IMG/VR virus record: IMGVR_UViG_3300033153_009093
Location: 116,375 to 180,374 of that record
DNA from: a virus
Direction: 5' to 3' (one strand)
DNA length: 64,000 nucleotides
Part shown: piece by piece, positions 1 through 64,000 of the stretch
How positions within the stretch are numbered: the stretch's first letter is position 1
Layout of the letters: each line of letters opens with the position of its first letter
Notes under the pieces: model-generated
The model's input: the letters and a program-made list of their open reading frames with translations, nothing else
The model's database searches: none
Told to the model about the DNA's origin: nothing
Program-made: the position numbers and the translations under genes

Positions 1-729
1 CTCATCAGAATGCCAATAACTGCCATTAAATTCAATCGCAAAACTCTTTGAGGGTATTACTATATCCAGTTCATAAGGCTTGATTATAGACCTATTGGAC
101 TGTTCATAATCAATATTTAAAGAGTCAAGAAAAGAACATATTTCTTTTTCCGGTTTTGAAACTTGATTTGAGCATTTTGGACAACTTCTTCCGCTTAAAT
201 GACTATTTGGTGTTTGTTTAAATATACCATGCTTAGGGCAAATTATTTTTATTTTAACCAGACTACCTTTATATTTTATTAATGAGTAGTCGTATTTATT
301 ATTATGTAATTTATTTGATTTATTAATAAAAGTATCATCTGTTATAGTTCGTCTATTACATTTTGGACAACCTGAGCCATATAAATGAGAATTTGCTTCT
401 TGCTAAAATATACCATGAACTTTACAAATAATTTTAATCTTTTTATGAATGGTTATATAATTAACTAACTTATAATTATATTTCTAACAATGTACTTTAA
501 TTGCTTTTTCAATAAATTCTTCTGTAGTTAATTTTTGAAAACCTGAACACTTTAGACAACCTTGTCCGCGTAAGTGTTTATTAGGAGTTTGATTAAATTC
601 TCCATGAATAGGGCAAAGTATTTTAACTTTTACATGAGCATTTACATACTTAACTAATTTATAATTATATTTCTAACCATGAACATTTATAGCTCGTTCT
701 ATAAATTTTTCAGTCGTTAATCTCTTCAT
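1..729 (-). CDS. Homing-type endonuclease: zinc-ribbon repeats plus VSR-like nuclease (partial)
   Basis: The start ATG is at 727-729 and the C-terminus runs off the left edge (243 codons visible). Three tandem modules of about 60 residues each carry the pattern H-x(3)-Y-N/D-Y, then C-P-x-H-G-x-F-x-Q, then H-L-x-G-x-G-C-x-x-C. A PD-(D/E)XK/VSR-like core follows, with ELDIVIPS and AIEFNGSYWHS near the end. This architecture is typical of free-standing phage homing endonucleases. In-frame TAG codons are at residues 19, 82 and 109. Residue 109 sits in HG-I-F-[TAG]-Q, where the family usually has Trp (HGxFWQ). The gene therefore only works under the phage's altered code. Family assignment is confident; cleavage target unknown. 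Confidence 0.85.
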
Positions 730-735
730 TATTAA

Positions 736-1461
736 TTATTCTCCGCAACTTGCACTTAAATTAACAGGTTCGGTATTTCCGGTGATTTTTTCTAATATTA
801 TATCCACTGTCATAATTCTAGCAGTTAATTGAATAGAAAGACTTCCTCCGTCCTTTTTACATTCCAAATTAAAACTTTCTAAAAATTGCTGATTATCATA
901 TAATGGTAAAGAATCAAATTGAAATAATTCCTATTTTCTTAATTTTTTATACGTCATTACTCCGCTGTTAATATCCATTGTTTGATATAATTTATCATTA
1001 TAAATAACTGAAAGATTAGACATTACACCTATAGCAATATTATAAATAGTATCAACTATAGGGTTCATGTCTTCTGTTAATGTCGCAGCTAATAAAATTT
1101 CATCCAATATATAATCAAAGTGTATAAGTTCTTCCATGCAATCTATATATGAAAAAGTTTCATTCAATGAAATTTTATTAATAAATGCTCTTATGCACTT
1201 TTCATCTACATTTCCATCTTGATCCGCTATCTAATTTAAATTATGGTATGCTTTCATTTGAGCTTGATAACTCGAAGGTAAACTAGTTACATTTAATATA
1301 GTATCATCGTCATCATAACAACCTTCTAATTTAAATGATACTTCGCATACAATTGTATCATTAATATGCTATATATCAAACATATTATATTTTAATGCTC
1401 TTGTCATATACGCAGGAGTTTTATTAGTATTGACATCATCTGATATTACAACTATATCCAT
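736..1461 (-). CDS. Unknown protein, read through three TAG codons
   Basis: Open for 241 residues only if TAG is sense (TAGs at 931-933 and near 1231 and 1371); it ends in TAA at 736-738. Start ATG at 1459-1461. The protein begins MDIVVISDDVN and is acidic, with a run of Asp in the middle (CYDDDD). I see no recognisable domain, signal peptide or membrane segment. It lies just downstream of the primase gene on the same strand and may share its transcript. Function unknown. Confidence 0.7.
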
Positions 1462-1472
1462 ATACCTTACCT

Positions 1473-2465
1473 TTATACAATTTTCTTAATTAATACATCT
1501 GTCAATTTATAATTATTATTAATATATTGATCATTTAAATCTATAAAATTTTTACTAGGGATAATGGCATACACATTATTATATAATTTATATTTATATA
1601 TTTTTTTATTATTAGATAATGTATTGATAATATTGGTAATAAACTTTAACTTATTAATATCATTATCAATAATTAAATATATATTATCATAAAAAAACTT
1701 TCCTGTATTCAATAAAAAATGAAATAATTTTTTATAATTCTTGCTACATAAAGCTAAATAATTTGAACTGGTTCCGTTTTGTAAAATGTCAGATACATTA
1801 ATAGTTATTAAATCAAACAAGCTTTCAGATATATATAAGTTCGAAAATCTATAATCATTTATCAAATAATAATAATCCAATTTATCATTATTTAATATTG
1901 AATAATTTATTTCTTTTATCTTTTTATAAGAATTCTTAGATTTAATATCATATTTATATAAAAATTTTGAATAAAAACTTTTATATATTAAAGTATTTTC
2001 AATGCAATCAATATTATAATTCTTTAATATATTATATGTCCTATTATCATTGCATCCTAATCGATACTTTACAAAATGATAGGCAATGCAATCAGTATTT
2101 ATAGTATTTTCATTGTTAAATATATTTACAATATCATATTTATAATCAACATTTATTTTTATTTTATTTCCTTTTTTAGAGAAATCGTAAGTATAAAAAT
2201 TAAAATACTGATCTAATAAAGTATTTATGTATTCTTTATTATTACCACTTTTTAATTCTTTTAATAGATTATAAACTATTCCACCTTCATTACATTTATA
2301 ACAATAAAAAAATCCATTATTATAATCTATTCTCATATGAGGTTTATTGTTTTTACTTCTACCACATAGAACGCAATTATATTGATTTACATTATCGCTG
2401 ATTTCCTTTTTATTATCTAAATATTGTTCTATAAAGGAAATTACCTGATATATATATTCATTCAT
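1473..2465 (-). CDS. DNA primase, T4 gp61-like
   Basis: A 330-residue protein. The N-terminal zinc-binding domain has C31-x2-C34 and C55-x2-C58 (YCYKC), as in DnaG/gp61 primases. A Toprim-like half follows, with YISES (acidic Glu) at about residue 210 and LIIDND at about 265, the two metal-binding stations of primases. It would make RNA primers for lagging-strand synthesis at the phage fork. Its ATG overlaps the TGA of the gp47-like gene (ATGA), and uvsX is upstream, so this is a replication/recombination operon. No in-frame TAG. The low-complexity Asn/Lys-rich sequence weakens fine matching. Confidence 0.75.
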   Translation of the reverse strand: MNEYIYQVISFIEQYLDNKKEISDNVNQYNCVLCGRSKNNKPHMRIDYNNGFFYCYKCNEGGIVYNLLKELKSGNNKEYINTLLDQYFNFYTYDFSKKGNKIKINVDYKYDIVNIFNNENTINTDCIAYHFVKYRLGCNDNRTYNILKNYNIDCIENTLIYKSFYSKFLYKYDIKSKNSYKKIKEINYSILNNDKLDYYYLINDYRFSNLYISESLFDLITINVSDILQNGTSSNYLALCSKNYKKLFHFLLNTGKFFYDNIYLIIDNDINKLKFITNIINTLSNNKKIYKYKLYNNVYAIIPSKNFIDLNDQYINNNYKLTDVLIKKIV

Positions 2466-3565
2466 ATTAAATATTTTTTAACAACGGATATTACATTTTC
2501 TACATCTATAGTAGACGTATTTCTATTTTCAAACATGACCATTAATAATGTCATTAATACTTCCATCTTTTCGCTATTATTTGTATCAATAAATTCATCT
2601 AACGTTATATCAAATTTTTCACATATATCATCAATTGATAAAGTTGAATCCATATCATTATTATTTTTTGCCAATTTTAATAATGAATTCAGTTCATATT
2701 CTATTTGTATTTCGCCTATAGAATAATCTTTATATAGCTCTTCTTTAAAAGTATTATCTATAACTACTGAAGGATCATGAATAATAAATTTTACATATGA
2801 ATGGTTATTAATATTCAATTTTGCAATATTATGATAGACATCACTATCTTTCCAAATATGAAAAGTATAATACTTTATAGAGTACTTATTTTGTAATATT
2901 TTAATATTATTCTTTTCTATTAATAAAAAATTATTGTTATCATAAGAATCATTATAATTCGAATTTATAGCACTGCCTATATTTAATATATTAAAATTAT
3001 TCCTATTTTTAAAAAAAGGAACATGATTATGTCCATTTATTAAATAGACAATTTTATCAACCTTTTCAAATATAGGAATTATATTAAAAAAAGTTGATCG
3101 GAATTTATATATTTCAGAAAAATCATTATGAGAATACAAATAATAATTCTTATATGATGTATCATTTATATATTCTTTAACATTATTAAATAAGATAGAA
3201 TAATCTATACTGTTAAAAATATAAGGAATATAGATATTATTATTTTCAAAAGTTAATTCATTATATATTTTTATGTTATCATTTAATAATAATAATTCAT
3301 AAATACTTTCTGTTTTAGTTATTAAATCATGATTACCAACTAAGATATTAATATCTTTAATATCTTTGTATATCAATATCAACTCTTTAAATAATTTTAA
3401 AGAGGCATTATCTATTGTAGACGATGTAAAAATATCCCCTAAAAAAACAACTGAATCAATATCATATAACCGATTCATTTGTTTAAGAAAAGGATATAGT
3501 AATTTTGAATAAAAACTAACATTATTTTTATTTAAATGAACATCGCCTATAATTAATTTACTCAT
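2462..3565 (-). CDS. Recombination nuclease subunit gp47/SbcD-like (Mre11 family)
   Basis: A 367-residue calcineurin-like phosphoesterase. Metal ligands are visible in order: GDVH (D8, H10), LGDIF (D44), GNHD (N78, H79, D80) and INGHNH near 180. It would pair with the gp46-like ATPase at 37000..38709 to resect DNA ends for recombination-dependent replication. In T4 these genes are adjacent; here they are 34 kb apart and on opposite strands, which is unusual. The last bases overlap the primase start (ATGA). Confidence 0.9.
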   Translation of the reverse strand: MSKLIIGDVHLNKNNVSFYSKLLYPFLKQMNRLYDIDSVVFLGDIFTSSTIDNASLKLFKELILIYKDIKDINILVGNHDLITKTESIYELLLLNDNIKIYNELTFENNNIYIPYIFNSIDYSILFNNVKEYINDTSYKNYYLYSHNDFSEIYKFRSTFFNIIPIFEKVDKIVYLINGHNHVPFFKNRNNFNILNIGSAINSNYNDSYDNNNFLLIEKNNIKILQNKYSIKYYTFHIWKDSDVYHNIAKLNINNHSYVKFIIHDPSVVIDNTFKEELYKDYSIGEIQIEYELNSLLKLAKNNNDMDSTLSIDDICEKFDITLDEFIDTNNSEKMEVLMTLLMVMFENRNTSTIDVENVISVVKKYLI

Positions 3566-3582
3566 ATTTTTAATATTTTATT

Positions 3583-3894
3583 TTATATTATAATTTCTAC
3601 TAATGTAGCAATATTCATACCATCAATCTTAATATGATACAGCGGTTTATACTTTTTGTCAACTATGAATATGTTTTTAATTCCTAATAGTATGTAATTA
3701 AAAAAATTAAATAATTGTTGTTTATTGATCATTCTATTATTGATAAACTTATTATATTCCACTTGTTTCCATTCTGTTAATATATGCTCTAAAAAAATAT
3801 AAATATCATCAATATTTGACATATCGTTATAAATATTAATAATTATATAAATATCATTATCATATAAACTTATAGTGTTATCAGAAACATTCAT
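3583..3894 (-). CDS. Unknown 103-residue protein
   Basis: A small acidic protein between the gp47-like and UvsX-like genes, with spacings of under 20 bases, so it is probably co-transcribed with them. No known motif. The predicted mix of strands and helices, and its position, make a recombination accessory role possible (T4 encodes small mediators such as UvsY), but sequence gives no support for that. Confidence 0.6.
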   Translation of the reverse strand: MNVSDNTISLYDNDIYIIINIYNDMSNIDDIYIFLEHILTEWKQVEYNKFINNRMINKQQLFNFFNYILLGIKNIFIVDKKYKPLYHIKIDGMNIATLVEIII

Positions 3895-3902
3895 TTATAT
3901 CT

Positions 3903-5036
3903 TTACCTTTTTTTAGCACCTTCATCTATCTTATCGATAATAGTTTCTATATCTTGTGATTCTGATGCATTTTCTGAAATTTTCATTGCGGTTGAAATTG
4001 ATGTAAACCTATCTAATTGAATCTTATCATTTTCAAAATAATAATTAAAAATTCTTTCTTTTGATTCTTCTACAAATTTTTTATCATCATCGGGGTAAAA
4101 CTCATTGAAGATGCTATTAATAGCATACTTCCATTTATTGACACATTTATCGGTTAATAAATATTGATAAAAATCTTTTAATCGATGTTTATTATCTTTA
4201 TCATCTGCAAAGAAATACCAACCTGACCTTGATCCTATATCCTTTTTTGATTTCAAATAATTAATAAGTGTCAACGGGGAGTCGTATCCTGAAGTATTTG
4301 TAACTTCGAATTCTATTTTTCTATGCGGTGATATTATTTTACTTTTTTTAGTTTGTATAGTTGACACAAATCCAAATTCAGGATTAATCAATTTTGACTT
4401 CTTTCTTGTTGCATATAATGTCAAAAATGATTTATGTTTTACAGCATTACAAGAAGGTGGTTCAACGGGCATATATTGACCTTGCATACTTTCCCTATGC
4501 TGATTCAAAGCAAACATAGTTAAATTATTATCATAAAATTTTGTAATTCTAAATAATTTAGTAAATGCTCTTGCTTGCATCCCTATCTTTTCATATCCAT
4601 CCAACTCTTCATTGGCGGGAGTTTGTTGTAATGTATCCCATATAATAAATAAATCTACTCCGGGATTATTTTCTTTAACCTCGAAAATAATTTGTCCCGC
4701 TCTTTCAATTGATTCGGGATTAAGAATTATAACATTATCTAGGTTTTCTATTCCTAATGATTTTAATCTCATACCTGTTACTGATTCTTCTGTATCAAAA
4801 TACAAAGCGATATATTCTTTTGATTGTTTTATATATGATGATAATATTTGTATTGCCAATGTCGATTTTCCAACTGATGAAGTTGCCCAAATATATTCCA
4901 ATTGATATTTTGGCATACCACCTGAACCAATAAAAGCATCAAATATAGGATTTCCTGTTAAAAAGAAATCATAATTATCATCTATTTTTATAATGTCCTT
5001 TTTTAATGTTTTGCGCAAAGCATCTAAATTTACCAT
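3903..5036 (-). CDS. uvsX: RecA-like recombinase, UvsX type
   Basis: A 377-residue RecA-fold ATPase. Walker A is at about residues 51-59 (ATSSVGKST), after a segment resembling the UvsX/RecA N-terminus (LTGNPIFDAFIGSGGMP). Walker B lies in VDLFIIWDTL, followed by the ALNQHRES region typical of the RecA core. It would catalyse strand exchange on ssDNA coated by the phage SSB. It sits with primase and gp47-like genes. No TAG codons. Confidence 0.85.
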   Translation of the reverse strand: MVNLDALRKTLKKDIIKIDDNYDFFLTGNPIFDAFIGSGGMPKYQLEYIWATSSVGKSTLAIQILSSYIKQSKEYIALYFDTEESVTGMRLKSLGIENLDNVIILNPESIERAGQIIFEVKENNPGVDLFIIWDTLQQTPANEELDGYEKIGMQARAFTKLFRITKFYDNNLTMFALNQHRESMQGQYMPVEPPSCNAVKHKSFLTLYATRKKSKLINPEFGFVSTIQTKKSKIISPHRKIEFEVTNTSGYDSPLTLINYLKSKKDIGSRSGWYFFADDKDNKHRLKDFYQYLLTDKCVNKWKYAINSIFNEFYPDDDKKFVEESKERIFNYYFENDKIQLDRFTSISTAMKISENASESQDIETIIDKIDEGAKKR

Positions 5037-5058
5037 TTCATATCCTTTTTATTTAATA

Positions 5059-5580
5059 TTATAGCGTATCAGGAGAAAGCATATTATCAATATCATCAAT
5101 ATCCTCACCTGATGATAAGTCCATTTTTATTCTATCATTATCTAATTTTTGTAATTTTAATAAATTATTGGTTATATCATTTAAAATTGTTCTTCGGTCT
5201 GATATAACTTGTCTAATTAAATCTAACATCTTTACAATATTTTCTTCATTAGTCATTTCATTATGACTATCAATATATTTTTTAAATAATAGTTTTTGAT
5301 ACTTATATTCCTTAATAGCCAATTTAAGCATTAGAATTATTGATCTGAATGTTATATTTTTAGACATTGAATCAGTGAGACTTGTTATATTATCTATATC
5401 AGAAATTACATCATCTGCATAAATATTTAATTCATCATTCTCTTTTAATAAATCAAAAAAGAGTTTAACGCTAGATGTATTATTATAACTGTTACTGTTA
5501 ACATTTTGTTCGGGCCTTAAATTTTGAATATTATTTTTTATATTTTCAAAATTCGTTAGTGGTATATTTTTTTGTTCCAT
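5059..5580 (-). CDS. Unknown helical protein upstream of uvsX
   Basis: 173 residues, Asn/Asp/Lys-rich and almost wholly helical by composition, with an acidic tail (SSGEDIDDIDNML). First gene of the left minus-strand operon, 22 bases before uvsX. It could be a recombination mediator, but no motif proves it. Confidence 0.6.
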   Translation of the reverse strand: MEQKNIPLTNFENIKNNIQNLRPEQNVNSNSYNNTSSVKLFFDLLKENDELNIYADDVISDIDNITSLTDSMSKNITFRSIILMLKLAIKEYKYQKLLFKKYIDSHNEMTNEENIVKMLDLIRQVISDRRTILNDITNNLLKLQKLDNDRIKMDLSSGEDIDDIDNMLSPDTL

Positions 5581-5649
5581 GTTTATTTACCTATAATAAA
5601 ATTATATATAATTAATTTCATAATCTAATACATAAAAAGGATTATTATA

Positions 5650-6144
5650 ATGCTTCGGATACCTAATATATTTATAGAAAATATTACCCATATATCAGCT
5701 AAACCTTTCTTTGATATAAAATTTGATTCCATAAAAGGAGTTAATATAAATAATGATTTTTTAGACATCATTTTTTACAGGTCATTAATAGGAAAAGTAT
5801 CTTCTAAAAAAAATGGAATCAAAATAAGATACTTTGATGAAAATAATAATATATTACATAATTCTAATATTTCAAAATTTAAAAAAACTATTTATGAAAA
5901 CAAAAAAATAGTATCAAATAAAAATAGTATCAAAATTAAAAAAAGTAATAATTGTAAATACCTAACTCGATTAGAAATTATTTTTACATATAATAGTATA
6001 GACACTATTATATTTGATACTAAAATTCCACAGAATACAATATTTTCTGAAAACACTAATGGAACTATTAAAAGTGGCATAGCTATTCCTTTAAATGAAA
6101 CTAATATTGAATTGTATAATAAATTTCAAATAATATATAAATAA
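5650..6144 (+). CDS. Unknown protein co-transcribed with the TnpB-like gene
   Basis: 164 residues starting MLRIPNIFIEN. The pattern of alternating hydrophobic residues suggests mostly beta strands; no catalytic motif, signal peptide or membrane helix. Only 1 base separates its TAA from the next ATG, so it is almost certainly translated from the same message as the TnpB homologue. The pair is a plus-strand island between two minus-strand operons, which suggests an accessory insertion. It could be a partner or cargo of the TnpB-like protein. Confidence 0.65.
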   Translation: MLRIPNIFIENITHISAKPFFDIKFDSIKGVNINNDFLDIIFYRSLIGKVSSKKNGIKIRYFDENNNILHNSNISKFKKTIYENKKIVSNKNSIKIKKSNNCKYLTRLEIIFTYNSIDTIIFDTKIPQNTIFSENTNGTIKSGIAIPLNETNIELYNKFQIIYK

Positions 6145-6145
6145 T

Positions 6146-7477
6146 ATGAAAAAGTGTATAAAAAATTATTCTATAAACATATCATCATCTAATTATAATA
6201 AATTAACCAATTATTTATTATACTATAATAAGTGTAAAAATTTATTTTATAATAAATATTAGAATGATATCGGTACAATATATTTACCATATAAATATGA
6301 ACTACGAGATACATTAGTTTCAAATATAAAAAATAATGATTTGAATATTAATGAATTGGATTTATTAAAAAGCGTTCCCGCTAAATTATAGAAAAACGCA
6401 TTAACTGAATCTATAACTAATTTAAAATCTAATTAGTCTAATACAAAAAATAGAATTAGACAAAAAATAAAAAAGAACAAAAATTTTTCTGAAAAAGATA
6501 CTCATTATTTATATTATGTACTTAAATCAAATAACATATTACATAATATAAATAATGGAGATTTGAATATAACCTTAGAAAAATTTGATGTAAATTATAA
6601 AAAACTTAATTCATATTTATATCGACAAATAAAAAAAGAAAAAAGAAAACCTTATTCTAAAAGTAATAGTTATATTATAGATAGTAGCTCGCAAATATTA
6701 TACAAACAAATAGATAATAATTTAATTTGTTTCCTATCAACATTAAAAAAACGAGAAAGGATTTTAATCCGTTTATCAAATAGTATAAAATATAAAGGCG
6801 ATATTCGTATAGTATTAAAAAATAATAAAATGGAACTACATAAAGTTATTAATATTAAACCTCAATTAAATAACAACAATTCTATTACTGGAATTTATAT
6901 TGATTTTAATAATTTATTCACAACCCAAAATAATATTTATGGTAAAAATTTCGATAAACTATTAAAAAAATTTGCACATATTATTCACTGTAAATCAAAT
7001 AAAAGGGAAATCCTTAAATCAATGAATAATATACTAATACAAAAAAATAACTTAGGTACAAAAAAATAGCACAGTAAAAAAAGAAAATTTATTAATGAAT
7101 TAAATTCCTTTATAAATTTGAATTTGAATTTATTAATTAAAGAAGAGCGGCCTAAAACTATTATTATAAAAAAAATAAATAAATATTTATTATATAATAA
7201 TAGAGATAATTTATTTAATATTCCAAACCATCATTTATAGATCTTAAATAATTATATAATAAATTACATTTATAAACGATTAGAATACAAAACACAATTA
7301 AATCAAATTAATATAATATTAGATAGTTCAAATTATACAATCAAAGTATGTAATAATTGTAAAAGTAGAAATACTATTATTACAAAAGGGTACTTTAAAT
7401 GTAATAATTGCATGGTTAGTATAACTAAAACATCTAATACAATAAACAATATGATTGAGCATCACGGTGTTAATTAA
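6146..7477 (+). CDS. Nuclease-dead TnpB homologue (TldR-like, candidate RNA-guided DNA-binding protein)
   Basis: 443 residues once TAGs at codons 39, 82, 97, 308 and 365 are read as sense. The C-terminal half aligns with TnpB/IS605-family RNA-guided nucleases. The RuvC-I site GIDxG is GIYID (Y251 for Asp). The RuvC-II site IVIED is IIIKK (K342 for Glu). The zinc ribbon is intact (C402-x2-C405, C419-x2-C422), but the RuvC-III DxNAA site is TSNTI (T429 for Asp, N431 kept). All three catalytic acids are thus lost while length and fold features are kept, as in TldR proteins, which are TnpB-derived RNA-guided transcriptional repressors. No tnpA and no IS200/IS605 ends are seen. Loss of catalysis by simple decay is the alternative, but the frame is intact. 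Confidence 0.8.
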
Positions 7478-7588
7478 TGTTGTTTACCTAACTGGTTTTT
7501 GGAAAATGTATATTTATATACATTACTGGTTTAACCTAACTTCACGGAAAGAGAAATTTAAATTCAGTTAATAGTAAATTCCCTTATA
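7478..7588 (+). ncRNA. Candidate omega-RNA-like guide RNA downstream of the TnpB homologue
   Basis: In TnpB and TldR systems the guide RNA scaffold overlaps or follows the 3' end of the protein gene and ends in the guide. This non-coding stretch sits exactly there and is followed at once by a strong terminator. It holds an 8-bp hairpin (7505-7512 with 7517-7524, loop TTTA), partial direct repeats around CTAACTGGTTT and TTACTGGTTTA, and a weaker stem between 7552-7559 and 7575-7582. The 5' limit may lie inside the coding region. Guide boundaries cannot be set from one sequence. Confidence 0.4.
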
Positions 7589-7618
7589 CCGGAGAAGATT
7601 TTCTTCTCCGGTTTTTTT
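7589..7618 (+). terminator. Rho-independent terminator after the TnpB-like unit
   Basis: 9-bp GC-rich stem (CCGGAGAAG at 7589-7597 with 7603-7611), 5-base loop and a run of seven T. It ends the plus-strand island and lies against the 3' end of the convergent DUF5662 gene. Confidence 0.9.
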
Positions 7619-8069
7619 ATAGATACTTTTCAATTTTTTTATTAGTACTTTCATGTAAAATCATATCACTTTTATTTTTATTAAAATATGATTTTGGTGT
7701 GCCTTCAAATTTTCTCGACATTCCCCTCTAATCGGCAATCATTTGAAGTATGTATTTTTTTGGCATTTCAATAGGAATTATTTCATTTTTCCTTGTTACA
7801 GATACCTAGTAATTCTAATGATGTTTATTTCTTTTTTGATGTTTATTCTACCCTTGTTGAAATAATTTATCGTTTCCATCAGATTTACAATAATTATTTA
7901 AGCTATCTTTCTTTTCAAAAAAGATAGCAGATGGTATAAATTCGGATGGTAAAAATTTTGATAAGTCATGAGTAATTGCATGATAATATAGTCCCATGTT
8001 GATACATTCTATTCCTACATTCTTTTTATGCTCAATAATATATTTAAAATATTTCTAATATTTATTCAT
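7617..8069 (-). CDS. DUF5662 family protein; key evidence that TAG encodes tryptophan
   Basis: 150 residues with in-frame TAG at codons 5, 74, 85, 88 and 114, ending in TAA. The family has a strongly conserved pattern: KYWKYLKY near the start, HDLSKFxPSEF, then AWLLHQKRNPHHWQYW, MPxKY and ADWRG. Here these read KY[TAG]KYFKY, HDLSKFLPSEF, G[TAG]NKHQKRNKHH[TAG]NY[TAG], MPKKY and AD[TAG]RG. All five TAGs fall on family Trp positions, and the protein has no TGG codon. The biochemical function of the family is unknown. The family consensus is from memory, not from a search. Confidence 0.85.
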
Positions 8070-8079
8070 TTTTTAACCT

Positions 8080-9084
8080 TTAATTAAATAATTTATTATT
8101 TAACTTAATAATTTTTGATTTCATATTAGCAATAGAAAAGTTTATACTTTTACTTATATCTTTTTCAACGAATATATAATAATACATTACCATTGACATA
8201 AATATATCTCCGCATCCTGAAGTAGTATTTATATTATTTATAATAGTATGACTTATATCTATTTTAAATTCTTTTATTTCTTTTTCATTACTATTATCAA
8301 AATAAATAATATCTTTAATGCCTCTAGTTATAATAAGGTACTTATAATCATACGCATATATTAAATCTTTTACCGGTTCATATTCTTTTTCATTTAGTTG
8401 TATTATAGTTTCGGTATTATATACGCTCTTTAATTTAGAAATCAATTCTTTAAAATATAATATCTTATGAGGTTTTGTATTTAAAAATAATGTATCTATT
8501 TTCCATTCATTATAAATAATATCATTTAATAAATTTTTTATAGATTCTTCAGTAAAGTACCCCTTATCATAATCTATAAGTATTAAAGAATTATTTTTTT
8601 CTTTAAACGCATAATTACAATTGATATGTTTCATTTTTATATCATTATCAATATCAAACCGATAAAAAATTTTGTTTTGTTTTTTTGAATAGAATCTAAA
8701 TTTTACTGTCGGTTTAATAGTATCATTAAGATAATATATCGGCCTCATTTTAATTATATCAAAATGGCGATAGTTCTTATTGCTTAGATATTTTATACTT
8801 CTATCAAATATCTCTTGTAAATTAAATCCATGCAATTTATCGTCATAGTTCACGTAATTAAAATTTGGTAATAAGTATTTAACATTATAGTCAAAATTTA
8901 AATCGTTGTTGATAATATCTAATAAATTTTCTAATATAAATCCACAACCACCGGGGTATACCGATAATGAATTATAATAACCTTTATATGATTCACTATT
9001 TACAATTTCTTGATTTTGTGATATATTTACATTATCAATATAAACATCTGCAATATAGTCACCTAAAATTACACTATTATTCAT
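8080..9084 (-). CDS. PfkB-family sugar kinase, heptose-7-phosphate kinase (HldE-N)-like
   Basis: 334 residues. The N-terminus (LGDYIADVYIDNVN) and the glycine motif YPGGCG at 43-48 match ribokinase-fold kinases, most closely the kinase half of HldE (GDxxxDRY...PGGAGN). The C-terminal anion-hole motif is TSGCGDIF near residue 290, with the catalytic Asp of GxGD present. It could phosphorylate heptose-7-phosphate made by the GmhA-like isomerase at 34226..34723. Other PfkB substrates (ribose, fructose) cannot be excluded. Confidence 0.7.
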   Translation of the reverse strand: MNNSVILGDYIADVYIDNVNISQNQEIVNSESYKGYYNSLSVYPGGCGFILENLLDIINNDLNFDYNVKYLLPNFNYVNYDDKLHGFNLQEIFDRSIKYLSNKNYRHFDIIKMRPIYYLNDTIKPTVKFRFYSKKQNKIFYRFDIDNDIKMKHINCNYAFKEKNNSLILIDYDKGYFTEESIKNLLNDIIYNEWKIDTLFLNTKPHKILYFKELISKLKSVYNTETIIQLNEKEYEPVKDLIYAYDYKYLIITRGIKDIIYFDNSNEKEIKEFKIDISHTIINNINTTSGCGDIFMSMVMYYYIFVEKDISKSINFSIANMKSKIIKLNNKLFN

Positions 9085-9250
9085 TTAATTCTCTTTCTTC
9101 TTTTAATAAATTATCATGTCGCTGAGAAATATTCTTTTCACATTCTTTAAAATTGGTGATTAATAGTTTCAATATTTCTTTTTTTTTATTTACATTATCT
9201 ATTACATCATATTCTTGTATTAACTTAATAATGACATCAATGTCTATCAT
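9077..9250 (-). CDS. Unknown 57-residue charged helical protein
   Basis: Starts MIDIDVIIKLIQEYD and is nearly all helix by composition. Its last codons overlap the start of the kinase gene by 8 bases (AATGAATAA), which suggests translational coupling. No known family. Confidence 0.55.
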   Translation of the reverse strand: MIDIDVIIKLIQEYDVIDNVNKKKEILKLLITNFKECEKNISQRHDNLLKEERELNE

Positions 9251-9281
9251 AATATATTTATATCATTTTTTATCTTAATAA

Positions 9282-9312
9282 ATAAAAAAGGCTGCGCTAA
9301 AAGCACAACCTT
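9282..9312 (-). terminator. Terminator after the Hc1-like gene
   Basis: 10-bp stem with two to three G-U pairs (9303-9312 with 9288-9297), loop of five bases, then a T run on the minus strand. Confidence 0.8.
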
Positions 9313-9341
9313 TTCATCTTTAATTATTTTTCTGTCTTAGT

Positions 9342-9536
9342 TCAGAATGTTTTACAATCAGCAACTGATTGACTTCTAAAATCTTTAAACAACTTTGCCA
9401 ATTCTAAAGTTTGTTTTCTAGCTCGCTTCGCTGCCACCTTTTTCTTTTTTATCGCATAATCGTCCAGTTCAGCAACTAATTCTTCAATAAGACCTTTAAT
9501 ACCACTTACGATTTCGACAGATTTTAATTCTTCCAT
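9342..9536 (-). CDS. Histone H1-like DNA-binding protein (Hc1 family)
   Basis: 64 residues with a basic centre (AIKKKKVAAKRARKQTLELAK) followed by LFKDFRSQSVAD. This matches the small Hc1-like proteins of Bacteroidetes and Chlamydiae (pattern KAAxxRARKxxLELxKLxKEFR). It probably binds and compacts DNA. It is monocistronic with its own terminator. The stop is TGA and base composition is slightly higher in GC than the neighbours. A chromatin-like role on phage or host DNA is inference. Confidence 0.75.
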   Translation of the reverse strand: MEELKSVEIVSGIKGLIEELVAELDDYAIKKKKVAAKRARKQTLELAKLFKDFRSQSVADCKTF

Positions 9537-9573
9537 AAATATATCACCTTCCTTTCTATTTTAATAAGTTAAT

Positions 9574-12039
9574 TTAATCACATCTTGAATATCCACAGGA
9601 TATACATTTTATACAGCCGCCTTCATCTAATAATATTTCCTTACAATTGGGACAGTTATTACTATTATTAGAATATACATTTTCATTTATATATACCTTT
9701 AATACCCTTGAAACTACAGCTACAAAATCACTAACAAAATTACTAGATTTTTTAAGTTGTTTTATAATGAATTCATGATATACTCCATGTCTCAATGATA
9801 ATGAAATCATCCTTGTTAATGCTTTATATTCATCATTCATGAATAATTCAGTTATTTCATTATATTCAATATATGAGTTTCTAAATGGAATTTTTAAAGT
9901 ATAATTCCCATGATTTTTTATTATTATTCCTTTTTTAACATTTTGCGAAATATTAAAAAATTCATTTTTCTTCCCGGCAAATATTTCATATGGAGCATCG
10001 TTTAATATTCCTATAAGAACTATCCACTTTTCTCCAGCCACTGAACAGTGATGTATTTTACAACTTAATTCCTTTGGCCTCTTCGGTGCGCATTGATAAG
10101 TGATACTATCAGGTCTATATAATTTATCAATGCAACTTTTTACTTTTTTCTTATCATATTTTAATTTATGCTCTATTGGATTTTCAAAAATCAAGATACC
10201 TTCTCTTGAACCTTCACGATACACTGACAACGCTTTTAAGCCTTTATTAAAGGCATCGGAGTATATATCCCCTATTTTTTGAAAATCAAAATCAAAGGGC
10301 AAATTATACGTTACAGAGATGGCGGCATCAACCCATCTTTGAACCTTGCTCATTAATTCTACCTTTTTAAAGGGGTCAATTTCATGAGCAGGTGATAATA
10401 AATCAGTATCGATATATTTATTTACAATATTAATTATTTTTTCACCAATTTTACCATCTGTATCTAACTCTGATCCGCTAAAATTATTAATTAAATTATA
10501 ATCAAATACATCACATTTCCCTATTTCTTTCATTTTGCTTAATACTATTTTTTTAATAACACTTGGTAAAACAAAATAGTAATCATATTCATTTTTAGAA
10601 ACTGCTCTTGTTTTTCTCCAATAAGCAAACCCTATAGTTGGTTCTATGCCAGATGATAGGCAATCATTCGGAAATGTCATTGAAATTGAACCAGTGGGGG
10701 CTACTGATAATAAAGCTCCATTTCTAATTCCAGTATTGTAAAATAAATCTTTTAAATCACTAAACTCGTTAAATAAATTTTTTAAAAATTTAGTTTCTTT
10801 TAATGTTCCTGTTTCTTTTCCACGTATCCAAGCAGAACATGGCCCTCTTTCGATGGCTAATTCGCAAGAAGCTTTAAATGCATAATATTGATAATATTTA
10901 AAAAATAAATCAACTGCCATAATAGCTTCATCTGAATCATATTTAATATTATTATTATAAAACCACATATGAAGGTTTGTTACACCTAATCCAATTTCTC
11001 TTAAATCTTTAACAATTTTTAATTGTTCTGGTAATGGAGATTTATAATCATTGTCAATTTCAAATTGAATTACATTATCCATAAACCTAACCAATGAATA
11101 AGTTTTCTCTTTCATAAAATCATGAAAATTATTAGTATCAATAAAAGGCACTTCTTCCATATTTAAAGATGCCAATGCACATACTCCATAATTAGGTAAA
11201 GGTTTTTCAGAACAAGCATTTGTTCCTATAATTTCATAACCTAACGCTTCTTGAATAGAGCCGTCTTTCATCCTATCAATGAATTGTATACCCGGTTCAG
11301 CATGATCATACGATTGCTTACATAATAAATTAAATATATAAGATGCATCTACAAATTTTGAAATCTTATGATCTTTTAAATCGAAATATAATTCCCATTT
11401 TTCATTATTATGAACTGCCTTCATAAAATTATCTGATATTTGCACAGATATATTCATATTTTTTAAAGTATCTAAATCACTTTTAGCTGTAATAAAATCA
11501 ATTACATCAGGATGAGAATCTTTAATAGCACTAAGAATGGCCGGTCTTCTACCTTTCTGACCGACCTCATCCGCAATAGAATCAAAAGATTTCATCCAAT
11601 TAATAACACCTTCTGATACTTCAGAACTATTATTAACCGCAGTTCCTTTAGGTCTTAATTTTGAAAATTCTATACCAAGGCCTTGTCTATATGCCGCCAT
11701 TTTAGCACATTCATATCTAGCTTTATAAATAGCTTCTAAAGTATCATCACCTATAACTACACTAGTACAATTAAATAAACTGATTTTTTTAGATTTATTA
11801 TTAATACCGGATATAATAGAACCACCGGGCCGCCAAATGCCTTTTAATAAATCCTCTTTCCAGTTATTTTTCCATGAAGTTTCTTCAGTTTCAATTGAAA
11901 CTGAAGAAACTTCAGTCGCAATATTATCAAAACATTGTCTAACTGTTTGGGTTTTATTTTTTAAATACTTAGATTTAAAAATATCTATTCTCATTTGATC
12001 ATTATTAAAATAATCATTTATAGCTGTATTATCTTTCAT
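9574..12039 (-). CDS. nrdJ: Ribonucleotide reductase, class II (adenosylcobalamin-dependent)
   Basis: 821 residues. Visible active-site features are LFNCTSVVI (first redox Cys), GIEFSKLRP, the NACSE finger-loop motif followed by PNYGVCALASLN, and LSVAPTGSISM. The C-terminus carries a Cys cluster (CPNCKE...CIKCISCGYSRC) typical of NrdJ zinc tails. It reduces ribonucleotides to deoxyribonucleotides using B12, without needing an NrdB partner, so it works with or without oxygen. It heads a dNTP operon with dNMP kinase and dUTPase. No TAG codons. Confidence 0.9.
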   Translation of the reverse strand: MKDNTAINDYFNNDQMRIDIFKSKYLKNKTQTVRQCFDNIATEVSSVSIETEETSWKNNWKEDLLKGIWRPGGSIISGINNKSKKISLFNCTSVVIGDDTLEAIYKARYECAKMAAYRQGLGIEFSKLRPKGTAVNNSSEVSEGVINWMKSFDSIADEVGQKGRRPAILSAIKDSHPDVIDFITAKSDLDTLKNMNISVQISDNFMKAVHNNEKWELYFDLKDHKISKFVDASYIFNLLCKQSYDHAEPGIQFIDRMKDGSIQEALGYEIIGTNACSEKPLPNYGVCALASLNMEEVPFIDTNNFHDFMKEKTYSLVRFMDNVIQFEIDNDYKSPLPEQLKIVKDLREIGLGVTNLHMWFYNNNIKYDSDEAIMAVDLFFKYYQYYAFKASCELAIERGPCSAWIRGKETGTLKETKFLKNLFNEFSDLKDLFYNTGIRNGALLSVAPTGSISMTFPNDCLSSGIEPTIGFAYWRKTRAVSKNEYDYYFVLPSVIKKIVLSKMKEIGKCDVFDYNLINNFSGSELDTDGKIGEKIINIVNKYIDTDLLSPAHEIDPFKKVELMSKVQRWVDAAISVTYNLPFDFDFQKIGDIYSDAFNKGLKALSVYREGSREGILIFENPIEHKLKYDKKKVKSCIDKLYRPDSITYQCAPKRPKELSCKIHHCSVAGEKWIVLIGILNDAPYEIFAGKKNEFFNISQNVKKGIIIKNHGNYTLKIPFRNSYIEYNEITELFMNDEYKALTRMISLSLRHGVYHEFIIKQLKKSSNFVSDFVAVVSRVLKVYINENVYSNNSNNCPNCKEILLDEGGCIKCISCGYSRCD

Positions 12040-12042
12040 AAA

Positions 12043-12654
12043 TTAAATACCAAAAAATTTATCAACATCTTCATATAACTGCAATAACCCATTATTCTTA
12101 TTAATAAATTTATATTTAAATCTTATTTTATCCAATTCAATTTCTGATACATGTTCGTCCCATTTTTTTGTTGTAGGATTTTCTATCTTGGCGCATGTAG
12201 ATTCTTTTTGATTATTAACGTAAGTAAATTCATTAATAAATCTTATATCATCTACTATATAAGATTTGTCTAAATGATAAGCGTTTCTAAAACAAGTAAC
12301 CCAATGATAAGAGTTTCTAACTCTAAAAATATCTGTTCCTATATATTGTAATAAATATCTATAAATATCGCAAATTTTACAATATTCTATAGCTTTAATG
12401 CTGTCTATATTTTCAATTGTTAATTTATCATACTTAAATTTTTTTAATTCCCTTTTTAAAGGGTCAAGATTTAATACCTTCCCAGTATAAAAATTGTTAT
12501 TAGTTTTATCAATATCGGTTAATCCTGAGATATTATATACTAGCCTTTTCAATGGTGTAGCAAAAGAATAAATTGGTATATTTAATCGTCTTGATAAATA
12601 TTTTGATATCTCAGTTTTTCCTGATCTCTTTTTTCCCGCTAATCCTATAATCAT
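12043..12654 (-). CDS. Deoxynucleoside monophosphate kinase (T4 gp1-like)
   Basis: 203 residues. P-loop GLAGKKRSGKTE is at residues 4-15, followed by SRRLNIPIYSFATPLK, the pattern of phage dNMP kinases. YIVDDIRFINE is the conserved DxR-type segment found in this family. It converts dNMPs to dNDPs, feeding the dNTP pool with the neighbouring reductase and dUTPase. Gap of 3 bases to nrdJ. Confidence 0.85.
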   Translation of the reverse strand: MIIGLAGKKRSGKTEISKYLSRRLNIPIYSFATPLKRLVYNISGLTDIDKTNNNFYTGKVLNLDPLKRELKKFKYDKLTIENIDSIKAIEYCKICDIYRYLLQYIGTDIFRVRNSYHWVTCFRNAYHLDKSYIVDDIRFINEFTYVNNQKESTCAKIENPTTKKWDEHVSEIELDKIRFKYKFINKNNGLLQLYEDVDKFFGI

Positions 12655-12698
12655 ACTTTATCCTATAATTATATTTAATTTTTCTTTTTTCAATAATA

Positions 12699-13169
12699 TT
12701 ATTTTAAACCAGTACTGCCTATACCACCACCTCTATCGTTTCCTAATTCTTTTAATTGTTTAACAGAATGAGCAACAATATATTTAACTGGTATTACTCT
12801 GTCAATAATTGCTTGTGCTACTCTATCGCCCTTTTTAAAACTAACAACTTCACCGCCAAGATTATACCACATGACAAAGATTTCTCGACCCCTATAATCG
12901 GAGTCAATTATACCTGTTGTATTTTTAAAAATTAGCTCAGTTTTAGCCGAAAGGCCTGATCTAGGATATATCTTCATACAATAACCATCAGGTATTGATA
13001 TAAATAATCCCGTTTTAATCATTTTATTTTCAAATGGAGTTATTGTAAAATCTTCCGAACACCTAATATCTACAGCGGCAGAATTAATAGTTGCGTAATT
13101 CATGTCTTGTATATCATCGCCATTGTCATTTTTTTCTGACCAAAAATGTACTTCTACAGTTTCTTGCAT
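12699..13169 (-). CDS. dut: dUTP diphosphatase
   Basis: 156 residues with all five trimeric dUTPase motifs in order: AAVDIRC, PRSGLSAK, GIIDSDYRG, KGDRVAQAII and the C-terminal RGGGIGSTG arm. It hydrolyses dUTP to dUMP, preventing uracil incorporation and supplying ThyX (35725..36729). Confidence 0.95.
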   Translation of the reverse strand: MQETVEVHFWSEKNDNGDDIQDMNYATINSAAVDIRCSEDFTITPFENKMIKTGLFISIPDGYCMKIYPRSGLSAKTELIFKNTTGIIDSDYRGREIFVMWYNLGGEVVSFKKGDRVAQAIIDRVIPVKYIVAHSVKQLKELGNDRGGGIGSTGLK

Positions 13170-13188
13170 AATATTTTTTTGTTAATAT

Positions 13189-13281
13189 TTATAGTAAATT
13201 TCTAATAATATATTGGTAAGTGTCCCAATCAATAATATTATTTAAAGTTAATTTAATTAGTATTTTTTCTGACACCTTCAT
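13189..13281 (-). CDS. Small unknown ORF between rIIB and dut
   Basis: 30 codons (MKVSEKILIKLTLNN...), with an ATGA overlap onto the rIIB stop. The overlap suggests coupled translation. Too short to classify. Confidence 0.4.
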   Translation of the reverse strand: MKVSEKILIKLTLNNIIDWDTYQYIIRNLL

Positions 13282-14252
13282 TTTTCTACCTTTTCAAATA
13301 AAAAGCATTTGACATTATCGTAATCATTTTTATAAATACCATAATATTGTACAATGTTATTAACTTTTTCAGTATATAAATCTTGTATAATATAATCTCT
13401 TATTTGTTTTATAGATTTAGGTATAGCAGAAGGCTTTCTTTTCTTAAAATCTATATCATTTTTTATTCGATATTCTATATCTTTTAATGAGATGTCATCG
13501 ATATGATATAAATAATTTCCTATTTTCACTGTTTCGTAAACTTTACTTTTTATTTTATGACCTAAAGCTGATACAACTTTATATTTACAACATCTTAATT
13601 TAGCATTATCGTAATCATAAGGAACGGATACTACATCAGCAGGATTTATTTTAACTTGTATTAAAATTCCTTCATCTGATCCATAAAAATTTTTAGCATA
13701 TGAATATGACGCTGCATGAAGTCCAACAGAACAAGTAACTTTTCTATCCGAACAAACTTCAGCTCTGTCCATTTCGACAATTGAACCGACCGAATTATTA
13801 AAAGTGTTTGTTGCAAAATCTTTAAAATTAGAAGTAACTTTTTTATAAGCTATAAAATGTCCATCGACTGTTAAGGGATATTTATTATGTTCTAAAAATA
13901 AATATAATTCGGAAATAGAATCTTCTGATTTATTATTTATTAAATTATTCCAAAAATTTAATAAATTATCAAAGGGTAATCCGTTATTATGAAAATCTAC
14001 AATTTTATTAGAAATATAATCGCTTACTTTCCGACCATATGAATATACTGAACCATTTAATATACAAAATTTATCATTACTTTCGGCTTCAATAAAATCC
14101 TTTACATCTACAAGCTTTCTAATCTTTTTAAAATCGCCATCTTTTATTAATTTTAAAATCTTATCATATAATGCAGTTTTTTTATTTACATCAAAAACTT
14201 CGTCTTCGTATGATATTACAATGCCATTTTTTAATATATGGTAATTAAACAT
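13278..14252 (-). CDS. rIIB: rIIB-like protein
   Basis: 324 residues from the chosen ATG at 14250-14252 (MFNYHILKNG), which overlaps the rIIA stop (ATGTTTAA). A longer frame upstream would run deep into rIIA and is unlikely. A VDGHFIAYKKV segment and the following GLHAAS region are typical of rIIB proteins. Together with rIIA it is linked in T4 to exclusion of superinfection and resistance to the lambda Rex system; the biochemical role is unresolved. Confidence 0.8.
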   Translation of the reverse strand: MFNYHILKNGIVISYEDEVFDVNKKTALYDKILKLIKDGDFKKIRKLVDVKDFIEAESNDKFCILNGSVYSYGRKVSDYISNKIVDFHNNGLPFDNLLNFWNNLINNKSEDSISELYLFLEHNKYPLTVDGHFIAYKKVTSNFKDFATNTFNNSVGSIVEMDRAEVCSDRKVTCSVGLHAASYSYAKNFYGSDEGILIQVKINPADVVSVPYDYDNAKLRCCKYKVVSALGHKIKSKVYETVKIGNYLYHIDDISLKDIEYRIKNDIDFKKRKPSAIPKSIKQIRDYIIQDLYTEKVNNIVQYYGIYKNDYDNVKCFLFEKVEK

Positions 14253-16389
14253 TTTCTTTTTTCGCCTCATTATAGATATTAATATAATCAACAAAATTAT
14301 ATATTTCATCATCGCTATTAGTATAATACTTTATATAATCTAATAAAGGATATTTTATGAAAAATATATCAATTCCTTTACTAAACTTTTTTATTTTTCT
14401 TTTTATAAAATTTTGTTTGATCTCTACTTCGTTTATTTTTTTTCTACTAATTCGTCTAAATAATCTAAAAAAATTATACATATGAGCGTTATAATCTAAA
14501 ATATTTTTATCATTTATTTTAAGATAATAAGAATCATAATCTAAAATAAATTTTTTAAATTTATTATCTTCTATCAATTCAAAATATTCTTTTAGATTAT
14601 ATATTTTTTTCAATCTATTAACATAATCGATATCATTAGACCTACATCCTACATTATTATTACAATAATAATAAAAATTTATTTGATTAATATTATCAAT
14701 CAAATGCTGTTGAAATAAATTAGTTAAATCTTCTAATGAAAGTATCTCTTTTCCATCTAAAATTTCCGGTTGATATTTATTATACTTTAAAATAATTATA
14801 GTATCTTCTGTTAAATAGTTATATATATTTGTTAATTCTACATAATTACCTATATCATCTTTCCTGCCTTTATATAAAATATAATGAGTGTAATTATTTT
14901 GTAAATCTATTTGATTACAATACTTTAATTCTACCTTTTTAGAATAGCTTTGATACTCATAATAATAGTTACTACGATTTGATACCGTTGTAGTTTTCGC
15001 AAACATGTCAGAGTAACTATAAACATTTTCTAAAGTACTCAGGGATTTAAATAATTGTAATATTTCTTTAGTTTTTCTACGTTTTGTATCTATTGATGCC
15101 GTAATAATAGTAACATTTTCTATATTATTACTATTGCAAAATTGTTTTATCTTTGATTTATTTATTATTTTGGTAAATTTATCATTAATGATTATAACAT
15201 CTACCATCAGTGGTTTAGATATATACATGCTATTGGAATAATTAATAGCATTCAAACGATTATGTATTCTATTAATTTTATATTGCGTTAAAATATATCC
15301 ATAATCTCTTAAATCGATATAAAAATTAGTATTAGAATAGTAAATAGAAAAGAAATTATTTGAAATTTGGAATTTAGTTAAAAAATAAAAAAGTTCTAAA
15401 TCTTTTTCTTTAATTATATTATATAAATCTTTAATATATTCTACATCTGAAATGTCAATACTTTTTGAAATTTTTTTACATATAATATCTATTTTGGAAT
15501 TTAAAACATCATGCGTATTATTATCATTAAATATAGCTTCTCTATTAATAACTGGAAATAATTCCCCGGTATTAAAAAATAAATATACCGCCATTCTATA
15601 TTTTGTATTTATTTTATTATGAGGTATATAGTTATTAACACTATCATATATTATACCATCTATAACTATAATAACATCATTATTATCTTCTTTTAAATAA
15701 CCCTCATATCTTGAAGTATCTACAATAGCGGCAGACTTATTTTGAATATACTTAATTGTATAATCTTCAAATGAAAATGTATTATTATTATCAATAATAT
15801 TAGGTCTTACTTTCCAAAAGAAAGAAGTTCTAAAAACACATTTAGCAGCTTTTGATAAATCTTTAGAATTGATATTAACTTTTATTATAGTACCATTACA
15901 TTTATCAACTTCTTTCTTTGATAACAAATCCAATTTACCTATATTATTATCAAGATATGCAATATATTTATATTCTATTTTATTATATACAGTCGTTATA
16001 TTAAAAGAATCGGTATAACTCCATGCAGTTTTAGCACCTATACCAAATCCTCCGGTTTCATTATTATTAGTTGATTTAGTGCTATTGCCAAGTTTAACAA
16101 ATACTTTAGCAATTCTGTCAGAAGAAAGACCTATGCCATAATCTATAAACCGAATATATGGATCAATAGGTGTAGGTAATATGACATCTATAGGAATTTC
16201 CGATTTTAATGCTTCTCTATGGGAATCCCTTGCATTGCTCATATACTCTTGTATTAGTATTTTTAATGGGTTCTTATAAAGTTTAGTGGAAAGTATATCA
16301 AATATAATTGCTTCATTTTCAATACCAAATTTCATAGTATCAACACAATCGGATTTTTTTACTTTGAACGAATCGTAATCAATCTTCAT
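14245..16389 (-). CDS. rIIA: rIIA-like GHKL ATPase
   Basis: 714 residues. GHKL ATP-binding features appear near the start: QEYMSNARDSHRE (N box), FIDYGIGLS (G1 box) and TGGFGIGAKTAWSY (G2 box). This is the layout of T4 rIIA, a membrane-associated protein acting with rIIB. The C-terminal two thirds is Asn/Tyr-rich and poorly conserved. Confidence 0.85.
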   Translation of the reverse strand: MKIDYDSFKVKKSDCVDTMKFGIENEAIIFDILSTKLYKNPLKILIQEYMSNARDSHREALKSEIPIDVILPTPIDPYIRFIDYGIGLSSDRIAKVFVKLGNSTKSTNNNETGGFGIGAKTAWSYTDSFNITTVYNKIEYKYIAYLDNNIGKLDLLSKKEVDKCNGTIIKVNINSKDLSKAAKCVFRTSFFWKVRPNIIDNNNTFSFEDYTIKYIQNKSAAIVDTSRYEGYLKEDNNDVIIVIDGIIYDSVNNYIPHNKINTKYRMAVYLFFNTGELFPVINREAIFNDNNTHDVLNSKIDIICKKISKSIDISDVEYIKDLYNIIKEKDLELFYFLTKFQISNNFFSIYYSNTNFYIDLRDYGYILTQYKINRIHNRLNAINYSNSMYISKPLMVDVIIINDKFTKIINKSKIKQFCNSNNIENVTIITASIDTKRRKTKEILQLFKSLSTLENVYSYSDMFAKTTTVSNRSNYYYEYQSYSKKVELKYCNQIDLQNNYTHYILYKGRKDDIGNYVELTNIYNYLTEDTIIILKYNKYQPEILDGKEILSLEDLTNLFQQHLIDNINQINFYYYCNNNVGCRSNDIDYVNRLKKIYNLKEYFELIEDNKFKKFILDYDSYYLKINDKNILDYNAHMYNFFRLFRRISRKKINEVEIKQNFIKRKIKKFSKGIDIFFIKYPLLDYIKYYTNSDDEIYNFVDYINIYNEAKKENV

Positions 16390-16476
16390 AATTTTTTATT
16401 ATTAGTTTAATTTTATTTAAAAAAGTATAAGTTATATAAATTATAACACATTATGAAGATAAAATCAACACAAATA

Positions 16477-17712
16477 TTATGTCAATGTTTCAAGAATATA
16501 ATTTTTAAAATTATCAACAATTTGTTTTTTAACTGTAATATTCCATTCATTACAACAGCACGGAGCATAATCTTTATATCTCATATCATAGTCTTCAGAT
16601 TCATGTAACGATTTTTGAAAATCGCAAATATCGTCCGCCTTCTTTACATGAATAAAACAAGGAGAAGTTGGACAATCGGATTTTATGTTTAAAGATTTTG
16701 TATATTTATAATATTTAGTTCTGCATTCATATGGAAATGGGCCGTATAACCCAATAGCAGGCTTTTCAATACCTTCACGAAAATGAAATAGTGCAGTATC
16801 AACACTAATACAAAGAGTAGCATCATATGCATCAAGAAAAAATTCATCAAGATTTTTAGCTGCTATAATTTTAATTCTGTCATCTTTTAAATTATTAATA
16901 TAATTTATATCTTCGATTCTTAAATTCAATTCATGGATATATATATTTACATCCTTATTATTAATACATTCAATTACGGATTCATAAATATCCTGAAATC
17001 TCATAGACCTAATTATAGCAGTAGATCTAGGATTAATTAAAATACTAGGTTTATCAGAATCTATATTAGATTTATTATTATTTATTCTTGCTGTTTTTAA
17101 TTGAGGTCTTCCCCATTCAAAGTCAAACTCATCAATCCCGATAGTTTTATATTGTAATTCATACCAATTATCTTTACTATTTTCAATAACACCTTCATAA
17201 TAAATAGTCTTATACCTACTATTTACTCGTTTTTTTTCTAAAGAGTTATTACTTTTATATCTTACAATTGGCGAAAAATAAGATATAAATGTCACTGGTT
17301 CTCGATACCATTTAAACACGCTTCTATATTTTTCTTGAGAAATGAATTTTAAATTTTTAGATTTCTTATTTAAAAATTGTACTATATTCATTGAAATAGA
17401 AGATAAAGCGATTAAATCGCCTATGCCTCCGGTTCTTAATATAATAGGAAATACCATTTTATTTTCTTTTGTAAAATCTAATTTATCTATAACATCGTCA
17501 ATATTTTTTTCATATTTAACAATTTTATTATAAATATTTTTTACTTGAGATGCTATCATATGTCTATCAGAAGTTCTAATAACTTCTATTAACCTTTCTT
17601 TAAATGTTAACCATATAGTATCAGCGAATAAATACATATGTTTAGGTTGTATTTTTATATCATTATCATTAATATTGATAGAAATACTTTTTTTAAATTC
17701 AACAATTTTCAT
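16477..17712 (-). CDS. Glycosyltransferase family 9 (heptosyltransferase-like)
   Basis: 411 residues. ILRTGGIGDLIALSSIS resembles the RxGGIGD motif of GT9 enzymes. The C-terminal half has ILINPRST, then CISVDTALFHF and IGLYGPFPYE, matching the sugar-nucleotide site of ADP-heptose:LPS heptosyltransferases. A Cys-rich tail (CPTSPC, CC near the end) is unusual. It overlaps the TrpRS start by 14 bases. It may glycosylate a host surface, phage protein or nucleic acid. Confidence 0.75.
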   Translation of the reverse strand: MKIVEFKKSISININDNDIKIQPKHMYLFADTIWLTFKERLIEVIRTSDRHMIASQVKNIYNKIVKYEKNIDDVIDKLDFTKENKMVFPIILRTGGIGDLIALSSISMNIVQFLNKKSKNLKFISQEKYRSVFKWYREPVTFISYFSPIVRYKSNNSLEKKRVNSRYKTIYYEGVIENSKDNWYELQYKTIGIDEFDFEWGRPQLKTARINNNKSNIDSDKPSILINPRSTAIIRSMRFQDIYESVIECINNKDVNIYIHELNLRIEDINYINNLKDDRIKIIAAKNLDEFFLDAYDATLCISVDTALFHFREGIEKPAIGLYGPFPYECRTKYYKYTKSLNIKSDCPTSPCFIHVKKADDICDFQKSLHESEDYDMRYKDYAPCCCNEWNITVKKQIVDNFKNYILETLT

Positions 17713-18649
17713 TAATATTACACCTTATATTATTTATTTTTTTTAATAGATAATTATAATTATCTATTATATTTTTTTCATTAACAATATTTAATGATAT
17801 ATTATCATCAAAATTATTAATATATAACTTCATTATTTTTAATAGTTCTGTTATATTAAATTGCTTACAATTATAACAAGCATCTTCTATACAGTTTATA
17901 TCATCAAAATTTATATTGAAGTATTTTATAAAATACTTCAATAAATTATTATACAAATGACATTCAGTACCAGTTTTATATTTAATGATATACTTTTTCA
18001 TATTATCTATATCATCAAAATTAATAAAATTATTTAATGATTTTGACATTTTTTCTTTTTCATTGCTTCCATAAATAACATTATTAGAAATATTAATTTT
18101 TATATTTTTTATATTTAATTTTTTATAAATATCTTTCATAATGTTAATATTTGATTTTTGATCATTTGCTAAAAAAACAGTTGTTATTTCATTATCATTA
18201 TGATATAATAATACATCAAAAGTTTGTAAAACTGGATATAATAAAAATCCCAAAGATTTATTCTTACTATTTTTAAATGTAGGATTTTTTAATAATTTTG
18301 ATGTATTTATTAACGGAAGATATTTATATGTTAAAGAAGTATGATAATTATTAATGTTTTTATTATTTTGAAATATAAATAATAATTTATTAATATTATT
18401 ATCAATGTTTTTATTATTATATATTAAATATGTTTTATATAATGAATAAATCTTTTTTGCTAGTAAAATAGAATTATTATTTATTTTATTAGCTGAAATA
18501 TTAGATAATTCTGAATGAGTTTCAGCTAGTAAAATAAATATTTTATTAACATTTTTAAACATTATATTATCAAACATATTTAAAATTGTCATAACATGTC
18601 CAATATGTAAATTATTTCCCGTTGATCTAATTCCAAAATATATATTCAT
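17699..18649 (-). CDS. trpS: Tryptophanyl-tRNA synthetase, divergent, with Fe-S-type Cys motif
   Basis: 316 residues, class I aminoacyl-tRNA synthetase. GIRSTGN (6-12) and HIGH (15-18) form the first signature, and KMSKS is at 200-204. Family-specific stations match TrpRS: FxQ...H at 92-103, LLYPVLQTFDVLLY at about 136-149 (compare YPVLMAADILLY) and ANDQ at 161-164 (compare GEDQ). C230-x22-C253-x4-C258-x2-C261 mirrors the C-x22-C-x6-C-x2-C [4Fe-4S] motif of Thermotoga TrpRS, placed near the anticodon-binding region. In a phage whose UAG appears to mean Trp, the likely job is charging a tRNA-Trp(CUA). No TAG codon occurs in this gene, as expected if it must be made first. Confidence 0.88.
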   Translation of the reverse strand: MNIYFGIRSTGNNLHIGHVMTILNMFDNIMFKNVNKIFILLAETHSELSNISANKINNNSILLAKKIYSLYKTYLIYNNKNIDNNINKLLFIFQNNKNINNYHTSLTYKYLPLINTSKLLKNPTFKNSKNKSLGFLLYPVLQTFDVLLYHNDNEITTVFLANDQKSNINIMKDIYKKLNIKNIKINISNNVIYGSNEKEKMSKSLNNFINFDDIDNMKKYIIKYKTGTECHLYNNLLKYFIKYFNINFDDINCIEDACYNCKQFNITELLKIMKLYINNFDDNISLNIVNEKNIIDNYNYLLKKINNIRCNINENC

Positions 18650-18670
18650 AAATTATTCCCTTTTAAAATA

Positions 18671-18718
18671 TATTTATATATATCATATTTTTTTAAAAAA
18701 ATATGATATATATAAATA
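18671..18718. repeat. Perfect 48-bp palindrome in the divergent intergenic region
   Basis: The left arm 18671-18694 is the exact reverse complement of 18695-18718, with no spacer and a T7A7 centre. It lies between the divergently read TrpRS gene and the plus-strand operon from 18760. It could be an operator, a cruciform or an RNA hairpin in either leader. Confidence 0.95.
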
Positions 18719-18759
18719 AATATAAGAAATAGAATTAATATTAACCAATAAAAAAATTT

Positions 18760-19116
18760 ATGAATTTCATTAATTATTTTGATAATATATCAGAATTTAA
18801 ATATAAAAAAGATATTATAAAAGAAATCAATATGATATATCATATTGATTTATCAGATAAAGATTATAAAAATAATATTAATAATTTATTAAAGAAGGAA
18901 ATTATTGATAAATCTTCTAAAAAAGGAAAATGTGGCTACATATCTGTTTCATTTTTAAAAAGTAAAAATTTTTCGGATGGAGCATTGTATTTTAATTCAT
19001 TAAAAAACAAAAAACACAATGCTCAGGATTTTAATAAAAAACATGATATAGAAGTTATAATACCTTTTAATAAAAACGATTGTATTATAGAATTAAATTT
19101 AATGGATGAATTATAA
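18760..19116 (+). CDS. Unknown 118-residue protein
   Basis: First gene of the rightward block, ending one base before the exonuclease start. Lys/Asn-rich; the N-terminal half looks helical. No motif recognised. Confidence 0.6.
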   Translation: MNFINYFDNISEFKYKKDIIKEINMIYHIDLSDKDYKNNINNLLKKEIIDKSSKKGKCGYISVSFLKSKNFSDGALYFNSLKNKKHNAQDFNKKHDIEVIIPFNKNDCIIELNLMDEL

Positions 19117-20166
19117 ATGTGTAAATTTATTACTAATTTAAATTATAAAAAAAATTTTAATAATAAGAAGTATGATTATATTCTTATTGATATAAACAGT
19201 TTGACTTTAGTGCCTTATCTTAATAGTGAAAAATATTTTTCAAAAGATAACATTAACATTACTCCTTTTATTGAAACTATAAAGTTATATGCTAATTATA
19301 AAAAATATTTTCCGAAAGCAAAATTTATATTTGCTATTGACGGGGGTATATCTCCTACAATTTTAAAAGTTTACCCTGATTATAAAAAAAATAGAAATTC
19401 AAAAAAATATACATCAAAACATTATAATTCAACAATTTGTAAAAATATATATGATTACAATGTAGGATTATTAATAGCTTTATTTGATAAATTGCAAGAG
19501 TTTTTTATTTATGATATTAGAAGAAATGAAGCTGATTTTATTATTGGCTATATAGCCAATAAATTATCAAAAAATAATAAATGTTTGATATTATCTCATG
19601 ATAAAGATTTATTATTTGCATATAATAAAAACAATAATATTGATATAATTTATAAATATATCAATATGAAATATAATAAAGTTTTATATTATTATGTTGA
19701 TTCATTTGAATGTTTATTACATATAATAGATTTCAGATATTTAAAAAATGAAATAGAATTGCTCTATTACCGGTCTTTAGTTGGCGATACAAGTGATAGT
19801 ATTAAAAAACCTTTCGGTTTAAAATCAAAAAAAATTGTTAATAATATGTTTGAAAATTGTTATTTAGAAAATATCAATGTTACTTATGAATATATTATTG
19901 GATATTTTTCAGAAAAATTTAATAATAAAAAAGTATTAGATAATTTTATTGTTGATTTTCGAAGAAATTTATTGATAATGAATATTTTCAATGAAAATAT
20001 TATATTGCAAAATGATAAAATAAAATTGAATGCATATATTGATGATGTAAAATATAAAAACAATGAAAAAATTGAAATTAATTCAATACATAGTTTATTT
20101 TCTAAATATGGATTGTATTTAGAAAAAGATAATATTAATAAAATGTTTAAATATTTAAAAGGTTAA
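19117..20166 (+). CDS. FEN-type 5'-3' exonuclease / RNase H (T4 rnh-like)
   Basis: 349 residues. Acidic stations of the 5' nuclease family are present: YILIDINSL (Asp), FAIDGG, NEADFIIGYI, LSHDKDLLF and GDTSDS. It would remove RNA primers and 5' flaps during lagging-strand synthesis. A second, diverged copy is at 26709..27620; at the EADFIIG-Y-I position the copy has TAG, which supports an aromatic meaning for TAG. Confidence 0.8.
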   Translation: MCKFITNLNYKKNFNNKKYDYILIDINSLTLVPYLNSEKYFSKDNINITPFIETIKLYANYKKYFPKAKFIFAIDGGISPTILKVYPDYKKNRNSKKYTSKHYNSTICKNIYDYNVGLLIALFDKLQEFFIYDIRRNEADFIIGYIANKLSKNNKCLILSHDKDLLFAYNKNNNIDIIYKYINMKYNKVLYYYVDSFECLLHIIDFRYLKNEIELLYYRSLVGDTSDSIKKPFGLKSKKIVNNMFENCYLENINVTYEYIIGYFSEKFNNKKVLDNFIVDFRRNLLIMNIFNENIILQNDKIKLNAYIDDVKYKNNEKIEINSIHSLFSKYGLYLEKDNINKMFKYLKG

Positions 20167-20174
20167 TAGCTACA

Positions 20175-20930
20175 ATGAAAAATAAAACTTACATTAAAAC
20201 CCCAAAAAAAGAAAATACTACAACATCATTATCAAATTCTAAATTTGATGAATCTCTATCATTAAATAATATTTAGTTTGGTGGCAATTCGAAAGTATCA
20301 AATACTTCTGAAGAAATAGAAGAAACATCGAATACAGAAGAAACGGCAGATTCCCCGGAAAATTTTTTCTTTGATATGGGAAATGTTTCATTAAAAGATA
20401 ATTTCACTATATATTTTGACTCGCCAGTATATTCTAATTCTGTAAATATGGCAATGGATTTATTAAAACAGGTTAATAGAAATATTGCAATGACAGAATT
20501 AGAATATCCTGAATTGAAAGGTTTATTAAATGTAAAATTTATTATCAATTCAGGTGGCGGTGAAATTATTCAAGGTTTGAGATTATTCGATTCTATAAGA
20601 AATAATGCGTTTCCTGTAAATACTATTGCATCTGGAATGGCCGCAAGTATGGGAATAATTTTATTAGTAGCAGGACATAAAGTTCAAGCGGTAGAAAATA
20701 GCGTATTAATGATTCATCAGTTATCTGCTGGAATGGGTGGAAAATTTTTTGAATTAAGAGATCATATGAAATTTTATACAGAATTGCAGAATAAATTGTC
20801 TGCAATTTTAATAGAAAATTCAAAAGCGAAAAAAGAAGACGTACTTAATTTTATGAAAGGTGAATCGTTTATATTAACTAAAGACGCTTTAAAATTAGGT
20901 ATCATAGACGAAATAGTAAAATCTATATAA
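20175..20930 (+). CDS. ClpP-fold serine protease (probable head maturation protease)
   Basis: 251 residues including an N-terminal extension of about 67 residues with one TAG at codon 34. The core has the ClpP order: FIINSGGGE, catalytic Ser in GMAASMG (S158), His in MIHQ (H181) and LKLGIIDEI at the end. Many phages use ClpP-type proteases in prohead maturation. The extension could be a targeting or propeptide segment. A role in host proteolysis is the alternative. TAG codon content fits a late gene. Confidence 0.8.
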
Positions 20931-20941
20931 TCGGAGTTATA

Positions 20942-21322
20942 ATGAAAAAAAATGTAAGTGCATCATCATTACTGAAAAATATAATTGGCGATAATGATTT
21001 TAAAAAGTATATTGACGAACATTCAATTGATTTAAATCAATTAGTTGAATTATTATCAATTGATTTAAATTATATTTATAGAAATATAATTGATTCTTTT
21101 GATATAGATATGGAGTATAATAAATCAAAAGAATTGAGCATTTCTATAAATTTTATTCAAAGTTCATCTATACTAAATGATGACCTTTTTGATAAAGCCA
21201 TATATTATTATGATAAATATGAACAATACTTAATTGATAATGAGTTATATGATATATCAGTAGATTTTAATGTTACTACTGAAAATGAAAACGTTAAAAT
21301 AATAACAGTATATTCTACTTAA
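20942..21322 (+). CDS. Unknown 126-residue protein
   Basis: 12 bases after the protease gene, in the same operon. Acidic, alternating helix and strand. No family recognised; no TAG. Confidence 0.6.
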   Translation: MKKNVSASSLLKNIIGDNDFKKYIDEHSIDLNQLVELLSIDLNYIYRNIIDSFDIDMEYNKSKELSISINFIQSSSILNDDLFDKAIYYYDKYEQYLIDNELYDISVDFNVTTENENVKIITVYST

Positions 21323-21336
21323 TTATCGGTGATGTA

Positions 21337-21840
21337 ATGGCTAAAAGAACAAATAATTATAAAAGAACATCAGAAAGAAGAGATTATAAAAAATCTAAAA
21401 ATGTATAGAAAACTCTAGATTTTTTACAAACTAATGGCAGATTGCCACTTAAAAGTAATTTATCACATTCAGAAGTAAATAGTAGATGTTTATTCTATTA
21501 TAATAGAATTCAAGAAATAAACATTTTTTTTATTGAAAATAAATATGATAAAACTTTATTGAAAAAAAGGAAATCAGAGTATCAGGATTATATAATAAAT
21601 TTGGTTAGTATTGTTATTAGTTCTGTTATAAAACGATTTAAAACTTTATATCCAGCTTATTACGATGATGTATTTACAGACTGCGTTGTAGATATTCTTA
21701 TTAAAATAGAAAAAAATAAATATGATAATAAGAAGTCATCATAGCATAGTTATTGTTATGAGACTTCTTATTAGGCATGTATAAAATATATACATGCTAA
21801 AGCTCAATATGAAAATAATACTGTACAGTTAATTCAATAA
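21337..21840 (+). CDS. Possible late sigma factor (T4 gp55-like)
   Basis: 167 residues with TAGs at three positions. The segment VSIVISSVIKRFKTLYPAYYDDVFTDC, then a helix YETSY[TAG]ACIKYIHAKA, resembles sigma-70 region 2 as shortened in T4 gp55. Trp at the second TAG would sit at a hydrophobic helix position. If correct it would direct RNA polymerase to late promoters. The match is weak and rests on pattern alone. Confidence 0.4.
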
Positions 21841-21845
21841 TTATA

Positions 21846-22538
21846 ATGAAAAAATTTATAACTTCATATAGTAATAAAAAAATAAAACCATAGAAGGATG
21901 ATATTTGTAATTTAAAAGAGAATGGACTACTTCTTCCTTATTACAATAAAAGATATAAAAACTTTATGTATAATATTGATAATACTTTAATACATAAAGT
22001 TTTTTATTATAATAAAGATAGGAAAATTTCTGGTTTTTATTTTGATAAATATAAAAAAATATCATTTGATATGTTAGACAATTTACCATTTGATACTGAT
22101 CATTTTATTACCTATGAAATTATAGGATATTCCATTTTTGTAATTAGTAATAATAAAACTATTTATTCATTTAATAAGTATAAAAAATGTGACAATGAAT
22201 TAAATAATTATATTGATAATAATTATAAATTAAAATATTTAATAAATAAATATGATAAATATATTTTTGAATTTAAATTATTCGACAATGAATTATTTTT
22301 AATAAGTATTTTTAATAATATTGAAATTAAGAATTATACATTTATTAAAAATGTTTCAAATATGTATGATATAAAAATTCCGAAGTTGGTTAATTCTAAT
22401 TTATATAAATTCGGAAATGGTATGATGGATGTATTTTATAATGATTACTATTGGAATAATTCAATTTTTTTAAAGAATAGAAACTATTATTTAACTTTTA
22501 TGTTTCAAAATAATAAATATCTATTATATAAGTTATAA
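21846..22538 (+). CDS. Unknown 230-residue protein with one TAG
   Basis: ATG at 21846; TAG at codon 16 (KIKP[TAG]KDD). Tyr/Asn/Lys-rich, predicted beta-rich. Five bases after the sigma-like gene. The end overlaps a 20-bp inverted repeat. Function unknown. Confidence 0.6.
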
Positions 22539-22565
22539 TTTCATGTAACTTATATAATAGATATT
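22516..22565. terminator. Long inverted repeat between convergent genes, likely bidirectional terminator
   Basis: 22516-22535 is an exact reverse complement of 22546-22565 with a 10-base loop. It covers the 3' end of the plus-strand gene and abuts the stop of the minus-strand gene at 22572. No strong T run, so termination is inferred from position. Confidence 0.6.
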
Positions 22566-22571
22566 ATACTA

Positions 22572-23300
22572 TTAAGATACCGCTTCTATACCATATTTGG
22601 TAGCCGTGACTCGTTTCATAGGTACATCGCCTTGTCTGAAATTTATTTCAACTTCTACAGTTGAAACATCAGGGTTAAATGGATCGGTGACATCAAAATA
22701 AGTATCAATGTCAACAAGATAAGCATTTCTTGTAGTTCCATCTGGATAATTTACTTTTTTACGGTATGTGATAGTTCTTGAACCAAAATCATCCGTTGGC
22801 TGATCTACAGATTTAGAAGTTACAATCTAATTACCTTCTGCCGGTATAGCTATTTCATTAGATATAGTATATAGACCATCAGCAGTAGTTACAGCCAATA
22901 AATTAGCAGGGGTAGGGGTAACATCCAAATCTTTCCAAGTGGCGTTTATTTCCACCGTACAGCTTTTAATTTTAAGGGGTGTACATGCTAAGGTAGTGAC
23001 TGCTGTACCATCGATAGCCAAGCCAGCTAAAAATGATGCATCTTGACCTTTAGCTAATTCGGTCGGTTTATATTTTGGCATAGCTTCTTCTGTTAATTTA
23101 ACAGAAACGTTTTCATAACATAAGTTAGGATCGGATAATACACCTATAGAACAAATAGAAAATTCATCTTCAAAAGAATAAGATTTTTCTATATTTTTTA
23201 TAAACATATGAACGGTATCACCACAATCTAATTCACCTTCAGAAATTCTGAAGTCTGTTTTAGTTTTATAACCGGAGGTTGTCCCGAAACGTATTGACAT
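22572..23300 (-). CDS. Unknown, probable virion protein, with one TAG
   Basis: 242 residues when TAG at 22827-22829 is read (AEGN[TAG]IVTSKSV). Thr/Val/Asp-rich and beta-rich; base composition is more GC-rich than its neighbours, common for highly expressed structural genes. Single minus-strand gene among plus-strand genes, with its own promoter region at 23301-23446. A tail-tube or decoration protein is possible but unproved. Confidence 0.65.
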
Positions 23301-23446
23301 AATTTTTACCTTTATTAAAAATATAATATAATTATTTTCATTTATGAAATTAATTTAAATTTTTATAATTATAGAATAAAAATAATAAATGTCACATTTT
23401 CATTAAAAACTGTAATTAATATATATAATTAAATAGGATAAGATAT

Positions 23447-24049
23447 ATGAACAATGGATATATTGTACAAGGTGTAGGTGAATCTACAGGGTGTAGAATG
23501 ATGACAGAAATTTTAATTCAGTCAGGATGTATTGGTAAATTTGGACATGAACAGGAATTTCAAAAATATATTCATAATAAGAAACAATTTATAACATGGT
23601 TAAAAAGTAAACAATATAATAATTTTGTTGTAAGATTTAGTTTTCCACACGGACAATATTTACCAGATTTACATGATTGGTATTTAAAATTAAAAACAGT
23701 ATATGATAATGTATATATAATACTTACGACACGTTCTTGGATATGTCAAGAAATTGGGACAATAGGCGGAAACCATTTAAAAAATAATCCTAATATACTA
23801 ATACCTACGTTAAATGATAGAATTACAAAGAGTTATAAAAAGATATTTTCAGATTTAGATAAAATAGAAAATGGCAATTATACTAAATTTACCGTTATGA
23901 ATATGGGCGATTTGATCAAATATCCAAAAGAGCATATAGAATATTTATTTAATAGATTAAATTTAACTATTCCATTAGATTTTAATTATAATTTTATCAG
24001 AAAAGACTCAGATGAAAAAAGAATATTACAATATATAAAACAAAGATAA
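23447..24049 (+). CDS. Sulfotransferase-like P-loop protein
   Basis: 200 residues. QGVGESTGCRMMTEILIQSG near the start resembles the phosphosulfate-binding loop of sulfotransferase-fold proteins; IILTTRSWICQE and the C-terminal YLFNRLNL fit the same fold. Several phages carry such proteins. Substrate unknown; assignment is by pattern only. Confidence 0.4.
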   Translation: MNNGYIVQGVGESTGCRMMTEILIQSGCIGKFGHEQEFQKYIHNKKQFITWLKSKQYNNFVVRFSFPHGQYLPDLHDWYLKLKTVYDNVYIILTTRSWICQEIGTIGGNHLKNNPNILIPTLNDRITKSYKKIFSDLDKIENGNYTKFTVMNMGDLIKYPKEHIEYLFNRLNLTIPLDFNYNFIRKDSDEKRILQYIKQR

Positions 24050-24050
24050 A

Positions 24051-24251
24051 ATGAATAAATGTAAAAATTGCGGTAATGAATTAAGTAAAGGTATATACAA
24101 AAATAATTTAATTAATTTTTGTAAAGCATGCGGATATGGATTGAATAATGAAAATGATAATATAATAAATCTTACAAATTGTAATTTTTGCAATTTGTGG
24201 TTTTTTAAAAAAACAGAAACATTGTGTAAATGTAGACAATTAACTGAGTGA
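24051..24251 (+). CDS. Small zinc-ribbon protein
   Basis: 66 residues with two CxxC pairs in the first half (CKNCGN, CKACGY) and further Cys near the end (CNFC, CKC). Two bases after the previous stop. Probably binds zinc; role unknown. Confidence 0.6.
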   Translation: MNKCKNCGNELSKGIYKNNLINFCKACGYGLNNENDNIINLTNCNFCNLWFFKKTETLCKCRQLTE

Positions 24252-24257
24252 TTAAAT

Positions 24258-24494
24258 ATGAATAATAGTATAATTTAGTTTAAAAAAGAAAATAATATTT
24301 GTAAAGTTATAAAATATGAATCGGAATTAAATTTAGATCACATTGTCAAATTAAATGATATTGTTTTTGAAAAATATTCTATATTATCAAAAATGGTACA
24401 AAAAAATAAAGTATATAAGTAGATAGGTATTTTAGAAAAAAAAAGAGTAAGAATATATGCAATAAAAACAAAATCGATAATTGGTATTTCATGA
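24258..24494 (+). CDS. Unknown 78-residue protein with two TAGs
   Basis: Runs from ATG 24258 through TAG codons 7 and 55 to TGA at 24492. Lys/Ile-rich. Context (MNNSII[TAG]FKKEN, VYK[TAG]IGILEKK) fits an aromatic residue but proves nothing. Short and not recognised. Confidence 0.5.
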
Positions 24495-24506
24495 TGGTAT
24501 ATATTA

Positions 24507-25160
24507 ATGAGCAATGATAATATAACGATAATATTTGATAAAAAATTTTTATTTTATACAGATAAAATGTTTGGGGATTTAGATTTTTTTAATGATAAAT
24601 TTTAGATGATATTTAAGTCTTTTTCTTTCATTAAAACAAATATAAATAGAAACTTTAAGTATAGTGATAAAATGGGAGTAATGTCACTGGCAAATAAAGT
24701 ATTTAAAGAAGTATCAAGAGATTTAAAATTATTTAATAATTATATATATAATCCAGAAGATAATATACAGGTTAGTATATCGTATTTTAAATCTCTTTAT
24801 GATGCTTTTAATATATATGATATTGATTTCGTTAATAGAATTAAATTAATGATATTGGCATATGAATAGAATATTATTTCGGTAAATTCATTATTGAAAT
24901 CTAATACTTATAAACATTATTTAAATAAAGAACATGATATACTTGAAATAATAAAAAATAATACTACTGATAAAAATTTATTAGAACATATTCGGACAAT
25001 AAATGAAGTAATGAAAATATATAAAGAATTGTCCGAATATAACTTAAAAGATGATATAGATAATTCGAGAACCATTTACCGAAATAATATTATTTCTATG
25101 GTAAAAGATTATAATGATAAATATCAAGAAGATATTATATTATAGAATATTGATAAATAA
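24507..25160 (+). CDS. Unknown 217-residue protein with three TAGs
   Basis: Continuous from ATG 24507 to TAA 25158-25160 only if TAGs at 24603, 24867 and 25143 are sense. Mostly helical. Position near portal-type genes, and its size, would suit a baseplate or head accessory protein, but I see no motif. Confidence 0.65.
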
Positions 25161-25170
25161 AAGGAAAATC

Positions 25171-25479
25171 ATGAGCGAAAGTTTTGAAAATGTAATTGAT
25201 AAATATCTTGGATATAGAGTAAAAGATCGTGTAACAGGTATAGAAGGGGTTGTAACTTCTGTTTGTTTTGATTTATATGGTTGCATCCAATGTATACTAC
25301 ATCCGGGATTAAACGAAAGCGGAGAAATCAGAGATACTAATTGGTTTGATCTTAATAGAATGATTATAATATCCGATGACCCTGTAATGGAGTCGCCTCA
25401 CCATTCATTAAAAAGAGATGCTAAAAAAAATCGCATATACGACAAAGGGCCGACTAATAAACCAATGCAAAAAATCTAA
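25171..25479 (+). CDS. Conserved phage protein of unknown function
   Basis: 102 residues from ATG 25171, preceded by AAAGGAAA. The start YRVKDRVTGIEGVVTSVCF...GCIQ resembles small phage proteins with a KVKDxVTGFEGI-type beta-barrel opening. Role unknown. Confidence 0.65.
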   Translation: MSESFENVIDKYLGYRVKDRVTGIEGVVTSVCFDLYGCIQCILHPGLNESGEIRDTNWFDLNRMIIISDDPVMESPHHSLKRDAKKNRIYDKGPTNKPMQKI

Positions 25480-25490
25480 TTAAAATAATT

Positions 25491-26477
25491 ATGAATTTAC
25501 CTATATCATATTCCAAATTCAATACATTTTGCTTTTGTCCATTGAAATATTGTCATCAATATGTAATAAAAACTCCATCAGAGTTTAAAATACAATATCC
25601 TTTAGTATTAGGCCAATTGACTCATTTATTTATACAATTATTCAATGATGAAAAATTTGATAAAGGAGATATTTTAAATTTAAAAAACGATTTAGATCAA
25701 TTATACGATTTAATAGATTTAAAATATCCCGCTTTTTACAATGATCAATATAAAATAAAACAAATTGATATATCGAAAAATGTAAGTAATTTAATAAATT
25801 TCATAAATGAAAGCCCGGCAGTATTTTTTCATGCGGTGAAATTATTTAATGTATATAATTCTACATTTTTTCCGAAAATAAATATGTCATCTGGTATATT
25901 ATCAGAAATGACATTTCATAATATTATACCAGTATCAGATGAATTTACGGTATGTTTATATGGAAGTATAGATATATTTTTCTATAATTTAATTGATGGG
26001 ATATTAAATTATATTTATATTAGTGATATAAAAAGTGGTAAGAGATTATATGATCATTACTTTGATCAATTATTTTTTTATTTATTTAATATACGTGATT
26101 ATAATATTGAACTAGGTAAAAAAATAATTGATAATACTGATAATATTAAAGTTATTAGTACTTTAAAAGATAAAATAACCGATGAAAATAGTAAGTTAGT
26201 ACTTTTTTCACTGCAAGAAAATTTACATGTTAAGAAAGATTTTAAAGTAATTAAAAATGAATATGAAGATTTTATAAGTAAGTTGTATAGAATATTACAA
26301 AATGATATTTATTTTTTACATAAAGATAAAGATTTTATAGTATTAAGTGAAATTTTTAATAAATATAAAGAAGAATATAATTTGAAGAGTATGACTGAAT
26401 GCCAAAAGAAAGATGTTAGTTATCTTTGTAACTTTTGTGATTTTATAGAAGTTTGTGAGTATAGAAAATTGAAATAA
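25491..26477 (+). CDS. PD-(D/E)XK nuclease, RecB/Cas4-like
   Basis: 328 residues. SYSKFNTFCFCPLKY at the start, GQLTHLF, then ISDIKSGKRL (Asp and Lys of the core) and a downstream Gln helix match the Cas4/AddB-type nuclease family. The C-terminus has clustered Cys (CNFCDFIEVC) and with the early Cys could hold an Fe-S cluster. It probably processes DNA ends in recombination or packaging. Confidence 0.75.
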   Translation: MNLPISYSKFNTFCFCPLKYCHQYVIKTPSEFKIQYPLVLGQLTHLFIQLFNDEKFDKGDILNLKNDLDQLYDLIDLKYPAFYNDQYKIKQIDISKNVSNLINFINESPAVFFHAVKLFNVYNSTFFPKINMSSGILSEMTFHNIIPVSDEFTVCLYGSIDIFFYNLIDGILNYIYISDIKSGKRLYDHYFDQLFFYLFNIRDYNIELGKKIIDNTDNIKVISTLKDKITDENSKLVLFSLQENLHVKKDFKVIKNEYEDFISKLYRILQNDIYFLHKDKDFIVLSEIFNKYKEEYNLKSMTECQKKDVSYLCNFCDFIEVCEYRKLK

Positions 26478-26493
26478 TTGGAGATAGTTTTTA

Positions 26494-26712
26494 ATGGTTA
26501 ATATAACAGTTGAAAAAAAATCATATGAATCATTATATGGAATGATAAGTAGATTTAATAAAAAGGTAGAGGATGAAGGTATTTTAAAAGATTATAAATT
26601 ATCCCAAATGAGAAAACAAGATAGACTGACTTTTAAAAAATTTACTGCGGAAAGAAGAAGAGAAAAGCAACAAAAAAGAATTCAGTTAGCTATGAATTCA
26701 TCTCGATCATGA
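26494..26712 (+). CDS. rpsU: Ribosomal protein bS21 homologue
   Basis: 72 residues: VNITVEKKSYESLYGMI, then FNKKVEDEGILKDYK and a basic RRREKQQKR tail. This is the bS21 plan (VxVxxxExxxxALRRFKRxxEKxGVLxE...KRxxA). bS21 sits on the 30S subunit near the anti-Shine-Dalgarno region and influences initiation. A phage copy could replace the host protein and favour phage mRNAs. It overlaps the next gene by ATGA. Confidence 0.8.
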   Translation: MVNITVEKKSYESLYGMISRFNKKVEDEGILKDYKLSQMRKQDRLTFKKFTAERRREKQQKRIQLAMNSSRS

Positions 26713-27620
26713 AAACTACATACAAAATATCAAAGAATTTTTTAAAAAATAAAGATTATAAAATTTGTATATTTGATGTTAATTCTTTATTTTTATTTAA
26801 TGGCAAAAATAGTATAAGGTTAATGTACGATTTTATAGCTAATTTAAGAAAAACATTCCCTGACTTATTAATAATAAACGTAATAGATAATGGTATTAGT
26901 AATATTTTATTAAATAAATATCCATATTATAAAGCGAACAGAAATCATTCAATAAAAAGTAATAATATTATTATTAATAAATTTGGAACAATAAATAGTT
27001 TTAAGGCAAAAATCGGCAGAATACATAAGTTAGATGAATCATTCAATAAAAATTTAACGTTTTATTATCCAGGTGAAAGTGATTTTAAAATAGGATAGAT
27101 TTTAAAATATATAAATAAATATACATCGTTATCTAGCGATAATATATTGACGGTTTCATTAGATAAAGATTTTTTATTAACAACGATATTAAGTGATTTT
27201 TTATTAAAAAGAAGAATAAATAAGAAGACACATTATTGTTTGATAGACAGTAATGTTAATATTGAACAAGTGAAAAGTGTTTTTGGAATAGAAAAATTGA
27301 ATATTAAAAATCCATATGATTATTTTTATTTCTTAATATTAAATGGCGATAGAATAGATAATATAAAAAAATTATTTACAAAAGGTCAATCGATAAAAAT
27401 TTTGAATAATATATTAGATGATTTTGACGATATTAATTTAAACTTATTATTAAAATATTCAAAAAAAATATCAAATGAGATTGATACGAAATCTATTTAT
27501 GACAATGGTTATTTAGTCGATTTATTTAATGATGATATTTTTACAATAACGGAAAAAAATATAATGAAATGGATTATGAATTATTTTTTTCAAAACAATA
27601 ATATAAATATTTTATTATGA
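26709..27620 (+). CDS. FEN-type 5'-3' exonuclease paralogue with one TAG
   Basis: 303 residues when TAG at 27096-27098 is read. It parallels the 19117 gene: CIFDVNSL, NVIDNG, GESDFKIG[TAG]IL, VSLDKDFLL and NGDRID. At the TAG the paralogue has Tyr, so an aromatic residue is favoured over Gln. Metal-binding Asp residues are partly replaced (IDNG, ESD), so activity may differ from the first copy. Confidence 0.7.
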
Positions 27621-28060
27621 GAACATTAAAATATATAAATTTAACTGATACAGATATAGATTCTACATTAGAATCTTTTAATGCAATTTATCAATCGATA
27701 GATGATGATAAATTTATTGATTATATTAATAATTATTATAAAAATGATCAAAAAATTTATCCTTATAACATTGAGGAATTGCAACATTTTTGTAATAGTA
27801 TTATAAAATTTATTACTTTAAAAAGAAATAAATTAAGAATTAAAACAAATTTGAAACTTAATAAAGTTGATTTATTTTCTAATATTTTTGAAGATGGATA
27901 CACAATTTCTATTAATGTATATTTTTGGATAAATATATTATTTGAATATAATTTTTCAAAGTATGAAATATATGATAATATTGATGACATGGAAGACGCA
28001 TATAGAGGAATGTACACTGATTATTTGATGGAACATGACAGAAATAAAGCAAATAGTTGA
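27617..28060 (+). CDS. Unknown 147-residue protein
   Basis: ATGA overlap with the exonuclease paralogue, and 30 bases before the portal gene. Helical, acidic C-terminus. No match recognised. Confidence 0.6.
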   Translation: MRTLKYINLTDTDIDSTLESFNAIYQSIDDDKFIDYINNYYKNDQKIYPYNIEELQHFCNSIIKFITLKRNKLRIKTNLKLNKVDLFSNIFEDGYTISINVYFWINILFEYNFSKYEIYDNIDDMEDAYRGMYTDYLMEHDRNKANS

Positions 28061-28090
28061 TTAATTAATAAACTTCGTGGTTAATTTTAT

Positions 28091-29863
28091 ATGAAATTAA
28101 AAAGTAATAATATTAAATTAAATTTAGCAAATAGAAATAGTATAAAAAAAAATACATCAACTCCTAGTAAAAATTAGGATAGTATTACTGATAATCCTGC
28201 CATTAGAGATAAAATATTATCAAATACTAAATATGATATTCTTAATGAATCAGGATCAGAAATTAATAACGCTGCAATGAAAGCGTTTACTGATATGGGA
28301 ATAGCTGTCAGTGATGTAAATGTAAATGATCCGTTATCTCATAAAAATGTTATTAAGAGAGTTAATTTATATTTAAAAAGATTTCCGGAAGTCGAATATA
28401 TTGTAGATATGATAGCATCATCCGTGATATATTCATCATCCAGTAATACTAAAAAAATACAATGTACGTTAAGAGGAGATTATAAAACGTTAAATGGTTC
28501 GGACAGCACAATATCAGACAGTACAGAAAATGTCGATATCAGTGTCGATATCAATGATATAAAAGTTAAAAAAATAGATTCATAGTATGATGATTTAAAT
28601 TTACAAATTGGTAATTTATTTAAAAAGAATAATATTAAATTAGCTCTATATGATTTTATAAAGTCTATAGTAAATTATGGATGTAGTATATTTTATATCA
28701 ATGATACTGCAAAATACGAAGATGTTTCATTTTATAGTTTGGATGAATTAGATTTTTCATTTGAAAAAGATGAGGTTCATACTAATGCACTTTTGAATGA
28801 ATTGAAAAGAGAAGATAGTAAAATATTTGAAATATCAGAATTAAATAATGAAATTAAAAAGTTTAATTCAAATATAGTAACTGCAAAATTAAAAGAAGAC
28901 GATACAGAGTTGGATATATCAAAAATGTATTTTATTTCCGAAAAAGGTATTTTTGGAAAATCTAAGGTAATGAAAATAATTCATTATTTAAAGACTGTTG
29001 AGTTATTGGAGCTATCTTTACTTATTGAAAGATTATCAAAAACGAAAACTACACATGTATAGAAACTGGATTTAGATAAAGTTGAAGAAGAAGATTTATC
29101 TTCAACATTATTATTATATAGAAATTTATTAAAATCAAAGGTAGCACTGAATTACGATGAAGAAAATGATAATATGCAATTTGATTTTGTAAAAAATCTA
29201 GTTGATAATAATATTTTGGTACCTACAGAAAATGATAACTTAACAATTGATACATTAAAATCTGATTTTAAGCCATTATTAGATGATGTAAGTTATTATT
29301 AGGATAAAATATATTTATCAATGGGACTACCTTCGTATTACAGAAACTCCGATTCAAAGACGTATACAAACAATAATATGTTAATAATGCATGATAATGT
29401 ATATTCTATGAAAATTAGACATTATCAACTTATAATAAATAATTTATTAACATTTTAGATTGAGAATTGGTTAAAAGTTAATTTTTCAAAAATATCAGTT
29501 AAATACTTAAATATAAATATACCAGAATTTATTCCTTTAAGTGAGCGGAAAGAAACAGATATCGATAAATCTGGAAAATTTATCAATATGTTTTCGCAAT
29601 TAGAAAGTACTTTAGGTGTAAAATTAAAAAGAGAATTTGTATTAAATAAATTATTTCCTAATGATATTATATCCGATATGGTAGAAGTGGAAGAAATGGA
29701 TATTAAAAATGATATAGATTCTAATGAAAATAAAAAAGATGAAATAATGTCAATGTTTGAAGAAGGTGAAAACAAAAAAGAAAGCCTAAAGTTTTTTAGT
29801 ATCACTAAACAAGATAATATAGATATTATTAGGTATGATTTAAATTTAAGTATAAATTGGTGA
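28091..29863 (+). CDS. Portal protein, T4 gp20-like
   Basis: 590 residues when TAGs are read (codons 29 and 166 and four more), ending in TGA. Portal-type stations: VDMIASSVIYSS, a long helix LELSLLIERLSKTKTTHV, and DDVSYY[TAG]DKIYLSMGLPSYY, comparable with gp20 DV-x-Y-F-x-x-KLY...VP. It would form the dodecameric ring through which DNA is packaged and to which the neck binds. Multiple TAGs suit a late gene. The gp20 alignment is from memory. At the DVSYY[TAG] site Trp and Gln both seem possible. Confidence 0.65.
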
Positions 29864-29865
29864 AA

Positions 29866-30339
29866 ATGATGGATTTAAAAAAATATAAAAACTGTTATGT
29901 TAAGTTGATAAATATCAATAATATGGCGGAAATTTATGGTACATTGGTCGATTTTGATTCTAAGGGAAATATTTGTTTATCAAGGTCAATAATTTCAGTA
30001 AATAAATTAATTGCTGATCCCGCATCAACAGTTAATAAAATTATTAAATATAATTATGCAGAACGTGAAGGAAGTACTATATCAAGTATTTTAGGGCCGA
30101 TGTATAATAACGTTAACAATGATACAATAGTTTGGCTGAATATTAATAATTTTGCATTTATTCCTATCCACGATAATGCTTCAGTTTTAATTGAGGATGC
30201 GGAAAATTCGAAAAAGTTAATTTCAGAATGGATAGATAATGTATACAGTAATTACAATGAAATGTATGAATTATTAAATAATTCAGAAGATGAAAACTCA
30301 GAATCTTTAAATGATACAGAAAAGGAAAAAGAAAAATGA
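29866..30339 (+). CDS. Unknown 157-residue protein after portal
   Basis: ATG at 29866, just after the portal TGA. First 60 residues look like a small beta barrel (CYVKLININNMAEIYGTLVDF); the tail is acidic and Glu-rich. Probably structural or assembly-related from its position. Confidence 0.6.
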   Translation: MMDLKKYKNCYVKLININNMAEIYGTLVDFDSKGNICLSRSIISVNKLIADPASTVNKIIKYNYAEREGSTISSILGPMYNNVNNDTIVWLNINNFAFIPIHDNASVLIEDAENSKKLISEWIDNVYSNYNEMYELLNNSEDENSESLNDTEKEKEK

Positions 30340-30680
30340 TAAGAGAATTAACAACTAGATACGGGTTAACGTATATTGGCGCATATGAAAAATCAGATGA
30401 TAAATATCATTATTATAAAGATGTTATGATGGTTTCTATGAAACCTGTAAAAGTTAATGATGAAAAATATAACATGGTACCTGCGGTAGATGTTATAAAT
30501 ATATTTTCAAATGATAGCGACTTTAAGTTTAAAGTCGGAGATGTAATTTATCAAGGGGAAGTTGAATATGAAAATTTTATCAAATTATATCTTGATACTC
30601 TTCAAATGTATCAAAGTGCGAAAATTAAACATGGTACATTTAAAGAAGATGATACAAATATAAGCATTCAAAAAAAGTAA
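30336..30680 (+). CDS. Unknown 114-residue protein
   Basis: Overlaps its neighbours on both sides (ATGA-type and TAATG), so it is part of the portal-region operon. Beta-rich start (LTTRYGLTYIGAY). No family seen. Confidence 0.6.
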   Translation: MIRELTTRYGLTYIGAYEKSDDKYHYYKDVMMVSMKPVKVNDEKYNMVPAVDVINIFSNDSDFKFKVGDVIYQGEVEYENFIKLYLDTLQMYQSAKIKHGTFKEDDTNISIQKK

Positions 30681-31021
30681 TGGTTTATCAAAATTAGAAA
30701 GAAATAAAATCCGATGATATTATAGAATTAATAACCGTAAATTTTCTTAGATTAATAGGATTAGTTAAGTATAATAAAAAAAACCACATATTACTAATTG
30801 ATCCTTGTATTGTTGATGTAAAAAAAGTAGAAAATATTGAAAATAATACCGTACATTTTATTACAAATATGTTACCGTTTAGATTAACAGGAGATAATAA
30901 TGAGGCATTATTTAATTATAAAAAATTAAGTAGTATATCTATAGTATCATCAGATAAATTTATAAATATGTAGGATATGAATGTAACCGAATTTGCAAAA
31001 CTTTATTTACATTCTAAATAA
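30680..31021 (+). CDS. Unknown 113-residue protein with two TAGs
   Basis: Begins MVYQN[TAG]KEIKS and has a second TAG at FINM[TAG]DMN; ends in TAA. The middle looks beta-rich (ILLIDPCIVDV). Similar in size and position to its upstream neighbours; function unknown. Confidence 0.6.
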
Positions 31022-31040
31022 AAAATAAGGAAATTGAAAA

Positions 31041-31742
31041 ATGTATAATTATTTAAATGAGTTAGCTTTTTACAAAGGCAAATCGGTCATGATCATTGAA
31101 ACTTCTATCGGAGTTTCTTATGGTAAATCCAGTCCATTTTTAAAGTTTAAATTTGCTCCAAGAAATGATTATAAATCGCCCGGTCAATGGAATGATGAAA
31201 ACGTATTTTGGGTAACTTCGTATGTCGATCTGTGTTTGTTTGTAAAAGGAATTAAGGATGTCGCAAGTGGAAATGAGCAAAAATATGAATTGAAAAATCC
31301 TTCAAAAGGTGTAACTGTAAGTATATATTCTTCTAAGAATGATAAGGACGGGACAGAGTATATAAATTTTGCTTTTTATAAAGGTGAAACTAAAATTCAT
31401 GTATCACTTATTAAATCAACTGAGTTTTTTGCTTTGTATACATATTATAAAAACTTACTTGATAATTATAATATAGTTTCGCAAACTGCGTTATTGAAAT
31501 ATGACGTTTGGTACGAATATGTTGGTAAGAAAGCACAAGGAAATGGTTCATATAATAATAACAAAAAAACATCATATACTAACGATAATAATAACAAAAA
31601 TCAGTCATATACTAACGATAATAATAATTATAAACCATCAAAAAATAATTCAACAATGAATACTGCTATGAATTCGATGGAAAATGATATAAAATCTTCT
31701 CAAAATAATTTTGATTTTAGTGATAATGATGTACCCTTTTAA
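31041..31742 (+). CDS. ssb: Single-stranded DNA-binding protein
   Basis: 233 residues: an N-terminal OB-like region, a long Asn/Tyr/Ser/Lys-rich linker from about residue 165, and an acidic tip ending DNDVPF. That tip is the hallmark of bacterial SSB proteins (DDDIPF), which use it to recruit partners. The OB fold itself is diverged. It would coat ssDNA for the UvsX and gp46/47 systems. Good ribosome site AAGGAAATTG upstream. Confidence 0.75.
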   Translation: MYNYLNELAFYKGKSVMIIETSIGVSYGKSSPFLKFKFAPRNDYKSPGQWNDENVFWVTSYVDLCLFVKGIKDVASGNEQKYELKNPSKGVTVSIYSSKNDKDGTEYINFAFYKGETKIHVSLIKSTEFFALYTYYKNLLDNYNIVSQTALLKYDVWYEYVGKKAQGNGSYNNNKKTSYTNDNNNKNQSYTNDNNNYKPSKNNSTMNTAMNSMENDIKSSQNNFDFSDNDVPF

Positions 31743-31802
31743 CAAAAAGTCGGCAGGTATATAATTGATAAATTAATATAATAAATTCTGTTAGGAAATT
31801 GT

Positions 31803-32900
31803 ATGCCAAAAACAAAAAAATTAATAGTTACCCGCCCTACTAAAGGGGGCGGGTTATCGACATATTCGCAATCGTATAATGTCAATAACACTCCAAGTAA
31901 AGAATCTGATAATATAATAAATTCTATAAAAATACAACATGCTATAAATGAAAGATATTTATTAAAAGATTATCTTAGAAGTTTAAAACTTTCCAATTTT
32001 GCAACATTTGATATAAAATTAATAATATCAAAAGTAAAAAACTTAAATGATATAGAAGAGTTATCAAAATTCATTATTGATAATATTGATCATTTAAATT
32101 TAATGGTAATATGTGGAATTTTTAATAATATACCTAATAAATATGAATACTATGAAATAATATTTAGGCATATTATTGATAATTTGAATATCTCAGATGA
32201 TAAATTATATTCTTTGATATATTCTTTGAATGATCATGATATGGTCTTAGGTTTATTACGGAAATCAAATAAATTAAAAACAGAAATATCAAATATTATT
32301 AATCCTTGTAATATTATACGCTTGTATTATAGTAATATAAATCCCGAATGCATATACTCAGCTATTAACAGTTTTAATAATAATGATAATATATTAAAAT
32401 ATTTATCTAATAATATAAAATTATCAACAGTAGAAAATAGAATTCTAGGTAGTTTTATTAAATATAATAATAATACTACAAAAGATACTAACTTATATTT
32501 AACATCTTTTGTAAATATATCACCTTATATAGCTGCCGATATTTATAAAAGAGACATTGATATTGATATAGGATTATATTCTAGTGGAGTATATGAATTA
32601 AGTAATAAGAAAAAGGATATTGATAAATTTTATTATAAAATAAAAGATATAAATGTTAATAACAATTCCAATTTTATAATTAATAATATTGGTTATTATT
32701 TAGATAATAATAATAAATGTTATTTAATAATGTTATTAGAAATAAATAGTTCAAATATGCACAATTTTAATTTCATCGCCTTGCCATCAAAATTTACAGA
32801 TATTAAAATAATTAATAAAATTATGAAAACTAATGGTGTAAAAAATAAAACGCAGATGATAAATTATAATTATAAAAAATATTTAGTGTGCAATAAATGA
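31803..32900 (+). CDS. Unknown 365-residue protein
   Basis: After a Gly-rich basic start (TRPTKGGGLSTYS) the protein is a series of short helices with repeated Asn/Ile stretches. No motif recognised. It overlaps the next gene by 4 bases. Confidence 0.55.
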   Translation: MPKTKKLIVTRPTKGGGLSTYSQSYNVNNTPSKESDNIINSIKIQHAINERYLLKDYLRSLKLSNFATFDIKLIISKVKNLNDIEELSKFIIDNIDHLNLMVICGIFNNIPNKYEYYEIIFRHIIDNLNISDDKLYSLIYSLNDHDMVLGLLRKSNKLKTEISNIINPCNIIRLYYSNINPECIYSAINSFNNNDNILKYLSNNIKLSTVENRILGSFIKYNNNTTKDTNLYLTSFVNISPYIAADIYKRDIDIDIGLYSSGVYELSNKKKDIDKFYYKIKDINVNNNSNFIINNIGYYLDNNNKCYLIMLLEINSSNMHNFNFIALPSKFTDIKIINKIMKTNGVKNKTQMINYNYKKYLVCNK

Positions 32901-33811
32901 ATAATATAATACCTTTTATTATACCAAAAGATATAAATTTTTATTTAAATAAAAATAAATATTATTTAATTATTGATTCTGATTATTTTGGTAAAGTTAT
33001 CCGTTTCGGTGATTTTGTAATGTTGTCAAATTTATTATTTATTATTAAAATAAATTTAATAGAGCAATATGAAAATTTAAATATTGATAATTTTTATTTT
33101 TATTTAAATAATAAAAATAATATTACTTTAAATAATCTTAATAGATTATTTAAATTATTTAAAAATTTATATGACCATAAAGTTAATATAAATAAAACTC
33201 AATATCATATTTATAATTTTAATCAAATATTACCAAAAGGCAATTTATGGTTTTATAAATGTTATTTAGATAATTGTAATTATAAATTATCAAATAAATA
33301 TAAAATGATATTACTTGATATTATCCCAGAAGATATAAATAAGAATACAGTATATATACTTCCTGTTATAAATAAAACTTATAACATTGAGCGAAATTGG
33401 AATATGCCTATGTTAAAGAATATTATAAAAATTATAGATAAGCGGGATAATATAAAGATTATTTCAGTTGATAATTATCAACTGAGCGAAACAAATGAAA
33501 GATTACTAAAACAAGTTAGAAGTGATATAATTTTCTTGAAAAACGTTAATTGGTATGATATAATTAATGGAATATCATTAACATGTAAAGAATTTATTGG
33601 AGGTGATTGCGGTATGATGCATTTTGTTTCGGCTCTATCTGAACCTTATTCGCCTAATAAAATAACATGTTATTATAATACCCGAAATTGTAAAGAAGGA
33701 ATAAAAGTATTTTATAAATATTTAACTAATCATGATAATATATCAAGTGCAGTGGATTTTAAACCATTAGCACTATACAAAACTACTAATATAATTATAA
33801 AGAAATTTTAA
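32897..33811 (+). CDS. GT-B glycosyltransferase, family 9-like
   Basis: 304 residues. The N-terminal VIRFGDFVMLSN resembles the GDxxxxTP loop, and the C-terminal CKEFIGGDCGMMHFVSAL matches the donor-binding GxDxGxxH segment of heptosyltransferases. A second GT9-like gene is at 16477..17712, and a GmhA-like isomerase follows at 34226, which suggests a heptose-based modification. Confidence 0.65.
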   Translation: MNNIIPFIIPKDINFYLNKNKYYLIIDSDYFGKVIRFGDFVMLSNLLFIIKINLIEQYENLNIDNFYFYLNNKNNITLNNLNRLFKLFKNLYDHKVNINKTQYHIYNFNQILPKGNLWFYKCYLDNCNYKLSNKYKMILLDIIPEDINKNTVYILPVINKTYNIERNWNMPMLKNIIKIIDKRDNIKIISVDNYQLSETNERLLKQVRSDIIFLKNVNWYDIINGISLTCKEFIGGDCGMMHFVSALSEPYSPNKITCYYNTRNCKEGIKVFYKYLTNHDNISSAVDFKPLALYKTTNIIIKKF

Positions 33812-34159
33812 ATGAAAAAGAAAAAAATCATAAGTCCTTTAGAAGAAAGTATAATTAAATATTTAAAACAAAATAGAAAATTTAGTAGAACGGTCAAAAT
33901 AGAAAATCAAGAAAATTATTATAATTTTATTTTGAATAAATTAGACAATTTATCAAATATTAATTATATTATTTTTCAAGATAGAATATATGAAAAAAGG
34001 CTGGAACGATTTTTATATACTGAAGACACTTATGTTTTTATCATAAATGATAATGAGTTATTGAATAAATTAAAAGAAGTGAATTTTAATATATATAGTT
34101 ATACCAATATATTATGTATTGAAAATGACGAAGTTATATATTTAATGAACAGGAGTTAA
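33812..34159 (+). CDS. Unknown 115-residue protein
   Basis: Directly follows the glycosyltransferase. Basic N-terminus, then alternating strands (YIIFQDRIYEK, YVFIINDNE). No family seen. Confidence 0.55.
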   Translation: MKKKKIISPLEESIIKYLKQNRKFSRTVKIENQENYYNFILNKLDNLSNINYIIFQDRIYEKRLERFLYTEDTYVFIINDNELLNKLKEVNFNIYSYTNILCIENDEVIYLMNRS

Positions 34160-34225
34160 ATATAGAAAATATTAACAAAACTAATTAAATAAAATATTAA
34201 ATATTTATTGGAGTATAAAATAACT

Positions 34226-34723
34226 ATGTACAATATAGCACAATTTGAAAAAGTTTTAGATTCATTATTAAGCGGTGATATAATACTTTGCGGAGGAAAT
34301 GGCGGATCAATTTGTGATTCGATGCACTTTGTAGCCGAGCTAACGGGAAGGTTTGATGGTAATACCAAAGAATATCCTGCTATTGCACTGGGTAGTAATC
34401 AAGCTGAAATAACGGCTTTTGGGAATGATTATGGATATGAAAATATATTTATTCCATATATTAATGCATTTAAAAAAATTAATCCGTCATATTTATTTAT
34501 TTCAACTTCAGGTACTTCAAAAAATATATTAACGGCAATAAAATATATTAAAGATACATATAGTAATTATCACATTTCGTTATTAACAGGAGATGTTAAT
34601 ATTTCCGATACTGTTTATGATAATGTAAATTCCATACAAGTAAAATCAAAAAATACACAAATTATTCAAGAAAATCATATTGCAATTTTACATAAATTAG
34701 CTAAAAAAATAAAAGAGATATAA
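34226..34723 (+). CDS. gmhA: Phosphoheptose isomerase (GmhA-like SIS domain)
   Basis: 165 residues from ATG 34226 (GGAG upstream; a TTG at 34208 is the alternative). SIS-domain motifs: ILCGGNGGSICDSMHF, GRF, AITAFGNDYGYE and FISTSGTSKN. These match sedoheptulose-7-phosphate isomerase, the first step of ADP-heptose synthesis. With the HldE-like kinase and two GT9 enzymes it suggests a phage-encoded heptose route. Confidence 0.85.
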   Translation: MYNIAQFEKVLDSLLSGDIILCGGNGGSICDSMHFVAELTGRFDGNTKEYPAIALGSNQAEITAFGNDYGYENIFIPYINAFKKINPSYLFISTSGTSKNILTAIKYIKDTYSNYHISLLTGDVNISDTVYDNVNSIQVKSKNTQIIQENHIAILHKLAKKIKEI

Positions 34724-34726
34724 AGA

Positions 34727-35119
34727 ATGTTTAATAAGGCGGCATATAAACATTCTGATCCTGTAAAATATAAAGTGGTCGATTATTTAAATAAAAAGGG
34801 AACGTATACTATTTGTATCGAAGATAAATCGACTGAAGATATTAAAGCTTTGGTTCCTTTTAATATTGAAGTGGAACATAGGACAGTGTGGAAAGGGGAA
34901 CGATTTCCATATCAATCAATCAGTGTCCCTTATAGAAAGTATAGACATAAAAAGAAAAATACCTTTTTTTATGTAGTAAATAATGAAATGACTTATGCTT
35001 ATATTATTAATAGTATTTTATTATCGCAAGATTATTTAGTTATAAAAAATACTACTCGTGTTAAAAAAGAAAAGTTTTTTCATATACCTATAAATAAATG
35101 TAAAAAGATAAAATTATAA
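34727..35119 (+). CDS. Unknown 130-residue basic protein
   Basis: Three bases after gmhA. Lys-rich with a tail of KKIKL; beta-strand-like runs (YTICIEDKS, FFYVVNNEM). Not recognised. Confidence 0.55.
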   Translation: MFNKAAYKHSDPVKYKVVDYLNKKGTYTICIEDKSTEDIKALVPFNIEVEHRTVWKGERFPYQSISVPYRKYRHKKKNTFFYVVNNEMTYAYIINSILLSQDYLVIKNTTRVKKEKFFHIPINKCKKIKL

Positions 35120-35132
35120 AAAGGTTAATGGT

Positions 35133-35501
35133 ATGATGTAGTATTTTTATGATATAAGTAATGAAAGACATCAGGATATATTGGAGTATTCAATACAAAA
35201 TTTTGATAATGATAATAAAATACATTTACAAAATACATTAACTGAAAATGAATTTGTAAATAATTATAAAAATATTGGAATAGATGTTTTAGTATTAAAT
35301 TATAATAAAAAATTCCTTACAAGAATAAGAAATGAAAGTATAAATTTAATAATTATTTGTAATGAGTATTTAGAAATAGAAAGATGTATTGATATTTTTG
35401 AAAAATCAAAACCAGCTAATTATCAAATTATATTAACACCTAAAATGACTTCAACGGAAGTCATTATGAACTTAACAAATATACTTAACAATGAAAATTA
35501 A
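35133..35501 (+). CDS. Unknown 122-residue protein with a TAG at codon 3
   Basis: Starts MM[TAG]YFYDISNERH; the alternative is a start at a later codon. Reads to TAA at 35499-35501. Middle part resembles a Rossmann-like alternation (VLVLNYNKKF, NLIIICNEYLE). Function unknown. Confidence 0.5.
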
Positions 35502-35503
35502 TT

Positions 35504-35725
35504 ATGCCTATATATGAATATGAATGTCCAGAGTGTAATACAGTCTGTGAAAAATTATTAACAATTTCTAATACTACTAACCCGAAAATGTTACACTGTG
35601 ATACTTGTAAAAAAGACCAACTTATGAATAAGTGTATATCGCTATCAACATTTAAGTTAGTTGGTAGAGGGTGGGGTAAAGATGGTTACGTAGATACTTA
35701 TGAACAAACAAAGGATTTAATATAA
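35504..35725 (+). CDS. FmdB-type zinc-ribbon regulatory-like protein
   Basis: 73 residues: MPIYEYECPECN...CDTCKK, the CxxC...CxxC plan of the small FmdB/CXXC family. Overlaps the ThyX start by 1 base. Role in phages unknown. Confidence 0.75.
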   Translation: MPIYEYECPECNTVCEKLLTISNTTNPKMLHCDTCKKDQLMNKCISLSTFKLVGRGWGKDGYVDTYEQTKDLI

Positions 35726-36729
35726 TGTCAGTAGAAATAATAACGCCAATAGTGAACGTTGTAGATTTTGATAAAATAATAAGCGAAAAAACTACTGAAA
35801 CGCCCTCGGCTTATGTAATGGAATATGTTTGTAGAGTTTGTTATAATTCATATGATAAAATTAAAGCAGATTCTTATATTAAATTATTATCTGATGCCGC
35901 TAAACGAGGGCATAGGTCTATATTTGATTTTTCAAATGTACAATTTGTTTTTCATATAAATGATCATCAAACATTTATAAGTTTAGATCATTTTTTTGAA
36001 AGTGAAAAATATTTAAATCATGAAGCATATACACTTAATAGTAACAGTAATGCTATAATGGTAACAGGTTCAATAAGATCATTTATTGAACTATTAGAAA
36101 GATATACTTATTTAAGTTTTGAATATACCTTTGTTTTTTCACAGATATTTTCCGCACTATATGATAATTACGAATATATTATAACTAATTGGCCTTCATG
36201 TCCAGAGCTTCTAAATTTTTATAACAAAATTGTAGGCGAGTGTGATTATAATGAAAGAATACTTTTTACTGATATTATAGATAAAGTAAATGTAAAGCAA
36301 GACAAAATCCACCGAAAAATTTTAGTCGAATTAACAACTGATAGAGGATTACATAATGAACTGGTTAGACATAGACCTGCTGAACATATGGCAGAGTCAC
36401 AAAGGTATGTTCGATATGGTACAGATAAAAATCCGCTAAAAATTTGCATTGATTCTAAACGGTTTTCAGATGAAGATTATGTTACGATATTAAAAGAATC
36501 TAGTGAGGTTTGTTATGGTGCTTATAAAAAGCTTTTAGACGGCAAATACGCCCCGCAAGTTGCAAGGGCGACCTTGCCTATGGGCACCGCTTTAAAGTCG
36601 TTTATATATTGCAATATGGAAGAATGGGAGCATGTCGTGAGACTTCGCTATGCGAAAGATGCTTTACCCATGGCACAGGAAGTTACTGGAGAAATATTTA
36701 AACAAATGGTAAATAAAAAATTATTTTGA
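35725..36729 (+). CDS. thyX: Flavin-dependent thymidylate synthase ThyX
   Basis: 334 residues with the ThyX signature RHRPAEHMAESQRYVRY (RHRxxSx..SxRY) and YAPQVARATLPMGT. It methylates dUMP to dTMP using FAD and folate. Longer than typical ThyX (about 220-250), with an N-terminal part seen in phage versions. Forms the dTMP route with the dUTPase. Confidence 0.92.
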   Translation: MSVEIITPIVNVVDFDKIISEKTTETPSAYVMEYVCRVCYNSYDKIKADSYIKLLSDAAKRGHRSIFDFSNVQFVFHINDHQTFISLDHFFESEKYLNHEAYTLNSNSNAIMVTGSIRSFIELLERYTYLSFEYTFVFSQIFSALYDNYEYIITNWPSCPELLNFYNKIVGECDYNERILFTDIIDKVNVKQDKIHRKILVELTTDRGLHNELVRHRPAEHMAESQRYVRYGTDKNPLKICIDSKRFSDEDYVTILKESSEVCYGAYKKLLDGKYAPQVARATLPMGTALKSFIYCNMEEWEHVVRLRYAKDALPMAQEVTGEIFKQMVNKKLF

Positions 36730-36730
36730 T

Positions 36731-37009
36731 ATGATTTTTAAATTTAAAGAAGATCAACAATATAGCAATGAAATTAATATTGATTTTGATGACATATCAT
36801 CAAAATCAATATATTGTTTATATTATAAACAATACAATGTTGCAGTAAATTGTATTCTGATTGAAAAATTAGATAGCATGATAGCATACGGTGATAATGA
36901 AAAAGAAGTAATTGATTATAGAAATGAACTGGTAGAAAATAAAAAATATATACCAGTTCATTTATATATTAAAAATATTCCAAATATTGTAAGTTATAAA
37001 TGTCAATAA
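36731..37009 (+). CDS. Unknown 92-residue protein
   Basis: Two bases after thyX; its end overlaps the gp46-like start by 10 bases. Acidic; no known motif. Confidence 0.55.
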   Translation: MIFKFKEDQQYSNEINIDFDDISSKSIYCLYYKQYNVAVNCILIEKLDSMIAYGDNEKEVIDYRNELVENKKYIPVHLYIKNIPNIVSYKCQ

Positions 37010-38709
37010 AATCAATAAAAATAGATAAAATAAAATTATCAAATTTTATGACCTTTAATAATTATCAAATTGATAATTTATCAAAATATAAAATAATTTT
37101 TATATGCGGTCATAATGCACAAGGTAAATCGACAATTACAAGCGAAGCCCCTTATTTTACGTTCTTTAATAAACCATTAAGATATAGCAAAATAGAAGAA
37201 TTATTAGCATGGGGTTATGATCATAATTCTAAAGATAAAGCCTTTGCAGAATTATCTTTAAATATTATAGATGATAATAATAATTCTTCAGATTTAATAA
37301 TTAAAAGAAATATTATTGGTAGTCGTTATAAGTTCGATGTAAGTAATAATGATAATCATTTATATGATGATTTATATTCCGCTAAAAATATTACATCCTT
37401 TAATAATTCGTTAAAAGATTTATTAGATATTAATGAATCTATATTTTCTATACTATATTTAAAAAGTCCCTTCAGTCAAGTTATCTTTGATAGTAATAGC
37501 GAACTACTATCAAAGATAACTAAATCGGAATATATAAATGAATTACGAAATGATTTTAGAAAAACGTGCAATGAATTAAAAATAAATATTGACAATTTAA
37601 AAGGGACTATTGAAAAGCAAAATCAACTTACATCTTCAATAAAAAAACAACTAAATAAAATTCTTGATAACTCGGAATATCAAGAAAATAAATCAGATAT
37701 AAAAAGAATAGTTTCTAGTATTGAAAAAATAGAAAATGAATTAAATCTTTTAACAGAAAAAACTAAGAAAAATAAATTAGAACATAATAAATATTCTAAT
37801 AAAAAGAATGAATTAAAAGATTTAATAAATAAAATAAATTTGTTCATTAGACAATTGGAAGAGGAAAGAAAAAAAATGCTAGACCTTATAAACAAAGGTC
37901 AGTGCTATACATGCAAGCAACCAATAGAACAAAATTTATACAATAATCAAATAGATATTATTGAAAAGAAGATAAAAGAATACAGAGATTATTTATTAAA
38001 AAATTCATCTAGTATGAAGTCTATTAGTGATATCGTTAATAGAATTTCTAATAATGTTAATACATTTCAAAACGATAAAGATTCTCTTTATCAAAATATA
38101 AGAAAATTATCTAATTTAAAAGCTTCATTAAATCAATCAATTATTAATCATGATCAAAATAAAAAAAATAATCACGATATTTTAAAGAAAATACGAGAGA
38201 CTATTATTAATTTGAATGATGAGTTATCAATAATAAGTGCTGATTATAAAATAATCAGCGGCATTTCAAAATTATTACTGGCAAAAAATTCTGAATATAT
38301 TAATGAATTTTATAATAAAAAAATTTATAATTTTAATTTGGTTTTTAAATCTATATTAACTAAGTTGACAAATAATAAATTTAATGACGTTAAGATATTA
38401 TTGAATAATAAACCTATTTTAAATGACGGCATACAATATAAAGCATTATCAACGAGCGAGAGAAAATTTATAGATATATCATTTGTTATTGCATACATTG
38501 TATATTTATCAACAAATTTAAAATTTAAAACATTTATTTTGGATGAATTTTTTGATAATTATGATAAGAAAAATATTATTCATATTTATAATACAATGTA
38601 TGAAATTGCAAAAGAGTATGATTTACAACTACTCATAACAACAAATAAATCGGATTATTTATTTAATGAAATTGAAAAACGAGAAGATATAAAAATTATT
38701 ACTTTATAA
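37000..38709 (+). CDS. Recombination nuclease ATPase gp46/SbcC-like (Rad50 family)
   Basis: 569 residues. Walker A GHNAQGKST is at 37-45, a zinc-hook CYTCKQ lies midway between long coiled coils, and the signature LSTSERKF plus Walker B FILDEFFDN are near the end. It pairs with the gp47-like nuclease (2462..3565) for DNA end resection. No TAG. Confidence 0.9.
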   Translation: MSIKSIKIDKIKLSNFMTFNNYQIDNLSKYKIIFICGHNAQGKSTITSEAPYFTFFNKPLRYSKIEELLAWGYDHNSKDKAFAELSLNIIDDNNNSSDLIIKRNIIGSRYKFDVSNNDNHLYDDLYSAKNITSFNNSLKDLLDINESIFSILYLKSPFSQVIFDSNSELLSKITKSEYINELRNDFRKTCNELKINIDNLKGTIEKQNQLTSSIKKQLNKILDNSEYQENKSDIKRIVSSIEKIENELNLLTEKTKKNKLEHNKYSNKKNELKDLINKINLFIRQLEEERKKMLDLINKGQCYTCKQPIEQNLYNNQIDIIEKKIKEYRDYLLKNSSSMKSISDIVNRISNNVNTFQNDKDSLYQNIRKLSNLKASLNQSIINHDQNKKNNHDILKKIRETIINLNDELSIISADYKIISGISKLLLAKNSEYINEFYNKKIYNFNLVFKSILTKLTNNKFNDVKILLNNKPILNDGIQYKALSTSERKFIDISFVIAYIVYLSTNLKFKTFILDEFFDNYDKKNIIHIYNTMYEIAKEYDLQLLITTNKSDYLFNEIEKREDIKIITL

Positions 38710-38750
38710 TAAAAAATTAATATAATAGCAGGATTGTTGGAATATCTAAC

Positions 38751-38779
38751 TTGACATCATATAGTAAATATGATAAGGT
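38751..38779 (+). promoter_or_regulatory. Sigma-70-like promoter before the accessory segment
   Basis: TTGACA at 38751-38756, 17-base spacer with TG one base before TAAGGT at 38774-38779 (extended -10). The -10 hexamer is imperfect. It fits the start of the operon at 38827. Confidence 0.45.
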
Positions 38780-38826
38780 ATAAAAAAACTTATATAAACT
38801 TTTAAATTAAACTTAATGAATTATAT

Positions 38827-39096
38827 ATGAAGAAAAAAACTTTTAGTAAAAAAATTATTTATTTAAATATTTTTATTATTATTGTATATATTTGCGAATA
38901 TATGGCACCTGAAAGTATTATGAATTATATAAATAACCCATATACAAATGAAAGGTTATTGTTATTATTTAATAATAGTGAAAATTTTTCACTTAAACCA
39001 TTATTGAATATAGAATTTGATACATTGTATGGTTTTGTATTTTTATGCGTTGATGTTATAATAGTGAGTATTTATAAATATAGAATTGAAAAATAA
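38827..39096 (+). CDS. Small membrane protein
   Basis: 89 residues with two hydrophobic segments (about 10-24 and 70-83) and basic ends. Eleven bases before the pseudopilin gene; it may act with it at the membrane. Function unknown. Confidence 0.6.
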   Translation: MKKKTFSKKIIYLNIFIIIVYICEYMAPESIMNYINNPYTNERLLLLFNNSENFSLKPLLNIEFDTLYGFVFLCVDVIIVSIYKYRIEK

Positions 39097-39106
39097 TTAA
39101 AATACT

Positions 39107-39667
39107 ATGAAAAATAATAAAGGAATTTCATTAATAGAAATATTAATAGTTTTAGCTATTTTAGGAATCTTCTCAGCGATATCATATCCTCATTTTAATA
39201 AGAAACGGTATATTATTAAATCAGATGCAATGAATTTATGGACTATATGCAGTAGAGCAAAGAGCGAAGCTGTAAAACGAAATAGAATTTTATACGTAGG
39301 CATTGATGGAAAGGATGTCGATTTTTATACAGATAATCAACTAGTTAATTCGTATTATTTAAATTATTTTAATATTCATACGGATAGCGTAACAGGGGGA
39401 GAATTAGGAGGAAAAGAAGTTCCTAAAATAATACCCGATGAAGTTATACAACAATGCGGAGGGATTCTTCCGGGTTGTCAATCTATTGAAGATTGGTATA
39501 AGTCATTTGAAGGCAAATATTATGAATATATTTTTTCATTTAATCAAATGGGAATAACTAATGCAGAAATATTATTAAAATTAGAAGTCGATAATGAGTT
39601 ATTAGATACTTTAAATATTAACTTTATAGGAACAATTAAAACGGTATTATATACTAATGAAATCTAA
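39107..39667 (+). CDS. Type IV pilin / GspH-like pseudopilin
   Basis: 186 residues with a classic prepilin leader: MKNNKG / ISLIEILIVLAILGIF, with Gly before the cleavage site and Glu at mature position 5. The first helix would anchor it in the inner membrane after processing by host PilD. The globular part is Cys-poor except for a short CGGILPGC pair. Pilins are rare in phages. It could enter or jam host pili or type II secretion; acquired from the host is likely. Confidence 0.85.
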   Translation: MKNNKGISLIEILIVLAILGIFSAISYPHFNKKRYIIKSDAMNLWTICSRAKSEAVKRNRILYVGIDGKDVDFYTDNQLVNSYYLNYFNIHTDSVTGGELGGKEVPKIIPDEVIQQCGGILPGCQSIEDWYKSFEGKYYEYIFSFNQMGITNAEILLKLEVDNELLDTLNINFIGTIKTVLYTNEI

Positions 39668-40115
39668 AAAAGAAATGTCACCTTGCCCTCTTTGCGGATG
39701 TGTTAAATTTGAAATGTTGGATGATAATGATAATGACAATAATCAAGTGGCAGCTATTTATTGCACTAAATGCCCTTATGGGGTAGAAGATAGCAGTAAA
39801 ACCTTATCAAAATTAATAGATATTCATAATCATAGACTAACGATTTGTCCAGTTTGCGAAGGTGATTCAATAACCGCTGATATAGCTAAACGAATGGGTC
39901 ACAGACCCGATATAGCATTTTTAAAAATACTTAAATTAGAAAATCGTTTAATTGAATTAGGGGAATTGAATAATTCTCCTTGTTTTATCTGCGGGTATAA
40001 AGGTGAAAATTATTTTAATCCTTTATTTCATAACTGCATGTCTCGAAGAAAAGATAGTAATTATATGAAAAATGACTCTTTAACCTGCGATGATGTATAT
40101 GAAATGTATGAATAA
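39657..40115 (+). CDS. Multi-zinc-ribbon protein, Lar (restriction alleviation)-like
   Basis: 152 residues with three CxxC-type groups: CPLCGC...CTKC, CPVCEG and CFICGY. The opening resembles the Lar-type zinc ribbon (CPFCG). Lar proteins reduce restriction of unmodified DNA; whether this one does is inference. Overlaps both neighbours. Confidence 0.5.
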   Translation: MKSKKEMSPCPLCGCVKFEMLDDNDNDNNQVAAIYCTKCPYGVEDSSKTLSKLIDIHNHRLTICPVCEGDSITADIAKRMGHRPDIAFLKILKLENRLIELGELNNSPCFICGYKGENYFNPLFHNCMSRRKDSNYMKNDSLTCDDVYEMYE

Positions 40116-40539
40116 TGGCGATATAAAAATTTTTATTTCAGGATCAATTTCAATTAAAAAATTAGATGCCAATATAATCAAAAGATTAAATAATATTATT
40201 GAAAAAAGATATCATATTATTATAGGTGACGCTGGCGGAATAGATTATTTGGTTCAAGAATTTTTATTTAAAAGAAAGTATGAAAATGTTACAGTTTATT
40301 CAACCGGTAATCCAAGAAATAATATAGGGTTATGGGAAAATGTTTGTGTATATTCAAATAAAGTTTTTGGAACAAGAGAATATTTTACAGAAAAAGATAA
40401 AGTATTAACAAATGATTGCACTTATGGTTTTGTTATTTGGGATTATAAGAGCAAAGGAACATTAAATAATATAAATAGATTACAACGATTGAAAAAGAGA
40501 GTGTTAGTTTATTTTAATAATAAATTTATTATTAAATAA
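40108..40539 (+). CDS. SLOG/YspA-like nucleotide-binding protein
   Basis: 143 residues from ATG 40108 (overlapping the previous stop). IFISGSISIKKLD...IIIGDAGGIDYLVQEF matches the Rossmann-like DprA/YspA fold (GDAxGxD). Such proteins bind nucleotide-derived ligands. Role unknown. Confidence 0.55.
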   Translation: MNNGDIKIFISGSISIKKLDANIIKRLNNIIEKRYHIIIGDAGGIDYLVQEFLFKRKYENVTVYSTGNPRNNIGLWENVCVYSNKVFGTREYFTEKDKVLTNDCTYGFVIWDYKSKGTLNNINRLQRLKKRVLVYFNNKFIIK

Positions 40540-40541
40540 TT

Positions 40542-41066
40542 ATGGAATCATTTTTAATTGCTATCCAAGGTATGCTCCAGTTTTTATTTTTATTAGGTAT
40601 AATAAAATACATTTTACTTAGTAACAAATATAATATATTGAATATTAAATACATTAATATTGTTACTAAGTGGAATAATTTAGTATTACGTGTTAATGAG
40701 AGTAATAAGTCAAATAATACTAATATACCTTTTACGAGCAAAGAATTAAAGCTAATAATGAAAAGGTGTCATCCTGATAAAAATAGTAATGACTTAGATA
40801 ATAAAAAATTAATACAAGATAGTAATAATGACACTTTGGAAGAAGTGGCAAATAATTTAAAGCATAAAAGTGATAAAGAAAATATATTGCCAGATGAAGG
40901 CATTGGGGTTGTAGCAGAAATATAGTCTATATCATGTATAGGCAAATCTAACTGGTATGAAGTTGTATATAGGCTAAATGATGAATGGCATTCTTATATA
41001 GGTAGTAAAACCTTTGAAGATGGAGAAAAGGTTATAAGGTGGAAATATCCCGAAAGTTGTTTTTAA
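40542..41066 (+). CDS. J-domain-like membrane protein with one TAG
   Basis: 174 residues when TAG at 40923-40925 is read; ends TAA. N-terminal hydrophobic helix (LQFLFLLGIIKYILL), then KRCHPDKNSN, the HPD loop of DnaJ proteins. The C-terminal 47 residues after the TAG are Trp/Tyr-containing. It may recruit host DnaK. The J helices around HPD are short, so the call is moderate. Confidence 0.5.
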
Positions 41067-41141
41067 TAGACACTTTAGAAATGTTATGCCCTAATTGACA
41101 TTCTCAAATGAAAACTTCCATGGAGAGGACAAAAGAGATAA

Positions 41142-41663
41142 ATGTACTTCTTTACAAGCGATGAACATCTAGGCCATGCGAATATTATTAAGTACTGCAA
41201 TAGGCCATTTAATTCAGTTCAAGAAATGGATGCTCATTTAATTCAGTGTCATAATAGAGTGGTATCTAAAGGGGATACCGTAGTTCACGCTGGCGATTTT
41301 ACGTTAATAAAAGATTTTAGAAAAATAAAAAGAAATTACATTGATAAATTGAATGGTAATCATATTTTTTTAAAAGGAAGTCATGATTATTGGTTAGAAA
41401 ATGACCATCTTGTTATTTTTCAAAAAACTATAAAATCGCAATTTTTAGTTGTTTGTCATTATGCTATGAAGACTTGGCATAGATCGCATTATAATAGTTG
41501 GCAATTGCACGGGCATTCTCATGGTACATTAAAATCAGAGGGAAAGCAATTAGATATTGGAGTGGATAATAATAATTATTATCCCTTTTCTTTTGATGAT
41601 ATTTTAATAATTATGAATACGTTAAAAAATAATTTTAATTATACTGATAGAAGTAAAGGTTGA
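41142..41663 (+). CDS. Calcineurin-like metallophosphoesterase
   Basis: 173 residues with FTSDEHLGH, VVHAGDF, KGSHDYW (His-Asp where the family has GNHD), CHYAMKTW and LHGHSHG. Full set of metal ligands. Small phage phosphoesterases of this kind have unknown substrates. Ribosome site GGAGAGG upstream. Confidence 0.8.
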   Translation: MYFFTSDEHLGHANIIKYCNRPFNSVQEMDAHLIQCHNRVVSKGDTVVHAGDFTLIKDFRKIKRNYIDKLNGNHIFLKGSHDYWLENDHLVIFQKTIKSQFLVVCHYAMKTWHRSHYNSWQLHGHSHGTLKSEGKQLDIGVDNNNYYPFSFDDILIIMNTLKNNFNYTDRSKG

Positions 41664-41672
41664 TAATAAAAA

Positions 41673-41789
41673 ATGATAGAATGTCACCAATGCGGTAATG
41701 AAATTCCTGAACATATAAATGATACATGGAATGAATTTTCAAAATTAACAAAAGATGAAGTATGTCAGTTAATTAAATATAAAAGATAA
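41673..41789 (+). CDS. Tiny zinc-knuckle ORF
   Basis: 38 codons: MIECHQCGNEIPEH and a helical tail with one more Cys. Seven bases before the next gene. Plausible small gene; function unknown. Confidence 0.4.
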   Translation: MIECHQCGNEIPEHINDTWNEFSKLTKDEVCQLIKYKR

Positions 41790-41795
41790 AAAATT

Positions 41796-41957
41796 ATGTC
41801 AGAAAAAAATAAAAAAATAGATAAATATCATTATCATGAATTTTTAGATAGATGCGCAGTGATTCAAGATAATATAGAATATTTTTTAAGAGAGCATCCT
41901 GTTGCGAATAAAACTGTAATAAAAAAAATTATAAGGAAAAATGAATATGGTCATTGA
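41796..41957 (+). CDS. Unknown 53-residue protein
   Basis: MSEKNKKIDKYHYHEFLDR... to TGA; helical and basic. Overlaps the next start. Not recognised. Confidence 0.45.
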   Translation: MSEKNKKIDKYHYHEFLDRCAVIQDNIEYFLREHPVANKTVIKKIIRKNEYGH

Positions 41958-42255
41958 TTATTATGATTGTGATGTCTGTAATAAAAACGGAGTTTATGAA
42001 GAATATATAAGTTAGTGTAATAATTGCTAGAAAAATATATGCAGTAGTTGTACATTAAAAGAAAGCAAAGATGTTCCTTATATAGGATCTGATATTAGAG
42101 AAGATGTTGCTGGTTATATAAAAAGTGAATTTTGTCCATTTTGTAACGGTGATAAAATATCAGACAATCAAAGGCTAATTTTTTTATTAGATATTGTAAA
42201 TATGCCAATAGAAGATCTTGATAAAAGCATTTTAGAAAAAACAAAACATAAATAA
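41941..42255 (+). CDS. Zinc-binding protein with two TAGs
   Basis: 104 residues from ATG 41941 (AAGGAAAA upstream). Cys pairs CDVC, CNNC, CSSC and CPFC; TAG lies before the second pair (YIS[TAG]CNNC) and just after it. A RING/treble-clef-like fold is possible. Needs TAG as sense to exist. Confidence 0.6.
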
Positions 42256-42262
42256 TTAATCA

Positions 42263-42961
42263 ATGAAATATATGGGTAGTAAAAATCGGATATCAAAATT
42301 TATTTTACCAATTATATTAAAAGATAATTTACCTAATCAGTGTTACGTAGAACCTTTTGTCGGAGGCGGTAATATGATTGATAAAGTTACAGGTAATAGA
42401 ATCGGTTCAGATATAAATAAGTATGTTATAGATGCATTAATTTCGATTAGAGATGAAGTGGATAATTTTCCGAAAACTAATAAAGATTTTACAGAAGCTG
42501 ACTATATTAGTTTAAAGAAAAGTGATAACTATAAATATAAAGGATATGCAGGGTTTTCGTTTAGTTACGGAGGTAAATGGTTAGGAGGATGGAGAAGAGA
42601 TAGAGAAAAAAAGAGAGATTATATAAATGAATCATATAGGAATGCAAAAAAACAAAGTAAATTTCTTCAGGATATCGTATTTATAAATATTAGTTATGAA
42701 AATTTAGAAATACCAAAAAATAGTATAATTTATTGCGATCCACCTTATATAAATACTACTACTTATAAAAATAAATTTAATCATGATATATTTTGGCAAT
42801 GGTGTAGAAATAAAAGTATTGAGGGACATAATGTTTTTATAAGTGAATATGTTGCGCCTATTGATTTTGAATGTATTTGGGAAAAAGAAATAACTTCTAG
42901 TTTAACAAAAAATACTGGCAGTAAAAAAGGAGTAGAGAAATTATTTAAATATAAATATTAA
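42263..42961 (+). CDS. dam: DNA adenine methyltransferase (Dam/D12 class)
   Basis: 232 residues. KYMGSKNRI at the start, YVEPFVGGG at 28-36 (SAM site) and IIYCDPPYIN near 151-160 (catalytic DPPY) define the alpha-class N6-adenine methylase family. Likely protects phage DNA from restriction or host defence. One of two methylases here. Confidence 0.9.
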   Translation: MKYMGSKNRISKFILPIILKDNLPNQCYVEPFVGGGNMIDKVTGNRIGSDINKYVIDALISIRDEVDNFPKTNKDFTEADYISLKKSDNYKYKGYAGFSFSYGGKWLGGWRRDREKKRDYINESYRNAKKQSKFLQDIVFINISYENLEIPKNSIIYCDPPYINTTTYKNKFNHDIFWQWCRNKSIEGHNVFISEYVAPIDFECIWEKEITSSLTKNTGSKKGVEKLFKYKY

Positions 42962-43020
42962 TTTTTAATATACATGGATTCAATTTATTAGTCAAATAAA
43001 TAAGATACGTGAGCATTTAA

Positions 43021-43470
43021 ATGAAAGTGATTAAAGGTGATTTAATTAAGTTAGCGAAAGAAAGGAAATTTGATGTCATAACGCACGGCTCGAACTGTTA
43101 TAATTGTATGGGTGCCGGAATTGCTAAACAAATTAAACAAGAATTTCCTGAAGCATATAAAGCTGATTTGAAAACAAAAAAAGGCGATAGATTAAAATTA
43201 GGTTCATATTCAGAAGCTTATGTTAAAAAATATAATTTAATAATTATTAATGCGTATACTCAATATGGTTATTGGGGAAAAGGCGGAAAACCGAACGCGG
43301 ATTATATGGCAATTGAAAAAGTATTTAAAAAAATAAAAGAAAATTATAATGCTAAACAGATTGGCATTCCTTTGATTGGTACTGGATTAGCAGGCGGTGA
43401 TTGGAATAAAATTTCTAATATTATTGATAGTATGAATTTTAATAATATAACATTAGTTGAATATGAATAA
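43021..43470 (+). CDS. Macro-domain protein (ADP-ribose binding/hydrolysing)
   Basis: 149 residues: VIKGDLIKLAKE, ITHGSNCYNCMGAGIAKQI, and GIPLIGTGLAGGDW. This is the macro-domain plan, including the phosphate loop GxGLAGG. It may remove ADP-ribose from DNA or proteins, which would counter ADP-ribosylation-based defence; inference. Confidence 0.9.
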   Translation: MKVIKGDLIKLAKERKFDVITHGSNCYNCMGAGIAKQIKQEFPEAYKADLKTKKGDRLKLGSYSEAYVKKYNLIIINAYTQYGYWGKGGKPNADYMAIEKVFKKIKENYNAKQIGIPLIGTGLAGGDWNKISNIIDSMNFNNITLVEYE

Positions 43471-43505
43471 AGAATCTGAAATCTAAAATATATAAAATAA
43501 AAGCT

Positions 43506-43862
43506 ATGAGTTATGATATAGATTTAAATTGTCCGGTTACAAATAAAGTAATAGGATTTGAGTTTAAACACGATATAAAAGGTGGCACATATGCTATAGG
43601 TGGCAGCGATGAAGCTTCATTGAATATTACTTATAATTATGCGCCTATTTTTTATAAACTCTTTCCTAAGAACGGTATACGTACTTTATATAATATGTCA
43701 GGTGCCGAAAGCATTCCATTGATTACAGGTGCAATAGATAAATTATCCGATAATACTTCAGCTAATTATTGGGAATGCACAGAAGGTAATGTTAAAAAAT
43801 CATTATATCAATTATTATCATTTGCAAAATTAAGACCAGATGGAGTATGGAATGGAGATTGA
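43506..43862 (+). CDS. Conserved phage protein of unknown function
   Basis: 118 residues (MSYDIDLNCPVTNKVI...). The SYDIxL start and GGTYAIGG resemble a small family often found in large phages. No function known. Confidence 0.6.
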   Translation: MSYDIDLNCPVTNKVIGFEFKHDIKGGTYAIGGSDEASLNITYNYAPIFYKLFPKNGIRTLYNMSGAESIPLITGAIDKLSDNTSANYWECTEGNVKKSLYQLLSFAKLRPDGVWNGD

Positions 43863-44244
43863 GTTTAGTGTAAATGAACAGGATATTATATTAGCTGCAA
43901 TGGAAAATTATAAGTACGCAAGAACATCAGTTGTCGCTTACATTGAACAGGGCGGAAAAAAATCAATAGGTACTGGTTTTTCGATAGATGATTATAGATG
44001 TGCAAAAAAAAGATCAATAGCAGTTAATAATTTATTGCTAAAATTGCAAAATATTATTATGGAAATAAAACCTTGTCCATTTTGCAAAGATGTACCTGAA
44101 CCGGAATCATTTTGCCATAATTCTATAAAAGAGGATTCATGGTATATAATATGCGATTGCGGTAAAGCTCAGGTTAAAGATCATACTACTAGATTGCAAG
44201 CTATATTTGAATGGAATGATCAATATATGTTAAAAGGAAATTAA
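43852..44244 (+). CDS. Lar-like zinc-ribbon protein fused to a helical domain
   Basis: 130 residues from ATG 43852 (overlapping the previous TGA). N-terminal helix region, then a C-terminal Lar-type module: IKPCPFCKD...WYIICDCGKAQ...AIFEWN. Lar-family proteins alleviate type I restriction. The fusion is uncommon. Close to methylase genes. Confidence 0.65.
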   Translation: MEIEFSVNEQDIILAAMENYKYARTSVVAYIEQGGKKSIGTGFSIDDYRCAKKRSIAVNNLLLKLQNIIMEIKPCPFCKDVPEPESFCHNSIKEDSWYIICDCGKAQVKDHTTRLQAIFEWNDQYMLKGN

Positions 44245-44248
44245 ACTA

Positions 44249-44440
44249 ATGAAATGTACCATTATACCATATGATAAAAGATTAAAGCAATTAATTGCAG
44301 AATATGGAACAATTTGGTATAACGTTTCTGGTATACAAACGCCCTTATGCTTTCTTGGCGAAAAGGGCGTATTAGTAGAATCTTTATGTCGTAATCATAA
44401 AAGATGGGTAAAGTATCCTTCTCAAATAAAAATGAATTAA
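44249..44440 (+). CDS. Unknown 63-residue protein
   Basis: Basic, with VSGIQTPLCFLGEKGVLVESLCRNH; two Cys. Three bases before the next start at 44443. Confidence 0.5.
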   Translation: MKCTIIPYDKRLKQLIAEYGTIWYNVSGIQTPLCFLGEKGVLVESLCRNHKRWVKYPSQIKMN

Positions 44441-44442
44441 CT

Positions 44443-44769
44443 ATGTTGCTACAAATAAAAATACCTTATGTAAATGGAAAGAAAGTACTTATAGAAGAAA
44501 TATATTTTGAATATTTTCCTACTAAACAAGAAGTAATTACTATTATGCAAAAAAAGCATAATAGGTGCAAAGATAATGAACTTTATAGTAAATTATATTT
44601 CGATTCATGGTTAAAGTGTATTAATACATTAACTAATACTTTAAAATGGTATGATATAGATTTAATGATGGAATTTCAAGACTATTCTATTTTAGTTAAT
44701 TATTTTGCATTCAAACATTTAATACAATTTAGAATTTTATATATTCATAAAGATGAGGACAAACAATAA
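44443..44769 (+). CDS. Unknown 108-residue protein
   Basis: Start ATG 44443 chosen (MLLQIKIPYVNGKK); an in-frame ATG at 44404 would overlap the previous gene. Overlaps the RNA ligase start by 17 bases. No motif. Confidence 0.5.
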   Translation: MLLQIKIPYVNGKKVLIEEIYFEYFPTKQEVITIMQKKHNRCKDNELYSKLYFDSWLKCINTLTNTLKWYDIDLMMEFQDYSILVNYFAFKHLIQFRILYIHKDEDKQ

Positions 44770-45841
44770 TAATATGTTAAATGTTCAGCGTTATTTATCA
44801 GAATATTCGGTAAGTCAACTTAAATCAGAATATTTTATTAAGGTTGCAGAATATTCAGATCTAATGTCATTAAATTATTCTCAAATAGAATCTCCTAAAA
44901 ATAATCCTATAACAAATGAATGCAGAGGGTTAATTTTAGAAAAAAATCCACCGTATAAAATAATATGTAGATCATTTGATAGATTTTATAATTATGGCGA
45001 AAATGACAGTTTTCCTGATAACTTTCAAGATTATAAATGTTTTGAAAAGAGAGATGGGTCATTAATAAATGTTTATAATTATAATAGTAATTGGGTTGCT
45101 GCTACAAGGAAAATGATTTATGCAGAAGGTATAAATTTACAAGGTTATAATTTTAGCGATTTATTTTTTTCTTGTTTTAATAAATCGTCATTAAATTTTG
45201 TTGATCCAAATTTTACTTTAATATTTGAATTGACTAGCCCAAATAATAGAATAGTTACTAACTATAAAAAAACAGATTATAGATTGCTAACTGTAAGAAA
45301 TAGATTTACGGGAAAGGAATTAAATTATGATCAATTAGTAAAATTTTCTAAAGAATACAATTTTCCACTAGCAAATGAATATTATTTTAAAAATTATGAT
45401 GATGTTGTAAATAGTTATAATACTTTAAATGAATTAGAAGAAGGTTATGTTTTTATAAATTATGATACAATGCATAGATTTAAAATGAAAAATCCTTCTT
45501 ATTTGGCTGCTGCTCATATTAGATGCAACGGTTCTATTTCTCCAAAGAATATTATTAATTTGATATTTTTAAATGATTATGAAGAATATTTATTAATGTT
45601 TCCTGAAGATATAATTCATTTTGAAAAATATATCGAAGCATATAATAAAATGATAATCGATGTAATGGAATTATATAATAAATATAAATTCATTGAAAAT
45701 CGAAAAGAATTTGCTTTAACAATAAAGAACGAGAAATGTAAAAATTTATTATTTGGATTACGAAATAATAAAGTATTAACTGATTTATTTTCTAACTTAA
45801 CAAACAATTCAAAAGTATCATTAATTAATAATTATTTATAA
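44753..45841 (+). CDS. rnlA: RNA ligase, T4 Rnl1-like
   Basis: 362 residues. Nucleotidyl-transferase motif I is FEKRDGSL with K99 as the AMP acceptor. IFELTSPNNRIV is motif III-like, EEGYVF is motif IV and HRFKMKNPSY is motif V. It seals RNA breaks, such as tRNAs cut by host anticodon nucleases. A start at 44774 is possible. Confidence 0.85.
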   Translation: MRTNNNNMLNVQRYLSEYSVSQLKSEYFIKVAEYSDLMSLNYSQIESPKNNPITNECRGLILEKNPPYKIICRSFDRFYNYGENDSFPDNFQDYKCFEKRDGSLINVYNYNSNWVAATRKMIYAEGINLQGYNFSDLFFSCFNKSSLNFVDPNFTLIFELTSPNNRIVTNYKKTDYRLLTVRNRFTGKELNYDQLVKFSKEYNFPLANEYYFKNYDDVVNSYNTLNELEEGYVFINYDTMHRFKMKNPSYLAAAHIRCNGSISPKNIINLIFLNDYEEYLLMFPEDIIHFEKYIEAYNKMIIDVMELYNKYKFIENRKEFALTIKNEKCKNLLFGLRNNKVLTDLFSNLTNNSKVSLINNYL

Positions 45842-45842
45842 T

Positions 45843-46550
45843 ATGATAAATTTAATATTTGGAGATTGTTTAGTTGAAATGAAATCAATAGCTGATAATA
45901 GCATTGATTTCATTTGCTGCGATTTACCTTATGGCGTTACGGCTTCTAACTGGGATAGTATTATTGATTTTAATAAACTATGGTTAGAATATAATAGATT
46001 GATAAAGAGCACGGGAACTATTGCACTATTTTCAAGCCAGCCATTTACTACTAAGTTAATTAATAGCAATATAAAAAATTTTAGATACTGTTGGTATTGG
46101 TTAAAAAATCAAGGCACAAATTTTTTTCATGCAAAAATAATGCCCATACGAAAAATAGAAGAGATTTGTATTTTTAATAAAGGGAAATACTATCCACAAA
46201 TAACTGATGGACATATACCTACTAATTCAGCTAAGGGAATTAGTAAAGGTAAAGTTTATCATGGAAAAAATGAAAGAAATTCCAAAGGAAAAAAAACCAC
46301 AAGGTATCCTGTAAATGTATTAGAATTTAAATGTGTTGATAACTATTCACGGTTGCACCCTAATCAAAAACCTATAGATCTAATAAGTTATTTAATAAAT
46401 ACATATACAGATGAAAATGACGTTGTGTTAGATAATACAATGGGGGTAGGTACCGTTGGTATAGCCTGTAAAAAATTAAATAGAAAATTTATAGGTATTG
46501 AAAATAATAAAAAATATTTTAAAATTGCTGAAGATATTATTATTCATTAA
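45843..46550 (+). CDS. DNA methyltransferase, beta class (N4-cytosine or N6-adenine)
   Basis: 235 residues. DLPYG at 27-31 (motif IV) precedes LHPNQKPIDLI and the SAM motif DNTMGVGT near the C-terminus, the order of beta-class enzymes. Second methylase within 3.6 kb. No restriction enzyme nearby, so a protective orphan methylase is likely. Confidence 0.88.
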   Translation: MINLIFGDCLVEMKSIADNSIDFICCDLPYGVTASNWDSIIDFNKLWLEYNRLIKSTGTIALFSSQPFTTKLINSNIKNFRYCWYWLKNQGTNFFHAKIMPIRKIEEICIFNKGKYYPQITDGHIPTNSAKGISKGKVYHGKNERNSKGKKTTRYPVNVLEFKCVDNYSRLHPNQKPIDLISYLINTYTDENDVVLDNTMGVGTVGIACKKLNRKFIGIENNKKYFKIAEDIIIH

Positions 46551-46603
46551 TTAATTAAATAATTATAATTAATTTATAAATATTTAATTATAGGTTAATT
46601 TTT

Positions 46604-47200
46604 ATGAGTACTTTAGAAAAATATGTTTCGGGTATCTTGCAATAGGCTTTAATTATAGGCGTTGTTATCGCAGGTTCGTATTACTATACAAAGATTCCCG
46701 CAGATTTAGAATGGATAAAGATGGTGGCTTATGGTGCTATTGGTACTATGATTTCTACAACTTTACCACTGTATTTAATTAGACGGAGGCGGTCAAAAAC
46801 AAGACCGTTTATGAATAGCGAAAATACATTTGATGTATCATATCATACTAATCCATCTTCTGGCGGCAAAAAATTACAAGTATATATTGATAGAAAAGTG
46901 CCTTCGTTAATATACGAACCAATAAATCATTATTTCTTACCTTGGTAGTTAGAAATTTGCGATGTCGATCTTATCAGAGGGTTATTTGAATTTGGTGACA
47001 TTACAATGAATTCAAACGTTAATGATGGTAATAATTTAAAGAAAGTACCAAGAGGTTTAGAAGTCAGAGGCGGCCCTGCGAGAAATATTCTTGGCGAAAA
47101 GCAAAAAATTGAAAATAGAAAAAAATTATCTTCTTGTGATAAAAAACATTTAGATGTATTTTATGCAATTAAAGATGCTGGAGTTTTAGTAAAGGAATAA
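46604..47200 (+). CDS. Membrane protein with two TAGs
   Basis: 198 residues when TAGs after GILQ and after FLPW are read. Two hydrophobic stretches (about 10-27 and 38-57) end in RRRR, then a soluble domain. More GC-rich and followed by a strong terminator, so probably well expressed. Function unknown. Confidence 0.65.
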
Positions 47201-47230
47201 TAATTATTTCTTTTAAAGTAATGTGGTACA

Positions 47231-47262
47231 AAAACCCGTTGTTGTTTGGCAACGGGTTTTTT
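47231..47262 (+). terminator. Strong terminator after the membrane protein gene
   Basis: 11-bp stem (47231-47241 with 47250-47260) with GC-rich core ACCCGTTG and a T run. Confidence 0.92.
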
Positions 47263-47269
47263 ATTTTGA

Positions 47270-47320
47270 GAATATAACAGTTAATTTTTCTTGACAGAAT
47301 AAAAATTAACTGTTATATTC
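47270..47320. repeat. 20-bp perfect inverted repeat enclosing a promoter
   Basis: 47270-47289 is the exact reverse complement of 47301-47320, around an 11-base centre. The centre contains the -35 hexamer and the right arm contains the -10 hexamer of the promoter below. A dyad operator is the simplest reading. Confidence 0.95.
47291..47319 (+). promoter_or_regulatory. Sigma-70-type promoter
   Basis: TTGACA, 17 bases, TATATT. Drives the secreted protein gene at 47388. Confidence 0.8.
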
Positions 47321-47335
47321 TTATTTATTCAATGA

Positions 47336-47359
47336 GGGTCTAATTATTAGACCCTTTTT
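47336..47359 (+). promoter_or_regulatory. Leader hairpin with T run (possible attenuator)
   Basis: GGGTCTAAT and ATTAGACCC form a hairpin followed by five T, between the promoter and the gene. AATGAG at 47331-47336 could pair with a downstream CTCATT near the ribosome site, giving an alternative fold. Confidence 0.5.
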
Positions 47360-47387
47360 ATTAACTCATTTATTGAGGATATTTTTT

Positions 47388-48110
47388 ATGAACCGGAAAT
47401 ATATTTTGATTGGTTCGGTAGCTTTTGCGTTAATGTCAACTAGTGTATATGCAAGGACTTTCGATAGTAATGTTACTGAAACAGGTAATGTAATGGGAGC
47501 GGCTGATAAACAAAATAAATGCTTTCTTTACAAGATGTCGGTTAAAGGTTCGAATAGTTTTTTTGGCGGAAACAAAAAATCTATTGAAGCTACTTGTCAA
47601 GATGCAGGCGGAGAAGATTTTAAATTTTCCGCCAATGGTAAGTTTCATAAAGATCTTGTAAATTATGCTGCTCAAGAAGTTATTATTATTACTGCACCTA
47701 ATAAAGGGGATAATAAAGTCGATGGCGCAAAAACAAATAATATTTTGATTTCAATTAAACCTGTTCGTGATAACGAAGTTAATGAACATAAAGTTTGTGG
47801 GCCGGATAATCCAACCAATATTGATTATGGCGTAAATACCTCTAAGATTTATTCTTCTGGTTATCGGGTTACTCGGCCTGTTTCATTTAATAAGAATAAA
47901 AAGCAGTGGCATATGAACTCATATGTAGGTATTGTAGATGATAGTGAGTGGAAGGTAGGTAAAAAAGATCACTCTAATGTGACATTTACAAGAGGTTGCG
48001 CTATGGCGGTTAATTCAATGTTGATCACTGATACTCCTTTGATTTTTGATTATATGCAAATGAAAGAAGGTGGTACATATACTATTGGTCGGGCCGCAGT
48101 GATTGAATAA
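47388..48110 (+). CDS. Secreted protein of unknown function
   Basis: 240 residues from ATG 47388 (GAGG upstream; an upstream in-frame ATG at 47373 lacks a site). Signal peptide MNRKYILIGSVAFALMSTSVYA, cleavage near residue 22. The mature part has four to five Cys that could form disulfides. Flanked by its own promoter and terminator and richer in GC than the phage average, which suggests recent acquisition from a host. Periplasmic action likely. Confidence 0.75.
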   Translation: MNRKYILIGSVAFALMSTSVYARTFDSNVTETGNVMGAADKQNKCFLYKMSVKGSNSFFGGNKKSIEATCQDAGGEDFKFSANGKFHKDLVNYAAQEVIIITAPNKGDNKVDGAKTNNILISIKPVRDNEVNEHKVCGPDNPTNIDYGVNTSKIYSSGYRVTRPVSFNKNKKQWHMNSYVGIVDDSEWKVGKKDHSNVTFTRGCAMAVNSMLITDTPLIFDYMQMKEGGTYTIGRAAVIE

Positions 48111-48137
48111 TAGTACATTACTGTATTAGTTTTATTA

Positions 48138-48165
48138 AAGTCGGCCTTTTGGTCGGCTTTTTTTT
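48138..48165 (+). terminator. Terminator after the secreted protein gene
   Basis: AAGTCGGCC pairs with GGTCGGCTT (two G-U pairs), loop TTTT, then eight T. Confidence 0.88.
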
Positions 48166-48177
48166 ATTCAAAAGCTA

Positions 48178-48206
48178 TTGACAATTATTATCAATAATGG
48201 TATAAT
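48178..48206 (+). promoter_or_regulatory. Consensus sigma-70 promoter
   Basis: Exact TTGACA (48178-48183), 17-base spacer, exact TATAAT (48201-48206). Drives the phosphoesterase operon at 48251. The spacer holds the small dyad ATTATT-ATC-AATAAT. Confidence 0.85.
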
Positions 48207-48250
48207 ATTGATTATATAATTTATAAATACCAACTTAAAAAAAAAGGAAT

Positions 48251-48973
48251 ATGAAGATTTTAATATGCGGTGACACTCACATGGAATTCGGTAAACTTAA
48301 TCAATTACTTTCCAAAAAGCAACCAGATATGGTTATAGTTGTAGGGGACTTTGGTTACTGGCCGTCTTTAATGGAAGTGAGACTTAATTATGGGTGGGGG
48401 GGAAGTACTACTAATTATATAAAAAAAGAAACAAATTGTTTATCAAAAATAAAACCCGGTAAAACTAAAATATATTGGGTAGATGGTAATCATGAGCAAC
48501 ATTCGGAGTTGAATAAATATCAGAATGGTAAGATTCATGAACTGGAAAAAAATATATTCTTTTGTTCAAGGGGTAGTAGTTTAACTTTGTCAGATGGTAG
48601 AAATGTTTTATTTATAGGCGGTGCATATTCTATAGATAAAAATCAAAGAACAGAAAGAGTTGATTGGTTTCATGAAGAAACTATTTCAAATAAAGACTAT
48701 GATAAAGCTATATCGCATGAAAAAATTGATATAGTTATATCACATACCGCCCCTGAATATTTTGCGCCTGATTTAATGAATGGTAATATGGCTAAAATAT
48801 ATGATCCTTCGTGCAAAGCATTGAATGGTATATTTGATAAATATAAACCTCCGCTTTGGTATTTTGGACATTGGCACTTTTATAAAGAAGCGGTGTTTAA
48901 AGGATGTTATTGGACTTGTTTAAATTATGTCGGTAATCAAGTAGGTGGCCGACAATGGGATTGGTTAAAGTAA
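48251..48973 (+). CDS. Calcineurin-like metallophosphoesterase
   Basis: 240 residues: ICGDTHMEF, VVGDFGYW, VDGNHEQH, ISHTAPEYF and FGHWHFY, the full set of metal sites. Own consensus promoter. Substrate unknown. Confidence 0.85.
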   Translation: MKILICGDTHMEFGKLNQLLSKKQPDMVIVVGDFGYWPSLMEVRLNYGWGGSTTNYIKKETNCLSKIKPGKTKIYWVDGNHEQHSELNKYQNGKIHELEKNIFFCSRGSSLTLSDGRNVLFIGGAYSIDKNQRTERVDWFHEETISNKDYDKAISHEKIDIVISHTAPEYFAPDLMNGNMAKIYDPSCKALNGIFDKYKPPLWYFGHWHFYKEAVFKGCYWTCLNYVGNQVGGRQWDWLK

Positions 48974-48995
48974 TAATTACTAAAAAAGGAAACTT

Positions 48996-49057
48996 ATGAA
49001 AGAAATAAAATTAAAATTGCATAGCATTGTTGATCTGATTACTAATTCATCTACAGT
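48996..49057 (+). repeat. 62-bp direct repeat, copy 1
   Basis: Identical to 50191-50252 at all 62 bases, then the sequences diverge. It covers the start of both paralogous genes and not their leaders. Confidence 0.95.
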
Positions 49058-49520
49058 CATTTATACTTATTCTCATGGCTGCGATGTCGTTTTAGAAAAG
49101 TTATTTAATGAACTAAGAGATGTTTTTAATATCAAAGAAAGTATAAATGACATGTTTTATATTTCAACACTTTGCGATGATGACGGATATTATAGTTATT
49201 TATCAGAAAAATTAGATAACGATGATTGGGAAAATAAAGAATTAGAAATTTCCGAAGAGTTATTATTAATTTTAAAAGATGAAAATGCAGATTGGAAAGC
49301 GTTAAGTAATGCCGTTAACGAAGCGAAAGAAGATGTAAAATATAATAGAACAGAGAAACCAAAATGGATGCATGAAGCGGAAAAAGATTCTGGTTGGGAC
49401 GGTTTCGCATCATCTACATATATTAATATTATTCCGAAAGAAGAGAAGTACGAAAAGGTGGCAACTTTATTTTATAATTTAATTTATAGCACTGACCATG
49501 AAGCTACAAGAGATGGTTGA
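48996..49520 (+). CDS. Unknown protein, copy 1 of a duplicated pair
   Basis: 174 residues. Begins MKEIKLKLHSIVDLITNSST, identical to the 50191 gene in its first 20 residues. The rest is acidic and diverged, with PKWMHEAEKDSGWD near the C-terminus matching PDWMDGLGEDSASN in the copy. Function unknown. Confidence 0.65.
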   Translation: MKEIKLKLHSIVDLITNSSTVIYTYSHGCDVVLEKLFNELRDVFNIKESINDMFYISTLCDDDGYYSYLSEKLDNDDWENKELEISEELLLILKDENADWKALSNAVNEAKEDVKYNRTEKPKWMHEAEKDSGWDGFASSTYINIIPKEEKYEKVATLFYNLIYSTDHEATRDG

Positions 49521-49546
49521 TTAGCGGTAAATATAAAAAATAGTAT

Positions 49547-49576
49547 ATAGGAGACTAATAATCTCCTATTTTTTTT
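49547..49576 (+). terminator. Terminator after copy 1
   Basis: ATAGGAGA pairs with TCTCCTAT, 7-base loop, eight T. Confidence 0.88.
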
Positions 49577-49585
49577 AATAAAATT

Positions 49586-50070
49586 ATGAAAGAATATAAA
49601 AAAATAGTTGAATATATTAATACTGATATAAAAGAAATAGTACTTAATGACAATTAGAAAAAAGTTATTAAATATATTGAAAGAAATAATAATAATAATA
49701 TTATTATATTTAAAGATAGACAAGTAGGATTTACTACTTTGACAAATTTATATATATATTGTATAAATTTTTATATGAAAAAGAAAGTAGCGTGATAGCT
49801 TGTCATAGTCAAAGAATGGTAAATTGTTGCAAAGATGACATTATAAAAATTATTAGTAGACAAAAAACTTTACAAGATATTCTGATTACTAATAATAAAA
49901 TTTCATATCATGATCGCAATGATGAAATTACTATAAGATTTATTACTAATTCATATGAGTATAAAAGTTGCAGTATTAATAATTTAATAATAAACGATTC
50001 TGATTATATAGAAAATTTTAGATACACATTTACAACTTATTATACATCTATAATGTACAATAAGTTGTAA
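49586..50070 (+). pseudogene. Truncated, frameshifted terminase-like ATPase fragment
   Basis: The first frame (49586-49795) reads one TAG and reaches IIIFKDRQVGFTTL, like the Walker A region of gp17-type large terminases (RQxGKTT). It stops at TGA. The next frame (from about 49759 to 50070) continues with SSVIACHSQRMV and NLIINDSDYIENF, comparable with gp17 sequence after Walker A and around Walker B. A shift near 49760 would join them. The nuclease half is absent. A remnant of a duplicated terminase is the best reading; a programmed shift is less likely. Confidence 0.55.
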
Positions 50071-50073
50071 AAT

Positions 50074-50095
50074 TATACTATCTATAGATAGTATA
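50074..50095. repeat. 22-bp perfect palindrome
   Basis: Self-complementary with no spacer, centred on CTATAG, four bases after the stop at 50070. A separate 10-bp stem (ACAACTTATT with AATAAGTTGT) lies just upstream. Confidence 0.9.
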
Positions 50096-50190
50096 CATTG
50101 TGAATTTATAAAAGATTTACTAATGAAATACGGAGCTATATTTTTATTAAACACTTCAGTATAATAATAATTAATAAGGAAAAAAATAAT

Positions 50191-50252
50191 ATGAAAGAAA
50201 TAAAATTAAAATTGCATAGCATTGTTGATCTGATTACTAATTCATCTACAGT
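50191..50252 (+). repeat. 62-bp direct repeat, copy 2
   Basis: Exact match to 48996-49057. Confidence 0.95.
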
Positions 50253-50655
50253 TTTATATACTGACAGTAGAAAATCCGAAGAAGCTTTGATAAATGTTAT
50301 GGGAGAAATTTTTAAATTACATAATATTGATAAAAAAGTAAAAGACGTATTTGATATTTCAGTAACCGTTGAAGATCTCGATGAACATATTTATAGTTAT
50401 ATTTATGATAATCCTGATGAGTTTGAACTTGAATATGATGATGATCTAGGTTCAAAAGTAAATGATTTGACTATTCAATATATGGAAGATTTTAAATCTG
50501 GTAAGATTAAAATGCCTGATTGGATGGATGGTTTAGGCGAAGATTCTGCAAGTAATTGGATTTCTATTGTATCAAAAGAAAAAGAGTACGAATATTTAGC
50601 AGGATTATTAGAAAAATTAATTTATAGTATTGATGTAGAAGAAGGAATTGAATAA
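50191..50655 (+). CDS. Unknown protein, copy 2 of a duplicated pair
   Basis: 154 residues, same first 20 residues as the 48996 gene, then acidic. AAGGAAAAAA upstream. Function unknown; the DLITNSST motif recurs in many phage proteins of unknown role. Confidence 0.65.
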   Translation: MKEIKLKLHSIVDLITNSSTVLYTDSRKSEEALINVMGEIFKLHNIDKKVKDVFDISVTVEDLDEHIYSYIYDNPDEFELEYDDDLGSKVNDLTIQYMEDFKSGKIKMPDWMDGLGEDSASNWISIVSKEKEYEYLAGLLEKLIYSIDVEEGIE

Positions 50656-50676
50656 TTGAATATGATAGTTATCTTA

Positions 50677-50727
50677 AGTTGTCTATATAAGATTTAAGCT
50701 ACTTTTTATAGTTTTATATAGACAACT
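50677..50727. repeat. 14-bp perfect stem with 23-base loop
   Basis: 50677-50690 pairs exactly with 50714-50727. It lies in the 190-base non-coding gap 50656-50845, which otherwise holds no ORF I can support. It could be a structured RNA or a 3' processing/termination signal. Confidence 0.85.
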
Positions 50728-50807
50728 ACCTAAATTATGTCATCGGTTTAAATTAGAGGCTATTCTGTTACGCTATTAAAGAACTATTGTCTATTATTCA
50801 ATTAAGA

Positions 50808-50845
50808 AATAGGGGCAATTATTAATGTTACCGAGTCCCTATTTT
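50808..50845 (+). terminator. Possible terminator between convergent genes
   Basis: AATAGGG pairs with CCCTATT across a 22-base loop, followed by a T run; loop is long, so moderate support. Confidence 0.45.
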
Positions 50846-51137
50846 TTATATAGCTACAAGCTTTCTGCCGCTATTTTCATCTATAAATATCTTAACAGTT
50901 GGTACATATGTTAATGCTTCTGCAACAGCGTAGGTATTATTAGAATTTTTATGTTGCGTAGTGACTTGCACGATACATCCACCATGTACTTGACATGCTT
51001 TAGTACTTTTCATCTATCCTTCATTTTCACTTGATGCTTTGTATAGTAGTTGAAACATATCACCATTTCCTTATTATTTCAACATCTTTTACATTTTTTC
51101 TTGTACCGTTTACATTGGAATTATTAAGTGTCTTCAT
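50846..51137 (-). pseudogene. Conserved phage protein, frameshifted, one TAG
   Basis: The intact 3' part is 70 codons (MFQLLYKASSENEG[TAG]MKSTKA...AVAEALTYVP...GRKLV). In my memory of this phage family the segment reads EGWMKSTKAM, placing Trp at the TAG. Upstream in another frame lies MKTLNNSNVNGTRKNVKDVEII, which is the usual start of the family, so a one-base shift near 51065 splits the gene. It could still be translated from 51058. Confidence 0.6.
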
Positions 51138-51190
51138 TGTTATATTAACCCATTTGTAATGTTTTAATATTACTTCAGAATTAATGAGTA

Positions 51191-51234
51191 TTTTTCTATA
51201 TCATAAGCAATATAAATTAAGTGGTATAGAAAAA
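51191..51234. repeat. 10-bp inverted repeat in the 51138-51355 gap
   Basis: TTTTTCTATA pairs with TATAGAAAAA around 24 bases. The gap shows no ORF I can support. Confidence 0.7.
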
Positions 51235-51322
51235 GGTTATAAATTATTACACATCTTTGAGGAAAATTAGATTAAAGATAAATGAAAACAATTAGATAGA
51301 ATTTACTCTTTTTGTTAAACAA

Positions 51323-51349
51323 TAAAAAACCGGGAAATTACTCCCGGTT
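51323..51349 (-). terminator. Terminator of the right minus-strand operon
   Basis: AACCGGGA with TCCCGGTT, 6-base loop, T run on the minus strand. It ends the array of small genes to its right. Confidence 0.9.
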
Positions 51350-51355
51350 ATATCA

Positions 51356-51697
51356 TTATTTATTTTCCATTTTATATTTTAAAAAATCAAATAATTCCCC
51401 TGCATCAAGAAGGGAGAACTTTTTATTATTATATTCGACCCATGCATATTCTTTATTAATACCATCTGCCGCTGACGGACTGTCATATAGCCACCAATCG
51501 AGCATTGTATAATTATCTTCTGGTTCATCTTCAAACTCTTTAGATAATGATTCAATAATTCTATCAACAAACTTATGAGTTATATTAAATAATACCGGTT
51601 CCTCAAAACAAACAGATATTGATTTCGATAATTTATTTTCTAATTCTAATTGATTAATAGTTTCATTAATTAAAGTTACGAAAGTTTCCCTTTTCAT
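51356..51697 (-). CDS. Unknown 113-residue protein
   Basis: Last gene of the right minus-strand array, 7 bases before its terminator. Acidic, Trp-containing (MLDWWLYDSP). No family seen. Confidence 0.6.
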   Translation of the reverse strand: MKRETFVTLINETINQLELENKLSKSISVCFEEPVLFNITHKFVDRIIESLSKEFEDEPEDNYTMLDWWLYDSPSAADGINKEYAWVEYNNKKFSLLDAGELFDFLKYKMENK

Positions 51698-51702
51698 ATA
51701 AT

Positions 51703-51924
51703 TTACCCTTTAAATTTAGTTAATACTTTTGATAGCAACGTTTGATATTCATTTAAAATATTATTAGTATATTCATTTGTGCAGCATATACCTGTTTCGG
51801 TGTATGCCATATAGTTACTTCCTATGTAACTATATGGACTTGTACAATTTTTATTATATGCAACTATTTTAACAATATCGCCATTATTTGTTAAATACTC
51901 TTTATTATACTTTAAACTAATCAT
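51703..51924 (-). CDS. Unknown 73-residue protein
   Basis: Small beta-rich protein (KEYLTNNGDIVKIVAYN), overlapping the gene before it by 8 bases. Not recognised. Confidence 0.55.
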   Translation of the reverse strand: MISLKYNKEYLTNNGDIVKIVAYNKNCTSPYSYIGSNYMAYTETGICCTNEYTNNILNEYQTLLSKVLTKFKG

Positions 51925-52345
51925 TTTTTATTTGTAAGGCTTTTAGATTGCTCATATCTTGCTTTAGCCCATCAATACATTGTTGGAAATATTTATCAAG
52001 TTCATTGACATGATTATTTATAAGCTCATTCCATTTTTCAGTGCAATCTTTTTTATTATCAAAAATATATAATTCATTTCCACAATACCCCCTCCAACCA
52101 GTATTATCAACTGGAGACAAGACTTTTTTTGACGGTTGATCATTCTTTTTTAAAACAAGAAAATGAGATGTAGAATAATGTATTGTTTTATTTGATGGTA
52201 ATTTTTCATTAGAAATAATAATACATTTACTAGGTGTTACTTTTCTTAATGGTTTTTTATGAAAGTCCGGTTGATTATAATCACAAATCCACACAATTTT
52301 ATTATCATGTTTACCTTCTCTCATTTCTTTTGTTGATATTTGCAT
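51917..52345 (-). CDS. Unknown 142-residue protein
   Basis: Mixed composition, with WRGYCGNELYIFDNKKDC near the middle. Operon member, no known motif. Confidence 0.55.
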   Translation of the reverse strand: MQISTKEMREGKHDNKIVWICDYNQPDFHKKPLRKVTPSKCIIISNEKLPSNKTIHYSTSHFLVLKKNDQPSKKVLSPVDNTGWRGYCGNELYIFDNKKDCTEKWNELINNHVNELDKYFQQCIDGLKQDMSNLKALQIKND

Positions 52346-52351
52346 AACTAT

Positions 52352-52675
52352 TTAATTCCTTTTATTCATTTGATTAATTGCAAAGCCGATAGCTCCTCCA
52401 ATCGATTCCCCTCCGTTATAATATTGAACAAGGAACTCAATATCGCCATTGGGTAATTTGTTTGCTTGATAAATATTCTCATATGTCACATCTTCTTCTT
52501 TTTTTATTTCATATATTTTATCACCCGCTAAAATATATAATTCATCGTATTTTTCGTAAAAATTATCCAATAAATCATCTTCATCTTCAATTTTATGACC
52601 TTTTAAATACATAAATTCTTTTAAAGAATTAGCCACTAAAGTTATAACACCCTTTCGAGTTTCTGTTTCGCTCAT
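52352..52675 (-). CDS. Unknown protein, paralogue of the next gene
   Basis: 107 residues beginning MSETETRKGVITLVANSLKEF. The same KGVITLVxNSL core opens the 52629 gene, so this is a local duplication. C-terminus Gly-rich (GGESIGGAIG). Confidence 0.6.
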   Translation of the reverse strand: MSETETRKGVITLVANSLKEFMYLKGHKIEDEDDLLDNFYEKYDELYILAGDKIYEIKKEEDVTYENIYQANKLPNGDIEFLVQYYNGGESIGGAIGFAINQMNKRN

Positions 52676-52841
52676 AATAAATATTTCCCTTTTTTGTTTT
52701 ATGATATAATATATTATAATATTGTTTAATGTTCATACATTCCACTATATGATTATCTTTAATAAAATCATATAAAGAATTATTCACTAAAGTTATTACT
52801 CCTTTATATGTATGAGTTTTGTTAATCGGTTTATAAAACAT
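52629..52841 (-). CDS. Unknown protein, short paralogue
   Basis: 70 residues from ATG 52841, chosen because AAGGAAA precedes it. Contains YKGVITLVNNSLYDF. It overlaps the start of its paralogue by 47 bases, which is long; its end may have been altered by a shift. Confidence 0.45.
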   Translation of the reverse strand: MFYKPINKTHTYKGVITLVNNSLYDFIKDNHIVECMNIKQYYNILYHKTKKGNIYYERNRNSKGCYNFSG

Positions 52842-53298
52842 TTTCCTTTTCCGCCAATGTTTTATAGTATATAAACTGATTAACAATTTGTTTAATATTT
52901 CCGATATTAAGATTATTATCTAAACTATAAAACTTTTCTAATAATTCAGTTTTGTTAAAAATTTCAGGCGACCAATGAGAAACTTTTTTAAGAGGAATTG
53001 ATATTAGTTTTACAGTGTCAATAGTATAAAAAAATCCCTTATAATAATATGCAGAATATCTAAAATTTTCAATAGTATAAATAGATACTACTTCGCAATT
53101 TTTAGGTAGTATAATAGCTTTTATACTATTCCATGTATTATTAGGAGTATTTTCATTGATGGATTCTTTTAATATATCAGTGAAAATTGGATTGTTTATA
53201 TATCCTTTAAGTAATTGGGTCATTTCTATAATATCAGAATAAGGTAAACAAGAAAGTTTTTTAGCTATTTCATCTATTGAAAATTTTAGGTTTATCAT
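52831..53298 (-). CDS. Unknown 155-residue protein
   Basis: Helical N-terminus, then beta-rich centre (YTIENFRYSAYYYKG). Overlaps the following gene by 11 bases. No family seen. Confidence 0.55.
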   Translation of the reverse strand: MINLKFSIDEIAKKLSCLPYSDIIEMTQLLKGYINNPIFTDILKESINENTPNNTWNSIKAIILPKNCEVVSIYTIENFRYSAYYYKGFFYTIDTVKLISIPLKKVSHWSPEIFNKTELLEKFYSLDNNLNIGNIKQIVNQFIYYKTLAEKENVL

Positions 53299-53325
53299 AT
53301 TTATTCTTTTCTTTTTTAATAATTA

Positions 53326-53538
53326 TTAAAAATAACATAAACTGCAAATAACGCTATCATCGTTCTTACTACATTTTTCATTTTCAAGAACAGGCCTTGA
53401 ACACCATTCACAGTATCCTATAACATCTTTACCGTTAATAGTATCAATAGTTGCGCCTTGTGGTACATCCCTTAAATAATCACATGTACCGTAATTTGTA
53501 ATATGCCATTCGATTATATGTTTTTTTAATTGATCCAT
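53326..53538 (-). CDS. Small zinc-ribbon protein
   Basis: 70 residues; GYCEWCSRPV and VICSLCYF give two CxxC pairs, so zinc binding is likely. Confidence 0.6.
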   Translation of the reverse strand: MDQLKKHIIEWHITNYGTCDYLRDVPQGATIDTINGKDVIGYCEWCSRPVLENEKCSKNDDSVICSLCYF

Positions 53539-53546
53539 GATATTTT

Positions 53547-53744
53547 TTAATAATTTTTATATTTAGTAAATATTAATTGATCCTGTATTTCTTTCCGAAT
53601 TTCTTGTTTTTCTTGCCCCCTAGAAAAAGGAGCAGTTTGAATATCTTCCATGACTTCGCAAAAACAATTTTGACCATGACCTTGAACGGTACATCTTCCG
53701 AATTGTTTTCTGTTTCTTAATAATTTATTTCTTGCATTGCTCAT
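53547..53744 (-). CDS. Unknown 65-residue basic protein
   Basis: Cys cluster RCTVQGHGQNCFC, then helical Gln/Glu/Lys-rich tail. Not recognised. Confidence 0.5.
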   Translation of the reverse strand: MSNARNKLLRNRKQFGRCTVQGHGQNCFCEVMEDIQTAPFSRGQEKQEIRKEIQDQLIFTKYKNY

Positions 53745-53794
53745 ATATAATCCAAGATAATATTAACAAATAATATATAAACTTTTCTTTTTAA

Positions 53795-54022
53795 TTATAA
53801 AATAACTATTTTTTCAATGATATAATAAGTGTTAATTTCAGGCGAGTATTTAGATATTTCTTCATGATATTTTAGCAATGGAAATATGGTAGATTTATAA
53901 TCTCTATAATATGTAAATAGCTTGTTTTCTGAATGGGATAAAGCAATATTTTTTTGAATATTAGTTTCAACCCTATATAATGCATAAATATCTTTTTGTT
54001 TTTTAAATAATTTTAAACACAT
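53795..54022 (-). CDS. Unknown 75-residue protein
   Basis: Tyr/Lys-rich; its start overlaps the end of the frameshifted gene upstream (54013). Not recognised. Confidence 0.5.
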   Translation of the reverse strand: MCLKLFKKQKDIYALYRVETNIQKNIALSHSENKLFTYYRDYKSTIFPLLKYHEEISKYSPEINTYYIIEKIVIL

Positions 54023-54530
54023 TTTAATTTATTAAGTTTTTTAGATGGTATAAATTGTAAGATTATTTTGTTTTTAAAATTTTCTATAACATAATTATAT
54101 TTTGGATGATAGAAAATATCAGTTTTATGAAGCTTTTTTATAACATCTTTAGATAAAGTATAACATTTATTTTCTAAGTTATCTATAAAATAATAGTCAA
54201 GAATTAAAAGTTCTTCTGTATTAATAAGATAAAATATAAAAATAGATAATAACGCTGTACTAATTGTATTATCTACATTTTTTAAATCATTAAAATCTAA
54301 ATGATCATAGTCATTATATAAAACATGATGAAGAATTTTAGAATAAACTTTAAAAGTATTTCCAAATCCCGGAAGTTGCCAATGAGTTAATATTTTTTTA
54401 TATAAGATATATAATTCATTATTGGAAGATTTTTTATTTAATTTTTTTTATAAAATTTATCCAATCTTAATGAATCAGCATCAAAACATTTTCCATCATT
54501 TCTATTACCGCTTTTATCATAAGTAAACAT
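54013..54530 (-). pseudogene. Frameshifted unknown gene (A8 tract)
   Basis: Starts MFTYDKSGNRNDGKCFDADSLRLDKFYKKN, then hits TAA right after an A8 run (54442-54449 on the plus strand). One base more would continue into a long open frame (LNKKSSNNELYIL...KLNKLKCV) ending at 54013. Either a true mutation or a homopolymer error. Function unknown. Confidence 0.6.
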
Positions 54531-54533
54531 GAA

Positions 54534-54770
54534 TTATATAATTGTTATATTATTTTTATTTTTGAAATAATTTTCCATGATAAATATTTTACCATTACCA
54601 TAGGCGGGTATTAATCCGTAGCCTTCAGATTCAAAAATCAATAAATCATTTTTTTTTTAGTTTTTTAACAAAATAAAAAATTTTATTACCAAAATCACAT
54701 TTCCATTTTGAAAAATCTTGATAATTACAATTAGTATAAATTTACTTTTTTTCTTTTTTTTATATTTCAT
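54534..54770 (-). pseudogene. Degraded unknown gene (A-run shifts)
   Basis: Fragments YTNCNYQDFSKWKCDFGNK and LLIFESEGYGLIPAYGNGK lie in different frames separated by an A10 run (54649-54658 on the plus strand), and a second A-rich stretch interrupts the start. The pieces look like one former protein. Confidence 0.5.
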
Positions 54771-54813
54771 TATATTTGAATGATATTAAAGAAATTTGGA
54801 ATTTGTAAATAAT

Positions 54814-54996
54814 TTAAACAGGTCTCCAGTCTATATCAGGTCGCCTTTTTACGAAATCGTCAAAGCAAATTGTAGCTTCTTGAGATTCGTAACTTTCGCC
54901 AGTATCGCAGTATACTTTATTATTCATTACAAAAAAACAATAATCCGTATCGTGTAAAACTCTGCCAGTTTTCTTTTTATAAAATTCTATTTTCAT
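54814..54996 (-). CDS. Unknown 60-residue protein
   Basis: MKIEFYKKKTGRVLHDTDYC...; TAATG overlap with the HNH gene stop. Beta-rich start. Unknown. Confidence 0.5.
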   Translation of the reverse strand: MKIEFYKKKTGRVLHDTDYCFFVMNNKVYCDTGESYESQEATICFDDFVKRRPDIDWRPV

Positions 54997-55526
54997 TAAT
55001 TTAATCCTTTAATTATATCGAAGAAATTAAATAAATATTTTTCATCAAATTTATTTTTTGCATAATTACACATTAATGAAATGAATTGTACATTATCTTT
55101 TACATACCCTTTAGAACTATCTATACGGTCAAGGGAAGCAGTATATAAAGGATCTGTTACAGCTTTATTAGTTCTATGATTTAATTTAATTTTAAGATAA
55201 GAACAAACACCCTTTTGATTGTCCCATATTTCTTTTAGATATTTTTCATCAATATTAATTTTTTTAGTAACTCTATTACGTACCGACTTCATATGAATTC
55301 TAAAAGGAGAATATTCATCTTTTTTAGAACCTTGCACAAGGTTAGAAGTATATAAACGATTACCTTTAGACGTAATAAAATTTTTTACATTTACACCTTT
55401 CCCGGTACAAGTTCTTGAACAATAAAATTTATAATTAGAATTCTTTTTAATTTGTCTATTATATTCTTTTAATTGTTTTTCAAATTCTTTATTACAGTGA
55501 TTACATTTTAAAGTTATGATTTTCAT
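54996..55526 (-). CDS. HNH homing endonuclease
   Basis: 176 residues. N-terminal zinc region (CNHCNKEF, FCSRTC), then an HNH core: CSYLKIKL, SLDRIDSSKGYVKDNVQF and NYAKNKF. This is the plan of phage free-standing HNH nucleases. It lies beside the tmRNA gene, 81 bases from its 3' end, a typical place for a homing nuclease near a conserved RNA gene. No TAG codons. Confidence 0.85.
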   Translation of the reverse strand: MKIITLKCNHCNKEFEKQLKEYNRQIKKNSNYKFYCSRTCTGKGVNVKNFITSKGNRLYTSNLVQGSKKDEYSPFRIHMKSVRNRVTKKINIDEKYLKEIWDNQKGVCSYLKIKLNHRTNKAVTDPLYTASLDRIDSSKGYVKDNVQFISLMCNYAKNKFDEKYLFNFFDIIKGLN

Positions 55527-55606
55527 AAAAAAACTCCACTAAGTTATATTTTTAATATTTATATCATATTAATTCAAACTTAGTGGAGTTCGCTAGAATA
55601 AAGTGG

Positions 55607-55965
55607 TGGTGGAGATGGAGGGAGTCGAACCCTCGTCATGAATATAGTCCCTCTATATAATTATTTACATGCATAGCTCTATTTAATCAGGTTTCATACT
55701 TTAGAGCTAAATAAAGCAAACACTCTATAGGATATATCCCGTTAAATTCATCGTTGATTACAGGTATGTTTCAACAACTATCAGATGAAGTCGATGGAAT
55801 GTTTAAATTATCTGAGTCAAATAATCATTCCAGCAAAGCTGATCAAGCAGCCATTGCAATTGCGTAATCGTCAGCAATTATATTTACAGTAAACCAAATA
55901 ACGCATTGATTAAAAGCGACATGTTATACAAACTTTCTATACCATTCGATACCTTGTTCATCCCC
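55607..55965 (-). ncRNA. ssrA: Transfer-messenger RNA (tmRNA)
   Basis: 359 bases. The 5' end GGGGATGA and 3' end CATCTCC-A-CCA form a 7-bp acceptor stem with one G-U pair, and the T arm GGTTCGACTCCC is canonical; CCA is encoded. The reading frame gives the tag VNIIADDYAIAMAA, ending in TGA at 55845-55843 (resume codon taken as GTA at 55887). It would rescue stalled ribosomes and tag products for proteolysis. Use of TGA avoids TAG, which is sense here. A TATAAT-like -10 lies at 55977-55972. Confidence 0.92.
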
Positions 55966-56044
55966 ATGTATATTATATTAATAATTTTTTTGATAATTCA
56001 TATAATTAATTATATCATATTTTTATTCAGAATACAAGTTATTT

Positions 56045-56311
56045 TTAACTATTTAACAACTTATTTTTATTCAGAATACAATCTTTACATAATTTTTGTG
56101 CGTCATGAAATCCATAAGGTTGAGTTTCAACCATTACATCTTTCACATTCAATGAATTGCACTCTTGACAACGCCCTTTATTTTTTACAGTTATAACTTT
56201 CCTTTTTATAACTAATATTCTATCAAAAATACTTTGAGGAATTTTTTTAATATTCCCTTTTTTAATATCATTATCAAGAAAATCAAGAAATAATTTTTTT
56301 ATATTATCCAT
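56045..56311 (-). CDS. Zinc-binding protein, unknown
   Basis: 88 residues; CQEC and CKDC pairs in the C-terminal half form a likely zinc ribbon. Helical N-terminus. Confidence 0.6.
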   Translation of the reverse strand: MDNIKKLFLDFLDNDIKKGNIKKIPQSIFDRILVIKRKVITVKNKGRCQECNSLNVKDVMVETQPYGFHDAQKLCKDCILNKNKLLNS

Positions 56312-56317
56312 AATAAT

Positions 56318-56737
56318 TTATATTATTACTATTTTATTACAACATTTACAAATGCCCGTTGATTTATTAGGTGAGGAATATTTACAAGAACAGCTACCGG
56401 CCATGCCAAGATACATTTCTTCAAAATCTTTTATATTAATAATAATGTTACTATAAAAAGAAGATACCACTTTTACTTTTTGTAGAATATCATTTAATGT
56501 ATTATTCTTTTTACTAACACCTAACAGTATACAAAGCTCGCAAATTATTTTGTTTTCAGTTTTTTGCTGTGCAATATACTTATTTGCTAATTTTGCAGTA
56601 ATATCAAATATCCATGTGGAATTATATATAATATCTTCTTTTAAAAAATACTCAGGCCATGTTCCATTATGCATAAGGTATTCATAAGCTTTTAAGTGGT
56701 CATCATCATCTTCATTAAAATATTCCGATATATTCAT
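56318..56737 (-). CDS. Unknown protein with Cys-rich tail
   Basis: 139 residues; helical, ending with CSCKYSSPNKSTGICKCCNK, a possible zinc site. Unknown role. Confidence 0.55.
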   Translation of the reverse strand: MNISEYFNEDDDDHLKAYEYLMHNGTWPEYFLKEDIIYNSTWIFDITAKLANKYIAQQKTENKIICELCILLGVSKKNNTLNDILQKVKVVSSFYSNIIINIKDFEEMYLGMAGSCSCKYSSPNKSTGICKCCNKIVII

Positions 56738-56746
56738 TTTTATATT

Positions 56747-56971
56747 TTACCTTCTGAAATTATCTATTTTGTACCAAGAATTCCCGCAACCTTTTAGATA
56801 GTATGCAGTGCAGCCGGGTCTTTTACATTTTAAACTTTGTAACGTTTTCATATTACCATAATCAAAATATCCTTCTTCCCAATCATGAAGACTAAAAAAA
56901 CAAAAAATATGGGGACATTTATAAAATCTATAAATGCATAATATTAATAAGAGTGTATATACATAGATCAT
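56747..56971 (-). CDS. Small membrane protein
   Basis: 74 residues; N-terminal helix IYVYTLLLILCIYRFY, then CKRPGC motif. Unknown. Confidence 0.55.
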   Translation of the reverse strand: MIYVYTLLLILCIYRFYKCPHIFCFFSLHDWEEGYFDYGNMKTLQSLKCKRPGCTAYYLKGCGNSWYKIDNFRR

Positions 56972-56973
56972 AC

Positions 56974-57234
56974 TTAACCTTCCTCCATTAAATACATAGT
57001 TCCATCAGTACCTTGTTTTTTAGGATTAACCCACATTAATTCTTGATGGGATTCAGAATGTATGTCAACTGGAACTTGAATCATTCCCGCTTTTATAGCA
57101 CTAACATTTAATTTAATTTTATTTTCTAATTTTATTTTATTTAATTTATAATTAGAAAAAATTAAAGAGGTTAGAATAATAGTTAAGCAAATACTTAAAA
57201 TCGCTATAAATGCAGTGTTGGTCATTTTTTTCAT
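56974..57234 (-). CDS. Small single-pass membrane protein
   Basis: 86 residues from ATG 57234 (GTG at 57246 is the alternative). Hydrophobic helix AFIAILSICLTIILTSLIF near the start, soluble C-terminal part outside. Unknown. Confidence 0.55.
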   Translation of the reverse strand: MKKMTNTAFIAILSICLTIILTSLIFSNYKLNKIKLENKIKLNVSAIKAGMIQVPVDIHSESHQELMWVNPKKQGTDGTMYLMEEG

Positions 57235-57293
57235 AGAAATATACACTAGTTGAATTTAATTTATAATTACAAAAAAAAATATAATAATTATGA

Positions 57294-57698
57294 TTAAGTA
57301 ATAGGTACAATTTGTACATTATGATTTGATCTGCCATAATCAATTTTATTTTCAAAATTTAATAATTTCTGAATTTCGGAATATTCTTTAAAAAATTTAT
57401 TTTTTGTAATTATATTAAATTGCCCTTTATGATCTTCGATAAATTTTTTAATTTTAAATTTATAACCCATTGAATGTATATCACCGATTTTAAAATTTAA
57501 ATCTATCAAAAAATCATAGAACTTAAATTCAACAGTATAAATATTTCCATAATTTTTGAATTGGGCGAAATAAGTACTAATATGTCTATTCATTCCACCT
57601 TTATCATATTGAGATAAAAGAAAACAATTTTTAACATCATCAATTTCAATTTCCTCAATCCAATTTTTAAAACAATATTTATTTATTTTAATTAACAT
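57294..57698 (-). CDS. Unknown 134-residue protein
   Basis: Lys/Phe-rich, alternating strands and helices. No motif recognised. Confidence 0.5.
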   Translation of the reverse strand: MLIKINKYCFKNWIEEIEIDDVKNCFLLSQYDKGGMNRHISTYFAQFKNYGNIYTVEFKFYDFLIDLNFKIGDIHSMGYKFKIKKFIEDHKGQFNIITKNKFFKEYSEIQKLLNFENKIDYGRSNHNVQIVPIT

Positions 57699-57747
57699 TT
57701 TAATTTTTTCTAATTATAAAAATATTTAATTTGATGATTTATTTATT

Positions 57748-57933
57748 CTAACAACAATATTCAACTAATCGATCTTTGATTTCTTTTTTCCCAAATATTC
57801 TCATGGATTTATTACATTGCTTTCTTGTAAAATTTCTCGCTGCTTTCCCTGCTCCTGACCCTTTTTGAAATCTATGTCTATATTCAAATCCAAATGTTCT
57901 CCAATAACTTTCTCGTTTAGATTTTGGTTTCAT
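57748..57933 (-). CDS. Unknown 61-residue basic protein
   Basis: Highly basic (KPKSKRESYWRTF, GAGKAARNFTRKQ). Possible nucleic-acid binder by charge alone. Confidence 0.5.
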   Translation of the reverse strand: MKPKSKRESYWRTFGFEYRHRFQKGSGAGKAARNFTRKQCNKSMRIFGKKEIKDRLVEYCC

Positions 57934-57936
57934 TTT

Positions 57937-58140
57937 TTATAAATATTGTAGTAGTTTTTTCATTTCAGGTTTAAAAAAATATAACATATCAGGATCATGT
58001 TCTAGTGTGAATATAATTGATTCTATTATAAGAACTGCATTTTTGATTCTCAATTGACGGATTTCCTCAATGGCACTTTGTAATAATTGAGAACTGTCAT
58101 TAATATCTTTTATCAAAATAAGTCCCATTGGTTTTACCAT
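57937..58140 (-). CDS. Unknown 67-residue helical protein
   Basis: Three helices by pattern (SAIEEIRQLRIKNAVLIIES). Three bases before the next gene. Unknown. Confidence 0.5.
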   Translation of the reverse strand: MVKPMGLILIKDINDSSQLLQSAIEEIRQLRIKNAVLIIESIIFTLEHDPDMLYFFKPEMKKLLQYL

Positions 58141-58201
58141 TAAATAAAAATAAAGAACTATAAAAAATTATTAGATACATTTTATTTAGTATTAATGATT
58201 G

Positions 58202-58528
58202 TTATAATTCTGGTACTTCTATTCCTAAAGAAGTTTCTATCCACTCAGCAACAATTCTTCTATGACAAAATTTTCCTGACTTTTCCCAACAGAGCAGAAC
58301 CATTCCGTTTAAATTAGCATATACTTCTTCGGGATTTAATTTTGATAATATCTCTTTATTATAAGCAAATATATAATCAGATTCATTTTTATCTTTAAAA
58401 TATTGTTTTAAAAAATTCCAATGAGGAAATAATAAAGGATAAGTATTGCCATCAAACCAGTTAGGTGATTTTATAGCAATACTTATACCATTTTTAGCTT
58501 TATATTTAGCAAAGTAAGAAGTGAACAT
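58202..58528 (-). CDS. DUF488 family protein
   Basis: 108 residues ending LCWEKSGKFCHRRIVAEWIE, the conserved C-terminal signature of DUF488 proteins, which are common in phages and bacteria with no settled function. Confidence 0.75.
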   Translation of the reverse strand: MFTSYFAKYKAKNGISIAIKSPNWFDGNTYPLLFPHWNFLKQYFKDKNESDYIFAYNKEILSKLNPEEVYANLNGMVLLCWEKSGKFCHRRIVAEWIETSLGIEVPEL

Positions 58529-58536
58529 TATATTTA

Positions 58537-58743
58537 TTAATCCTTTTGAGTATCTGATTTAGTATCATCTTCTATTAGCCCATCTTTAATTAATGAGAGA
58601 TAATAGACATCTCCCTCATCTGGTTTAGTTTTAATAATGGATGGAATTGGTACATTATCACATCCGCAATCAGTGGACTCTTTGTTTATATCTATACCAC
58701 TAATAGTAAAATGGAAAAACAATATTATATATAAATTTAACAT
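58537..58743 (-). CDS. Small exported or membrane protein
   Basis: 68 residues with hydrophobic N-terminus (LYIILFFHFTIS) and acidic tail containing CGC. Unknown. Confidence 0.45.
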   Translation of the reverse strand: MLNLYIILFFHFTISGIDINKESTDCGCDNVPIPSIIKTKPDEGDVYYLSLIKDGLIEDDTKSDTQKD

Positions 58744-58778
58744 GTTTATATTATCTTTAATTTGTTTAATGAAAAATA

Positions 58779-59054
58779 TTATAAGTTATTGTCGATTATT
58801 ATAATACATTCCGCCCAATTTTGAATATCGTTCCAGTGGAAATGATTCCAATGTTCAATTACATAACTCCAAAAAGTATCTAATTTATATAATTTAACAG
58901 CGGCATTTGCTGCATCGATATGAGATAATTTATAGGTTTTTTTATCAGAAAATGAATTTTCGCGAATATCTTGCGCTGTTAAAACTGCATGAGCAATTTT
59001 ATTTTTTACTTCATCATCAATACAATTTTCAATAATAATCAATTCTGTATGCAT
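58779..59054 (-). CDS. Unknown 91-residue protein
   Basis: Acidic, Trp/His-containing (YVIEHWNHFHWND). One base before the next gene. Unknown. Confidence 0.5.
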   Translation of the reverse strand: MHTELIIIENCIDDEVKNKIAHAVLTAQDIRENSFSDKKTYKLSHIDAANAAVKLYKLDTFWSYVIEHWNHFHWNDIQNWAECIIIIDNNL

Positions 59055-59429
59055 TTATTTCTTACCTTTTAAATTATTAATACCAAATCCGTTATCAATT
59101 ATACCTAACAATACATTGATGTTATAAGATTGTTCAATGTCCCAATTAGAATAATCGTCCTTATTAATAATATTTTTTGTTTTCATTAAAGTTAAATACT
59201 CACCTTTACGTCTCATAGGAATTTTATTTCTTTCTAATAAAAAAGAATCATTATCAATTTTATACTCTTCATCATATCCCTTAAGAATACGAACAAACCA
59301 AAAATCAAAAACATCAGCGCATATAAAAAATCTTATATAACCTTCTTTTTTATATTCTGGCTTATCTTTTAAAGCTATATCAGTAATTTCAGTGTATTTT
59401 CCAAAATTAAATTTTAGTATATTATTCAT
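59055..59429 (-). CDS. Unknown 124-residue protein
   Basis: Mixed strands and helices; overlaps the upstream gene by 8 bases. Unknown. Confidence 0.5.
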   Translation of the reverse strand: MNNILKFNFGKYTEITDIALKDKPEYKKEGYIRFFICADVFDFWFVRILKGYDEEYKIDNDSFLLERNKIPMRRKGEYLTLMKTKNIINKDDYSNWDIEQSYNINVLLGIIDNGFGINNLKGKK

Positions 59430-59721
59430 AGATTTCTGATAATATTATTTCATTTATTTTACACATATCTATTTTAATTATAGATACATATTGATGTAAG
59501 TGAGTATTTATATATTTTTGATTATTATTTTTAATATATGTAGTTATATATTTTTCTTTAGCGTAATTTGCCCTTTTTTCAGTATTAAATATTCCTACAA
59601 TACTAGTAGTTGACCCATATTGACCATTTCTTCCCGGAATACAACTAATAACTATCCAACCTTTAGACGTAAAATGATACATTATTAATAATATTAAAGT
59701 AAAGTTACTATAGCTATCCAT
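59422..59721 (-). CDS. Unknown protein
   Basis: 99 residues; a start at Met15 (59679) is equally possible and would remove a hydrophobic leader. Contains IPGRNGQYGSTTSIVGIF. Unknown. Confidence 0.45.
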   Translation of the reverse strand: MDSYSNFTLILLIMYHFTSKGWIVISCIPGRNGQYGSTTSIVGIFNTEKRANYAKEKYITTYIKNNNQKYINTHLHQYVSIIKIDMCKINEIILSEIYE

Positions 59722-60026
59722 AATAAATGAAAGCTATTATCTACTGCAAAAAATGACCAAGGAGAAAGTGGAGGTTTTGTAAATTCCTTTTTTCCAAATT
59801 TATTCATATACCATATTATAAAATTACCTCTATCTTGTAAATGATGTTGTCCAAGTATCAAAAATAATTGATACCAATCTAAACCACAAAATACAAAAGG
59901 TGTGGTATATAATATGCTATGTATTGCGCAAATTAATGAAGATTTTTTCTTTCCTGCGGCCATCCAATCATTTTGAATGATGTAATCACCTATACAATGA
60001 GCTACTAATAAATAAAATCCTATCAT
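59694..60026 (-). CDS. DUF3307-like membrane protein
   Basis: 110 residues. VAHCIGDYIIQNDWMAAGKKKS matches the opening of DUF3307 (HxxxDxxxQxxWxAxxK), followed by hydrophobic helices. Often found in phages; function unknown. Its Trp residues use TGG. Confidence 0.7.
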   Translation of the reverse strand: MIGFYLLVAHCIGDYIIQNDWMAAGKKKSSLICAIHSILYTTPFVFCGLDWYQLFLILGQHHLQDRGNFIIWYMNKFGKKEFTKPPLSPWSFFAVDNSFHLLWIAIVTLL

Positions 60027-60030
60027 ATTA

Positions 60031-60078
60031 TTATAATCCTAAAGGTAAACTTTTATCAGGTTTCAAATAGGATTTCAT
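60031..60078 (-). CDS. Possible micro-ORF
   Basis: 15 codons (MKSYLKPDKSLPLGL) starting by TAATG overlap with the preceding stop. Weak support. Confidence 0.2.
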   Translation of the reverse strand: MKSYLKPDKSLPLGL

Positions 60079-60404
60079 TAATATAAACCTTCGCTATATA
60101 AAGTTGATACACTTCCTCCGCATCCTCTATAATCAATTTTTTGGCCTGCTCTTTGTGCTATAATCATAGCTTCTTCTCTTGTTAAAAAGTCGCCAAATTG
60201 ATTTATAAACCCTTGTTCCCAATCTACTCCATAAGGGGTAGGTTCATTCATTTTTTTAAACTGAGACCACATTACGTTATCAAAATGCCTTGCTCCTGCA
60301 ACAATAACAGAATCTTTTTTACAAGCAGCACAGACAACCACTTGTTGAGGCTTTTCAATATTATTATCTTTCCAATAATCAGACATTAAATTTTCTCTAT
60401 TCAA
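60078..60404 (-). CDS. Conserved phage protein, unknown
   Basis: 108 residues. VVCAACKKDSVIVAGARHFDNVM and EQGFINQFGDFLTREEA match a small protein common in large phages. Cys pair CAAC may bind metal. Function unknown. Confidence 0.7.
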   Translation of the reverse strand: MNRENLMSDYWKDNNIEKPQQVVVCAACKKDSVIVAGARHFDNVMWSQFKKMNEPTPYGVDWEQGFINQFGDFLTREEAMIIAQRAGQKIDYRGCGGSVSTLYSEGLY

Positions 60405-60623
60405 TTATATTTTATAATATCCATAAACCGTATCAATGTTCTTTATCACATTACCAAGGTCATCGGTTATAATTCCATTAGAAGTAGACTCCGTGTTTTT
60501 AAATTTATTATCAATAGAAGTTTTATTTTTAAAATAACCTATAACTTCGCAACAGCCACAATTAAGATATATTTTAAATTTTGTACATTTCTTTTTTTTA
60601 TTTTTTCTACTTGTTTTACTCAT
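60405..60623 (-). CDS. Unknown 72-residue basic protein
   Basis: Very basic first 15 residues (SRKNKKKKCTK), then CGCC. Overlaps the next gene by 4 bases. Unknown. Confidence 0.5.
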   Translation of the reverse strand: MSKTSRKNKKKKCTKFKIYLNCGCCEVIGYFKNKTSIDNKFKNTESTSNGIITDDLGNVIKNIDTVYGYYKI

Positions 60624-60841
60624 TCAACCTCAATAAATCCTCTGGGAAAAAATTTCATATCAGCGTGGTTAAATGTATTTTCTGGATATTCCATACAAAA
60701 TTTAGTATTAAAAATTTTAAAAGCTTTTTTTCTACCTTTTTCAGCAGAAGAAGATTCAATTACAGCAACACAATTTTTATCAAAAACTTTATTATTTATT
60801 TTATGAATATGACCTTGTCCAAAAGTAATAAAAGTTTTCAT
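60620..60841 (-). CDS. Conserved small phage protein
   Basis: 73 residues: FGQGHIHKINNKVFDKNCVAVI...FPRGFIEV. The pattern recurs in large-phage genomes; function unknown. Confidence 0.65.
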   Translation of the reverse strand: MKTFITFGQGHIHKINNKVFDKNCVAVIESSSAEKGRKKAFKIFNTKFCMEYPENTFNHADMKFFPRGFIEVE

Positions 60842-60921
60842 TAATATTCGTCCATTGCTTTGAATAAGATTAAGAGTATCAACAATTTGACTTGTATCAT
60901 TTCTAATGCTTTAATTTTCAT
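60841..60921 (-). CDS. Small ORF, coupled
   Basis: 26 codons (MKIKALEMIQVKLLILL...), stop overlapping the next start as TAATG. Plausible but short. Confidence 0.35.
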   Translation of the reverse strand: MKIKALEMIQVKLLILLILFKAMDEY

Positions 60922-60922
60922 A

Positions 60923-61297
60923 TTAATAATTATCTATTATTGTTTTAGGTATAAATTCATCTTTTCTATTTGGCATTTCTTTATGATATAAATTTTCATA
61001 TCCTAAAGAATACATTTTCTCGATACTATCATCGTGAACGATTATCATAGGTATATTTATATTGTGACCACAGCAGGAATTTACTGTAACGATATCCTGT
61101 TGCAATAACCATAATATTTCTTTTGCTATACATACATCTACTGAAAATTGCGCCCTGAATGTATAGCAACTATATTTTATTCCGATCAATTGCTCAGGAG
61201 TATTTATACATATAGTATTTCTATATGTTCCGAAACCTTCTTTTAAAAATGTATTAGGATTACAACAACAGCCGTTAAAGTTTTGTTTTCTTATCAT
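60923..61297 (-). CDS. Cys-rich protein, unknown
   Basis: 124 residues with GCCCNP near the start and VNSCCGHNI near residue 80; metal binding is likely. Unknown. Confidence 0.55.
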   Translation of the reverse strand: MIRKQNFNGCCCNPNTFLKEGFGTYRNTICINTPEQLIGIKYSCYTFRAQFSVDVCIAKEILWLLQQDIVTVNSCCGHNINIPMIIVHDDSIEKMYSLGYENLYHKEMPNRKDEFIPKTIIDNY

Positions 61298-61298
61298 T

Positions 61299-61574
61299 TT
61301 ATTTAATATAATGAATTTTAGTATAAATTTTAGTAGTTTTATGCCAATTTTTAAATTCTTCTATAATTTTCTTTGCGTCTATCATCGTATTGGTACAAGT
61401 TCCTAGCATATTAAATTCTGTATGTCGAAAAATAGTATCGGCAAATTTTGAATTTGATATGCTATGCCACAATATAAATTCTTGATATTGTGGCTTGAAG
61501 TATGTACTATGTAAATTTTTTATTTCGGTAATTCTAAAATTTACATAATGATCTTTTAAATTAATAAAATTCAT
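61299..61574 (-). CDS. Unknown 91-residue protein
   Basis: Directly before the Cys-rich gene. His/Phe-rich; no motif. The stretch 61575-61695 to its right shows no supportable gene. Confidence 0.5.
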   Translation of the reverse strand: MNFINLKDHYVNFRITEIKNLHSTYFKPQYQEFILWHSISNSKFADTIFRHTEFNMLGTCTNTMIDAKKIIEEFKNWHKTTKIYTKIHYIK

Positions 61575-61695
61575 TGTCAGTTTCTTTATAATTACAATAA
61601 GGATATTCCATCGACAATCCCATTTAATAAATTTTTATTTTATTATTCATTAAGCTACATGTCTATGCATTTATTCATACCAATTCTTAAATGCC

Positions 61696-61908
61696 TTAAC
61701 AATGCCAATTTTTATATAAGAATTGTGTAAATAATGATGTATAATAAATAGTATACAATGAAAAAGCGTACCAACTTAATAAACACCATATTATTTCATT
61801 TGGTCTTGTATATAAATTATGGCCCTTCCCGACAGCTTTATTAAAATATCTTGTTAAAAGTATGGTAGTAATTACGCCAATAATGTATATAATAAATAGT
61901 GTTATCAT
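61696..61908 (-). CDS. Small membrane protein
   Basis: 70 residues with two hydrophobic segments (TLFIIYIIGVITTILL; LLSWYAFSLYTIYY). Unknown. Confidence 0.55.
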   Translation of the reverse strand: MITLFIIYIIGVITTILLTRYFNKAVGKGHNLYTRPNEIIWCLLSWYAFSLYTIYYTSLFTQFLYKNWHC

Positions 61909-61920
61909 TTATCTACTCAG

Positions 61921-62178
61921 TTATTCGTTAATGTTATGGACATTTTCCTGAAATTCCTCCATGGCCTCTTGTACCAATTCATTATGTTCCGGTTTATATT
62001 TTTCACCTTGAATTATTTGACAAGGTTGATGGTAATTTGGATCTTCAATTCTCAAAATATCTTGATTCATTAATTCGATAAGTTTTTGAACCATAAGATC
62101 TTCAATTTTAATTGAAGGGTATAATTGTTGTAAAAATTGTTTACCATATGGATTCCATTGACAGGTTGCAAAATACAT
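61921..62178 (-). CDS. Unknown 85-residue protein
   Basis: Acidic and helical, slightly richer in GC than the average here. Unknown. Confidence 0.55.
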   Translation of the reverse strand: MYFATCQWNPYGKQFLQQLYPSIKIEDLMVQKLIELMNQDILRIEDPNYHQPCQIIQGEKYKPEHNELVQEAMEEFQENVHNINE

Positions 62179-62190
62179 TATACGTCCTTA

Positions 62191-62382
62191 TTATTTAGTA
62201 ATAAAAGATCGGCAACTAAATGCCGCAATGGTCAATTCTCTTTCGCCTTCTATTGTTGGTAATTTTATCTCAAGTTCCTCCATAGAAGGAAATCCTAAAC
62301 ACTTGGTTGATTTTAAAACTTCGACAGGTAAATAAATAACATCACATTTTTTAACATCTTCTGCGTAAATTCTTCTTGTCAC
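62191..62382 (-). CDS. Unknown 63-residue protein, GTG start
   Basis: Starts with GTG preceded by AGGGTAATATT, a leader shared with the 62986 gene, which supports the GTG start. Beta-rich. Unknown. Confidence 0.5.
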   Translation of the reverse strand: MTRRIYAEDVKKCDVIYLPVEVLKSTKCLGFPSMEELEIKLPTIEGERELTIAAFSCRSFITK

Positions 62383-62394
62383 AATATTACCCTG

Positions 62395-62598
62395 TTATTT
62401 TCGTTTAATCTTGTCAACATTGTACATATTGATAAAAAAGCTTGCCATAATTACAATCAATCCAAATGGTAGCGATTTTACAATGTCGCTCAACCACAAC
62501 TCATCATGATGAGTTTTTACCCATGGTCGCAGTACGAAAAATTGATATGGTAAAATACCAATTAATGACCACCAAAACAAAAACTGTAGAATCTCCAT
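62395..62598 (-). CDS. Small membrane protein
   Basis: 67 residues from ATG 62598, chosen because GTGAGGG lies 5 bases upstream. Two hydrophobic helices, basic tail. The gap 62632-62749 shows no gene. Confidence 0.55.
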   Translation of the reverse strand: MEILQFLFWWSLIGILPYQFFVLRPWVKTHHDELWLSDIVKSLPFGLIVIMASFFINMYNVDKIKRK

Positions 62599-62749
62599 AC
62601 AACCCTCACGAGTAAAAGGATAACAACCCATTTCAGCGAAACAGAAAAAGTTACAGCCACTGAATTCAAATGTTAATTACTTATACTATTTTAGAAATTA
62701 TTTTATTTATTATTACTACCACAATTCCAGAAGAATCAATCAATAATAT

Positions 62750-62986
62750 TTAATTTTCATATTGAAAATTTGTAGAAGGATCAAGGCAGTAGTTTATATA
62801 TACTTGCTCTGTTCCACAAATTTCTTTACCTTCTTCGATAATATCCTGTTTACTCATAAGTATGCTAGGAATGGGTTTATCATATTGATAATAGTCATAA
62901 AGAAGATTTAATACATTCCTGCATAATTCTTCTTTTCCTATATACAAACATTCACCTTCTACTCTTACTTCGAAGTTTTTTTTCAC
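62750..62986 (-). CDS. Unknown 78-residue protein, GTG start
   Basis: GTG preceded by AGGTAATATT. Acidic; three Cys. Unknown. Confidence 0.5.
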   Translation of the reverse strand: MKKNFEVRVEGECLYIGKEELCRNVLNLLYDYYQYDKPIPSILMSKQDIIEEGKEICGTEQVYINYCLDPSTNFQYEN

Positions 62987-63026
62987 AATATTACCTATAA
63001 TGTGGTCAATTTCGGATTTTCTAAAT

Positions 63027-63476
63027 TTAACTATTTTCTATCACTTTTGCCAGCTTTATAATCCTCTCCATGCAAACTTTTTCATGCACCTTTTTGGCAC
63101 ATATATAATTAAGATAGAAACTCTTTTGTTGATTATTTTCAATTTTGTTATATTCGATAATAATATATCCGCCCTTTTTCAAGATAATATTCAACCCATT
63201 TTCTCGTATCTTCAGCCCAATTACTGATAGTCTCTTTATCTCTGGTATTATATCATCGGTCACTCGATAAACTGTATCATTAATTCTCAATTCGCTAAAT
63301 GAGGTAGGTTCTATTGTTTCTGTCGATAATACAAGTCCATGTTCATCCATATACATATCCTTTGCCTTCGAACAATATAAACCTTCGCATACTGAACGGT
63401 TTATATTTCCCAGCTCTACAGTGTTCTCGCAAAACTTACATATAAATTCTTGACTAATTCCAAAATTCATCAACAT
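63027..63476 (-). CDS. Zinc-binding protein, unknown
   Basis: 149 residues; CKFC at the start with a second Cys pair (CEGLYC) makes a likely zinc finger, then a beta-rich body. Unknown. Confidence 0.55.
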   Translation of the reverse strand: MLMNFGISQEFICKFCENTVELGNINRSVCEGLYCSKAKDMYMDEHGLVLSTETIEPTSFSELRINDTVYRVTDDIIPEIKRLSVIGLKIRENGLNIILKKGGYIIIEYNKIENNQQKSFYLNYICAKKVHEKVCMERIIKLAKVIENS

Positions 63477-63596
63477 TTCTCTCTTATTAAATATTTATAT
63501 TACCAATTAAGAGGGGCGAGGATCGACTTTTCCAATTTGCGACCTATAGCTTCTTTTTGTACTTTCTTAAGTAAATTATTAAAGACCCTTACATTT

Positions 63597-63893
63597 TTAT
63601 TTTGAATGATTAGTATTTGTAATATCAAACTCTTTTACATTAGACATATTTATAATGTTAGATATAGTATTATGATCATATTGATTATGGTAATAAATAT
63701 CATATAATGTATACACTAATTCATTTTTACTGTCAATAAAAAATGAAACTACTAAAACATCATTATAAAATAAATTAACAGACTTTAAATGTTCATGGTT
63801 TATTTTATAAGTCCATTTTTTATCAAGATATTCATTAGCATTAGTAATAACTATTTTCACAGTTTCTATTAACACCAATAATTTACAATCCAT
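63597..63893 (-). CDS. Unknown 98-residue protein
   Basis: Beta-rich centre (NLFYNDVLVVSFFIDS). The last 107 bases of the window (63894-64000) show no gene. Confidence 0.5.
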   Translation of the reverse strand: MDCKLLVLIETVKIVITNANEYLDKKWTYKINHEHLKSVNLFYNDVLVVSFFIDSKNELVYTLYDIYYHNQYDHNTISNIINMSNVKEFDITNTNHSK

Positions 63894-64000
63894 TATACCC
63901 CCGCCCCCTCAACGTTAAACATTTCTAAAATCCATCTCCACTAAATAATAACATATATAAAAATTAAATCAACATTTATTTTAATATTAACCCCTCCTTT

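What the first reader, a model, noticed from the sequence alone, without database searches (positions are those of the whole stretch)
6146..7477. Intact TnpB homologue lacking all three RuvC catalytic residues
RuvC-I Asp is Tyr251, RuvC-II Glu is Lys342 and RuvC-III Asp is Thr429, yet the zinc ribbon and overall length are kept and no transposon ends are seen. This is the hallmark of TldR, TnpB-derived RNA-guided repressors. It sits in a recoded large phage, needs five TAGs as sense (so it is resident, not newly arrived) and is co-transcribed with an unknown gene.
Basis: partly seen in the sequence, partly recalled or inferred. Interest (0 to 1): 0.9.

Follow-up and report, generated by a model that had tools for sequence, protein, structure and literature searches.

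The report
Nuclease-dead TnpB kept by phages
A group of large viruses of bacteria has kept, in the same place in three very different genomes, a gene that came from a DNA-cutting, RNA-guided transposon enzyme but has lost all of its cutting residues, so it has probably been put to a new use such as finding or blocking DNA without cutting it.

Summary
ORF 6146-7477 (+) is a full-length TnpB homologue; aligned to 41 viral TnpBs, the catalytic Asp, Glu and Asp fall exactly on Tyr251, Lys342 and Thr429, while all four zinc-ribbon cysteines are kept. It is not decay. Two other phages (G001; contig C67 in a MAG) carry the same gene, intact, at 35-51% identity, between the same neighbours, without the triad (Lys at the Glu position in all three) and under purifying selection. 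So this is an old exaptation that has become a conserved gene of the lineage. Two points need changing: TAG is read here as tryptophan, and upstream co-transcription is not conserved. All five Trp codons of the gene are TAG, as in most of the phage's structural genes and unlike the neighbouring replication genes, which suggests late expression. In the two relatives, a 57-nt noncoding element after the gene is the only clearly conserved noncoding gap of the region: a candidate guide RNA. It is not recognisable in the window, and no target was found. 'Works like a TldR' is plausible (about one in two); membership in the TldR family is not shown.

The parts
6146..7477 (+). Gene of the nuclease-dead TnpB derivative, 443 aa, five TAG codons (read as Trp)
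6896..6898 (+). Codon 251 (Tyr), in the column of the RuvC-I catalytic Asp
7169..7171 (+). Codon 342 (Lys), in the column of the RuvC-II catalytic Glu; Lys in all three phages
7430..7432 (+). Codon 429 (Thr), in the column of the RuvC-III catalytic Asp
7349..7411 (+). Zinc ribbon, C402-x2-C405 to C419-x2-C422, conserved in all three
7478..7587 (+). 3' untranslated region, the place where a guide RNA would be expected; not recognisably similar to the conserved element of the relatives, and no structure beyond chance without the terminator
7588..7619 (+). Intrinsic terminator (11-pair stem, T run), the only one found in 5400-7800
5650..6144 (+). Upstream gene, 164 aa, no known family; the gene next to the TnpB-like gene in all three phages, but separated from it by a terminator-like hairpin in the two relatives
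3903..5036 (-). RecA-like gene, conserved flank
8080..9084 (-). Counterpart of the PfkB-like gene, conserved flank on the other side (PfkB is called in G001; the window copy is 39% identical to it)

Best explanation
An old exaptation. A TnpB (RNA-guided transposon nuclease) was captured by an ancestor of this phage lineage, lost its nuclease and its transposon, and became a conserved gene of the lineage (shown: homology, dead triad, conserved position, purifying selection). The zinc ribbon and several conserved residues of the N-terminal part, which in TnpB holds RNA and target DNA, were kept (shown). Most likely it still binds an RNA made from the downstream noncoding region and uses it to bind DNA without cutting, late in infection, as a repressor or roadblock on a host or phage target (inferred, not shown).
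For: Catalytic columns are Y/K/T, S/K/I and S/K/I in three phages; intact ORFs at 35-51% identity in the same gene order; codon positions conserved in the order 2 > 1 > 3; N-terminal block best conserved in every pair; 13 TnpB-conserved columns kept, among them K6, N28, K107 and the four Cys; modelled fold matches IS607 TnpB 8iaz, E 3e-11; 57-nt noncoding element after the gene conserved in G001 and C67, z 14.1 against at most 2.0 for seven other noncoding gaps, single-copy; Trp codon usage of structural genes in all three phages.
Against: No RNA or DNA binding has been measured. The 3' element is not recognisable in the window, has no known RNA family, and in C67 runs into a terminator, which leaves little room for a variable guide. 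No target was found. Most TnpB-conserved columns are lost (49 of 62). The structural model was steered by TnpB rows in its alignment.
Confidence: 0.5

Rival explanations
1. Exapted, but no longer RNA-guided: the TnpB scaffold now serves as an unguided DNA- or RNA-binding protein, or as a virion or assembly factor, and the guide RNA is gone. The 3' element of the relatives would then be a regulatory 3' UTR or terminator.
For: No recognisable 3' element in the window; no target found; very strong divergence from TnpB; structural-gene-like Trp codon usage.
Against: The 57-nt element after the gene is the only clearly conserved noncoding gap in the region in the two relatives, and it lies where TnpB guide RNAs lie; N-terminal TnpB columns are retained.
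Confidence: 0.38
2. Still a nuclease through other residues (for example D253 near RuvC-I, or a new active site).
For: hhalign can place D253 on the RuvC-I Asp.
Against: D253 is not Asp in G001 and C67; Glu is Lys in all three and the third Asp is Thr or Ile; the RuvC-I segment differs in length between members.
Confidence: 0.05
3. A decaying, functionless TnpB relic.
For: Extreme divergence; length change near RuvC-I between members; partial duplication of the gene's 3' end in C67.
Against: Three intact ORFs at 35-51% identity in the same position; codon-position conservation typical of a protein under selection; four invariant Trp positions, three of them TAG in all three phages.
Confidence: 0.03

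Closest known systems
TldR (TnpB-like nuclease-dead repressors), PMC13418256 and the earlier work it cites
   Same: TnpB derivative with inactivated RuvC, carried by phages, outside a transposon; possible noncoding RNA downstream of the gene
   Different: No flagellin, transporter or csrA partner; conserved gene of large recoded phages in three divergent genomes; guide and target not found; far more diverged from TnpB than a recent inactivation would be (at most about 20% identity)
IS607-type TnpB with RAGATH-18-derived RNA (PMC11061315), structure 8iaz
   Same: Best structural match; weak profile match of one member to NCBIfam IS607_TnpB, E 0.0014; RNA lies downstream of the gene
   Different: Catalytic triad lost; no serine recombinase next to it; no RAGATH-18 match
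TnpB of Thermus phages YS40_Isch and TMA (L028, L029)
   Same: Only named-phage tblastn hits of the family (query P0002); profile similarity over 331 columns
   Different: RuvC-I Asp and RuvC-II Glu kept; only the third Asp reads as Gln; a resolvase gene adjoins it in TMA
Natural dCas12f (nuclease-dead Cas12f; 9n9c and 9n9m). That natural dCas12f works with sigma factors is from memory
   Same: Nuclease-dead Cas12f/TnpB fold
   Different: No sigma factor among the conserved immediate neighbours

Membership tests
TldR | TnpB homology over the whole protein | tested here: met
TldR | RuvC catalytic residues lost, in intact genes | tested here: met
TldR | Guide RNA encoded next to the gene | tested here: inconclusive
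   Conserved 3' noncoding element in two relatives, not recognisable in the window
TldR | Guide complementary to a regulated target next to a TAM | tested here: inconclusive
   No match above chance in the phage genomes or in the MAG; the host is unknown
TldR | Linked partner gene such as fliC, oppF or csrA | tested here: not met
   Neighbours are RecA, an unknown 173-aa gene, an unknown 164-aa gene, DUF5662 and a PfkB-like gene
TldR | RNA-guided DNA binding and transcriptional repression | not testable with these tools
   Needs purification, ChIP-seq or reporter assays
Active TnpB of IS200/IS605 or IS607 elements | D-E-D catalytic triad | tested here: not met
Active TnpB of IS200/IS605 or IS607 elements | Transposon context (TnpA, element ends) | tested here: not met
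   Same flanking genes in three phages, no adjacent transposase; element ends were not searched for as such
dCas12f with sigma factor | Adjacent sigma factor gene | tested here: not met
   Immediate neighbours only; the rest of the genome was not searched for sigma factors

The most novel reading that the evidence does not exclude
An independent, ancient class of RNA-guided, non-cutting regulator that is a conserved late gene of a phage lineage, whose full-length production depends on a phage suppressor tRNA reading TAG as tryptophan, so that it appears only late in infection.
Probability: 0.22. Interest if true: 0.87.

Novelty: new variant of a known kind. Interest (0 to 1): 0.62.

Why it matters
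The dead TnpBs described in the paper read here (PMC13418256) are linked to homologues of host genes. Here a dead TnpB is a conserved gene of large phages, retained while its sequence diverged to 35-51% identity, which says that non-cutting TnpBs can be lasting phage genes in their own right. The conserved downstream element gives a direct thing to test. The finding also led to a likely reassignment of TAG to tryptophan, a code not named in any held paper for the exact phrases searched.

Tried and rejected
Decay: rejected on three intact orthologues and codon-position conservation. Restored catalysis through D253: rejected, not Asp in the relatives. TAG as Gln, which I used at first: rejected, Trp fits best in all six genome comparisons and in the terminase profile score. 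Self-targeting of the 3' RNA: best matches no better than shuffles. Target in the MAG: none above chance. Rfam: nothing in the window region, one chance-level snoRNA hit elsewhere. First AlphaFold run with two rows: pLDDT 41, not used. Sequence search of the PDB: no match. More kin in IMG/VR by the gene itself, RecA and capsid: only G001. 199 relatives of the MAG: no further copy. One viral scan with Thermus-phage TnpB found nothing.

Full report
Observation. ORF 6146-7477 (+) is open over 443 codons when TAG is read as sense. TnpB homology rests on PF07282 (23.7 bits, slightly under the cut-off; 27.5 bits, over it, in the six-frame search of this record), on hhalign with two Thermus-phage TnpBs (95.7%, E 1e-8, 331 columns) and on hhalign with 63 viral TnpBs (92.7%, E 6e-8, 348 columns; with other settings 101-154 columns at E about 1e-5). 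All 63 control TnpBs read D-E-D; their third Asp is partly built in, because one search pattern asked for it. In that alignment both relatives read S-K-I; reading RuvC-I without gaps puts Tyr and Phe there instead of Ser. Either way no acid is left, and the Glu is Lys in all three.

Not decay. One relative was found in IMG/VR (G001, 232.8 kb) and one on a MAG contig binned as Ca. Neomarinimicrobiota (C67; the MAG also holds the phage's capsid gene, so this is most likely a phage contig). In all three, a RecA gene, a 165-173 aa gene, a 164-184 aa gene, the TnpB-like gene and a PfkB-like gene follow in the same order and orientation; the window alone has a DUF5662 gene in between. The TnpB-like proteins are 35-51% identical, in the range of their neighbours. 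Codon positions 1/2/3 agree at 0.57/0.67/0.48 (window-G001), 0.51/0.62/0.44 (window-C67) and 0.61/0.75/0.54 (G001-C67), the pattern of selection on protein. The N-terminal 60 alignment columns are the best conserved block in every pair (amino-acid identity 0.52-0.65). The RuvC-I block is at 0.20-0.43: the lowest block for G001-C67, but not for the other two pairs, where the C-terminal block is as low or lower. Of 62 columns conserved in at least 80% of TnpBs, 13 are kept in all three: K6, N28, L86, L93, K107, Y381, K382, the four Cys, N431 and N435.

Fold. The first AlphaFold model (two rows) was useless (pLDDT 41). The second (44 rows, mean pLDDT 74, pTM 0.64) matches TnpB and Cas12f structures, first the IS607 TnpB complex 8iaz (E 3e-11, TM-scores 0.53 and 0.60). 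As the alignment contained TnpBs, this shows that the sequence is compatible with the fold; it is not independent proof. Both models used TAG as Gln.

Genetic code. TAG positions of G000 align in G001 with 24 W, 18 Y, 11 F and 1 Q of 88, and Trp has the best likelihood in all six genome comparisons (G000-G001: W -239.8, Y -265.6, F -294.2, Q -366.3). Independently, the terminase scores 124.0 bits against phrog_2 with TAG as Trp, 108.9 with Tyr and 98.4 with Gln. Both phages encode a tRNA with anticodon CTA; which amino acid it carries was not tested. In this gene, two columns are TAG in one phage and TGG in another (sequences; alignment).

Timing. In G000 the structural block has 209 TAG to 38 TGG. 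In the replication block around this gene the other genes have 0 TAG to 29 TGG, once this gene (5:0) and the DUF5662 gene (5:0) are set aside. G001 and C67 have 4:1 and 6:1 in this gene. A review of crAss-like phages says that recoded stops sit for the most part in late structural and lysis genes and may time their expression (PMC10136315). By that analogy this gene is probably late; that is an inference, and these are not crAss-like phages as far as tested.

RNA. After the gene in G001, and in C67 after a partial tandem copy of the gene's 3' end, lies a shared stretch of about 57 nt: CC(A/G)GTACAAC, ACTGGTTAAT, then a G-rich hairpin with loop CATGA whose stem differs by paired changes (and sequence reading). 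Its alignment score is 14.1 s.d. above shuffles (base-composition shuffles); seven other noncoding gaps between the same genes reach -0.4 to 2.0. One further gap scored 12.3, but it includes a 60-aa gene and so is not a noncoding control. The element is single-copy. This is where TnpB and TldR guide RNAs lie (PMC11061315, PMC13418256). Against it: the window's 3' region matches neither copy beyond chance (z 0.3 and 1.7); without its terminator its fold is unremarkable (z 0.07), so the z of -3.2 comes from the terminator; and in C67 the element runs straight into a terminator, which leaves little room for a variable guide. No target was found.

Upstream gene. The 164-184 aa gene accompanies the TnpB-like gene in all three phages and has no known family. 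In the window the two genes abut; in both relatives a strong hairpin with a T run lies between them. So a shared transcript is not conserved, although the pairing of genes is.

Conclusion. Shown: a nuclease-dead TnpB derivative that is a conserved gene of a phage lineage. Likely: late expression. Open: RNA binding, target and function. I put about 0.5 on an RNA-guided, non-cutting DNA-binding role and 0.38 on an exapted role without a guide. 'Works like a TldR' stands as a hypothesis; 'is a TldR' is not shown: the partner-gene feature was tested and not met, and the guide and target features are inconclusive.

Noticed in passing
whole record G000 and G001; in the window e.g. TAG codons at 6260, 6389, 6434, 7067, 7238: TAG appears to be reassigned to tryptophan, not glutamine. 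No held paper contained the exact phrases searched for this reassignment. TAG is the main Trp codon in structural genes and almost absent from replication genes.
   Followed up: partly
G000:108714-108787 (-), outside the window; G001:94764-94839 (+): Suppressor tRNA genes with anticodon CTA in both phages; both appear to have U at the discriminator position, which I would not expect of a bacterial tRNA-Trp, so how it would be charged is unclear.
   Followed up: no
window 55607-55965 (-): A tmRNA gene with tag peptide ADDYAIAMAA in the phage genome.
   Followed up: no
L028 1595-3061, L029 1562-3031: TnpBs of Thermus phages YS40_Isch and TMA keep the first Asp and the Glu but have Gln at the RuvC-III Asp position (NAQVNGA): possibly another inactivated phage TnpB.
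   Followed up: no
L048 724-1848: Bacillus phage BSP9 has a TnpB gene with an intact triad between the portal and prohead protease genes.
   Followed up: no
L027 about 4320-4480: Partial tandem copy of the 3' end of the TnpB-like gene, lying between the gene and its conserved 3' element.
   Followed up: partly
window 7617-8069 (-): DUF5662 gene with five Trp codons, all TAG, present next to the TnpB-like gene only in the window phage.
   Followed up: no
G000 31028-32155 (L006), G001 26109-27236: The major capsid protein, 67% identical between the two, has no match among 50,697 phage records and only G001 in the IMG/VR scans made: a rarely sampled phage group.
   Followed up: partly
L035 (G002:C105) 7112-12030: Three consecutive genes on the MAG's capsid contig all have the same G001 gene (27331-29115) as best match, so they look like tandem paralogues.
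   Followed up: no
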